A stretch of 42,321 nt of DNA, taken from assembly GCA_013202295.1 (NCBI GenBank), contig JABMRT010000238.1:1-42321 (forward strand), read 5' to 3'. The notes below the pieces were generated by a model that worked only from the letters and a program-made list of their open reading frames with translations, was not told the origin of the DNA and searched no databases. A program made the translations under genes and the position numbers. This stretch comes from Candidatus Zhuqueibacterota bacterium. Lineage in GTDB: Bacteria; Zhuqueibacterota; QNDG01; JABMRT01. Positions 1-42,321 of the stretch are shown piece by piece; position 1 is the first letter of the stretch; every line of letters begins with the position of its first letter.

Positions 1-176
1 AACAGATCCAGATCGCCGTCTGCATCATAATCACCCCATGCACACCCGAATTTGCTTGATGCATCGGTGATTCCAAGATTGTCTTCGGTCTCTGTAAAAG
101 TGACCTGGGCCGAAAGCATTGATATACCCAATACAACTACACAACTTACGATCCAAAGTACATTTCGCCTTTTCAT
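1..176 (-). CDS. FG-GAP/VCBS repeat secreted protein (N-terminal part only)
   Basis: The reading frame starts at an ATG at 176-174, behind a GAGAGGAAAA ribosome site, and runs off the left edge, so only 58 residues are visible. Residues 1-23 form a Sec signal peptide ending at LSA-Q. The visible mature part contains GCAWGDYDADGDLDL, which matches the opening calcium-binding-like motif of FG-GAP/VCBS beta-propeller repeats found in large secreted proteins of FCB and Planctomycetes bacteria (CRTAC1/ASPIC-like). The protein is therefore probably an exported surface or extracellular propeller protein. Its full length and any C-terminal sorting domain cannot be seen. Confidence 0.75.
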   Translation of the reverse strand, partial: MKRRNVLWIVSCVVVLGISMLSAQVTFTETEDNLGITDASSKFGCAWGDYDADGDLDL

Positions 177-288
177 AATGAGTTTTCCTCTCTTGTTGAT
201 TTCCCTTGTGGTACGTCAATTTTAAAATAACTATCAAATTCCTTTTCTATGGCTGGTTCATGTTAATCGCTCACCATAGAAGTTTGCA

Positions 289-1317
289 TCACCTCCGTTC
301 TATTTTTTTATTCAATCCTGTATCATGTATAATCAATTCTGTAGGAACCACAATCTCAGTAGATTCGGAATCATCCAGATCAATGGCTCTGATAAGCATA
401 TCAAGTGCCCTGCGGCCCATTTCACGAGACTGAAGTCGTGAGACGGTAAGTGCCGGATTCAGGAAATGATTAAATTCACTGTCGCCAAAAGCAATCAGAT
501 CTATGTCATTCGGGATGGTTAATCCGGCTTCTTCTATAGCTTTCATGACACCCATAGCCACATTATAACTGACAGTGGCAATTAATTTGGGGAGAGGTCC
601 ATTGCCTTTGAGTTTCATGAATCCCTGATACCCATCTTTCTGGCTGAATCCGCCTTCTATGATCCATTCAGGGTGTATTTTCAGTCCTGCATTTGTCATG
701 GCCGCTTCAAAACCGTGTCTTCTTTCACGTCCGATATAATTATTACTGTATCCTGCAATGTATCCGATTTCCTGGTATCCATTTTTAATCGCAAAAGTAA
801 CCAGGTCGCATGTTCCCTGATAATTATCACAAACAACGCGACTGCAATCCAGTCCTTCCATGACACGATCGAAAAAGACGAGTCTCTTGCCCCTGTTCAG
901 TATGTTCTGGAAAATGCTGATGTCTTTCGTGGTTTCTGAGACCGAGATTAAAAAACCATCCACTTGCATGGAAAGCAGGGATTGAATGTGCTGTGCCTCG
1001 AGTCCATCATCCTCGCCGGTCAACATAAGGATGATATCATACTCACGACGATGGGCCTCATCATAAATGGCTTCGATGGATTGTGCAAAAAAGGGATGCG
1101 CAATATGGGGCACGATCAATCCGATACTTCGGGTAGATTTGGAAGAGAGCTTGCGTGCGATGAGGTTGGGTGTGTATCCCATTCTCTCTGCGACGCGCAG
1201 GATTTCTTCACGGGTTTTTTTTGAGATATCAGGATGGTTGCGAAGGGCTTTTGAGACCGTAACTGCGGTCTTGTTAACTTCTTCGGCGATATGTTTCAGT
1301 GTGACAGGGGGTGCCAT
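289..1317 (-). CDS. LacI-family transcriptional regulator
   Basis: The 342-residue product has the usual LacI length and layout. Residues 4-50 form the helix-turn-helix and hinge (VTLKHIAEEVNKTAVTVSKAL, then NLIARKLSSKSTRSIGLIVP). The rest is a periplasmic-binding-protein-like effector domain ending with the typical RLQSREMGRRALDMLI segment. It would bind DNA as a dimer or tetramer and respond to a sugar or sugar phosphate. It follows a GH31 and a GH65-like glycosidase gene on the same strand with a 237-bp gap and its own promoter-like site, so it probably controls those glycosidases. The effector is unknown. It ends in TGA, showing that TGA is a normal stop in this genome. Confidence 0.93.
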   Translation of the reverse strand: MAPPVTLKHIAEEVNKTAVTVSKALRNHPDISKKTREEILRVAERMGYTPNLIARKLSSKSTRSIGLIVPHIAHPFFAQSIEAIYDEAHRREYDIILMLTGEDDGLEAQHIQSLLSMQVDGFLISVSETTKDISIFQNILNRGKRLVFFDRVMEGLDCSRVVCDNYQGTCDLVTFAIKNGYQEIGYIAGYSNNYIGRERRHGFEAAMTNAGLKIHPEWIIEGGFSQKDGYQGFMKLKGNGPLPKLIATVSYNVAMGVMKAIEEAGLTIPNDIDLIAFGDSEFNHFLNPALTVSRLQSREMGRRALDMLIRAIDLDDSESTEIVVPTELIIHDTGLNKKIERR

Positions 1318-1354
1318 GTAATGATTGATCCTGTCTATTACTTTAGCGATGACT

Positions 1355-1364
1355 TTATCGGTAA
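1355..1364. promoter_or_regulatory. possible LacI-family operator
   Basis: TTATCGGTAA is an imperfect palindrome with the central CG typical of LacI-family operators (TTA..CG..TAA). It lies 38 bp upstream of the LacI start and just downstream of the predicted promoter, which would suit autoregulation. Such a short motif can occur by chance. Confidence 0.25.
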
Positions 1365-1368
1365 CTGG

Positions 1369-1397
1369 AATCTAAATCAAAGAGATAGAAAAGTCAA
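1369..1397 (-). promoter_or_regulatory. FCB-type promoter for the LacI gene
   Basis: On the minus strand the sequence reads TTG (1397-1395), 20 bp, TAGATT (1374-1369). It shares the TTG-N19/20-TAnnTT layout of the other sites in this window. The TTG lies in TTGACTTTT, so a sigma70-like -35 is also present. The start codon is 52 bp downstream. Confidence 0.45.
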
Positions 1398-1554
1398 GAA
1401 AAGGATTAAAAAAGGCATCATTTTTTTTGTGAAAAAGAAGGGAGATTCACATTGAACGATGGTTGGTGCTTAAATCGGATGTCAACCGTTGTTTTCCAGT
1501 TTATCTATCCGACTGATATTAATTCTATTCCAGTGAGGATTGAATTGAACGGAC

Positions 1555-3666
1555 TTACAGTAATGGATTCAATCCTTCAAATTTAACCTTCCAGCTTCCG
1601 TCTTTTGGGAAACCTGGCGCGTTTGTATCGGGCGCTCCAATCCATCCGCCTGCCATCATGGCAACCGCAGTGAGCAGGCCACCATTTCCAGGCAGATAGA
1701 GGGGCAGGCTCTGGGTTTGATAATTGTGTCCGTTATTCAAGTAAGTATTTTTCGGGACATCCATCAAAAGTGCATCGACAGCCGTTTCAGGTTTGCCAAC
1801 ACGCGCGGCGGTCATGGCGATGAGTGGGTAGTCCCACCCCCAGGTGTGTTCCCAATCCCATGTTGTCATCACCCTGTCCAATGTATTTTGCAGGACTTTC
1901 ACATCCACCGTCTTATATGGAAGCATACCCAGCACTCCGAGTAGGGTGGGATGATCCTTTCGATGCGCAGGATCTTCAAATGTGCTCATTGCGTTTTCTG
2001 CGTTTTGGTAAAGGCTGTCCGTTATCGGAATATCTGCCAGATGGTCAATTACGTGATCCCATTTTGCCTGGCGCGGCAGACCCAAACGTTCGCGCCATTT
2101 CTGTGCAGTTTTTAATCCCCACGCCCAGTATGCCAATTCAAAAGCGGGATTCAGAGTTTCCGCAGGAGGATAAATTTCCTGTGCAGGAATGAGAGGCGGA
2201 CCAATGATATATCTATCATTTACACCATCCCATCGTGCAAAGGAGGCCATGAAGTCAGCACTCTCAAAAACAAGATTCTGATACTTTTCCAGCGTTTCCT
2301 TATGGCTATGAATTTGATAGAGCAGTTCTGCGTAATAGATGGGGTGCGGCTGCTGCCATATCAGAAACACACCGATTGTGGAAGGACTTTCCCGCCCATC
2401 AAAGCCGACCATTTTAGGCCAGCGCACGCCCTCGTATCCCTGCCGTTCTCCTTTCTGCTTTGCCATGGGTAGAATGGTGTTGTACCAAGCCAGACTTTTT
2501 TCCAGCAAATCGGGTTTTCCCCAAAGCGCGAATTGAACTGCGTGCCACCAATGCATCTCAAGATGAAACTTGCCGTACCAGCTGTTGCAGGTGAGTCCTG
2601 TTTCAGACGGGGGTATTGAACCCGCACACTGGATGGCGGTCAGGTATCGGGAGAGAATCACACGTCTTTCCAGTTCATGCGCACGATGATCTATGCTTCC
2701 CGAAAAATCCACAGCACCGCCGGTTTGCCAGAAATTCTGCCAGTGTGATTTTGAGGCGTGAAATGTGTTTTCCACATTCTGATCAGAATTGGTGTCTCTT
2801 TCCTTCGAGAAGCGACAGGTCATTTTCAGTTCATCAGATTCCGAACTGGAAAGCTTGAACGAGTGAACATCCAGTTGGTCAAACTGTGCGTTGCCCTCCC
2901 ACTGGATGTGTGCATAGTAGATGTCTGTGTCCAATGTCCGCTGGATTAGTACGGAGTTGTCATCCTTCACAATAATCTCGGAAGTATGTTTGTTCGGGCT
3001 ATTCCAATCTGCTGATTGCGGGCCCCAGGCCAGAGATCCATACGGAAATTCAAAGATGATGTCGATCTGTCCTTCTTTTAACAAATCAGATTGGACACGC
3101 ACTGCGATTTGATCTACATCGGGATGGCAGCTAGTTTCCACGTGAATTGGATGATCTTCCACGGAAAATGCGCTGTGAATGATGCCCTCCCAAATATCGG
3201 CGGATTGCTTAATTTCCTTGATATCCGAAATCTGAATTTCATTGCCATCCGATTTTTGGATTGAGAATCCAATTTTACCAAGATGCAGCCGATGCGGATT
3301 GGCCCGGAGCCACTGCCCGGCTTCCGAATTCTGTTTTGAGGCGTATGGCACCTGACGGCCATCCACCTTTAAATATTCGAATGTCTGATCCAGTGTATAT
3401 TGATTGGGATTGGGAACGGTGTGCCAGCCCCATTGCGCGTGTGTGCCAAGAAGAATGCCGCTGTTATATTCCTCCATGAAAGTCTGCAAACCGGTGACAT
3501 CCACAGTGAAGGCAAACTCGCCATTGCCCACTGAGAAGGGGGAGAGGACATCCACGTGATCGACAGTCGGGATGTGGCGCTTCACAAGCGCCTTGCGGTC
3601 AATTCGATTGTTTCCACACGCGAAGAAAAACATGAGGACGGGCAGGAGAATCCAATATTTTTTCAT
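1555..3666 (-). CDS. Six-hairpin (alpha/alpha)6 glycosidase-like lipoprotein, GH65-like
   Basis: The product is about 703 residues. It starts with a lipoprotein signal peptide (KKYWILLPVLMFFFAC, lipidated Cys about residue 17 from this ATG), so it is probably tethered to an envelope membrane. An N-terminal beta-sandwich of about 300 residues is followed by an aromatic-rich helical-toroid region with SWYGKFHLEMHWWHAVQFALWG and WDWEHTWGWDYPL, as seen in GH65/GH95-like six-hairpin glycosidases of FCB bacteria. The catalytic acid is not certain, so the substrate cannot be named. It begins about 30 bp after the GH31 gene and is surely cotranscribed with it. A TTG at 3672-3670 has better ribosome-site spacing (GGAG, 6 nt) and could be the true start, adding two residues. 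Confidence 0.7.
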   Translation of the reverse strand: MKKYWILLPVLMFFFACGNNRIDRKALVKRHIPTVDHVDVLSPFSVGNGEFAFTVDVTGLQTFMEEYNSGILLGTHAQWGWHTVPNPNQYTLDQTFEYLKVDGRQVPYASKQNSEAGQWLRANPHRLHLGKIGFSIQKSDGNEIQISDIKEIKQSADIWEGIIHSAFSVEDHPIHVETSCHPDVDQIAVRVQSDLLKEGQIDIIFEFPYGSLAWGPQSADWNSPNKHTSEIIVKDDNSVLIQRTLDTDIYYAHIQWEGNAQFDQLDVHSFKLSSSESDELKMTCRFSKERDTNSDQNVENTFHASKSHWQNFWQTGGAVDFSGSIDHRAHELERRVILSRYLTAIQCAGSIPPSETGLTCNSWYGKFHLEMHWWHAVQFALWGKPDLLEKSLAWYNTILPMAKQKGERQGYEGVRWPKMVGFDGRESPSTIGVFLIWQQPHPIYYAELLYQIHSHKETLEKYQNLVFESADFMASFARWDGVNDRYIIGPPLIPAQEIYPPAETLNPAFELAYWAWGLKTAQKWRERLGLPRQAKWDHVIDHLADIPITDSLYQNAENAMSTFEDPAHRKDHPTLLGVLGMLPYKTVDVKVLQNTLDRVMTTWDWEHTWGWDYPLIAMTAARVGKPETAVDALLMDVPKNTYLNNGHNYQTQSLPLYLPGNGGLLTAVAMMAGGWIGAPDTNAPGFPKDGSWKVKFEGLNPLL

Positions 3667-3696
3667 ATTCAATATCCACTCCAGGATTTGCTGTAT

Positions 3697-5942
3697 TTAT
3701 GGAGTTACAATTTCCAGATTGATTTCCTTGTTTTTGCAGAGATCGACGATTGCGATTTGATTGTCCTGATCATAATTAAATAGGATAACCGCATTGTCCA
3801 GCAAAATCTTTTCAGGTTTGGCGTTGTAGCGAATTTCAATGCGCGTGTCTGACATTAACTTTTCCGATTTGAAAACAATCCGATTTTTATTGCGAATCAG
3901 TGTCATGGGTTTTTCCAGATCTTTGTCGAAATAGTCCACATAATCAAATGTGGTTTGATCGCCATCCTCTCCGGGGATCAGATGAATGACAAGGATTGGA
4001 TCGTGCTCTTTGTACCATACTCTGGAATTGCCTTGGAATATATCTCCAGTTACAAATATCGAATTGGTCTTGATGAATACGGGGATATACTCCAAACTCA
4101 CCTGACGTGTTATTTGCATCGGTCCGGTAATGGTTTTCTCCGATTTATAAAAATCGATCCATTTGCCTTCCGGCAGATAGATATCTCTTTCATCCGTGTC
4201 TGAGAAAACGGGGGCAATCAGGAACGCGTTGCCGAATAGAAATTCATCCCAAATGTGATGCGTGTTTTCATCCCCCGGATATGAATAGGCCAGTGGCTTC
4301 ATGAGTACGCCGTTTTTGTACGACGTGTTGGCCGAGGAATAGATATAGGGGAGGAAATCCATACGCAGTTCGCAGGCTCTTTTAAATACTTTCTGTAATT
4401 GCGGCGAACAATGCCAAGGTGCACGGTCCTCACCGCTGCCGCCCGCTCCGTCAATTTTAATTTCAAACAATCCGCTCCATGCGCTCCATTGCAACCAACG
4501 AATGTACAAGGTTTCATCAATTTGACCTTCGCCAAGGTATCCGCCCGTGTCGGAGCCCCACACGGGGAAGCCCATAAATCCACAACGCATGGCGTTTGCC
4601 TGATTGCCTTGCATGCCTTTCCAATGAGACCGGCTGTCTCCGCCCCAAATCGCGCTGAGAAAGGGCTGAGTGCGGTGAAATGCTGCTCGCGCGAAGCTGA
4701 ACTGATCCTCACCATGAGCCCGGGTGAGAAATTCGTGAATGACTTTGGAATAGAGATAGACATATTTATTCCGCGCTTCAGTCTGCGAGACGGGATCGAA
4801 CCAGTTAGAGGTCAAAGGGAAATGCTCATCGGCCCGATCCATTTTATGGCCCTTCACACCGACTGAATATTGATGCATCTTGAGACGATCCTCAAATTCT
4901 TGCAACGCATCAGGATGGGTTAAATCCATATAGTTGAGTCGGCCTGAAAGCAGACCGGGAAACTCAGGATCGGCAAAGGTCATGGGTCCGACCCAGGTCA
5001 TGAATTCAAGTCCATACGTTTCATTGATTTCTTTAATCCATGCTTCAGGATTCGCGAACTTCTCGTTGAAATTCATTTTGGACCATTCATGTCCGCCATC
5101 GCAGTAGGGGCGATCCACCCAGCAGGCAGTCAGGGGAATTTTCAAATTCGTAAACTCCCGAATGTCGTTAAGGATTTCATTCGCGCCGCCATTGTTCTGA
5201 TCGCGCCAGAAAATCGGGCCGCATGCCCAGATGGGGAGTTTTTTAGGTTTGCCAATGACGTTAAAATATTCCTTGTGAATTTGATCGCCAGTTTCACCGA
5301 AAAACAGATACCAGTCCAACGTGTCGGTTTGATGATGAATTTCCGTGATTCCGTCTACCGCGAATTGATAGCGGCCCTTGGCAAAGGTGTCGAAGAAACT
5401 GGCGTATCCGGCGCTGCTCATGTAAAAGGCAGAATAGGCGGATGCGTAATTCTCGGCGTAATCCTGATTGCCAAGGCCATATACATCCACGTCTACAGTT
5501 TGGCCGCGCAAATTCAGATCTTTCCTGTTGCCAGGGTACAACTTTTCGATCAATCCGAAATACTGTTCGTTTTGGTCCTCAAGCTGAATTGTGACATGCT
5601 GAAAGGTTTCATGAGCTGCGCAGAAACGAAATGCATGATTCGAATGGGAGATGGTCAGTAATAGCTCTGGTGGAAAATCTTTGTGAAATCCATCTGTTTC
5701 GTCAAAGACCAATTTTAGAAGGATGGAATGCGAATTCACGGATTCAAGCAGGATCGTATCCGGTTTGATAAAATTAAATTCGAATGCCAGAACCCTGATC
5801 GGGTTTTCAGATCCGTTTGAAAGCTCAAGGACATTATGATCCAAACTTATCTGATATGCACCGTTTTCCCAGATTAATCCGCGATACTCAGGTTTGAGAA
5901 AAACAAGAGTCCCAGTAAAATATAATACAACCTTCTTAACAT
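3697..5942 (-). CDS. GH31 family alpha-glycosidase, signal peptide frameshifted
   Basis: The body is a glycoside hydrolase family 31 (beta/alpha)8 enzyme. The nucleophile Asp lies in GVKGHKMDRAD and the acid/base Asp in WGGDSRSHW; WACGPIFWRDQNN marks the barrel entry and a beta-sandwich tail follows. GH31 enzymes cleave alpha-glucosides, alpha-xylosides or similar bonds; the specificity is not evident here. The natural start appears to be the ATG at 5942-5940, with GGAG 6 nt upstream, which opens a clean signal peptide (MLRRLYYILLGLLFF...SIAD). That frame hits TAA at 5876-5874, while the enzyme body is in another frame, open from LIWENGAYQ onward. One indel at about 5875-5905 would join them. 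An upstream ATG at 6018 in the body frame falls beside the terminator stem of the preceding gene and is an unlikely start. Confidence 0.85.
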
Positions 5943-5975
5943 CGCTGACTCCATCAGTTGAAATAATGTAATAAT

Positions 5976-6014
5976 AAAAAAACAGCGGACCGGTTGCACA
6001 GCCCGCTGTTTTTA
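5976..6014 (-). terminator. Rho-independent terminator after the outer-membrane protein gene
   Basis: A perfect 11-bp stem (AAAAACAGCGG at 5978-5988 with CCGCTGTTTTT at 6003-6013, 14-nt loop) is followed on the minus strand by a T-rich tract. It sits 15 bp past the stop of the 6029-6619 gene and separates it from the GH31 gene. Confidence 0.85.
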
Positions 6015-6028
6015 TCATTCAAATTTTA

Positions 6029-6619
6029 TTAGAGCCCAATTCCGATCAGAACCATCATATTCTTATTTTTAATTGTATCGCCTTCTTCTTTGCCGATGTT
6101 AGTGAATCCCATGGAGTATCGGGCTTCGATTCGGAGATCGCTGACAAATGCTTTGAACTGGACACCCACACCGATGATCGCCCCCATGTCGGAGTTTTCA
6201 AATACATCGTCCTCGGCTCCCATATCCGGCTCAATCGTTTCACCGATTTTCTTGCCGAGATATGCGCCACCCTGCAAATTGAGTCCCAATGTGGGCACAA
6301 CGGGCATTTTAAACTTTATCAATACCGGAATCAGGATATAATTCAATCGGGCTTTCGTTTCATGATCTCCTATTTTCGCTATGGTGCCTTTCTGAGAATA
6401 GAGAACTTCAGCCTGAAAATCAATCGGGCCCAAAAGATCGAGTTCCAGGAATATCCCACCAACCATTCCCTGATAATTCTCAAACTCAACTCCATCTGGC
6501 GAAGGATCGACACTCAGGTTTGGAAGATTCACACCACCCGTGATGCCCTTGTTGATCTGCGCGAATCCGGTGCCCGAGATGAAAAGAGTGATCAGTGTGA
6601 TTGTAAGTAGTCGTTTCAT
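6029..6619 (-). CDS. Outer-membrane beta-barrel protein (PorT/OmpA-like barrel)
   Basis: The 196-residue product has a signal peptide (cleavage after about residue 20, TGFA-Q) and then alternating amphipathic strands such as KGITGGVNLPNLS, GGIFLELDLLGPIDFQAEVLYSQKG and ARLNYILIPVLIKF. This is the pattern of the small 8-10 strand outer-membrane barrels (PorT/outer membrane protein beta-barrel domain) abundant in FCB bacteria. It ends in a hydrophobic strand, MMVLIGIGL, as barrel proteins do. AAAGGAGGG precedes the ATG. It has its own terminator and is probably a single-gene unit. Its role is unknown. Confidence 0.8.
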   Translation of the reverse strand: MKRLLTITLITLFISGTGFAQINKGITGGVNLPNLSVDPSPDGVEFENYQGMVGGIFLELDLLGPIDFQAEVLYSQKGTIAKIGDHETKARLNYILIPVLIKFKMPVVPTLGLNLQGGAYLGKKIGETIEPDMGAEDDVFENSDMGAIIGVGVQFKAFVSDLRIEARYSMGFTNIGKEEGDTIKNKNMMVLIGIGL

Positions 6620-6687
6620 GATGTCCCTCCTTTAAATGAATTATTGATAATATACATTCTTAATCCATATGAAACCAGTTAAAATCC

Positions 6688-7950
6688 TTATGGTTTGGGA
6701 TAAATCGCCTCGGCTGTTGCGCCTGCCTGAGGCCAAACAACTTGTTTAATCAGATTGTCCGCATCATCTTCCTGCCACTGGATATAAACCATGTCATGAC
6801 CGATTTGCAAGCCATGGGCCGCAGTGCTGGTATCAAATTTGATATGGCCGTAGCAAGTGAGGATGTCCATTTCATTCAATGCTGTTACAACTGCTGCTGT
6901 GCTGGTTGCGTTCGCATCGAGGATCGCCTTTTGCAGGATCAGACCGGCCGCATATCCGCCCATAGAGTGATAGGAGGGTTCTTCATTATAAGCTGTTTCA
7001 TAGGCCTCGATGAAATCATCATTTAATGGACCAAACCACTCCAAACCCGTATCTGCCGCTGATTCCGGTGAGAACTTCACGGATGCTTCCCACTGGCTGG
7101 GGCCGATGACGCCCAGAGCTGCATCCCCGATGTCCGTAAATTCAGGTTCGGGCGGTGCAACGAGAAGGGCCAGAAAATCAAGATCCACATCGCTGGTGTC
7201 CAATTGTTGAGTGAAATCAGCTCCATCCTGGAAATGTCCGCCTCCTAATACCACATCTGCTTCATTGGCAATGATATCATCGATGTAGGATTCGAAATCA
7301 ACTTCACCGATTTCATAATTATCCATCAGTACTGTTTCATACCCCAATCCTTCAGCGTAGGCTCTGGCTGCTTCCGCTACAATGGTGGAGTAGCCACTAT
7401 TTTCATGAATATATGCGATTTTCTTTGAATCCTGATCCAGATGGGCGAGCAGGTCAATTGCGCCGGCAAGGTATCTGCTGGCCGGTGTGTAGGTCTGGAA
7501 GACAGATGTGTATCCTTTTTCATAGCTCGCGTCTGATGCAGCTCCGATTGTGATCAGAAGTTTTCCGTGCTCATCGGCGATTGCGGCCGCAGCATCTGTG
7601 AGTGAACTTGTGTAAGGGCTGAAAAGAATGTCCACATCTTCATCCATGATCATCTGTGTGTAAAGATCCTTTACATTCTGTTCATCACCAGCGTCATCAT
7701 GGGAAACCGCTGTAAATTTGATGATGGATCCGTCCTCAAGAGTGATGCCGCCAGCCGCATTGATCTGATTGATCCAGAGGGTCAGACCATTGGTTTGACG
7801 TGTAGATACAAGACTGTTATTCCCGGTCTGGGTTGTGGTAAATCCCAGGGAGATAGTATGGGTTGGTGTTTCTGTTTCTGTCAGATTCCGGATACAGGAC
7901 GTGATCCAGATCAGAGAGAGGATGCATAAGATAATGGTTGCTTTTTTCAT
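6688..7950 (-). CDS. Branched-chain amino acid ABC-type substrate-binding lipoprotein (LivJ/LivK-like)
   Basis: The 420-residue product is a type I periplasmic binding protein of the LivJ/receptor-family ligand-binding group. A lipoprotein signal ends at IWITSC (Cys about 19). The mature part has the two-lobe pattern: ISLGFTTTQTGNNSLVSTRQTNGLTL is near the start, DILFSPYTSSLTDAAAAIADE lines the ligand cleft, and EEPSYHSMGGYAAGLILQKAI is the late conserved helix. Such proteins bind amino acids, amides or small organic acids. No permease or ATPase genes are adjacent, so it is an orphan that must use a distant transporter or act as a sensor. It is preceded by AAGGAG and an FCB-type promoter. Confidence 0.85.
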   Translation of the reverse strand: MKKATIILCILSLIWITSCIRNLTETETPTHTISLGFTTTQTGNNSLVSTRQTNGLTLWINQINAAGGITLEDGSIIKFTAVSHDDAGDEQNVKDLYTQMIMDEDVDILFSPYTSSLTDAAAAIADEHGKLLITIGAASDASYEKGYTSVFQTYTPASRYLAGAIDLLAHLDQDSKKIAYIHENSGYSTIVAEAARAYAEGLGYETVLMDNYEIGEVDFESYIDDIIANEADVVLGGGHFQDGADFTQQLDTSDVDLDFLALLVAPPEPEFTDIGDAALGVIGPSQWEASVKFSPESAADTGLEWFGPLNDDFIEAYETAYNEEPSYHSMGGYAAGLILQKAILDANATSTAAVVTALNEMDILTCYGHIKFDTSTAAHGLQIGHDMVYIQWQEDDADNLIKQVVWPQAGATAEAIYPKP

Positions 7951-7991
7951 GTGATGCTCCTTCAGTTCAAGTGATAATATTTAACTAGTCC

Positions 7992-8019
7992 AATTTACGA
8001 AGCCGGATTGAAAATGCAA
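7992..8019 (-). promoter_or_regulatory. FCB-type promoter for the substrate-binding protein gene
   Basis: The minus strand reads TTGCATTTT, 13 bp, TAAATT (TTG-N19-TAAATT), about 42 bp before the start codon. The same core with identical spacing occurs upstream of the genes starting at 9091 and 12197. Confidence 0.6.
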
Positions 8020-8040
8020 GTGAATTTCATGTAATAAAGT

Positions 8041-8097
8041 ATATCGTTCTCTGTTTGCATTACCTGAATTATTCATTAATCGGAGAAATAACGATAT
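8041..8097. repeat. Spaced inverted repeat in an intergenic region
   Basis: ATATCGTT (8041-8048) and AACGATAT (8090-8097) are perfect inverted copies about 41 bp apart, with CTC/GAG adding to the stem after a bulge. It lies in the 361-bp gap between the binding-protein gene and the next gene, upstream of the promoter. It could be a paired operator or a weak hairpin. Apart from the promoter, this repeat and the terminator at 8224-8266, the gap shows nothing else. Confidence 0.4.
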
Positions 8098-8223
8098 TAA
8101 AATGGCAAGAGGTCAGAGGTGAGCGGTTTCTCCCAATATCATTGATAAAAAAGATTGAGAGCATCCGTTTTATATGATGGACATAACTGTCCGAATACGA
8201 CAAATCCCTTGGTGTGGAAAAAT

Positions 8224-8266
8224 AGTCAAAAAAATCCCCGTCCTTCGAAATGGATCAGGACGGGGA
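8224..8266 (-). terminator. Rho-independent terminator
   Basis: A 10-bp stem (TCCCCGTCCT at 8235-8244 with AGGACGGGGA at 8257-8266, 12-nt loop) is followed on the minus strand by TTTTTTTGACTATTTTT. It lies about 45 bp after the stop of the 8312-9091 gene. Confidence 0.85.
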
Positions 8267-8311
8267 ATGCGGTTTTGCGATAAACTTGCAAATAGCCTAG
8301 ATGGTGTTTGT

Positions 8312-9091
8312 CTAATGTCTGAAACAAATGGTCTGGGCAGAACGCCACCACGCATAGTATTTGCTTTCCAAATCGTCGACGGATGGGAAGGGGTAATATT
8401 TCAGCGTTTGGTGATCTCCGATGAAAAAGCCATTTTTAACCATTCGAAACAAGATGTCATTGTGAACCGATCTGATGACGGTCTTGGTGATTTTATCCGG
8501 CTTTTCCTTCAGTTCTTTCAGATTGTCTTTCAGATGATCGATATTGGAGTATGGTAGGTCTCGAATACAGGGTGAGTCAGGATTTTTTGCAAGTTCATGC
8601 AATTGCAGTTCAACAAATGCAAGAGTTGGCACGGAAATCGAATTTTTCTTATCTGTAATAAATTGACAGAAATCTACTGGATTCAACTCGCTCGCAATAA
8701 AGGGAGTGACGGGCGCAAGTTCCTGATAAAGATGGAGGTCGCCATCCGTTTCGGGCTTGAAGGTCCCTTCTTTCAATTCGAGTACGCGTCCGTTATCCGT
8801 GGTAAGATAGAGATTTTTTAAAGCATTCAAAGGGACATTTTCGAGAACCCTGTAAATGGACAAATAAAAGGTTTTTTTCGGTTCGCCGTTTTCATGCGGA
8901 ACACATTTCTCTTTGAAAGATGACAGGTTGAAGAAATCGCTTTTAAAATCGGTATCTATTTCAAAGAAGATGGCTTCCCCTCTTGTCCGTTTTTTTGTGC
9001 CTATTGCTAGGTATGTCCCGAATTCTTCTGGCGGCAACATGGAAGCGATCAAAGCTTCGGGAATTAATGAAAGATAGAGATAGGATTTCAT
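8312..9091 (-). CDS. Conserved-looking hypothetical protein, 259 residues
   Basis: I cannot assign a function. The protein has no signal peptide or membrane segment and looks cytosolic. It opens with MKSYLYLSLIPEALIASMLP and PPEEFGTYLAIGTKKRTRG, followed by mixed alpha/beta sequence and a charged segment (DHLKDNLKELKEKPDKITK). The N-terminal style is like conserved hypotheticals of anaerobic and FCB bacteria that I recall only vaguely. GGAGAG precedes the ATG, and it has its own promoter-like site and terminator, so it is a monocistronic gene. The leader from the predicted promoter would be about 120 nt. Confidence 0.7.
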   Translation of the reverse strand: MKSYLYLSLIPEALIASMLPPEEFGTYLAIGTKKRTRGEAIFFEIDTDFKSDFFNLSSFKEKCVPHENGEPKKTFYLSIYRVLENVPLNALKNLYLTTDNGRVLELKEGTFKPETDGDLHLYQELAPVTPFIASELNPVDFCQFITDKKNSISVPTLAFVELQLHELAKNPDSPCIRDLPYSNIDHLKDNLKELKEKPDKITKTVIRSVHNDILFRMVKNGFFIGDHQTLKYYPFPSVDDLESKYYAWWRSAQTICFRH

Positions 9092-9213
9092 GGAGCTCTC
9101 CTCATTTGAAAATTATCTTCCGGAAATTGTCAATTGATCATTCAAAATTATCGCGAATGTCATTGAATTAAAAAATATCCAGACGATTTTCTTTGTTAAA
9201 ATATGGTGATTAT

Positions 9214-9241
9214 AATTTAATAAAACAGTGTAAAAATGCAA
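9214..9241 (-). promoter_or_regulatory. FCB-type promoter upstream of the 259-residue hypothetical gene
   Basis: The minus strand reads TTGCATTTT, 13 bp, TAAATT, with the same spacing as the sites at 7992 and 12256. The start codon is about 123 bp downstream, so the transcript would carry a long leader. Confidence 0.5.
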
Positions 9242-9254
9242 GCGGTTTTAATGC

Positions 9255-9289
9255 AAAAAAAAGCCGCCCCGATGATTCGACACGGCTTT
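9255..9289 (-). terminator. Rho-independent terminator after the LRR protein gene
   Basis: On the minus strand AAAGCCG ... CGGCTTT forms a 7-bp core stem, extendable inward with wobble pairs to a 6-nt loop, followed by a run of eight T. It begins about 20 bp after the stop codon. Confidence 0.8.
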
Positions 9290-9308
9290 AAAACTATTGT
9301 CCAGTGAA

Positions 9309-12197
9309 TTATTTCATTAATAGCATTTTCTGTGTGGCCTTGTACGAGCCTGCTTCAAGTATGTAAAAATACAATCCCGAGCTGTGTTGGCTGGCATTGA
9401 ATTGCACGGTGTGCCATCCAGCGGATTGGGCGCTGTGAACAAGTGTGGTAACTTCGCGCCCCAGTGCGTCGTAAATGGTGAGGCTGACATCGACATCCAC
9501 AGGCAGGGCATAGGTGATCTTTGTTGATGGATTAAACGGATTCGGATAATTCTGGCTGAGTACAAACTCTTCCGGAATCTGATTGAGATCGTTTCCAATC
9601 CCACTTTCTTCAAGTACTGTTACATTGCATGGCCTGCTGTAGAGTGTCAACTCTGTGGCAATCGTGTTGGTGATTTTACAGACATACGATCCCGAATCGG
9701 ATAGGGCTACTGCAGGGATTTCAAATGTCGTATTAGTAGCTCCTGAGATATCCACTTCATCCTTCATCCACTGATATGCGTTGGCATTGCCGCCCACTGT
9801 GACAGATAATGTCAGGTTGTCTCCGATCACGAGTGTTGTATCTTTCTTCTGACCAATACTGTCCTGAGGTGAGTATACATAGTCCACAATACCTATATTT
9901 GGCTCGATGTCCTCAAATGTAAACTGATTTTCCTGCACTCTCAATCGGACCAATGTAGCTATAGAGGAGAGATCTGGTAGAACGTCCAACTGATTTCCAT
10001 CCATGTCCAGGTGTTCTAAATTTGTCAGACTATCCGGATCGAAAAGAACCAAACCTGTTAATTGATTCTGAGCGATAGACAATCGTTTTAATTGGGTCCA
10101 GCGATTCATTTCCACTGGGATGGATCCTGTAAATTGATTTTTACTGATATAACAATATTCAAGTTGGGTCAGGTTGCCGATCTCGGGAGGTATGGATCCT
10201 GAAAGCTGATTGTTACGCAGATATAGGTGGGTTAGCTGGGTCAGGTTGCCTATTTCATGTGGAATGGAATCAGAAAGCTGGTTGATAAAGAGATAGAGTC
10301 TACTCATCGCATTCAGATTGCCAATCTCTTGGGGAATGACTCCTACAAGATTATTATTATCAATGTCCAAATTGGTAACACGATCATCACTCACGGTTAC
10401 TCCATACCAGGTGGATACCGGCCCATCGAGCCAGTTGGTATTGTCCAGCCAGTTGTCTCCATCAGTCGCATGGTAAATGGCCACGAGCGCGAGTGAGTCC
10501 TGTTCGAGATCGCCGGTGCTTACATTTATGGGGCGGCTGTACAGTGTCAGGTCCGTGGCGACGGTGTTGGTAATTTGACAGGTGTAAACGCCATCGTTCT
10601 CAAATTTTACGGGGAGCATTTGATAATCCTGGCTTGTCGCATCAGAAATGGGCGCTCCATCCATGTACCACTGATATTGATTGCTGGCGCCTCCGACATC
10701 CATGGTTAATGTGAGATTCGATCCCACCAGAACCAGGGTGTCTATTTTTTCACCGACACTGTCCTGGGGTGAATAGCGGAAATCCAAAGCAGGTACGCCG
10801 ATATTGGATTCGATGTCTTCAAAGGTGAACTGGTTGTTCTGGATCCTTAAATTATTTAGAACTGTAAAGGATGAGAGATCGGGAAGATCTGTAAACTGGT
10901 TGTTGTCCAGATGCACATTGAGCAGACTGGTACAGGCAGTAAAGTTTTCAGGTATCGCACCTTCGAACTGGTTTTGATCGATGTACATGGAGGATAGATT
11001 AACCATATTGCCGATCCCATCCGGGAGTACACCGGATAGTGAGTTCCACGAAAGAGACAGTGTGGCCAATTGGGTTAACATTCCAATGCTGGAGGGTAGT
11101 GGCCCCTCCAGGCTGTTCTCTGCCATAGTAAGATATACTAGGTCGATTAAGTTGCCAATCTCAGGTGGAATTGATCCAGTGAAATTATTGGTTTGAAGAT
11201 TCAGGAAATTCAGACTTTCCATGTCCCAGATGAAATCGGGGATTTCGCCGGATAGTTCGTTGCCATTCAATACCAGCTCCCATAGATTTGTCAGATTGGT
11301 GAGTGTTTCAGGAAGATGATTTGTTATCTGATTGTTGTGAAATACGAGATCTCCCAGTTCTGTGAGGTTACCAATTTCTGGAGGAATCGTACCAATAAGA
11401 TTATTATTTCCCAAGCTGATCACTGTGACCCGGTCATTGTCCACGGTTATCCCGTACCACGAGTCAACCGGTCCGGTCAGCCAGTTCTCCTTGTTGTCCC
11501 AGTTGTCACCATCCGTGCTGTTGTAAAGAGCCACTAGTGCGAGTGAATCCTGACGCAGTCCGATTGAATAGATTTTCAGATCCTTCATCAGGCCTTTATA
11601 GACACGGCCAATTCCTCCATGGGTGATGGAAAACATTCGGTCATTATGAGGATCAAGATCCAATGTCGCGCTGTCTATGCAGACGCTGTTAAGATAGAGC
11701 CTCTGCATCCCTTCGGTTTTGCTATGTGTCACGGTCAGATTGTTCCATACTCCAAAAGGATATTGTACATCAGTTGATGATGTAAGATCGAAATCAGAGT
11801 TACCGAATCCTATCATGCTGTCCGCCGTGGTAAAGGTATGCAGCCATCGATAACTCCTGCCGCATATGATGACCGGTCTGCGTCTGTCCGGGACTTCATT
11901 AATTTTGAACATGACGCTCATGGCAAACGCATCAAAATCAAGCGCATCAAGATTGGGTGTTCTGGCTGTACATGGGGCTGGTTCGCCAAGGTATTGTCCG
12001 TTGCAGTAGATGCCACCCTCCTGATAGGGTGCATTATTCAGCGTCATCGGATCATTGTAGCCGGTTGTATCATTCGGACTGTTTAATAGTGGATAATGGG
12101 CAATCAGTGTCAGGTCGTTTAAGTCCTGAGCCAAGATTGTGGGAGCCAAATACAATGTGAGAGCGAGTCCAAGTGTAAGAATCTTCGATGCTTTCAC
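9309..12197 (-). CDS. Secreted LamG/leucine-rich-repeat/Ig protein with T9SS sorting domain
   Basis: The protein is about 962 residues, started here at GTG 12197 because GAGGTG lies 4 nt upstream; a second GTG at 12209 would add four residues. Order: signal peptide (to about 23), a LamG/concanavalin-like domain (about 30-215), then two tandem copies of one module. Each module begins DSLALVA.Y..TDGDNW..NWL.GPV..WYG (about 217 and 567), continues with plant-type LRRs (NLTQLTHLYLRNNQLSGSIP style), and ends with an Ig-like domain closing in ITNT.AT.LTLYSRP. The C-terminus (about 882-962) is a type A T9SS sorting domain with YPNPFNPSTKITYALP and GLYFYILEAG. The product is thus probably surface-displayed or secreted, for adhesion or binding. 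No enzyme domain was seen. Confidence 0.9.
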   Translation of the reverse strand: MKASKILTLGLALTLYLAPTILAQDLNDLTLIAHYPLLNSPNDTTGYNDPMTLNNAPYQEGGIYCNGQYLGEPAPCTARTPNLDALDFDAFAMSVMFKINEVPDRRRPVIICGRSYRWLHTFTTADSMIGFGNSDFDLTSSTDVQYPFGVWNNLTVTHSKTEGMQRLYLNSVCIDSATLDLDPHNDRMFSITHGGIGRVYKGLMKDLKIYSIGLRQDSLALVALYNSTDGDNWDNKENWLTGPVDSWYGITVDNDRVTVISLGNNNLIGTIPPEIGNLTELGDLVFHNNQITNHLPETLTNLTNLWELVLNGNELSGEIPDFIWDMESLNFLNLQTNNFTGSIPPEIGNLIDLVYLTMAENSLEGPLPSSIGMLTQLATLSLSWNSLSGVLPDGIGNMVNLSSMYIDQNQFEGAIPENFTACTSLLNVHLDNNQFTDLPDLSSFTVLNNLRIQNNQFTFEDIESNIGVPALDFRYSPQDSVGEKIDTLVLVGSNLTLTMDVGGASNQYQWYMDGAPISDATSQDYQMLPVKFENDGVYTCQITNTVATDLTLYSRPINVSTGDLEQDSLALVAIYHATDGDNWLDNTNWLDGPVSTWYGVTVSDDRVTNLDIDNNNLVGVIPQEIGNLNAMSRLYLFINQLSDSIPHEIGNLTQLTHLYLRNNQLSGSIPPEIGNLTQLEYCYISKNQFTGSIPVEMNRWTQLKRLSIAQNQLTGLVLFDPDSLTNLEHLDMDGNQLDVLPDLSSIATLVRLRVQENQFTFEDIEPNIGIVDYVYSPQDSIGQKKDTTLVIGDNLTLSVTVGGNANAYQWMKDEVDISGATNTTFEIPAVALSDSGSYVCKITNTIATELTLYSRPCNVTVLEESGIGNDLNQIPEEFVLSQNYPNPFNPSTKITYALPVDVDVSLTIYDALGREVTTLVHSAQSAGWHTVQFNASQHSSGLYFYILEAGSYKATQKMLLMK

Positions 12198-12255
12198 GTG
12201 ACACCTCACTTTTATGAGTGTGACCTGAAATTGGGTGGATTAAAACTGATAATGT

Positions 12256-12283
12256 AATTTATAAACGAGGATCGAAAATGCAA
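12256..12283 (-). promoter_or_regulatory. FCB-type promoter for the LRR protein gene
   Basis: The minus strand reads TTTGCATTTT, 13 bp, TAAATT (TTG-N19-TAAATT), about 58 bp before the GTG start. Confidence 0.6.
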
Positions 12284-12292
12284 ATGATTTAT

Positions 12293-12326
12293 AAAAAAAA
12301 GCCGTTCCGATATTCAGGAACGGCTT
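12293..12326 (-). terminator. Rho-independent terminator after the Ig-like lipoprotein gene
   Basis: A perfect 10-bp stem (AAGCCGTTCC at 12299-12308 with GGAACGGCTT at 12317-12326, 8-nt loop) is followed on the minus strand by a run of eight T. It ends the three-gene envelope cluster 12350-14663. Confidence 0.9.
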
Positions 12327-12349
12327 CAATATCCAATACTTATAGAGTC

Positions 12350-13024
12350 TTACCTTTTTCCCGGAATGATACCTTCCACAAATACAGAGAGTGAATCCAT
12401 GCCGAATGTGCCGGTCGTGCGGGCTCGCGTAGAGACTTTCAGTTCAATTTCTCCGGTCATATTCTGAAAGCGATACGTACAGGAATATACATTGTCCAAT
12501 CCGACTTTCCGGTTCAACTGCATGATATACGCGTCATCCACATAGAGATAGACCCACTCGATTCCATTATTGTGGGAGGCGGTGGCTTCAATTTCCACTT
12601 CATCATTTAGGACGAAATAAGTGTCCGGTTGAGGAGCGTTGATTACGATATACGGATTGGTATAGGAACGTACATTGACTTGAATGGACTGAGTGGAGGA
12701 TTTATCCTCATTGGAAACCCAAACTGTGATTCTGACAATGCCGCCTTCTTGCGGCGCGACCCATTGTACTGTAGACTGATTGACGGGAGGAAGAAGCTCA
12801 CCACGTGATGCGTTCCATTCATAGCGGAGTACTTCACCATTGGCTTCCTGTACAGTGACAGTCACAGTGACCGTGTCCCCAGGATCCACTTCATACGAAG
12901 TGGCATCCAAACTTCCAATGACCGGCGCACGCGCGATTTTGAGAATGTCCGATGAACAGTTCATTCCGATAAACGCTGCTGTCAGAATAAAAAGTAAGGC
13001 AAGTAGTATATTGTATTTTTTCAT
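12350..13024 (-). CDS. Lipoprotein with Ig-like/PKD-like domains
   Basis: The 224-residue product has a lipoprotein signal (Cys about 23, AAFIGMNC) and two predicted beta-sandwich domains. The first (about 33-120) resembles PKD/cadherin-like folds: DATSYEVDPGDTVTVTVTV, then LRYEWNASRGEL and VQWVAPQEGGIVRITVWVSN. The second (about 124-215) has INAPQPDTYFVLNDEVEIEA and WVYLYVDDAYI, like Ig-like domains found beside surface proteins. It is the last gene of a cluster with the Omp28-like and CsgG-like genes, 21 bp after the former, and may be an accessory subunit of the same envelope assembly. No catalytic residues are visible. Confidence 0.75.
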   Translation of the reverse strand: MKKYNILLALLFILTAAFIGMNCSSDILKIARAPVIGSLDATSYEVDPGDTVTVTVTVQEANGEVLRYEWNASRGELLPPVNQSTVQWVAPQEGGIVRITVWVSNEDKSSTQSIQVNVRSYTNPYIVINAPQPDTYFVLNDEVEIEATASHNNGIEWVYLYVDDAYIMQLNRKVGLDNVYSCTYRFQNMTGEIELKVSTRARTTGTFGMDSLSVFVEGIIPGKR

Positions 13025-13045
13025 GATTGACTCTTTAACTCGACT

Positions 13046-13840
13046 TTATTGTGTAATCTGGATCGTTTCGGCCTGATAGACATAAGATCCCTCATCATTG
13101 ATAACGGCGATGACAAGATGTTGTGACTCGTTTGGGTTAATGGTCAATCCGGTTATTTCAATATGTTTCAATTCGCCTGCATCCAGATGGCTGATCAGAT
13201 CGCTCAGTTTCAGATCCCGAACCACTTGTTTGCGATAAACGCCATTCAAATCCGATAGGATCATGGCTTGAATGCGAAGATCGTTTGTACTTTGATTGCC
13301 GAGCCGGGCCAGTGTCACAGTGGCATTGAGATTCGTGTCTATCTGCCCAATTTGCACATTCATGTAAAATTGATGGTTTTGGGGAATCTCATCATGTACA
13401 GCCACTTGCAATCGTCCCAATGCGGTTTCAGCACTGGACGCACCTTGAATGCGTTGCGAGGTGCCATTGATGAAGACATCCGGGACACCGGCAATGGCGT
13501 CGTCCTCATCCAAAGCCTCCAATAAATCCGCATAGCGGATATCGCAAACCGGACTGACATCCTGATCGTCAAATTCGTCAATGGTTCGATGGTAAACCGC
13601 GACAATCAGATCCTCTTCATTCTGGGATTGCAAATCGACTAGCGCTTCGAGCATCCATTGATTGTATTGCGAGGGATGATCACTGATGTTCACGAACGCT
13701 TCGATCAAATGTTTGCGCGGATGCGTCGAATCGGGATTTAACGGATCCAGCACATTGTCCCGTGCGATATTACCACACGACATCCAGAGCAAGCATCCCA
13801 AAAAAATGAGACTATATTTAGAATGTAATTTGGCAGCCAA
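13046..13840 (-). CDS. Omp28-like lipoprotein with thioredoxin-like fold
   Basis: The 264-residue product starts at TTG (GGGAG upstream) and has a lipoprotein signal ending at LLWMSC. After a linker, HLIEAFVNISDHPSQ...LVDLQSQNEEDLIVAVYHR followed by GVPDVFINGTSQRIQG matches the layout of Omp28-related proteins, in which a thioredoxin fold ends in the Gly-x-Pro cis-proline loop and a beta-sandwich follows. The CxxC redox pair expected after the first strand is missing, so it is unlikely to act as an oxidoreductase. Its first 23 bp overlap the end of the CsgG-like gene, indicating translational coupling. Confidence 0.65.
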   Translation of the reverse strand: MAAKLHSKYSLIFLGCLLWMSCGNIARDNVLDPLNPDSTHPRKHLIEAFVNISDHPSQYNQWMLEALVDLQSQNEEDLIVAVYHRTIDEFDDQDVSPVCDIRYADLLEALDEDDAIAGVPDVFINGTSQRIQGASSAETALGRLQVAVHDEIPQNHQFYMNVQIGQIDTNLNATVTLARLGNQSTNDLRIQAMILSDLNGVYRKQVVRDLKLSDLISHLDAGELKHIEITGLTINPNESQHLVIAVINDEGSYVYQAETIQITQ

Positions 13841-14663
13841 GAATCATGTCTCCCTGTTGGTTGATTCCCAAATACGGCAGCACCGGGGGATGCGCCGCCA
13901 TGATCTCTTCGGCATTGACGCTGCTGATCCACAAAACAAAGGTGGTTAGTGCCATGCTTCCAGTCAGACCCAATACCACGTTGCGAGTTTTGTGCATCCG
14001 GTTTGCATCGTTGTAGAGATCGTTGATTTTGTCGAGCTGAGTTTCGCCCTGATACGCATCCCGCTTTTTTGTATACTGTGAATGAAGGATTAGGCTGGTT
14101 CCAGCAAGCGCTGCGGTTGCGATCGCAAAGGTTTTAACCGGATAGCGATCCACAGTCAGGCTGGGTTGATAGTAACCCTTACCGGTGAGTTGATGTTTGA
14201 GATTACTCGCCAGTAGTTTTACCATTTCGTTAAGATGGTCATCACTTTTTGACAACACTTTTTCATTAAAGACTTTACCCGATGCTGTGTTGATGACTTT
14301 GGCGTCGATGCGAATCCAGCCATCGGCCTCGTCGATAGAGCCGGTGATCAGGTACTGAGCGTGTGCGAGTTGTCCAACCGCCTTGGCCGCCGAACTGTCG
14401 ATGAGTCCGCTCTGGCTGAGCGCTTTTTCATCCATCAAGATCTGAAGGCTGCGTCGTTCCACCAGTTCAAGATCAGGGGTGCCAGAGAGTTCACTTTGCA
14501 AGAACTGAGGAATTTTCTGCGCCCATGAATCCAAAAACATACGATTGGATCGGTTCTCAAAATCACCGACAGCAAGTGTGGTTTGTGTCCATCCCGGACT
14601 GCTTTGAAGTATGATGAGCATTAGGCCGGTCATCAAGATGATATTTTTGAAACACCTTTTCAT
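13818..14663 (-). CDS. CsgG/FlgO-like envelope protein
   Basis: The product is 281 residues when begun at ATG 14663 (GGAAAAATAC upstream; a TTG four codons earlier is less likely). A signal peptide ends at about residue 26 (PGWTQ). The domain LAVGDFENRS...FLQSELSGTPDLELVERRSL and AHAQYLITGSIDEADGWIRIDAKVINTASGKVF is the CsgG/FlgO/TolB-N type fold used in outer-membrane secretion or assembly proteins. Two hydrophobic stretches follow (VKTFAIATAALAGTSLIL, NVVLGLTGSMALTTFVLWI) with a charged segment between, and the protein ends in a strand-like GDMILGCQITF. It leads the cluster, so a role in exporting or anchoring the two downstream lipoproteins is possible but unproven. Confidence 0.7.
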   Translation of the reverse strand: MKRCFKNIILMTGLMLIILQSSPGWTQTTLAVGDFENRSNRMFLDSWAQKIPQFLQSELSGTPDLELVERRSLQILMDEKALSQSGLIDSSAAKAVGQLAHAQYLITGSIDEADGWIRIDAKVINTASGKVFNEKVLSKSDDHLNEMVKLLASNLKHQLTGKGYYQPSLTVDRYPVKTFAIATAALAGTSLILHSQYTKKRDAYQGETQLDKINDLYNDANRMHKTRNVVLGLTGSMALTTFVLWISSVNAEEIMAAHPPVLPYLGINQQGDMILGCQITF

Positions 14664-14702
14664 GTATTTTTCCAAATTCGTTTTAATTGGTAATGTCTAT
14701 TG

Positions 14703-14730
14703 AATTTACAAAATCTGTTAAAAAAAACAA
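14703..14730 (-). promoter_or_regulatory. FCB-type promoter for the CsgG-like gene cluster
   Basis: The minus strand reads TTGTTTTTT, 13 bp, TAAATT (TTG-N19-TAAATT), about 40 bp before the ATG at 14663. Confidence 0.55.
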
Positions 14731-15055
14731 GCATGTATTTATTTTATTGTTCCAACGATGTTTATACGGTCAAGGAATGTGGAAGGGTTCATGAAATGTA
14801 CTTGGAATTTAATTACTTCTTGCAGTTCAGCATTGATAACTAGTTCAAGTTTGGCCCATGTAAAGTCTTAGGGTAAAGGTGTATTCCAACTAAAAGATCA
14901 TTGGCCTGTTCCGGTTTGCCGGGAATTGATTTATATTGAATGAACAGGTAATTATGAGTTCTTGTCCTACCTACAAGATTAATCTGTTAAAGTTGAAATG
15001 TCTGTCTCAATCGAGATCGAGAAGGTGGTGAAGGTCGGAGCAGGGGGAGAGTGAC
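14731..15055. other. Intergenic stretch without recognised features
   Basis: About 325 bp between the envelope cluster promoter and the end of the histidine kinase gene. I see no open frame with a ribosome site, no RNA gene and no clear terminator; small imperfect palindromes (for example TTCCGGTTTGCCGGGAA near 14910) are too weak to call. Confidence 0.5.
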
Positions 15056-16702
15056 TTATTCAGTCAACGGAAATGTCATATGAATATGTGTTCCATTCTC
15101 TCGATTGATTGTCAGGTTTCCATGCAATTGTTTGATTAATATGTGAACCAATTGCAGTCCAAGCGTCCCTGATTTTGTGGCCTCAAATTCTTTGGGAAGT
15201 CCCGGTCCATTGTCTTCAATTTCGAGTGTGTATTGTTTTTCTTTTTTGTTCAATTTAAACATGATTTTAAGACGTCCATTTTCCTGATCCGAATAGGCGT
15301 ACTTTAATGCATTGGTTACCAACTCGTTTAAAATCAGTCCGCAGGGGATCGCGGTATTGATATCCAAAAAGACATCTTTGAGTTGAAGGTTCAAAGTCAC
15401 CCTGCCGGTCATTCCATAGGTTTGTAAGAGTTCGTTGACCATCGTGGGGATGTAGGATTTCATTGCAATGCTGGTCATGTCGTCTGATTGGTATAACTTC
15501 TCATGAACAAGAGCCATTACATAAATTCTATTGATGCTCTCCTTGAATGCCTTTAGCGCATTCTCTTTTGTCTTTATAGTACTGGCTTGAAGGCTTAACA
15601 GACTGATCACCACATTGAGATTGTTCTTCACCCGATGATGAATTTCTTTAATCAAGATCTCTTTTTCCATTAGATCATTATTTATCTGTTCCTCCACCAA
15701 TTTTCTTGCGGTTATCTCTCTAAGGAGTCCTTGCAATCCTGTTAAGTTTCCTTTCTTATCTCGCAGGAATGTGGATTTTAATTCACCCCAGAACGTTGTC
15801 CCATTCTTTCTGAGATACTCGAATTCGAGCAACGGCACTTCAATATCCTTTGAATTAGCTTTTTCTGCATAAATTTCGAAAGTTTCCAATGCCTTTTGTA
15901 AAAAAGCTTTTGCGAAAACTTTCTCCAACTTCATGTTCATGAGCTCATTGATTGTATAACCAAAGAGCTGCTCCGCCGAAGGACTGATATAGGTGAAGTT
16001 TAAATCCATATCTTGGATGAAAAGGACGTCCTGCATGTTTTCCGCGAGGAGACGATATTTTATTTCGCTTTCCTGAAGCTCATCAGATTGCTTCTTTAAT
16101 GCAAGAGAGGATTGCCACAATCTTGTTTTGATAGCATTGACAGAGATAAGCATGATAATGACAAATACAATGTAAGCGAATATCTGCATGATCCAGGTTT
16201 GTGGGCTGAGTAAATATGAATTCAGATCATCGAGCGGATGAATGATCTCTGAATAAATCAACAGGCCCACCGAACTGACAGCCAGCACACTAATGCATAG
16301 AAACCACATTGCGGCTTTAAAAGAAAAGAACAGGACTACCATAATACAGCATGCGGTCAATATTACAAAACTAACTGTTCCAAGGCCGAGTGTAATAAAA
16401 TTACCAATCGCATTGATACCTACAAAAATGAAGAGACTTGAACTCACGGTTGCAAGTGGCAGTCTTTTTCGACAGAGTAAGATGATAATAACGGTGCTAA
16501 AGCCGATTATATCCAGGATCACATTCGGATGCCATCCCTGGGTTTGGGCTCTGAAGATTGAGATTGCAGTTGCCAAGGTGCCCAATGTAAAAACGAGCCA
16601 GGCGACTTTTTCAAAAAGCATACTGAGGATTGAATCCGTTTCTTTTCTCAGAGAGGCAGGGATCGATATCGAGGACTTGTGACGTGTCTGATTTTTGGTC
16701 AT
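15056..16702 (-). CDS. Membrane PAS-domain sensor histidine kinase (HisKA_2 type)
   Basis: The 548-residue product has about six hydrophobic segments in residues 30-192, a PAS domain with PAC motif (about 212-335; YRLLAENMQDVLFIQDMDL, LREITARK), a HisKA_2 dimerisation helix with the phospho-acceptor His at about 355 (IKEIHHRVKNNLNVVISLLS) and a C-terminal ATPase domain (N box LILNELVTNALKYAY, G1 DNGPGLP, G2 GTLGLQL). HHRVKNNL is the signature of the HisKA_2 class, common in multi-sensor kinases. It would autophosphorylate in response to an unknown membrane or redox cue. No response-regulator gene lies nearby, so it is an orphan kinase. Confidence 0.93.
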   Translation of the reverse strand: MTKNQTRHKSSISIPASLRKETDSILSMLFEKVAWLVFTLGTLATAISIFRAQTQGWHPNVILDIIGFSTVIIILLCRKRLPLATVSSSLFIFVGINAIGNFITLGLGTVSFVILTACCIMVVLFFSFKAAMWFLCISVLAVSSVGLLIYSEIIHPLDDLNSYLLSPQTWIMQIFAYIVFVIIMLISVNAIKTRLWQSSLALKKQSDELQESEIKYRLLAENMQDVLFIQDMDLNFTYISPSAEQLFGYTINELMNMKLEKVFAKAFLQKALETFEIYAEKANSKDIEVPLLEFEYLRKNGTTFWGELKSTFLRDKKGNLTGLQGLLREITARKLVEEQINNDLMEKEILIKEIHHRVKNNLNVVISLLSLQASTIKTKENALKAFKESINRIYVMALVHEKLYQSDDMTSIAMKSYIPTMVNELLQTYGMTGRVTLNLQLKDVFLDINTAIPCGLILNELVTNALKYAYSDQENGRLKIMFKLNKKEKQYTLEIEDNGPGLPKEFEATKSGTLGLQLVHILIKQLHGNLTINRENGTHIHMTFPLTE

Positions 16703-16869
16703 GATTGTATCTCCGGTGTGGATCCCTTATCTATAAAAAGGATTTGTGTCAGGATCTGCAGCTGCTTAAGAGCTTCTGAATTGAGCTGAATTTATAGATG
16801 ACATGATCCTCCCCGGGAAAAGTTGAAAATCAATGTGCATCATGAATATCATATATTTTAAAAATTATT

Positions 16870-16900
16870 CAAAAGTACAAGGCTCATATTGAAAAAGCAA
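16870..16900 (-). promoter_or_regulatory. Possible FCB-type promoter upstream of the histidine kinase
   Basis: The minus strand reads TTG (16900-16898), 20 bp, TACTTTTG (16877-16870), a full match to the Bacteroidetes -7 form TAnnTTTG. It is about 168 bp before the kinase start, so either the leader is long or the match is accidental. Confidence 0.4.
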
Positions 16901-16973
16901 GAAAATAATTTTTGGCTCGATGCAGGTTTCTAATGACGTTGACTTGTGATAATGCTTTAGTATAGCAGCAAAG

Positions 16974-17375
16974 CTAAGCATTACCAAGGCTGAGATCACC
17001 ATGCAGTTTAATGACATGACCATCGCGGTTGACGGTTATCTGCTTTTCAGGGAAGATGGTTTTTAATTTTTTACGGATATGCTGCACGGCAAGGTTTTCG
17101 ATTTTATCCTCGATTTCATCCGGGATATTTTCCAATGTGACCATTCGGATATCGATGATATAGCCCTTGCCGTGTTCAGATCCGATTCCCATCGAAAAAT
17201 TGGCAGAGATATCGAACAATCCATCATGAGATTTACTGGAGGTTTTACCACGTCCGGGGCGGGCTGGATGAAGTCGGTATTTGTGGCCGTACTTATCTTC
17301 GAGCACTTCATCCAGATCATCAAGAATGGATTTAAGTTTGTCCTCCCAGGCACGGAGATTGGGGTGTTTGATCAT
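16974..17375 (-). CDS. Conserved hypothetical protein, 133 residues
   Basis: No function can be given. The protein is small, soluble and charged. It begins HPNLRAWEDKLKSILDDLDE, then has KYRLHPARPGRGKTSSKSHDG, FDISANFSMGIGSEHGKGYI and a C-terminal HIRKKLKTIFPEKQITVNRD followed by HGDLSLGNA. The ordered His/Arg/Gly motifs (LHPARPGRG, SHDGLF, GSEHGKGY, GDLSLG) suggest a conserved family, which I believe recurs as an uncharacterised protein in several anaerobic phyla. AAGGACACC precedes the ATG. It follows the methyltransferase gene by 64 bp and may share its transcript. Confidence 0.75.
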   Translation of the reverse strand: MIKHPNLRAWEDKLKSILDDLDEVLEDKYGHKYRLHPARPGRGKTSSKSHDGLFDISANFSMGIGSEHGKGYIIDIRMVTLENIPDEIEDKIENLAVQHIRKKLKTIFPEKQITVNRDGHVIKLHGDLSLGNA

Positions 17376-17439
17376 GGTGTCCTTGTAATATATAATCCAT
17401 CTTTCTTCTATAAAAAAGCAGGATTAAATATTCGATGGG

Positions 17440-18063
17440 TTATTTTCTGGCCCAGGTCACGAGTGTTCCAGGTTCGTCGGGATGGTCGGGATGCTTAAGG
17501 TGCTGTTGCCGGATATTTTGCAGGCCCGTTTTCACGAAGCCTTCCCTGTATTGCTCTTCAGACCAAAGCTGCATAGGAACTCCCAGTTCCTTGGGCCAAT
17601 CGTGACTTTCCGGATTTCCCATATAATAATTCACAAGAATCATCAATAACCCCCCGGGATTGATCATGGATGCGGCTTTGTCCATCCCAGCCTGAATATC
17701 GCTGAAATAGTAGAAAACTTCCATTGAGAATATCAGGTCGAATTGGGTGTTTTCCGGCGGCTGCCATTCAAGAAAGTCCGCATGAACAAGGTGGATGTTT
17801 TCCAAATGCTTCAATCCCGCTTCGACCTTAAGGACCATCTCAGAACTGATATCCAGGCCGTAATAGAGACAATTGTCGAATCCGGTTTCCGCGAAATACT
17901 GGATGGCATATCCATTTCCCATCCCGATTTCAAGATAGTTGCCCTGCACGGGAGGCAGTAATTCAATGGCCTGTTTCACTGTTGGCCAATGTTCAATTTC
18001 CATACCATCTGCATGGTAGTCTTGTGCCCATTTGTCGAAAAGCTGGGAAACGGGATTGTCCAT
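17440..18063 (-). CDS. Class I SAM-dependent methyltransferase
   Basis: The 207-residue product has the Rossmann SAM-binding fold: motif I LEIGMGNGYAIQYF (about 42-55), the acidic residue of motif II in LYYGLDIS, motif III LVHADFLEW and motif IV FDLIFSMEVFYYFSDI, followed by the GGLLMILVNYY strand. This is the Methyltransf_11/25 type, which modifies small molecules such as quinone precursors or cyclopropane-type lipids. The target cannot be told from sequence. AAGGGG lies before the ATG. It is 67 bp downstream of glutaminyl-tRNA synthetase on the same strand and may be cotranscribed with it. Confidence 0.88.
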   Translation of the reverse strand: MDNPVSQLFDKWAQDYHADGMEIEHWPTVKQAIELLPPVQGNYLEIGMGNGYAIQYFAETGFDNCLYYGLDISSEMVLKVEAGLKHLENIHLVHADFLEWQPPENTQFDLIFSMEVFYYFSDIQAGMDKAASMINPGGLLMILVNYYMGNPESHDWPKELGVPMQLWSEEQYREGFVKTGLQNIRQQHLKHPDHPDEPGTLVTWARK

Positions 18064-18130
18064 CTGAACCCCTTTTCATTCCACCGAGGTGGGATGGGTC
18101 CCCCTTGACAGGGGGATAAATATTGTGAGA

Positions 18131-19804
18131 CTAAATCAATTTTTGTTCAATTTTTGCCCAGGTATCACGGAGTGTGACGGTCCGGTTGAAAATCAGATTT
18201 TCTGCAGTGGAATCCTTGTCCACACAGAAGTAGCCTTTCCGTTCGAACTGGCATTGATAGCCTGGTTTCACATTCCTTAATGCAGGTTCGAGTTTTGCTT
18301 GTGTGACACAGATCGAATCCGGATTCATCAGGCTCAGGAAATCCTCCTTAGCTCCCGGATCGGGTTCGGTAAAGAGCCGGTCGTACAGACGCACTTCCGC
18401 ATCCAATGCATGTTGGGCCGAAACCCAATGCAGGGTCCCTTTGACCTTGCGGCCATCCGGTGAGTCACCGCCTTTGGTTGCGGGATCATAGGTGCAATGC
18501 AGTTCCGTAATGTTGCCGGCCGCATCCTTCACCACATCCTGACAGGTGATGAAGTAGGCGTAGCGCAGCCGCACTTCGCGGCCAGGCCCTAACCTGAAGA
18601 ATTTCTTTGGCGGATCTTCACGGAAGTCATCCCTCTCAACGAAAAGTTCACGGCTGAACGGTACTTTACGTGAACCTGCATCCGGGGCTTCGGGATTGTT
18701 GATGCAATCCAGTTCTTCCATTTGACCTTCAGGATAATTTGTGATCACAACTTTGAGTGGATCCAGCACACCCATTACGCGCGGTGCGAGCTTATTTAAA
18801 TCCTCACGGATGCAGAACTCCAACATGGCCATGTCTACCATGCTTTCGCGTTTGGCCACACCAATACGCTCCGCAAAATTGCGAATAGACGCGGGCGTAT
18901 ATCCTCTTCGCCGCAGCCCCGAGATCGTAGGCATGCGGGGATCGTCCCATCCAGACACATGACCCTCCCGCACGAGCTGCAGCAGCTTGCGTTTGCTCAT
19001 TATAGTATAAGCCAGGTTAAGTCGGGCGAACTCTATCTGTTGGGGATGATATGCTTCCAGCATATTCAGATACCAGTCATAGAGGGGGCGGTGGTCCTCA
19101 AACTCCAACGTGCAAATCGAATGGGTGATCTTTTCGACGGAATCCTCAAGACCATGGGCCCAGTCATACATGGGGTAGATGCACCAGTCGTCTCCCGTGC
19201 GGTGATGCGCAGCATGAAGGATGCGATATATGACCGGATCGCGCAGATTGATGTTGGAAGCGGTCATGTCGATCCTGGCGCGCAGCACTTTGGTGCCATC
19301 CGGAAATTCACCCTTCTTCATCTGTTCAAACAGATCGAGATTTTCCTCTACAGAGCGATCCCGATACGGACTATTTTGACCTGGTTTGGTGAGTGTGCCC
19401 CGTGTATGCCGAATCTCCTCTGCAGACTGATCATCTACGTAAGCCAGTCCTTTTTTAATCAATATAATTGCATGGTCATACATCTGTTGAAAGTAATCCG
19501 AGGCATAATACAGATGTTCACCCCAGTCGAATCCGAGCCATTTTACGTCCTCAATAATAGAATGCACATATTCATCTTCTTCCTTGACCGGATTGGTATC
19601 GTCAAAACGCAGGTGGCATTGACCGCCGAATTCAAGCGCCATTCCGAAATTCAGACAGATGGATTTCGCGTGGCCGATATGCAGGTAGCCATTTGGCTCG
19701 GGAGGGAAGCGGGTAACGACGCGATTGTCCCATTTATTTGTTTGATTGTCTTCTGTAATGATTTCACGAATAAAATGCGGGATTTTCTCATCAAGAGTTT
19801 CCAT
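18131..19804 (-). CDS. glnS: Glutaminyl-tRNA synthetase
   Basis: It charges tRNA-Gln with glutamine in the cytosol. The class I signatures are HIGH (about residues 42-45, in [15 protein letters not shown]) and the KMSKS equivalent MSKR ([12 protein letters not shown]). [31 protein letters not shown] and the C-terminal anticodon-binding beta-barrels ([37 protein letters not shown]) complete the GlnRS pattern. Starting at ATG 19804 gives 557 residues, close to the 554 of E. coli GlnS, and puts HIGH near its usual position; GGAG lies 11 nt upstream. An in-frame ATG at 19846 is possible but adds an atypical 14-residue leader. A bacterium with GlnRS may not need the amidotransferase route for Gln-tRNA. 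Confidence 0.96.
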
Positions 19805-19860
19805 TTTCCCAATATCTCCAGTATTTATAATTGTTTTGTTAAACATAAATATTGAATTGT

Positions 19861-19890
19861 AAAATACTAAAAAACATATGGATTTTCAAA
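19861..19890 (-). promoter_or_regulatory. FCB-type promoter for glnS
   Basis: The minus strand reads TTTG (19890-19887), 20 bp, TATTTT (19866-19861), about 57 bp before the ATG at 19804. Confidence 0.5.
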
Positions 19891-20015
19891 GGAATAATCC
19901 GAAACCTCAACAATTTATATTTGTTTTCCTATCACTCATCAAATTGATGATAAATTCATTAACATATGGATGAAGACCATAAATGGATTTTTATCAGAAT
20001 CTTAAAAAAAATACC

Positions 20016-20044
20016 TTGACAAATATGGATATATTTGTTAACAT
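20016..20044 (+). promoter_or_regulatory. Promoter of the BMC operon
   Basis: TTGACA (20016-20021), a 17-bp spacer and TAACAT (20039-20044) form a near-consensus sigma70 promoter. It is the only strong promoter seen ahead of the 17-kb plus-strand operon and lies 45 bp before the regulator start codon, directly abutting the operator repeats. Confidence 0.75.
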
Positions 20045-20078
20045 GAACATGTGTTCAATATGGCAGATCATGTGTTCA
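20044..20078 (+). promoter_or_regulatory. Operator for the SorC regulator: palindrome plus direct repeat
   Basis: TGAACATGTGTTCA (20044-20057) is a perfect inverted repeat of TGAACA around a 2-bp centre. Its right part, CATGTGTTCA (20048-20057), recurs exactly at 20069-20078, a 21-bp shift or two helical turns, so both copies face the same side of DNA. The position between the -10 box and the start codon suits repression by the regulator encoded just downstream. Confidence 0.6.
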
Positions 20079-20088
20079 TGGAAAACAT

Positions 20089-21054
20089 ATGGAAATTTCT
20101 ACTGATAAATCTCTCCTCGTGGAAGTGGCTCGTCTTTACTATGATCATCAGATGAGTCAGCAGCAAATAGCTTACAGGTTGGGTACATCCCGGCCCAGCG
20201 TGTCACGATTGCTTCAGCAAGCGCGTGATGAAGGGATTGTCAGGATTGAAATTATTGATCCCACACAGAAGGGAAGCCAGCTGGAACAATCCCTGAAAGA
20301 AAGATTTCAACTTCATAAAGTGATCATTGTTCCATCTCTTAAAGAAAGCGATGCGCAAATAAAGAACAGGCTGGGTCAGGCTGCAGCCCGTTATTTAAAT
20401 GAGCTGGTTTATGATGGGTGCACTTTGGGAGTCTCCTGGGGTACAACCATGTGTCAGGTGGTCAGTCACATGATACCCAAATCTATAAAGAATATGAAAG
20501 TCGTGCAAATCGTGGGGGGCATCACCCATGGTGAGTTTGATCCCCATGCCAGTGAGATCATCCAGCGTATCAGTGAGAATTTTAAAGCACGATCTTATCT
20601 GCTGTTGCTCCCAGCCATTGTGGATAGTGTGCTGGTTAAACAAGCCATGATTTCGGATAAAAAAATCAAGGAGACGATAGATATTGCCAGACAGGCAGAT
20701 ATCTTGCTTTGTTCTGTTGGTGTCTTTAAATCCGATTCACTCATGATCCAGGCTGACTATTTTGATTCACAGGAAGTAAATTATTTAAATCAACTCGGAG
20801 CGATTGGTGATATATGTTCCCGAATGATTGATAGCGCTGGTGATATCTGCTGGCCCGAACTGGATGAACGCACTGTGGCTATTGAAATGGATGATCTGAA
20901 AAAGACAAAATACTCCATAGCCATTGCTGGCGGAGAAGAAAAAAGGGATGTAATCCACGCTGGACTCAAGGGAAGTTATTTTAATGTGCTGATTACAGAT
21001 GAAGGTGTGGCGGAATACTTATTGGAAAATGAAAATAAGATTACAGAGAAATAG
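20089..21054 (+). CDS. SorC/DeoR-type sugar-responsive transcriptional regulator of the BMC operon
   Basis: The 321-residue product has an N-terminal helix-turn-helix (about 7-45, LVEVARLYYDHQMSQQQIAYRLGTSRPSVSRLLQQA) and a SorC-type sugar-binding domain (about 60-315, related to the ISOCOT fold of sugar isomerases) with DGCTLGVSWGTTM and VVQIVGGITHGEFDPHASEI. SorC-family proteins bind phosphorylated sugars and switch catabolic operons. Being first in the operon, behind a promoter with a repeated operator, it probably represses the operon until fuculose- or rhamnulose-phosphate or a later product accumulates. The ATG at 20089 has only a weak ribosome site. Confidence 0.9.
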   Translation: MEISTDKSLLVEVARLYYDHQMSQQQIAYRLGTSRPSVSRLLQQARDEGIVRIEIIDPTQKGSQLEQSLKERFQLHKVIIVPSLKESDAQIKNRLGQAAARYLNELVYDGCTLGVSWGTTMCQVVSHMIPKSIKNMKVVQIVGGITHGEFDPHASEIIQRISENFKARSYLLLLPAIVDSVLVKQAMISDKKIKETIDIARQADILLCSVGVFKSDSLMIQADYFDSQEVNYLNQLGAIGDICSRMIDSAGDICWPELDERTVAIEMDDLKKTKYSIAIAGGEEKRDVIHAGLKGSYFNVLITDEGVAEYLLENENKITEK

Positions 21055-21057
21055 AGC

Positions 21058-21807
21058 ATGGTGAATCTTAAAGGACTCGCTTCTTATTGTCAAGATTGCG
21101 GCGCTTGCGCTGCACGTGTTTCAGAATTCAATATCTCGGGGATGGATCCCAAAATCGTTGAACGCATTGTGGATGAAGTTGTGCTCTCCATTCAAACCGA
21201 AGGATCGGACTCCGTAACTGAGACTTCCAAATCATCCATCCCATTGGGTGTCTCGAACCATCATGTTCACCTCACACAGCAAACGCTGAACATTCTATTT
21301 GGAGAAGGATCAATCCTGGAACATTACCGTCCATTATATCAGCCAGAAGATTTTGCGGCCAAACAAACAGTGACAATTGTCGGATCAAAGATGCGTGCCA
21401 TTCAAAATGTCAGGATCCTTGGTCCTTTGCGGGATTATGATCAGGTTGAAATTTCCATGACCGATGCAATCTATCTGGGGATCAAGCCGCCTGTGCGGGA
21501 TTCTGGTGATTTAGAGGGAGCCGCACCACTCACATTGGTCGGTCCCGCCGGATCGGTTTTTCTGCCCCATTGCGCAATTATTGCGGGTCGGCATCTGCAT
21601 ATGTCCAATCAGGATGCAGGAAAATTCGATGTGAAAAACGGGGATCTATGCCGTATCCGGTTACTCGGTGAAAAGCCTGCAATACTGGAGAATGTGCTCG
21701 TCCGGACGAATGATAACTGGAGGCTTCAGCTTCATCTGGATACGGACGAAGCCAATGCAACCGGCTCGATTTGCGGCGCTAAAGCAGAATTTTTAGGTAA
21801 GATGTAA
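21058..21807 (+). CDS. pduL: PduL-type phosphotransacylase with N-terminal targeting helix
   Basis: It converts acyl-CoA plus phosphate to acyl-phosphate plus CoA, here probably lactoyl-CoA, inside the BMC so that CoA is recycled in the lumen. The two zinc-binding histidine motifs of PduL are present: GVSNHHVHL (about 64-72) and AGRHLHMS (about 176-183). The 249-residue length exceeds the core domain by an N-terminal extension holding a Cys cluster (C11, C14, C17 in CQDCGAC) and an amphipathic helix (about 31-46, IVERIVDEVVLSI) that fits the encapsulation peptide pattern seen on other cargo here. It starts 3 bp after the regulator stop. Confidence 0.93.
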   Translation: MVNLKGLASYCQDCGACAARVSEFNISGMDPKIVERIVDEVVLSIQTEGSDSVTETSKSSIPLGVSNHHVHLTQQTLNILFGEGSILEHYRPLYQPEDFAAKQTVTIVGSKMRAIQNVRILGPLRDYDQVEISMTDAIYLGIKPPVRDSGDLEGAAPLTLVGPAGSVFLPHCAIIAGRHLHMSNQDAGKFDVKNGDLCRIRLLGEKPAILENVLVRTNDNWRLQLHLDTDEANATGSICGAKAEFLGKM

Positions 21808-21816
21808 GAGGAATCC

Positions 21817-22104
21817 ATGCAATTCGGAAAAGTCATCGGTCAGGTTGTATCCACACACAAAGAGAGTAATGTTCGTGGACTCCGCCTTCTTATCGTGGAT
21901 CAATTAGATGAAAAGCTCAGTCCCATTGGAAAGACAATTACCAGTACTGATACGGTCAATGCACGCATTGATGACATTGTGCTGTTGTGTTCATCCTCCT
22001 CTGCCAGGATGACTGCCATGACTGAGGGCGTGTGTACAGACAATGCAATTGTTGGGATTGTAGAAACAGTGACCAGTGCAAAATGGGATTGGTATAAAAG
22101 ATAA
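21817..22104 (+). CDS. BMC-P pentameric shell vertex protein (EutN/CcmL family), copy 1
   Basis: The 95-residue product is an EutN/CcmL-type beta-barrel that forms pentamers closing the vertices of the shell. It shows the family start FGKVIGQVVSTHKESNVRGLRLLIVDQ and the later DDIVLLCSSSSARM and NAIVGIVETV strands. It has a slightly longer C-terminal tail (SAKWDWYKR) than the other copies. The stop codon overlaps the ATG of the next gene (ATAATGC), so the two are translationally coupled. Confidence 0.93.
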   Translation: MQFGKVIGQVVSTHKESNVRGLRLLIVDQLDEKLSPIGKTITSTDTVNARIDDIVLLCSSSSARMTAMTEGVCTDNAIVGIVETVTSAKWDWYKR

Positions 22105-22409
22105 TGCAAATCTCCATCCAGGAATTGATTGCAAGGATTACCAGAGAAGTCATCGAGGAGCTAGGCCGGCAGAATGTTACGGTTACGGTTGATGGTTATC
22201 CGACTCAGACGAGTCTAAAAGGATTAGATCCTAGAACACGATCCGAAGAGCTGGATATGTCCAAATATAAAACGCCGATTCTTACGGAAAATCATATTCA
22301 AAGATTACATGAATTAACCGGAGAAATTGTTGTCCCAAAAGGGACGATAATTACACCAAAGGCCAGAGAATTATTGAGTGAAAGACAATTGAAAATAACG
22401 ATAAACTGA
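22104..22409 (+). CDS. Small BMC-associated protein with targeting helix and EutT/EutQ-like tail, function unknown
   Basis: The 101-residue product begins with an amphipathic helix (about 3-20, ELIARITREVIEEL) that matches the encapsulation-peptide pattern on the aldehyde dehydrogenase, PduL and aldolase in this operon. A linker (about 22-56) leads to a short conserved-looking segment, TPILTENHIQRLHELTGEI then VPKGTIITPKARELLSER. The latter resembles the N-terminal part of EutT-type adenosyltransferases and EutQ-related proteins (ITE...L.....I.LP....LTPSARELL), but no catalytic domain follows. It is therefore probably a lumen-targeted scaffold or accessory protein. I cannot assign a reaction. 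Confidence 0.8.
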   Translation: MQISIQELIARITREVIEELGRQNVTVTVDGYPTQTSLKGLDPRTRSEELDMSKYKTPILTENHIQRLHELTGEIVVPKGTIITPKARELLSERQLKITIN

Positions 22410-22422
22410 TTGGAGGTTTATA

Positions 22423-22701
22423 ATGCCAGGAGTTGCATTAGGATTCATTGAAACCCGGTCCAATACCGGGAATATTATTGCGATTGATGCAATGATCAAG
22501 ACTGCGAATGTGGAGCTGGTCGGAAAACATCAGATCGGAAGCGGTCTTGTCACAGCCATTGTACGTGGTGAAGTGGGCGCAGTGAAGTCCTCAGTCGAGG
22601 CAGGTTCGGAAGTGGCTGCAAAAGTAGGCGAGCTTGTGTGCGCGAATGTCATCCCATCGGCCCATGAAGATGTATTTGAGATGCTCAGAATAAAAAAGTA
22701 A
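22423..22701 (+). CDS. BMC-H hexameric shell protein, copy 1
   Basis: The 92-residue product is a single BMC domain (Pfam BMC, PduA/CcmK fold) forming hexameric shell facets. It opens GVALGFIETRSNTGNIIAIDAMIKTANVEL, with the pore loop in KHQIGSGLVTAIVRGEVGAV, so the pore carries GSG as in PduA-like shells that pass small polar metabolites. GGAGG precedes the ATG. The other two hexamers in this operon carry different pore loops. Confidence 0.95.
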   Translation: MPGVALGFIETRSNTGNIIAIDAMIKTANVELVGKHQIGSGLVTAIVRGEVGAVKSSVEAGSEVAAKVGELVCANVIPSAHEDVFEMLRIKK

Positions 22702-22725
22702 GTATATAAGTATAAAGGAGGCAAT

Positions 22726-23019
22726 ATGCAGGAAGCATTGGGAGTTATAGAAACTCTGGGGCTGGCAACGGCCATTGAAGCGGCTGATGCGGCTGTGAAG
22801 GCTGCAAATGTGAGATTGGCCGATTATCTGATTGCCGGCGGAGGTAAAGCCAATATTATCTTTCGAGGCGATGTCGCTGCTGTAAAAGCTTCGGTTGAGG
22901 CGGGTGTGGCTTCAGCCTCCCGGATTGGTCAGGTGCTCAGTCAGACGGTTATTCCAAGACCTTCTGAAAAACTGATGCCCGTTTTCAGCGAGATTCAACC
23001 CAAAGAGAATAAAGCGTAG
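22726..23019 (+). CDS. BMC-H hexameric shell protein, copy 2
   Basis: The 97-residue product is a single BMC domain: EALGVIETLGLATAIEAADA, ANVRLADYLIAGGGKANIIF, GDVAAVKASVEAG. The pore loop reads AGGGKA, glycine-rich with a lysine. AAAGGAGG lies just upstream, the strongest ribosome site in the operon, fitting a major shell component. The C-terminus has a polar tail (SEIQPKENKA). The aldehyde dehydrogenase gene follows after 12 bp. Confidence 0.95.
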   Translation: MQEALGVIETLGLATAIEAADAAVKAANVRLADYLIAGGGKANIIFRGDVAAVKASVEAGVASASRIGQVLSQTVIPRPSEKLMPVFSEIQPKENKA

Positions 23020-23031
23020 GAGAACTGTCCA

Positions 23032-24459
23032 GTGAATTTCACTGAAGAACAGATCAGCACCATTGTACGCCAGGTTGTTGAGAACATTGGCCTTCAACCT
23101 GAAGTCAACCAAACCGTCGCTCCTATTAGACATGAGAACGAATGGGGCGTGTTTGAGACTGTCGATGATGCGATTGATGCAGCGGACAAGGCGTTCCAAG
23201 AATACCAGAAATTTGGATTGCAGGATAGAAAGGCGTTCACCGATGCCATCCGGAAAATGTGCATGGAGAGGCAAGAAGAGCTATCCAGAATGGTGTTTGA
23301 AGAAACCCAGATGGGACGTTATGAAGACAAACTGCTCAAGCACCAGTTTGCTGCCAGCGAGACACCCGGAATTGAAAATCTGGAGACCACAGCCTGGTCC
23401 GGCAAAAACGGACTGGCCCTGGAGGAATGGGCACCGTATGGAATTATTGGCGCCATCACGCCAAGTACCCATCCCAGTGAGACCATGATCAATAATTCAA
23501 TTATGATGCTGGCAGCGGGGAATGTGGTCATTTTTTGTCCACACCCGTCTGCCAAGAATGTGTCGAATTATACAGTAAAACGAATCAACGAAGTTCTGGT
23601 GGATGCGGGAGCTCCAGAAAATTTGATTGTATGTGTTCAAGATCCCACTTTGGATACGGCCAAGCAAGTCTTAAACCATGAAAAAATTCGACTGCTCTCT
23701 ATCACCGGTGGGCCGGCAGTTGTCCGGGCGGCAATGAAAACGAACAAGAAGGTTATCGCGGCAGGGCCAGGCAATCCACCCGTTGTGATTGATGAAAGCG
23801 CAGATCTTGACCACGCAGCCGAGCGTATTACGCTTAGTGCAGGATTTGATAACAACATCCTCTGTACTGCAGAGAAAGAAATTTTTGTGGTTGAAAGTGT
23901 CTTTTCCGCATTTATGCAGGCCATGCAGAAACCGGGCAATGTCCTGTTAAATCAATCACAGGTAGAGCAGCTTGCACAAAAGGCTTTCGAGAAGAAGAAA
24001 TATCTCCACATTTTAAGCCGCGATCTTGTGGGACGCAACGCCAGTGTGCTTGCCAAGGCAATTGGTTTGAACATATCCGATGAAGTCTGTTTGCTGTATG
24101 GTGAAACTCAGAATGATCATGTGTTTGTGCAGGAAGAGCAGATGATGCCGTTTATCCCTGTAGTCAAGGTGAAGGATTTTGAGCAGGGTGTGCAATTGGC
24201 TTTGGAGGCAGAGCATGGATATGGCCATACGGCCAGCGTGTTTACGAACAATATGACACGCGCTACCGATTTTGCCAAACGGGCGAATTGCTCCATTTTT
24301 GTGATCAATGGAGGCACATTTCAAGGCAATGGCGGCGAGCAGGGTGAAGGAACACTTGCCTTCACAATCGCGACACCGACAGGAGAAGGCATTACCCGTC
24401 CGACTGATTTTGCCCGAATTAGAAGGATTATGAATGTAGGTTCATTTCGATTTGTATAA
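23032..24459 (+). CDS. pduP: CoA-acylating aldehyde dehydrogenase (PduP-like), BMC cargo
   Basis: It oxidises an aldehyde with NAD+ and CoA to acyl-CoA; here the aldehyde is most likely L-lactaldehyde, giving lactoyl-CoA. The start is GTG 23032, with TAGGAG upstream. Residues 5-20 (EEQISTIVRQVVENIG) are an amphipathic encapsulation peptide joined by a linker to the ALDH domain. The catalytic Cys is about 278 in GFDNNILCTAEKEIF, and AAGPGNPPVVID and ITGGPAVVRAA are cofactor-loop motifs of the PduP/EutE class. The 475-residue length is normal for PduP. It belongs to the core of the pathway. Confidence 0.94.
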   Translation: MNFTEEQISTIVRQVVENIGLQPEVNQTVAPIRHENEWGVFETVDDAIDAADKAFQEYQKFGLQDRKAFTDAIRKMCMERQEELSRMVFEETQMGRYEDKLLKHQFAASETPGIENLETTAWSGKNGLALEEWAPYGIIGAITPSTHPSETMINNSIMMLAAGNVVIFCPHPSAKNVSNYTVKRINEVLVDAGAPENLIVCVQDPTLDTAKQVLNHEKIRLLSITGGPAVVRAAMKTNKKVIAAGPGNPPVVIDESADLDHAAERITLSAGFDNNILCTAEKEIFVVESVFSAFMQAMQKPGNVLLNQSQVEQLAQKAFEKKKYLHILSRDLVGRNASVLAKAIGLNISDEVCLLYGETQNDHVFVQEEQMMPFIPVVKVKDFEQGVQLALEAEHGYGHTASVFTNNMTRATDFAKRANCSIFVINGGTFQGNGGEQGEGTLAFTIATPTGEGITRPTDFARIRRIMNVGSFRFV

Positions 24460-24489
24460 ATTTTAAAACTCATATCAGGAGGTCAATAT

Positions 24490-24765
24490 ATGTCAACTGT
24501 CAAATCAATCGGTATTCTGGAAACGGACGGATTCGTTCCCTTGATTGAGGGTGCGGACGCAGCAGTGAAAGCAGCCAATGTGGATATGATCGAATGGCGA
24601 AAAATCGGAAAGGCGTATGTGTCGTTCGTGATTGAAGGCGAGGTTGCTGCTGTGAGATCAGCCATCGAAGCGGGCAGAACTGCGGCATCAGCAGTCGGAA
24701 CCGTAATCTCGGAAATCGTCATTCCCAGACCCGTAGATGAGCTGAAAACCACCTGGAAGAAATAG
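24490..24765 (+). CDS. BMC-H hexameric shell protein, copy 3
   Basis: The 91-residue product is a single BMC domain: KSIGILETDGFVPLIEGADA, WRKIGKAYVSFVIEGEVAAV, AIEAGRTAASAVGTVISEIV. The pore loop KIGKAYVS differs from the GSG and GGGK loops of the other hexamers and could give another permeability. CAGGAGGTC precedes the ATG. It is followed by a stem-loop at 24790-24810 before the pentamer genes. Confidence 0.95.
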   Translation: MSTVKSIGILETDGFVPLIEGADAAVKAANVDMIEWRKIGKAYVSFVIEGEVAAVRSAIEAGRTAASAVGTVISEIVIPRPVDELKTTWKK

Positions 24766-24789
24766 ATTCTATTTGAACGGGAATGCAGT

Positions 24790-24810
24790 GAGGTATCACA
24801 GGGATACCTC
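24790..24810 (+). other. Intercistronic stem-loop between shell genes
   Basis: GAGGTATC (24790-24797) pairs perfectly with GATACCTC (24803-24810) around a 5-nt loop. No T-run follows, so it is not a standard terminator. It lies between the third hexamer and the three minor pentamer genes and may act as an mRNA-stability or partial-termination element that lowers pentamer expression. Confidence 0.5.
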
Positions 24811-24843
24811 TAAAATTGTAAAATATCATGATTCGGAGAAAGA

Positions 24844-25158
24844 ATGATATTCGCAAAAGTCATTGGTACTGTGGTGTCAACCCAGAAAGATCCAAAGCTA
24901 ACGGGCAAGAAACTTCTTCTCTGTAAAGAAACAGATCATTCAGGGAAGCCGCTCGATACCTATCATGTGGCTGTGGATGCGGTTCAGGCTGGAGAGGGTG
25001 ATTTTGTACTGCTAACCTATGGTTCGGCTGCCCGGATGACGGATCTCACAAAAGATGCTCCTATAGATGCAGTGATCATGGCAGTGATTGATGAGGTCAC
25101 GATCGAACAAGAAATTTCCGTCACGCCTGAGCAGGTAAGGCCAAAGGGTATGGAATGA
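24844..25158 (+). CDS. BMC-P pentameric shell vertex protein, copy 2
   Basis: The 104-residue product has the EutN/CcmL fold: FAKVIGTVVSTQKDPKLTGKKLLLC, DAVQAGEGDFVLLTYGSAARM, PIDAVIMAVIDEV. It has a C-terminal extension (EQEISVTPEQVRPKGME) not seen in the other pentamers. CGGAGAAAGA precedes the ATG. The stop overlaps the next ATG by 4 bp (ATGA), so translation of copies 2 and 3 is coupled. Confidence 0.94.
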   Translation: MIFAKVIGTVVSTQKDPKLTGKKLLLCKETDHSGKPLDTYHVAVDAVQAGEGDFVLLTYGSAARMTDLTKDAPIDAVIMAVIDEVTIEQEISVTPEQVRPKGME

Positions 25159-25418
25159 AACTAGGAAAAGTGATCGGACAGGTCTGGGCTATAAATAAGG
25201 TGCATCAGGTGCACTCATGCCGGTTCTTTGTGGTCCAACCTCTGACCAGTCAGAATAAAAATGTCAGGCATCCCCTGGTTGTGGCAGACCCAAAAAATAT
25301 GGCGGGAGTTGGAGACAGAATCATCTATGTAACCAACACTGACGCGACCCAGGCGTTCGATACAGGCATCGCCCCGGTCAATGCAGCCATTGTCGAACTG
25401 GTAGATTTTGTGGATTAA
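25155..25418 (+). CDS. BMC-P pentameric shell vertex protein, copy 3
   Basis: The 87-residue product is the shortest of the four pentamers: LGKVIGQVWAINKVHQVHSCRFFVV, GVGDRIIYVTNTDATQAF, PVNAAIVELVDFVD. The conserved GVGD turn and the C-terminal AAIVELVD strand place it in the EutN/CcmL family. It overlaps the preceding gene by 4 bp and is 5 bp from the next. The sequence is clearly diverged from copies 1, 2 and 4, so these are old paralogues, not recent duplicates. Confidence 0.93.
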   Translation: MKLGKVIGQVWAINKVHQVHSCRFFVVQPLTSQNKNVRHPLVVADPKNMAGVGDRIIYVTNTDATQAFDTGIAPVNAAIVELVDFVD

Positions 25419-25423
25419 ATGAT

Positions 25424-25702
25424 ATGTTTCTAGCAAAAATTAAAAATACGATTACAGCCACTGAGAAGCATGATGCGTATCAAAACCGGCATGTGTTTAT
25501 TGTCCAGCCCATTCTCCCGGACGGTAGAGAACAGGGTGATGAATGGGTGGCTATCGATTGTGTTGGAGCCGGGATTGGGGATACGGTGGTTTGCGGTGGA
25601 GCACCCGGAGTGGCCAGGGATCTTTTCCATCTCGATCTGGCTCCCATCCGGACCCTCATTGTGGCCATTGTGGATGAAATCGATTATCGAGATATCCAAT
25701 AA
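25424..25702 (+). CDS. BMC-P pentameric shell vertex protein, copy 4
   Basis: The 92-residue product has the EutN/CcmL pattern: LAKIKNTITATEKHDAYQNRHVFIVQ, DCVGAGIGDTVVCGGAPGVAR, PIRTLIVAIVDEIDY. Four pentamer genes for one shell suggest that vertices differ, or that heteropentamers form. It is followed by a 32-bp gap and the PduS-like gene. Confidence 0.93.
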   Translation: MFLAKIKNTITATEKHDAYQNRHVFIVQPILPDGREQGDEWVAIDCVGAGIGDTVVCGGAPGVARDLFHLDLAPIRTLIVAIVDEIDYRDIQ

Positions 25703-25734
25703 ATGACACGGAACTACTTCCTTTAAGTTGATAT

Positions 25735-27033
25735 ATGACGATCCAGAATATAAAAAACAAAGGCATTGTTGGAGCCGGTGGTGCCGGATTTCCCACACAT
25801 ATCAAACTGCAAGCGTGTCCTGATGTGCTGATTATGAATGCGGCTGAATGTGAACCTCTGCTTCATAAGGACAAAGAACTCCTGCTTCATTTTACTGACG
25901 AAATCCTTGAGGGATTCCGGATTGCACTGTCTCTCACCGGTGCCAAGAGGGGCATCATCGGAATTAAAGAAAAGCATCATGCATTGATTGATCTGCTAAA
26001 AAGCAGGATTTCACAATTCATGGAAGTCATGCCCATCGGTGATTTTTATCCAGCCGGGGATGAAGTGATTCTGATCTATTTAACCACTGGCCGAATCATC
26101 CAACCGGGTCAATTGCCAATCAGTGAAGGGTGTGTTGTCCAAAATGTCGAGACATTATACAACTTGGCGCAATCCGAACCGCTAACGGATAAGTTTCTCA
26201 CCATTGCCGGTGAGGTCGACAAGCCACTCACTGTGAAAGTCCCAATCGGCACATCATTTCGAGATGTCTTGTCCCATTTTGATATCACCACGCGTAATGC
26301 ACAAGTGCGATCCGGTGGATTGATGATGGGCATTCTTGAATCAAGCCTGGATGCTGTCGTGACCAAGACCACCGGTGGATTGATACTGCTGCCGTCAGAT
26401 CATGCTTGCATCACAATGTATCAGCGATACGCCACACCCGATCAAACCGATCGTATGGCCAAAGCGGCGTGTGATCAGTGCAGTTTCTGCACAGAACTCT
26501 GTCCAAGATATCTTCTCGGACACCCGGTTCGCCCGGAGATTGCAATGCGCAATCGCATGTTTACACGGCAGGACATGTCCTATCATCACAATGGCAATGC
26601 TTTCTGCTGCGAATGCAATTTGTGCACAATGTACAGCTGTCCCGAAGGTTTGGATCCAAAAGGCGCGACAGTGATTGAGAAGAAGATGAGCCGTGATTTT
26701 CCTTCGTGGGGAGGTTTGCCCGTGACATCCCATCCTCTAATGAATTATAGGAAAGTCCCAACCCAAAAACTTAAACAGCGTCTTGACATCATCCGTTACA
26801 GGGATGAAGGCCCGTTATCCGATCTGAAAATCGAACCGAAATTTGTACGTATTCCATTGAAGCAGCACATCGGCACTCCGGCAAAATCCGTTGTAAAATT
26901 AGATCAGCAGATAAAAAGAAATGATCTCATTGCAGAAGCAGATGGAGAGATTTCTGTGCCAGTACATGCATCCGTTGACGGAACAGTTTTTGAGATTACT
27001 GAAAATGAAATTGTGATACAGAGGCAACCATGA
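25735..27033 (+). CDS. pduS: PduS-like flavin/iron-sulfur electron-transfer protein (RnfC/SLBB family)
   Basis: The 432-residue product has the RnfC/Nqo1-type FMN-NADH region (about 8-130, GIVGAGGAGFPTHIK, NAAECEPLLHKD), an SLBB domain (about 155-205), then two ferredoxin-like clusters: C246, C249, C252, C256 (CDQCSFCTELCPR) and C291/292, C294, C297, C302 (CCECNLCTMYSCP). PduS of propanediol compartments oxidises NADH and was first described as a cobalamin reductase. There is no B12-dependent enzyme gene here, so an electron-export role is more likely. The gene overlaps the PduT-like shell gene by 4 bp, matching the known PduS-PduT partnership. Confidence 0.88.
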   Translation: MTIQNIKNKGIVGAGGAGFPTHIKLQACPDVLIMNAAECEPLLHKDKELLLHFTDEILEGFRIALSLTGAKRGIIGIKEKHHALIDLLKSRISQFMEVMPIGDFYPAGDEVILIYLTTGRIIQPGQLPISEGCVVQNVETLYNLAQSEPLTDKFLTIAGEVDKPLTVKVPIGTSFRDVLSHFDITTRNAQVRSGGLMMGILESSLDAVVTKTTGGLILLPSDHACITMYQRYATPDQTDRMAKAACDQCSFCTELCPRYLLGHPVRPEIAMRNRMFTRQDMSYHHNGNAFCCECNLCTMYSCPEGLDPKGATVIEKKMSRDFPSWGGLPVTSHPLMNYRKVPTQKLKQRLDIIRYRDEGPLSDLKIEPKFVRIPLKQHIGTPAKSVVKLDQQIKRNDLIAEADGEISVPVHASVDGTVFEITENEIVIQRQP

Positions 27034-27590
27034 AAACATCGAATGCCATCGGCGTCATTGAACTTGCGAGTCTGTATAAAGGATTCGAGGTTCAGGATGC
27101 GGTATTAAAAATGACAAAGATTGAGAAGCTGCTGGCCCGGACGATCTGCTCGGGGAAATATGTCATCCTGGTTCGTGGGGAAATTGCAGATGTGGAAGCT
27201 TGTATTCTCCACGCCAAAGAAACGGGTGGATTTGCTATAGTCAATGCGTTGATGATTCCCAATGTGGATGAAAAGGTTTTCCCGGCCATCGCTGGCACAA
27301 CTACTTTAGACAGTCCTGAAGTGGATGGACTGGCTGTCATCGAGAGTTTTTCTGTAGCATCGGCCATTAAAGCGGCTGATTTCGCAGTCAAAGAAGCGGA
27401 TATTGTTTTATTGCGCATTCATATGGCCATGGCCATCGGTGGTAAGGGATTGGTGGTGATGACTGGAAATATTGATGCACTCAAGTCGGCATTGAATCCG
27501 GCCCTTGAATTTCTCAAAGAAGAAGGGCTGCTTGCGGGATCCACATTGATCACACAACCACATCCTGATGTGATGAGGGATTTGTTATAA
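27030..27590 (+). CDS. pduT: PduT-like tandem-domain BMC-T shell protein with pore cysteine
   Basis: The 186-residue product has two BMC domains in tandem (about 5-85 and 98-182) and forms trimers that occupy a hexamer position. The first domain has ARTICSGKYVILVRGEIADV, aligning with SKTICPGKF of Salmonella PduT, where Cys38 binds a [4Fe-4S] cluster in the central pore; here it is Cys40. The second has VHMA-like HMAMAIGGKGLVVMTGNID. It is thus probably a redox-active pore that takes electrons from PduS. It overlaps the PduS-like gene by 4 bp. Confidence 0.9.
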   Translation: MKTSNAIGVIELASLYKGFEVQDAVLKMTKIEKLLARTICSGKYVILVRGEIADVEACILHAKETGGFAIVNALMIPNVDEKVFPAIAGTTTLDSPEVDGLAVIESFSVASAIKAADFAVKEADIVLLRIHMAMAIGGKGLVVMTGNIDALKSALNPALEFLKEEGLLAGSTLITQPHPDVMRDLL

Positions 27591-27653
27591 AAAGGCTTGA
27601 TAATATATATTCATTATTATACACTCCATTATGTGAATTAACGGAGGCAGTTT

Positions 27654-29066
27654 ATGTATAACAAAGTCGATGCATCCATCATAGAGAAGCTCACAGAGAT
27701 TGTTGGGAAATCCAATGTTGTAACCGATAGAGAAGATTTACTCGATTATTCCCATGATGAGTACAGCCTGGATGACATTGCTGCCTATCCGGATGTGGTT
27801 GTCAAACCTCAGGATGTCGAAGCGGTATCGAAAATTGTCAAGTTATGTAATGCCAATAAAATTCCTCTCACAGCCCGGGGAAGTGGTACGGGTCTATGTG
27901 GCGCGTGCGTGCCCTCTTTTGGCGGCGTGGTGATCACATTTGAAAATATGCAGCACATTATCGAAATCGATGCGCAAAACCTGACAGCCACTGTAGAGTC
28001 GGGATTGATGCTCATGGATTTCTATCCGGCGATTGAACAGAAAGGTCTCTTTTTTCCACCGCATCCGGGAGATGAGTCAGCTACAGTAGGCGGCGTGATT
28101 GCCACCAATGCGGGCGGAGCCAGAGCCGTGAAGTATGGTGTTATCCGAAATTTTGTGACAGGGATCGAAGTGGTGCTCCCTAATGGAGAGATTGTGAACT
28201 TCGGGGGCAAGTTTGTCAAGAACTCCACAGGATACAGCCTGATGCACCTGATGATCGGTTCGGAAGGTACGCTGGGCATTATCACCAAAGCGACCATTGC
28301 CTTGATGGCGCCACCCAAAGAAATCATGACTCTGGTTGTCCCTTACGAAAATCTGCACGATGCGATCAGCACAGTACCTGCGATTATCGAGAAGAAGATT
28401 CTGCCTATGGCCGTCGAATTTCTTGAACGGGAAACCGCTGTGCTGAGCGGCGAACATCTAAATAAGACATGGCCCTGTGCGCAAGGCAAGGCCCATTTGA
28501 TGATTATCGTGGATGGTTCCAGGGAAGAGGAAGTGATGAATTTGGCGGAAACCATCAGCGAAGTATGCCTGGCCAACAACGCCCTGGATGTGTTTATTGC
28601 GGACACCAAATCCAAGCAAAAAGATATTCTGGATATACGCAGCGGTATTTATGAAGCCATGCGAAATTATATGTTAGAGATTCTGGATATCACCGTACCC
28701 CGGTCACAGATTGCCCATTTCGTGGATGCCGTAAATGAAGTGGCTGTAAAATCGGGAATGTGGCTGCCCACATACGGCCATGCGGCTGATGGAAATGTGC
28801 ATACCCATTTAATGCGCTATCAATGGCAGGATGGCAAATGGATTGAAATTGAAAACTGGGAAGAGAAATACCAGACTGTGCGAAAGGAACTCCACGATCT
28901 GGGTAAAAAATATAAGGGGATTTGCTCAGGCGAACATGGGATTGGCATTGTAAAAAAGGAATATTTAAAGTCATTCCTGGAGCCGGAACAGATCGAATTG
29001 ATGCGCGGCATTAAGAAGACCTTTGATCCCAATACTATTCTGAATCCGGGAAAGATATTTGACTGA
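27654..29066 (+). CDS. FAD-linked D-lactate/glycolate-type dehydrogenase (GlcD family)
   Basis: The 470-residue product is a FAD_binding_4/FAD-oxidase_C enzyme: PP-loop PLTARGSGTGLCGACVPSFGG (about 75-95), FAD contacts HPGDESATVGGVIATNAGGA (about 137-156), and the C-terminal GHAADGNVH and CSGEHGIGIVKKEYL. Such enzymes oxidise D-lactate, glycolate or other 2-hydroxyacids to 2-oxoacids using FAD. In this operon, beside a LarA homologue, the best guess is D-lactate to pyruvate. The electron acceptor is not encoded here unless it is the PduS/PduT chain. ACGGAGG precedes the ATG. It has no targeting helix like the cargo enzymes, so it probably works outside the shell. Confidence 0.9.
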   Translation: MYNKVDASIIEKLTEIVGKSNVVTDREDLLDYSHDEYSLDDIAAYPDVVVKPQDVEAVSKIVKLCNANKIPLTARGSGTGLCGACVPSFGGVVITFENMQHIIEIDAQNLTATVESGLMLMDFYPAIEQKGLFFPPHPGDESATVGGVIATNAGGARAVKYGVIRNFVTGIEVVLPNGEIVNFGGKFVKNSTGYSLMHLMIGSEGTLGIITKATIALMAPPKEIMTLVVPYENLHDAISTVPAIIEKKILPMAVEFLERETAVLSGEHLNKTWPCAQGKAHLMIIVDGSREEEVMNLAETISEVCLANNALDVFIADTKSKQKDILDIRSGIYEAMRNYMLEILDITVPRSQIAHFVDAVNEVAVKSGMWLPTYGHAADGNVHTHLMRYQWQDGKWIEIENWEEKYQTVRKELHDLGKKYKGICSGEHGIGIVKKEYLKSFLEPEQIELMRGIKKTFDPNTILNPGKIFD

Positions 29067-29136
29067 TATTTTTCCCCAAGAGGGGAGAATCTGGTCCTCC
29101 TTAAAAAATAAAAAAAATATACGGAAAGGATATAAA

Positions 29137-29907
29137 ATGATCAGCAATGAATGGCAGATCAAACAGCTTATCATAGACATAGGAAAACGGCTGTGGCAGC
29201 GGGAGTTTATTGCCGCCAATGACGGCAATATCACTGTCCGTATCGATGATAACCGACTATTGACCACACCCACCGGTGTCAGTAAAGGTTTCATGACCCC
29301 GGACATGATTATTGAAATGGACATGGGTGGTAAAATTCTATCCCAAACAAAACATTACCGTCCATCCAGTGAAGTCAAAATGCACATTGAGGTCTATAAG
29401 CAGCGGGAGGATATCCGATCTGTGGTGCACGCCCATCCACCGGTCTGCACCAGCTTTGCAGTGGCCGGAATTCCTTTGAATAAGTGTGTACTTCCTGAAG
29501 CTGTTCTGACATTGGGCGCTGTGCCCATTGCACCCTACGGTACACCCTCCACCATGGAAATTCCGGACTCTATCAAACCCTACCTGCAAAACAGTGATGC
29601 CATCCTTCTAGCCAATCACGGTGCACTGACTCTGGGAACCGATCTGATCAATGCCTATCATCGCATGGAAACTCTGGAGCATTCTGCTAAAATCGTATTT
29701 ACGGCTATTCAACTTGGCAATGTGAACATGATTCCAGGCCCCGAAGTGGAAAAACTCATGGAACTCAGGGAAAAACTCAATATTCCAGGGCGGGTGAGCA
29801 TGTGCGCGGAAAATGGTTCATGTGAAAATCAGCAGTCCGCTTCACCCAATGATGACCAGATCGCAGAAATTACCAAACTGGTGATGGAGCGGTTGAAGAA
29901 GTCATGA
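29137..29907 (+). CDS. fucA: Class II aldolase (L-fuculose/L-rhamnulose-1-phosphate type), BMC cargo
   Basis: The zinc-dependent enzyme splits L-fuculose-1-phosphate (and perhaps rhamnulose-1-phosphate) into DHAP and L-lactaldehyde. The start at ATG 29137 is chosen for AAAGGA upstream; an in-frame start at 29059 adds a low-complexity leader and is rejected. Zinc and catalytic residues are visible: E79 in SSEVKMH, H98 and H100 in VVHAHPP, H161 in LLANHGALTLG. The aldolase core ends near residue 220. A linker then leads to a C-terminal amphipathic helix (about 239-254, QIAEITKLVMERL), an encapsulation peptide like that on PVM-type BMC aldolases. The 256-residue length is longer than E. coli FucA (215) because of this tail. 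Confidence 0.93.
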   Translation: MISNEWQIKQLIIDIGKRLWQREFIAANDGNITVRIDDNRLLTTPTGVSKGFMTPDMIIEMDMGGKILSQTKHYRPSSEVKMHIEVYKQREDIRSVVHAHPPVCTSFAVAGIPLNKCVLPEAVLTLGAVPIAPYGTPSTMEIPDSIKPYLQNSDAILLANHGALTLGTDLINAYHRMETLEHSAKIVFTAIQLGNVNMIPGPEVEKLMELREKLNIPGRVSMCAENGSCENQQSASPNDDQIAEITKLVMERLKKS

Positions 29908-29944
29908 TAATTAAGCGTCCTTCGTAATAATTTAAGGAGATGGT

Positions 29945-31114
29945 TTGAAAATTCTCATCGCCAATCCAGGTAGCACATCATATAAATGCAAACTGTATGA
30001 CATGGCCGATGAGACGATCCTGTTTCAGGCAGTTGTTGAGCGTATTGGGGATCAGGAAAGTCCAGTATCCTGGCAATTCGGAGAGTTGGATAAGCAAAAG
30101 AAGGTCTTAGCTATTCCCGATTGTATGACTGCTGTGGATCAAATACTGAACATCCTTCAGCAGAAATATCCTCTCAAGGATATAGCAGCTGTGGGTTTTA
30201 AGACGGTTCATGCCAAAGATGTAAGTGGCTGTGTGGAGCTCACAGATGAAGTATTGGATGCAATGAGAGCATATGCTCCACTGGTGCCTGTCCACAATGC
30301 TGTGTATTTAACAGCCATTGAAGCTTTTAAAAATGTTCTGCCAGATACTCCACGAATTGGACTTTTTGAGACACACTTTCATCAAGATATTCCAATGGAA
30401 GCAGCCATGTATGGAGTACCCTACGAATGGGTTGAAAAACATGGTGTTCGCAAGTACGGATTTCATGGCGCTTCCCATCGATACATTGCTGGACGTGCTA
30501 AAACATTGTATAATGCGGACAAGGTGATCTCCTGTCACTTAGGAGGTAGTGCTTCGGTATGTGCAATCCGGGATGGAAAGTCTATTGATACATCCATGGG
30601 AATGAGCGCTCAGTGTGGTTTGCTGAATGCCAAGCGGGTTGGAGATCTCGATCCCTTTGCATTGCTCTATGTTATGGAAGAGGAAAACCTGTCCATCGAT
30701 CAGGTCCGAGAGTGTCTGATATCCCGTGCCGGACTGCTTGGCCTCTCTGGATTGAGTGGCGATTTGAGAGATATTGAAGAGGTCATGGAGCAAAATCCAA
30801 AAGCTAAACTGGCTTTCAAAACGTTTGCCTATGGGGTGAAGCGATATATCGGAGAATACATCGCTGCTTTGAATGGTGCGGATCTGGTTGCTTTTACGGG
30901 TGGTGGTGGACAATTTTCACCGCTATTACGTTCCGAAATTCTAAAAGACATGAATAACCTCGGGATTGTCCTTGATCATGATAGAAATGAAAACAATCCT
31001 AAGGAAGGATTAATCTCAGCAGAAGATTCGAAAATTAAAATATCAGTTCTCCCAACCAATGAAGAGTTGATCGTAGCTCGGGAAGTCGCTCAAAAATTAA
31101 CAGAGCTTTCCTGA
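29945..31114 (+). CDS. ackA: Acetate kinase family protein, probable lactoyl-phosphate kinase
   Basis: The 389-residue product has the acetokinase fold; start TTG 29945 with AAGGAGATGG upstream. It would turn an acyl-phosphate and ADP into acid and ATP, the energy-yielding end of the BMC pathway. Conserved: N7 (NPGSTS), H174 (KYGFHGASH), R231 (AKRVGDLDP) and the PTNEE motif. Changed relative to Methanosarcina acetate kinase: Arg91 -> K86 (GFKTVH for GHRVVH), Asp148 -> E142 (FETHFH for FDTAFH), Asn211 -> G201 (HLGGSAS for HLGNGSS), and the GIGENS nucleotide motif -> GGGQFS. A different acyl substrate such as lactoyl-phosphate would fit. It has no targeting helix, so ATP is probably made outside the shell. 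Confidence 0.88.
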   Translation: MKILIANPGSTSYKCKLYDMADETILFQAVVERIGDQESPVSWQFGELDKQKKVLAIPDCMTAVDQILNILQQKYPLKDIAAVGFKTVHAKDVSGCVELTDEVLDAMRAYAPLVPVHNAVYLTAIEAFKNVLPDTPRIGLFETHFHQDIPMEAAMYGVPYEWVEKHGVRKYGFHGASHRYIAGRAKTLYNADKVISCHLGGSASVCAIRDGKSIDTSMGMSAQCGLLNAKRVGDLDPFALLYVMEEENLSIDQVRECLISRAGLLGLSGLSGDLRDIEEVMEQNPKAKLAFKTFAYGVKRYIGEYIAALNGADLVAFTGGGGQFSPLLRSEILKDMNNLGIVLDHDRNENNPKEGLISAEDSKIKISVLPTNEELIVAREVAQKLTELS

Positions 31115-31174
31115 AACTTCCATTTTTATTTAAATCACATATTCCGTTTCAAATCCAAGATAGAAATATTTGGG

Positions 31175-31212
31175 TTTTGGATATTGAAAAATATTTGTAT
31201 TTTGGATATTGA
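31175..31212 (+). repeat. Direct repeat upstream of the larA homologue, possible internal promoter
   Basis: TTTTGGATATTGA occurs at 31175-31187 and 31200-31212, a 25-bp period. The stretch TTTG-N18-TATTTTGG within it resembles the TTTG/TAnnTTTG promoter form with one base less spacing. The 114-129 bp gap here is the largest in the operon, so a second promoter or operator for larA-fucI-kinase is possible. Confidence 0.35.
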
Positions 31213-31243
31213 TGATTGAAAATATTTATTGTCGGGAATAACG

Positions 31244-32521
31244 ATGGCCACATTCAACCTTCCTTATCACAAATCTCATATTCAATTTGAAATTCCAGAT
31301 CATCTGGTTGCAGGGTGTCTTGAATCGAGAGTCAATGTGCATCAATCCGATTTGAGTCAGGTTGAGATCATTCATCAAGCATTGGATTGTCCTGTTTTTG
31401 GTCCAACCCTCGAATCTCTAGTAGAAGGTAATAAGCGGATGACTCTGATTACCAGCGATCACACGCGACCTGTTCCGAGCTGGTTGACTCTGCCAATTCT
31501 GCTTGAACGCATCCGAAAGATTGAACCGTCCATTGAAATTACAATATTGGTTGCCACAGGTTATCATCGCGAAACAACTCAGGATGAAATGGTTGCTCTG
31601 TTCGGTGAGAAGATCGTTTCTGAAGAGAGTATTGTCATCCATGACTCAAGAGATGATGCCTCTCTTGTGCAGGTCGGCGTTCTGCCTTCAGGGGGAGAGT
31701 TGTGGATCAATCGACTGGCTGTGGAAACCGATCTGCTCATGGCTGAAGGATTCATAGAACCCCATTTCTTTGCCGGTTATTCCGGTGGGCGAAAAAGCGT
31801 ATTGCCCGGTGTTGCAGGATATAAAACTGTGCTCGCCAACCACTGTTCCGAATTTATCGCCAGTGATCATGCACGTACCGGCATCCTGGATCACAATCCC
31901 ATTCATCATGATATGATCTATGCGGCTCAACAGGTTAATCTTAAATTTATCCTTAACGTGATTCTCAATGATAAAAAGGAAGTCATCCATGCTGTGGCCG
32001 GAGACATGGAGAAGGCCCACCATGAGGGATGCGCTTTTTTAAGTCGTTTGTGTCAGGTCGATCGTGTTCCTGCAGATATTGTGATTACGAGCAATGGCGG
32101 TTATCCGCTGGATCAAAATATTTATCAATCGGTAAAAGGCATGACTGCTGCCGAGGCCATGGCCAATGAGGGTGGTGTGATCATCATGGTTGCGGCGTGT
32201 AATGACGGGCATGGAGGAGAGTCCTTCTTTAAAAATATGGCCGAAGCCAGCCATCCCCAGGAAGTGCTTGAAAGGGCGCTTCAGATATCCCGAGATGAAA
32301 CTGTGCCAGATCAGTGGGAATATCAAATTTTGGCAAGAATCCTGGACCGGTTCCGAGTCATTCTTGTGACGGATATGTGTGATCCATCACTTATTAAAGC
32401 CATGCATCTGGATCATGCACAAACTATTGAAGACGCGCTGGACCAGGCCCGCAGAATTAAAGGTGAAGAGGCCAAAATCGCCGTCATCCCGGATGGGGTG
32501 AGTGTGATTGTAAAGTCATGA
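31244..32521 (+). CDS. larA: LarA-family nickel-pincer racemase, probable lactate racemase
   Basis: Starting at ATG 31244 gives 425 residues. The residues known for Lactiplantibacillus plantarum LarA then fall at the same numbers: D72 and R75 (SDHTRP), H108 (ATGYHRE), H174 (IEPHFFAGYSGG), K184 (GGRKSVLPG, the covalent site for the nickel-pincer cofactor) and H200 (VLANH). All active-site residues I know are intact. LarA interconverts L- and D-lactate. In this operon it would turn L-lactate from L-lactaldehyde into D-lactate for the FAD dehydrogenase. A TTG at 31229 lacks a ribosome site. Cofactor genes larB, larC and larE are not in the window. Other 2-hydroxyacid substrates remain possible for LarA homologues. 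Confidence 0.9.
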   Translation: MATFNLPYHKSHIQFEIPDHLVAGCLESRVNVHQSDLSQVEIIHQALDCPVFGPTLESLVEGNKRMTLITSDHTRPVPSWLTLPILLERIRKIEPSIEITILVATGYHRETTQDEMVALFGEKIVSEESIVIHDSRDDASLVQVGVLPSGGELWINRLAVETDLLMAEGFIEPHFFAGYSGGRKSVLPGVAGYKTVLANHCSEFIASDHARTGILDHNPIHHDMIYAAQQVNLKFILNVILNDKKEVIHAVAGDMEKAHHEGCAFLSRLCQVDRVPADIVITSNGGYPLDQNIYQSVKGMTAAEAMANEGGVIIMVAACNDGHGGESFFKNMAEASHPQEVLERALQISRDETVPDQWEYQILARILDRFRVILVTDMCDPSLIKAMHLDHAQTIEDALDQARRIKGEEAKIAVIPDGVSVIVKS

Positions 32522-32609
32522 TCCGATAGAAGATTCTTTAATTTTTTTCACCAGATCGATGTTCGAATAATAATGTAGAAGCATTCAAACCAGGATTGAG
32601 GAGTCATAT

Positions 32610-34421
32610 ATGTTCAGTCTGAAACAGAATCCGCCGGTTCAACGTCTGAGGGGATCCTTGCCGAAAATCGGAATTCGACCGGTTATTGACGGCCGTCGAA
32701 AAGGTGTGCGGGAAGCGCTTGAGGATCAGACCATGAATATGGCAAAATCCGCGGCAGAATTTCTTTCCGGGAATTTACGCCATTCCAATGGACTCCCTGT
32801 TGAATGCATTATTGCTGATTCCTGTATTGGCGGTGTGGCTGAAGCGGCAGATTGTGCTGAGAAATTCCAGCGTGAGGGAGTTGGCGTATCATTAACCGTA
32901 ACGCCTGCCTGGTGTTATGGCACAGAGGTGATGGATACGGATCCATTCATTCCCAAAGCGGTTTGGGGATTTAATGGAACCGAGCGTCCGGGCGCTGTCT
33001 ATCTGGCAGCTGCTCTTGCCGGATATACACAAAAAGGGCTACCCACATTCGGTATTTATGGCCGAGATGTGCAGGACGCGGATGATACATCCATCCCAAA
33101 GGATGTACAAGAAAAACTACTTCTCTTCACCAAAGCAGGATTGGCAGTAGCTGAGATGCGTGGAAAATCCTATCTTTCGATGGGCTCTGTATCCATGGGC
33201 ATTGCCGGTTCTATGGTGGATGATCATCTTTTTTCCGATTTTTTCGGAATGCGCAATGAAACCGTGGACATGACGGAATTTATTCGGCGCATGGAAGAGG
33301 GCATTTACGATCCGAATGAATTTGAAATTGCGTTGAAATGGGTGAAAGTAAATTGTCCAGAGGGTGAAGATACCAATCCGGAAGACAAACAGTCCTCCCG
33401 TGAGCGCAAGGATGAGGAGTGGGAAATTGTTGTGAAGATGGCGCTTATTGCACGGGATTTGATGGTGGGAAATCCTGCTTTGGAAAAACTGGGATGGGGT
33501 GAAGAAGCGTTGGGGCACAATGCTATTGCCTCCGGATTTCAGGGGCAACGCCAGTGGACCGATCATTGGCCCAATGGCGATTTTCTTGAAGCGATTCTCA
33601 ACTCATCATTTGACTGGAACGGCATCCGGCAACCTTATATCGTAGCCACAGAAAACGACGCACTCAATGGCGTGGCCATGCTATTCGGGCATTTGCTCAC
33701 AGACACAGCTCAGATATTCTCTGATGTTCGCACCTATTGGAGTCCAACCGCAGTCAAACGAGTAACCGGCCATCAACTCATGGGCAGAGCCGAAAATGGC
33801 ATTATCCATCTCATTAATTCTGGCCCCACCGCACTGGATGGCACAGGAGAACAATCCATTGATGGCATGCCGGCTATTAAACCATTCTGGGAGATCACAC
33901 CAGAGGAAGTAGATCACTGTCTGAAAGCCACAAAATGGTGTCAGGCCGAGCTGGAATGTTTTCGTGGTGGGGGATATTCCACCCAGTTCCTGACCAAAGG
34001 AGACATGCCAGTAACCATGTCTCGTATCAATCTGGTCAAAGATCTTGGGCCCGTGCTTCAAATCGCTGAAGGATATACAGTTGATCTTCCAGCAGATGTC
34101 CATGAAAAACTCAACCGACGTACTAGCCCAACATGGCCCACGACCTGGTTTGCACCGAATTTAACGGGCCAAGGCGCTTTCTCTAACGTTTATTCTGTCA
34201 TGGCCAATTGGGGTGCCAATCACGGCGCCATCAGTTTCGGTCATATCGGGGATAAACTGATTACCCTGGCAGCTATACTACGCATTCCAGTGAATATGCA
34301 CAATGTGTCTGAAGACCGGATTTTTCGTCCCTCTGCATGGAATGCGTTTGGCACCGAAAATCTGGAGGGTGCGGATTATCGGGCATGTCAAAATTATGGA
34401 CCCTTATACGGGATGAAATAA
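32610..34421 (+). CDS. fucI: L-fucose isomerase
   Basis: It isomerises L-fucose (also D-arabinose) to L-fuculose with a divalent metal. The 603-residue product is close to E. coli FucI (591). Metal ligands correspond with a shift of 10-11: E348 ([12 protein letters not shown]. coli E337), D372 ([11 protein letters not shown]361) and H538 ([18 protein letters not shown]528). The ends [18 protein letters not shown] and [14 protein letters not shown] are also typical. GAGGAGTC precedes the ATG. It supplies the ketose for the next gene's kinase. No rhaA-like isomerase is present, so fucose is the best supported substrate of the operon. Confidence 0.96.
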
Positions 34422-34456
34422 TCCCAAAACAAATTTTTCTGATAAGTGGGGATTTT

Positions 34457-35935
34457 ATGTTATCCAATCAATACATTGCTGTGGATTTTGGCGCGTCGAG
34501 CGGCCGTGTCATGCTTGCCGAGATTGATCAGACGATCCATCTTCAGGAGATGCACCGCTTTCCCAATTATCCCATTCTGAATCTTGGCCACTCTCAGTGG
34601 GATCTTCTCGGACTATTTAACGAGATGAAGCAGGGATTATCCAAGATCGCTTCTTCCGGGACTCAGAATATCCAAAGCATCGGAGTGGATACGTGGGGTG
34701 TGGATTTTGGATTCATCGGTCGGGATGATGTGATTCTTGGCAATCCCTACTGCTACCGCGATAGTCGCACACAGGGCATGATGGAGAAGGCCTTTCAGAA
34801 GTTTTCTAAGACCGGGATTTACTCTGCCACCGGTGTTCAATTTATGGAACTCAATTCTCTTTTCCAACTCTTAAGCATGGTCGAGGCAAGACATCCTATT
34901 CTCGATGTCGCTGAAACATTACTTTTCATGCCGGATCTGTTTCATTTCATGCTAACCGGTGAGCGGAAATCTGAATATACGATTGCGTCCACATCCCAGT
35001 TGCTCAATGCGCTTGACCGTCAATGGGATGTCGGTCTGTTTAATGCGCTTGAGCTTCCGATCAATCTCATGGCTGACCTTGTCCAATCCGGATCGGTTCT
35101 GGGCTCACTTCGAAATGAGATTCAGGAGGAGACCGGATTGAAAGTGCAACAGGTGATTGCTCCGGCTTCTCACGATACAGCGAGCGCGGTGGCTGCGGTT
35201 CCGGCGGTTCATGATAAATCCTGGGCCTATCTCAGTTCCGGTACATGGTCATTGATGGGCGTCGAATTGGAAACTCCCTTGATTAACTCCGAAACCCTGG
35301 AGCGTAACTATACCAATGAAGGTGGGGTGGATGGAAGCATCCGCTTTCTTAAAAACGTTACAGGCATGTGGTTGCTGGAAGAATGCCGAAGGCAATGGGG
35401 AGGGGAGTCCAGCGTTTCGTACGATTCGTTGTTGAAGGAGGCGGATGCTTCAGAGCCGTTCCGATGCCTGATTTATCCGGATGATCCCCAATTTGTAAAC
35501 CCGCCTGATATGGTCAAAGCGATTCAGGATTTCTGTAAAAACACGAATCAACCCACTCCTGAATCACAGGGTCAATTCATCCGATGTATTTTTGAAAGTC
35601 TTGCATTGCGGTATCGGCAAGTTATTGAGGATCTCAATTATTTACATAATCGTAAAATCGAAATTCTTTATGTGGTTGGTGGCGGCAGTCGGAACACCAT
35701 GCTCAATCAATTCACAGCGGATGCACTAGGGATTCCTGTTTTAGCCGGGCCGATTGAAGCGACCGCACTTGGGAATGTGATCATACAGGCCGTTGCAACC
35801 GGGCAATTGGAATCTATTCAGGCGGGACGCAGGATGATCGCCGACTCTTTTCCGGTTCGGGATTTTTTACCTCATGAGACGGAGCCCTGGGATGAGGCGT
35901 ATGAGCGATTTCATAAGATATTAAAAGACAGCTAA
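34457..35935 (+). CDS. rhaB: Rhamnulokinase-type (RhaB/FucK, FGGY family) sugar kinase
   Basis: It phosphorylates L-rhamnulose or L-fuculose at C1 with ATP. Starting at ATG 34457 (GGGGA upstream) gives 492 residues, matching RhaB (489). The motifs are of the rhamnulokinase type: AVDFGASSGRVMLAEI, SIGVDTWGVDFGFI, NPYCYRDSRTQGMME, APASHDTASAVAAVP (catalytic Asp), AYLSSGTWSLMGVE and YVVGGGSRNTMLNQFTADA. Paired with FucI rather than RhaA, it may accept fuculose, or both ketoses. It starts 35 bp after fucI. Confidence 0.88.
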   Translation: MLSNQYIAVDFGASSGRVMLAEIDQTIHLQEMHRFPNYPILNLGHSQWDLLGLFNEMKQGLSKIASSGTQNIQSIGVDTWGVDFGFIGRDDVILGNPYCYRDSRTQGMMEKAFQKFSKTGIYSATGVQFMELNSLFQLLSMVEARHPILDVAETLLFMPDLFHFMLTGERKSEYTIASTSQLLNALDRQWDVGLFNALELPINLMADLVQSGSVLGSLRNEIQEETGLKVQQVIAPASHDTASAVAAVPAVHDKSWAYLSSGTWSLMGVELETPLINSETLERNYTNEGGVDGSIRFLKNVTGMWLLEECRRQWGGESSVSYDSLLKEADASEPFRCLIYPDDPQFVNPPDMVKAIQDFCKNTNQPTPESQGQFIRCIFESLALRYRQVIEDLNYLHNRKIEILYVVGGGSRNTMLNQFTADALGIPVLAGPIEATALGNVIIQAVATGQLESIQAGRRMIADSFPVRDFLPHETEPWDEAYERFHKILKDS

Positions 35936-35941
35936 ATCCTT

Positions 35942-37036
35942 ATGCAAAAAAAACACATTCTATGCTGTATTTTAAACTGGGGATTGGGACATGCCACACG
36001 AAGCATCCCGATTGTCCAAGCTCTAATGGAGCGGGGGCATGAGGTTATTCTGGTTTCCACGGGCCGATCTTTGGTGTTGTTGCGTACCGAATTTCCGGAA
36101 TGTGAAAGCATCGATCTTCCAGATTATGGCGTGACCTATAGTCGCAATCGTTGGACTCTGATACCGCATTTACTTCTCCAAATGCCAAGAATCTTTTACC
36201 GCCTTTATTCAGAACATGCAGGTATTAAGAAAATTATCCGCGAGAGGAAGATCAATTTTGTCATTTCGGATAACCGATATGGATGTTATTCCAAACGCAT
36301 ACCCAGCTTTTTCATGATCCATCAGTTGCGGTTCCAGTTGCCGCGCGGATTGCAGTGGTCGGCATTTATCAGCGAGCTATTCAATCGAATTTACTTCCGG
36401 CATTATGAAGCCATACTCGTCCCGGATCACGAAGGAGATGTAAATCTGACTGGCGCGCTTTCACACAGCGGTCGGATTGCCAAACATCCCAAGCTCAGAT
36501 ATGTGGGATTGCTATCCAGTTTGGATGCCCATGATACAATTCCAAAAGCGGATATCGATTATTTATTTCTCATTTCTGGGCCAGAGCCATCCAGGACTGT
36601 TTTTGAAAAGATCCTTCTTGATCAGGCTAAAAGCATCCCAGGACGAAAAGTGGCGATTCTCGGAAAACCGGAAACTGATTCAGATCCTTCACAAACCCAT
36701 AAAAGCAGTTTGGAGCAGAGTTCGCATTTAAATCGCAGGGAACTGGGGAAGATGATTCTGCGTGCCCGCATTGTGGTATGCCGGTCGGGATACTCCACCA
36801 TGATGGAACTGGCAGCGCATGGGAAGAGGGCCATTCTCATTCCCACACCCGGGCAGACGGAGCAGGAGTATCTTGCCAAACATGCAATGGTAATGGGACT
36901 GTTTTATTCTGTTCCACAAAAAGATCTGGATTTATTGGAGGCGATTCAAGAAGCAAATGAATTCTTTCACAAGCCACAAATCAGATTTCCCGTGAATCAA
37001 ATTCAGAAGATATTCGATGCGATTGGACATGAGTAA
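35942..37036 (+). CDS. GT28/MurG-like glycosyltransferase family protein
   Basis: The 364-residue product has a GT-B fold: N-terminal ILCCILNWGLGHATRSIPIVQALMERGHEV with the glycine-rich GLGHATR motif, and a C-terminal UDP-sugar-site region, MILRARIVVCRSGYSTMMELAAHGKRAILIPTPGQTEQEYLA. This is the MurG/UGT-like class that often transfers GlcNAc or similar sugars; the substrate is unknown. It starts only 6 bp after the kinase stop, so it is cotranscribed with the BMC operon, though a role in sugar breakdown is not obvious. No clear terminator follows before the convergent genes at 37059. Confidence 0.82.
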   Translation: MQKKHILCCILNWGLGHATRSIPIVQALMERGHEVILVSTGRSLVLLRTEFPECESIDLPDYGVTYSRNRWTLIPHLLLQMPRIFYRLYSEHAGIKKIIRERKINFVISDNRYGCYSKRIPSFFMIHQLRFQLPRGLQWSAFISELFNRIYFRHYEAILVPDHEGDVNLTGALSHSGRIAKHPKLRYVGLLSSLDAHDTIPKADIDYLFLISGPEPSRTVFEKILLDQAKSIPGRKVAILGKPETDSDPSQTHKSSLEQSSHLNRRELGKMILRARIVVCRSGYSTMMELAAHGKRAILIPTPGQTEQEYLAKHAMVMGLFYSVPQKDLDLLEAIQEANEFFHKPQIRFPVNQIQKIFDAIGHE

Positions 37037-37058
37037 ATGTGAATTTGTGGGTAATATT

Positions 37059-37484
37059 TTATATGGATAACCGTTTTCCCAGACTGATGACCTTGTCGAT
37101 CTTGTATCCCAACCTTTTATAAAAATTGATGATCCGGGTGTTTGTTTCCCGAACCTGAAGATTGATTTTAATACACCCCAATGATTTGAGTTTGTGCTCG
37201 GCTTCGTCCATTATATTTTGTCCCAGACCCTCATGTTGATAATTGGGATGGACGGCCAGATAATTGATCCAACCGCGATGGCCCTCGTACCCGGCCATAG
37301 CTGTGGCGATCAGTTTGCCCTCCTTTTCTCCGATGAAAAATAGTTCAGGTTGAAAATTCATTTTTCACCGGATGTCTTTTCGCGTATCATTTTGAGGGGC
37401 AATCAATCCGCATGCTTGCCAAAGATCCACAACGGCATCTTCATCTTTCCACTCAAAAGGGCGGATAAATAAATCCTGATTCAT
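37059..37484 (-). pseudogene. YpeA-like GNAT acetyltransferase gene with in-frame TGA
   Basis: The full frame, ATG 37484-37482 (AAAGGA upstream, 9 bp after the preceding gene's stop codon), encodes 141 residues, exactly the length of E. coli YpeA. The N-terminal part reads LFIRPFEWKDEDAVVDLWQA then NDTRKDIR, and the C-terminal part KMNFQPELFFIGE, GYEGHRGWINYLAVHPNYQ, GLGQNIMDEAE and FYKRLGYKIDKVISLGKRL. Between them TGA (37367-37365) replaces the Arg of the conserved DIERKMN, a single CGA to TGA change. TGA ends several other genes here, so it is a stop. An ATG one codon past the TGA, at 37361, with GGTGA before it, could restart translation and give a 100-residue fragment lacking the first strands of the fold. 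Confidence 0.85.
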
Positions 37485-37493
37485 ATCGATCCT

Positions 37494-39122
37494 TTATTCA
37501 CTTTGGATTGATGGAGCGGCCGTCACATCCCTTTCCACATCTGTAATCGGCTCCCATTCGCCGAAGGTTTCGACGTTAACTTCAACTTGCGGATCAGACC
37601 GAACTGTCTCGAAGGAGTTGTAGTACCACCCCAGATATTCGGAATCACCGCCGCCCCGAGTTGTAATGAGAAAGCGGTTGGACAGATGCCCGATGCTCAT
37701 GGCGCGATCCCGCGGTGAATCCTTGTCTCCACCCTGTGGATCAATCGGAATCCATCCGTAACCGGGGAGATAGATTTCGGGCCAGCGATGGAATACGTCA
37801 TCAAGGCTCGCGTCATCGCCGCGCACCACGATGGCACCCACATAGCGTGCTGGAATCCCGGCGGCCCGGCATAGAGCGATAAATGCAAAGGTGTATTCAG
37901 AACAGGATCCAGTGCCCCGTTCCAAGACCACGGGTGCGATGTTCCACCCGCCTTCGAGTTTGTATTCAAGTGTTTTTCGCACATAATCAAAGATGCGTCT
38001 GGCCATCCAGTACGGATTGGTCTCCTTACCTATAATTTGGGCGGTTAGAGTCTGTATGTATTCAGTATCAGTCTGATATTTTGAGCCATTTGCAGTGTAC
38101 ATCTCCCGGATCTCTTTGGGAATTTTGTCCATAGATTCAACCGCATCTGGGAATAGATAATATGTAATTTCAGAGATCGCTGTCTCCACAATCATTGTGG
38201 ACGTGGCCGGAGTTTCCGGTTCCACATTCAGAAATTGATAGTGTGCGAACCATTGATTCCAGCGATCTTCACAATTCCGCCAACCAAATGGAGAGAAGTC
38301 GATGCTATGAATTTGCTGTTGAGGCAGATCTTCCGGGATGGCGATGTAGGTGTTCAGTTCACGGATTTGGCCTGTACCGCGTCCCTTTACCTCATGGGTG
38401 AAGGTCACCCTGGATTCTCTTGTATTCGTGAGCTGAAAGCGTTCCTCATCTTGCCGGATGATCTGATAGAGGGTGTCGGTTTGATAGTCCGCCATCCACA
38501 GCATGTTGCCGTCGAACGCCAGGCCACGAGGATAGGGGCCGGGCGCATCCATGATTAGTATCACTTCACCGGATTTCGGATCAATCATGTGGATTTCATC
38601 CGCGATCCGGTCTGCGCACCAGAGCCAGGTTCCATCCCAGGTCAATCCCTGCGGATAGGATGCAGGTGAAGGGAAGGACTGCACCGCAGTGCCATCCGAT
38701 AGATCAATTTTCAGGATTTTATCATTGCGGGAATCTGTGAGCCAGAGAGTTTCCCCGTCCCAGGTCAGACCCTCAGAACGGCTGGCCGGACTTTCCAACA
38801 CCGTCAGAATGGCACCATCCTCCGGATCAATCTGAAAAATCTTGTTCTGTTTCTGATCAATATTCCAGAGGGTTTGGCCGTCCCAGGCGAGGCCCATGGG
38901 CCAGAAACCGGGAGAAGGAATGGACTGGATCACCTCTCCAGAATTCGGATTTATTGCAGTAAGTTGATCCGTTCGGTGATCAGACATCCACAAATATTTT
39001 CCATCAAAAGTTAGGCCGGTTGATGCGGATGAGGGAGTAGGAAATGATTGCACAACCTTGCCGGGGTAAGCAAGAATTTGTGTTGAGATCCATAAAGTCA
39101 ATAGGATGATTTTGGCTTTCAT
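37494..39122 (-). CDS. Secreted beta-propeller plus transglutaminase-like protein
   Basis: The 542-residue product has a signal peptide (cleavage after about residue 18), five tandem repeats of about 41 residues (about 36-235; consensus GLTWDG..LW..D...D.I..IDP.SG..., an SMP-30/NHL-like propeller), then a transglutaminase-like domain with the full triad C407 (ERGTGSCSEYTFAF), H445 (DDVFHRWPEIYLPG) and D461 (WIPIDPQGG). Such enzymes act as proteases, or cross-link or deamidate proteins outside the cell. AAAGGAG precedes the ATG. It heads a unit with the broken acetyltransferase gene. The target protein is unknown. Confidence 0.9.
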   Translation of the reverse strand: MKAKIILLTLWISTQILAYPGKVVQSFPTPSSASTGLTFDGKYLWMSDHRTDQLTAINPNSGEVIQSIPSPGFWPMGLAWDGQTLWNIDQKQNKIFQIDPEDGAILTVLESPASRSEGLTWDGETLWLTDSRNDKILKIDLSDGTAVQSFPSPASYPQGLTWDGTWLWCADRIADEIHMIDPKSGEVILIMDAPGPYPRGLAFDGNMLWMADYQTDTLYQIIRQDEERFQLTNTRESRVTFTHEVKGRGTGQIRELNTYIAIPEDLPQQQIHSIDFSPFGWRNCEDRWNQWFAHYQFLNVEPETPATSTMIVETAISEITYYLFPDAVESMDKIPKEIREMYTANGSKYQTDTEYIQTLTAQIIGKETNPYWMARRIFDYVRKTLEYKLEGGWNIAPVVLERGTGSCSEYTFAFIALCRAAGIPARYVGAIVVRGDDASLDDVFHRWPEIYLPGYGWIPIDPQGGDKDSPRDRAMSIGHLSNRFLITTRGGGDSEYLGWYYNSFETVRSDPQVEVNVETFGEWEPITDVERDVTAAPSIQSE

Positions 39123-39201
39123 GAAAGAATCTCCTTTATACTCCGTGTTGTTCGGAAGAGATCATCAATATCCAACATTTTATCTAAATCTGAAAATAAC
39201 A

Positions 39202-40302
39202 TCAGGTTTTATTGCTTTTGGGTGCGTTTTTCATGATGACTCGCCATTTTTCTTTTTCAATGGCATCGGCAGTCTTATGCTGGCGTTGTTCAAGGAATTC
39301 CAGCTCTCGTTTCATTTTATGAAAGCTTCCCAATCTCTCGTCGTCCAACTCTCCCGAATCTACAGCGTTTTTGACAGCACAACCGGGTTCACTTTCATGC
39401 GCACAGTCTTTAAATTTACAATCATTCGCCAGTAACTCAATATCATGAAAGGCCGAATCCACATCGTCTGCATCACCCCAGAGTTGAATCTCTCGCATTC
39501 CAGGATTGTCCATTAATATCCCGCCTTCCGGCATCAGGATCAGTTCCCGATGCGTTGTGGTGTGCTGGCCCTTGTGAACGGATTCGCTGATTTCTTTCAC
39601 CTTCTGCTTTTCAAATCCAAGCAGAGTATTGATGATAGTAGATTTGCCAGCACCGGAGGATCCAAGCAATGCCGCAGTTTTACCGTCTGCAAAATAGGGC
39701 TGCAGCCGGATGACATCCTTTTTCTCTTTGGCCGTGATCGCGAGTACCGGGGCACCGATTGCCACCTCCTCGACTTCTTCCAGCCTTTCATCCAAATCAT
39801 TACATAAATCTGTTTTGTTCAGTACGACGACAGGGGTGGCTCCGCTGTTCCAGACCAGTGTGAGATAGCGCTCGATGCGACGGACGTTATAATCATGATC
39901 CAATCCGGTTACAATAAAGATGACATCCATATTCGCGGCAATGACCTGTTCGAGCATTTGTCCGCCGGATTTACGTTTCCTGCCAGAGGCCGCTTTGCGG
40001 GAAACGGATGATTTGCGCTGGAGCAGAAATTCAACCGTTGCGCTGGATTGATCCGAACCTGGATTGAGTGCAACCCAGTCGCCCACCACGAGACGTTCAT
40101 TCACGGAATTTAAGAGATGTCGAAGCTTTCCGCTGGGTTTGGCGATGAACTCACTCTCCCCGGTGAGTATGCCGTACTGACTTTTTTCTTCTCGAAAGAT
40201 ACGGCCGGGAATCAGGCCGTCAGACTGAAGTGATTCGAACTGGTTCTGGAAATGGGAGTTCCAGCCCAAAGAATAGAGCGATATATTTTCCGTTGCACAC
40301 AT
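39202..40302 (-). CDS. rsgA: Ribosome small-subunit-dependent GTPase RsgA
   Basis: The 366-residue product is a circularly permuted GTPase that aids 30S maturation. An N-terminal OB-fold (about 25-115, VVGDWVALNPGSDQ) leads to motifs in permuted order: G4 NKTD, G1 GSSGAGKST, G2/switch TTTHRELI and G3 DNPGMRE. A zinc site (NDCKFKDCAHESEPGCAV) and a helical tail (KMKRELEFLEQRQHK) complete the protein. Length fits E. coli RsgA (350). It has a clear FCB-type promoter upstream and appears to be a single-gene unit. Confidence 0.96.
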   Translation of the reverse strand: MCATENISLYSLGWNSHFQNQFESLQSDGLIPGRIFREEKSQYGILTGESEFIAKPSGKLRHLLNSVNERLVVGDWVALNPGSDQSSATVEFLLQRKSSVSRKAASGRKRKSGGQMLEQVIAANMDVIFIVTGLDHDYNVRRIERYLTLVWNSGATPVVVLNKTDLCNDLDERLEEVEEVAIGAPVLAITAKEKKDVIRLQPYFADGKTAALLGSSGAGKSTIINTLLGFEKQKVKEISESVHKGQHTTTHRELILMPEGGILMDNPGMREIQLWGDADDVDSAFHDIELLANDCKFKDCAHESEPGCAVKNAVDSGELDDERLGSFHKMKRELEFLEQRQHKTADAIEKEKWRVIMKNAPKSNKT

Positions 40303-40339
40303 GTATATGTTGCTGTCCTGTTATACTATTATATAGATT

Positions 40340-40367
40340 AAGTTACAGTTTCAGTTGAGAATTTCAA
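40340..40367 (-). promoter_or_regulatory. FCB-type promoter for rsgA
   Basis: The minus strand reads TTG (40367-40365), 19 bp, TAACTT (40345-40340), about 38 bp before the start codon. Confidence 0.5.
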
Positions 40368-40385
40368 GCGAAAAATCCAACCGAA

Positions 40386-41312
40386 CTAAAACGCGTACAC
40401 GAAATCAATATAGGGGAGCGCGAATGACTCGCCACCAAATCCTACAGGAACACCCAATGCCAGATCCGCACTCAAGCGTCTGCCGAAGAAACGTACGCCC
40501 AATGAGAGAACGCCCCCATCCATACCGCCTCCAAACCAGTTTTCTGATACAATGGCTATGTGAGCCGAACTTCTTATCTCCCCTCCTAGAACGAGAAGGG
40601 GTGAATCCGCCAGGTTGCCTCTTGTATACCCATATCCCAATCCAATTGTAAAGCTCTTATCTGGTGATCCGATTGTTCCCACACCATATAAAATCCCCAT
40701 TGAAAATGGCTCCTCATCATCCTCTCTGTTCTCATCATCCTCTCCGTTCTCACTCTCCATGGATGGTACCACAATCGCCAATGCACCTGCTGCGATATGC
40801 ATACTTTCTGAAGCTTTCAATCCGATTTTGGGTGTAATGAAATAGAGTTGATGATCAAGCCCTGCACCCGGAATAAGCGACATACCGCCACCAAGAGTAA
40901 AATTATTCGTAATGCCGAATGTCAGAGAAGGAAATAAGATATAATAGTCAGCAAAATAACCTTCACCTTGGGGCAGCATTCGGCCTGTAGGCGCAAAAAA
41001 GAGACGCGAGGTGTTGGGATTCGGGAACCAGAATTGCCCCTCTTTCACGGCTGTCATTTCCAGTGTATTAATTTCCTTGATATCCTGAATCGGAATGTTG
41101 ACGTCACCAAATTTTGTAACGAATTGAACCGAGGTTTCCGTGATTTCAGTAATACGGCCTTCCCAGTCGGCACCGTCTCTGGTTTCAATAATTTGATACT
41201 GGCTCGAATCCGGGATGATCAGTTCGCCCTTGTACGTGGCTGGTTCCTGTGTCCATCCATTTGCTGAAATGAAAATAATTACTACGAAGAATCCAATCCA
41301 TTGCGTTTTCAT
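40386..41312 (-). CDS. Outer-membrane beta-barrel protein with acidic repeat loop
   Basis: The 308-residue product starts at ATG 41312, with GGAGG 8 nt upstream; an in-frame start at 41354 adds a non-signal leader and is rejected. A signal peptide ends near residue 22. A small beta domain (about 40-85, RDGADWEGRITEITETSVQF, GDVNIPIQDIKEI) precedes a barrel-like region with strands such as FTLGGGMSLIPGAG and SFTIGLGYGYTRG and the end YIDFVYAF, a typical barrel C-terminus. An acidic loop (ENGEDDENREDDEE, about 189-202) arises from an 18-bp tandem repeat. The function is unknown. Confidence 0.78.
   Translation of the reverse strand: MKTQWIGFFVVIIFISANGWTQEPATYKGELIIPDSSQYQIIETRDGADWEGRITEITETSVQFVTKFGDVNIPIQDIKEINTLEMTAVKEGQFWFPNPNTSRLFFAPTGRMLPQGEGYFADYYILFPSLTFGITNNFTLGGGMSLIPGAGLDHQLYFITPKIGLKASESMHIAAGALAIVVPSMESENGEDDENREDDEEPFSMGILYGVGTIGSPDKSFTIGLGYGYTRGNLADSPLLVLGGEIRSSAHIAIVSENWFGGGMDGGVLSLGVRFFGRRLSADLALGVPVGFGGESFALPYIDFVYAF
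40713..40748. repeat. 18-bp tandem duplication in an outer-membrane protein gene
   Basis: CTCATCATCCTCTCTGTT (40713-40730) is followed directly by CTCATCATCCTCTCCGTT (40731-40748), one mismatch. It is in frame and encodes the acidic loop of the barrel protein. Confidence 0.85.
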
Positions 41313-41328
41313 AATTTGAGCCTCCACT

Positions 41329-42132
41329 TTATAAAAGAGAAGCGATTTTAGCAATCAGCCATGCGGCAGGCCCAAGTAGAAGCTGAGCCAAAAGGGTGCC
41401 GGCAAAACGGCTGATTGCCATCGCAAAAACACATTTGTGAAAATAGGCTTCACTGCGCTTTCCGTCCAAGACATCATCCGTTAATAAAGAGAAGTAGGGA
41501 TCAATGAACACGACCAACAGGATGGTGGCCAATCCCGTGATGATCGGTGCGAGTGTGCTGGCAGTGACCCGCAGGGCCGGATTGATATACGCAGCGTTCA
41601 GTGAAGCGAATACACCAACCGTCAAGATTGAGATGACCAGAGTATTCAAAGCAATGAGGCGTTTGGGCAGGTGTTTATAATCCTTCAAGTGCTTTATGTT
41701 TTGTCTGGACGGGATTTTAAGATCAGTTTTTATATGACGCACACCTGCTTTGGAAAATCCGTGAATCAACACACGTGGAATGGAACGGTCGATATCGAAT
41801 CGCAGGACGAATCGTGTAAACAACTGCTTGAATGTAGGAATGAGAAATCCGCCGATCAATGTGCCGATGCTCGCGGCAAGAATCAGCCATCGAAACATCG
41901 AGTCCGGCTGGAGCGGGATCTCCATTGCCAGATCCCCTTCAATTTTCTTCGAGAGCAGGGGCGCCTGGATTGCGTGAGCCGTGCGCGAAATTAACACCAG
42001 GATGTTGAAGAGCGCGAAGGAGACGGCCAACCGTCCAGTGCGTACACCGACGAGTCGCACAGCGTATGCAAGTGTGCTGATCATGTGAATGGTCAGTGTG
42101 AATATGAATACAAAGAGAATTGGGTTGTCCAA
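41329..42132 (-). CDS. amj: Amj-like alternative lipid II flippase
   Basis: The 267-residue membrane protein resembles the Amj (YdaH, formerly DUF2837) family, which moves lipid II across the inner membrane and can replace MurJ in Bacillus subtilis. The family start is recognisable: FIFTLTIHMISTLAYAVRLVGVRTGRLAVSFALFNILVLISRTAHAIQAPLL. About six hydrophobic segments are visible (about 3-23, 36-53, 80-100, 160-180, 188-215, 235-262). The start is TTG 42132 with GGAGG 7 nt upstream. Its stop lies 16 bp before the start of the downstream barrel protein gene, so the two probably form one unit. I assign the family from memory of its motifs, not a search. Confidence 0.75.
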   Translation of the reverse strand: MDNPILFVFIFTLTIHMISTLAYAVRLVGVRTGRLAVSFALFNILVLISRTAHAIQAPLLSKKIEGDLAMEIPLQPDSMFRWLILAASIGTLIGGFLIPTFKQLFTRFVLRFDIDRSIPRVLIHGFSKAGVRHIKTDLKIPSRQNIKHLKDYKHLPKRLIALNTLVISILTVGVFASLNAAYINPALRVTASTLAPIITGLATILLVVFIDPYFSLLTDDVLDGKRSEAYFHKCVFAMAISRFAGTLLAQLLLGPAAWLIAKIASLL

Positions 42133-42207
42133 TTCATAGCCTCCGATTCAGGTCATGCAGTATCATGAGAATTTAGGTACAGGTGTTTTTCTAATATCTT
42201 TGAAAGG

Positions 42208-42236
42208 ATAGTAATAAAATTCCTCCATTTTTCAAA
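42208..42236 (-). promoter_or_regulatory. Possible FCB-type promoter for the Amj-like gene
   Basis: The minus strand reads TTTG (42236-42233), 19 bp, TACTAT (42213-42208), about 76 bp before the start. The -7 box is one base off the TAnnTT form. Confidence 0.35.
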
Positions 42237-42287
42237 GAGAAATTCGGATCTATGTTGAATTGAGTGGGTAGCTTAAATACAATGTGC

Positions 42288-42315
42288 CACAGATCAACAC
42301 GGATAAAGCACAGAT
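42288..42315. repeat. Short degenerate CACAGAT repeats at the right edge
   Basis: CACAGAT (42288-42294), CACGGAT (42298-42304) and CACAGAT (42309-42315) repeat at 10-11 bp spacing and may continue beyond the window. It could be the edge of a dispersed intergenic repeat; too little is visible to classify it. Confidence 0.4.
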
Positions 42316-42321
42316 AAAATG

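Follow-up and report, generated by a model that had tools for sequence, protein, structure and literature searches.

The window analysed here, a stretch of 42,321 nucleotides, comes from a genome (5.15 Mb, 95.65% complete) that most likely belongs to the candidate phylum KSB1. It carries the only BMC locus of that genome, with no BMC genes detected outside it. One operon encodes a regulator, shell proteins, compartment enzymes and enzymes of sugar metabolism (Table 1), in a gene order common to KSB1 and Ignavibacteriota relatives. The shell is encoded by four BMC-P and three BMC-H genes in addition to a PduT-like gene. The 101-aa protein is kept at the same place in the KSB1 and Ignavibacteriota loci, and the aldolase retains the invariant residues and the conserved C-terminal helix of the aldolase alignment. 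The best PDB match of the lactate dehydrogenase was LctD (7qh2_C, E 9e-126, 423 bits), the runner-up scoring 233 bits. Judged by its sequence, the compartment is a fucose/rhamnose class-II-aldolase BMC of the PVM-like type.

Table 1. Features of the aldolase microcompartment locus, in positions of the window.
Feature	Position	Strand	Evidence
Probable operator (TGAACATGTGTTCA, with a further degenerate copy) for the SorC-family regulator	20044..20080	.	Inverted repeat; motif recurs before the regulator gene in L048 and L056
SorC/DeoR-type sugar-binding transcriptional regulator	20089..21054	+	PF04198 E 1.9e-73; DeoR model NF053881 E 6e-106, under cut-off
PduL phosphotransacylase, encapsulation peptide, N-terminal CxxCxxC extension	21058..21807	+	PF06130 E 5e-67; NF011652 over cut-off
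BMC-P vertex protein (EutN/CcmL family)	21817..22104	+	PF03319 E 9e-23
101-aa protein, encapsulation-peptide-like N-terminus	22104..22409	+	Weak TIGR02536 match
Two BMC-H shell proteins (22423-22701 and 22726-23019)	22423..23019	+	PF00936
CoA-acylating aldehyde dehydrogenase, N-terminal encapsulation peptide	23032..24459	+	PF00171; NF011927 593 bits, cut-off 403
BMC-H shell protein	24490..24765	+	PF00936
Three BMC-P vertex proteins (24844-25158, 25155-25418, 25424-25702)	24844..25702	+	First: EutN/CcmL-family models; other two: named by sequence resemblance and position
PduS-like NADH:acceptor flavoprotein	25735..27033	+	FMN loop GAGGAGFP, two four-Cys motifs, domains, RnfC-like model
PduT-like BMC-T shell protein	27030..27590	+	Cys40 codon 27147-27149, two BMC domains, model nearest PduT 3pac
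FAD lactate dehydrogenase, LctD-like	27654..29066	+	PF01565, PF02913; LctD 7qh2_C
Class II aldolase (fuculose/rhamnulose-1-phosphate aldolase), C-terminal encapsulation peptide	29137..29907	+	PF00596
AckA acyl kinase	29945..31114	+	TIGR00016 361 bits, cut-off 293
LarA nickel-dependent lactate racemase	31229..32521	+	NF033504 636 bits, cut-off 460
L-fucose isomerase	32610..34421	+	TIGR01089 over cut-off
Rhamnulokinase/fuculokinase-type sugar kinase	34457..35935	+	TIGR02627 530 bits, cut-off 528

Two further details of the locus were observed. The PduL protein begins with MVNxKGLASYCQxCGxC, a CxxCxxC segment placed before the encapsulation peptide, in the window and in five related loci (L048, L049, L053, L054, and L056); in these KSB1 type-A loci it is a possible metal or cluster site. 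The larA gene lies three genes downstream of the lctD-like gene, and the gap between ackA and larA (31115-31228) contains short, repeated AT-rich units (ATATTTG...TTTTGGATATTGA).

A candidate operator, TGAACATNTGTTCA, was predicted from three loci, in each of which it is found upstream of the regulator. Its exact sequence occurs twice in the genome, in front of this operon and within a 770-aa ORF that resembles a gyrase/topoisomerase subunit. Among matches across the genome, the operon copy is the sole intergenic one directly upstream of a gene. Sites with one mismatch lie within genes or do not precede an alcohol dehydrogenase (ADH) gene, and none of the intergenic copies adjoins an ADH gene anywhere in the genome.

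The PduS-like protein (432 aa) has the domain order Complex1_51K, SLBB, Fer4_17 dicluster, and C-terminal RnfC_N, which is the four-domain layout of PduS, with a weak SLBB match that slightly misses the Pfam cut-off (E 3.6e-5, 24.0 bits against 27). Both cysteine clusters are complete: C246xxC249xxC252xxxC256 follows the pattern CxxCxxCxxxC, and C291xxC294xxC297xxxxC302 the pattern CxxCxxCxxxxC. All eight cysteines are kept in 28 of the 29 KSB1 proteins compared (window copy included), and the FMN-loop motif is retained in the window protein. No encapsulation peptide was recognisable in PduS, which counts against the export reading given below. The structure model is confident (pLDDT 89.6) and lies nearest to the Rnf-complex subunit RnfC, with an NADH-bound structure (9eri_C) among the matches. 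Based on these motifs and the RnfC-like predicted fold, oxidation of NADH through FMN and two [4Fe-4S] clusters is plausible. The Citrobacter PduS is an NADH oxidoreductase with FMN and two [4Fe-4S] clusters, and it co-purifies with PduT (PMC2982820).

The PduT-like protein (186 aa) contains two tandem BMC domains and is PduT-like in both sequence and fold. The nearest solved structures by sequence are those of PduT (3pac, 3n79), and 3pac also ranked first when the model was compared by fold (TM 0.89-0.91). The TIGR02526 model covers the full length of the protein (E 4e-30), yet its score stays under the equivalog cut-off (105 against 250 bits). Cys40 falls at the cluster cysteine in the alignment, and 30 of 30 KSB1 PduT-like proteins have it, the window copy included. 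Its surroundings (C40-S-G-K-Y) fit the conserved pore pattern C-P/S/A-G-K-Y/F, and a CSGKY-type motif has been given for cluster-binding PduT (Ferlez et al.; PMC6325248). Cys40 is expected to sit at the trimer pore. The preliminary description of this DNA had reported the pore cysteine, both PduS cysteine clusters and a 4-bp overlap of the two genes; all of these were borne out, the overlap being the shared ATGA.

The same description held that neither a cobalamin enzyme nor an ADH is encoded in the operon, and the ORF list together with Pfam and NCBIfam domains agrees. It also considered that such genes might lie elsewhere, under the same regulator or with targeting peptides. The first case is rejected for ADH as far as the operator predicted from three loci can show, since the other operator-like sites are intragenic or do not precede an ADH gene; the predicted operator stands upstream of this operon only. 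As to the second, ADHs are present in the genome; however, none of the nine ADH-type proteins examined has an N-terminal targeting extension, and the Fe-ADH homologues and six Zn-ADH homologues begin right at the enzyme domain. With no other BMC genes in the genome, a targeted ADH is ruled out among these homologues; the search consisted of two family queries, which another dehydrogenase whose targeting signal is cryptic could escape, and about 4% of the genome, where a gene may be hidden, is missing. Among the identified operon genes there is also no lactate/malate dehydrogenase that could regenerate NAD+ in the shell.

Taken together, the gene content suggests the following scheme. Isomerase, kinase, and the aldolase with its encapsulation peptide would produce lactaldehyde from fucose or rhamnose. 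The aldehyde dehydrogenase is expected to form lactyl-CoA and NADH, and lactyl-CoA would be converted via lactyl-phosphate to L-lactate, with a gain of ATP. LarA would then turn L-lactate into D-lactate, which the LctD-type enzyme would oxidise to pyruvate. The presence of the ackA, lctD-like and larA genes argues for an oxidative fate of lactaldehyde, with lactate and pyruvate as the products. Since no in-shell ADH was found, the luminal NADH would not be recycled by such an enzyme. Instead, PduS may dock at PduT on the lumen-facing side of the shell, oxidise NADH by way of its FMN and two [4Fe-4S] clusters, and hand the electrons singly to a [4Fe-4S] cluster in the PduT pore, from which a cytosolic acceptor would collect them, NAD+ being thereby restored in the lumen. 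The parts and residues are in place at the locus; we infer the PduT cluster, PduS docking, electron direction and acceptor from Pdu homologues. Export is the simplest direction because the formation of NADH by the aldehyde dehydrogenase is the sole evident luminal redox reaction. We regard the chances as about even that this is an oxidative fucose/rhamnose aldolase compartment that exports electrons of luminal NADH via PduS and PduT. A stricter version is put forward more tentatively. It would be a respiring metabolosome with no internal fermentative balance, in which the entire NADH output leaves as electrons through the PduS-PduT FeS pore and lactaldehyde undergoes complete oxidation to lactate and pyruvate instead of yielding 1,2-propanediol plus lactate; we rate the two parts jointly at somewhat under an even chance.

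The genome also encodes an RnfC-like protein and EtfAB. LctD is a component of the lactate dehydrogenase (NAD+, ferredoxin) complex, in which EtfAB is its partner; the only EtfAB pair of this genome is on a separate contig (C250), adjoining a membrane FeS protein. No link was found between the RnfC-like protein or EtfAB and PduT.

For comparison, 80 related loci from a genome collection were sorted by gene content together with the KSB1 loci; the collected set includes no Planctomycetota or Verrucomicrobiota, and statements on PVM loci come from the literature. The core is complete in 62 loci. Both ADH and dehydratase are lacking in 24 of these, all with AckA (24/24) and nearly all with PduS plus PduT (23/24), and the ADH-free loci with the pair span KSB1, Ignavibacteriota, Myxococcota, and Bacillota. 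ADH is encoded in 37 of the 62, where AckA is found in 3/37 and PduS plus PduT in 33/37; the one leftover locus has a glycyl-radical enzyme (GRE), and ADH was not detected in it. On the aldolase tree the state changes twice for ADH and three times for AckA, and tests on independent pairs are without power. Because two changes suffice, the ADH split is a feature of lineages rather than of repeated convergence, and it provides no statistical proof that PduS-PduT replaces ADH. A role of ADH loss in driving the retention of the pair likewise has no statistical support, the pair being common in both groups and the changes too few.

Several ADH-free loci contain LutA/LutB genes for L-lactate oxidation; the window has LarA and the LctD-like enzyme instead. 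This substitution supports lactate as the product, and both arrangements fit a route from lactaldehyde over L-lactate to pyruvate. Other arrangements were noted among the relatives. Nine KSB1 loci (L058-L063, L066, L070, and L071) have a lone PduS-PduT pair that has no recognisable BMC genes nearby and retains every cluster cysteine. A second KSB1 type of aldolase compartment encodes, before pduS, a protein with an encapsulation-peptide-like N-terminus (L067 8429-9160, L068 8550-9284); the L067 protein is RpiB-like in its C-terminal part and distinct from the 101-aa protein seen in the window.

The preliminary description had offered electron export as a coherent alternative to cobalamin reduction. 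Its coherence withstood the genome checks; that PduS and PduT stand in for an ADH does not follow from their presence, given their retention in most ADH loci. For this reason, and with only about two changes on the tree, the co-occurrence is no proof of export. The pair might instead have a minor part, such as flavin reduction, redox poise, or shell structure, if NADH and NAD+ are swapped with the cytosol through other pores or if an internal dehydrogenase is hidden. The occurrence of PduS and PduT with or without ADH speaks for this explanation, as do the untargeted ADHs of the genome and a Melioribacter roseus MAG locus (L080), where the aldolase compartment comes with the same enzymes but lacks PduS, PduT, and ADH, and where LutB/LutC-like genes lie downstream. 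The retention of the pair in all but one of the ADH-free loci over four phyla, with every pore cysteine kept in KSB1, is above the level expected of a minor role and therefore counts against it. We consider this explanation rather unlikely.

Citrobacter PduS reduces cobalamin (PMC2982820), and PduS could have the same function here for a B12 enzyme encoded elsewhere, or could be a relic of a pdu operon. The search of the genome, which among B12 enzymes covered diol dehydratase and EutB, gave no match to the B12 diol dehydratase pduC (PF02286), although the same search was positive in four of four control genomes that carry it, and none to the ethanolamine lyase EutB, for which Escherichia coli served as positive control. 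A remote client of either of these two kinds is thus rejected for the assembled part of the genome. A B12 diol dehydratase was found in just one of 82 KSB1 genomes; a full-length PduT match (E <= 5e-35) was found in 42 of the 82. The PduO/GlcG cluster of Clostridial loci is missing from the loci without ADH and dehydratase, and conservation of the cluster cysteines across KSB1 homologues is not expected of a relic. Cobalamin reduction for a B12 enzyme encoded elsewhere, or a relic, is accordingly very improbable.

Electrons might also flow inward, from a cytosolic donor to PduT, with PduS spending them on reduction or repair in the lumen. For GRM compartments, such a flow has been put forward as a means of activating the GRE (PMC6325248). 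However, no GRE, activating enzyme, or cobalamin enzyme was found in the operon, so no luminal consumer of electrons is known, and the aldehyde dehydrogenase should generate NADH inside. The potential of the PduT cluster in the Pdu system (+99 mV; PMC6325248) favours electron acceptance. We hold inward flow to be highly improbable. The sole full-length GRE of the genome (L039 1084-3462, with an activating enzyme) is the trans-4-hydroxy-L-proline dehydratase HypD by an NCBIfam equivalog over its cut-off and by the nearest structure (6vxc), which rules it out as a hidden diol dehydratase; it suggests hydroxyproline use. The idea, raised at one time for Roseburia and Clostridium phytofermentans (PMC3557285; discussed in PMC4207490), that PduS acts as the lactaldehyde reductase (1,2-propanediol oxidoreductase) is scarcely credible here, as the PduS domains are those of an RnfC-related NADH-FMN-FeS electron carrier with no alcohol dehydrogenase domain, and loci with a dehydratase have a separate Zn-ADH.

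The long-standing question of whether any microcompartment conducts electrons across its shell is hard to test cleanly in Pdu and GRM systems, where cobalamin reduction, the activation of a GRE, or an alcohol dehydrogenase inside the shell interferes; the aldolase-only type has none of these, and the locus is a clean case for testing the published export idea. A genetic test would be possible because some of the related loci come from named isolates: Moorella mulderi (L144), Moorella sulfitireducens (L088), and Paradesulfitobacterium ferrireducens (L117). If the proposal is true, export would replace the model of internal redox balance for a compartment class present in at least four phyla.

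The idea of electron export is already in print (Parsons 2010; Axen 2014; Ferlez 2019; Burrichter 2021). For GRM1, both a PduS without B12 enzymes and electron transfer through PduT were proposed (Axen 2014; PMC4207490); PduS/PduT electron transfer has been reviewed for GRM types (Ferlez 2019; PMC6325248), and the same argument has been made for the isethionate GRM, which lacks both B12 and ADH (Burrichter 2021; PMC8667426). The framing given above is thus not new. Ethanolamine compartments of Listeria have been tied to extracellular electron transfer.

Among known systems, PVM-like and PVM loci (Axen 2014, PMC4207490; Sutter 2021, PMC8217296) share with the window the class II aldolase with an encapsulation peptide, the acylating aldehyde dehydrogenase, PduL, AckA, several BMC-P proteins, and the fucose/rhamnose context; in PVM-like loci an alcohol dehydrogenase is mostly absent, as here. 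PVM compartments proper are thought to use a lactate/malate dehydrogenase reductase in the shell, whereas the window has none, and has PduS, PduT, LarA and the LctD-type enzyme. The isethionate GRM of Bilophila wadsworthia (PMC8667426) is likewise B12-free and lacks an alcohol dehydrogenase while encoding PduS and PduT; its signature enzyme, however, is a GRE with an activating enzyme. The signature enzyme here is an aldolase, so GRE activation does not explain PduS and PduT. The fucose/rhamnose type GRM5 (Petit 2013, PMC3557285; Ferlez 2019, PMC6325248) has the aldolase, aldehyde dehydrogenase, PduL, PduS, and PduT in common with the window; it differs in having a diol-dehydratase GRE and a Zn-ADH and in making propionate and propanol. 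Neither enzyme is encoded at the locus, nor is the activating enzyme that defines GRM5 together with its GRE, and AckA and lactate oxidation are found instead. With the Pdu system of Salmonella and Citrobacter the locus shares the four-domain architecture of PduS, the PduT fold, the pore cysteine, and the tandem genes, though PduCDE, PduO, and reactivase are lacking. The cluster cysteines of PduS start at residue 246 here, against 264 in Citrobacter (PMC2982820), hence the window protein is somewhat shorter before the clusters. No prior description of a PduS-PduT compartment that lacks both a GRE and a cobalamin enzyme and has a lactate-oxidation module was found in the literature consulted, mostly outside subscription papers. 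What is new here is a version of the compartment that has neither a B12 enzyme nor a glycyl-radical enzyme to account for PduS, and that adds a lactate-oxidation module.
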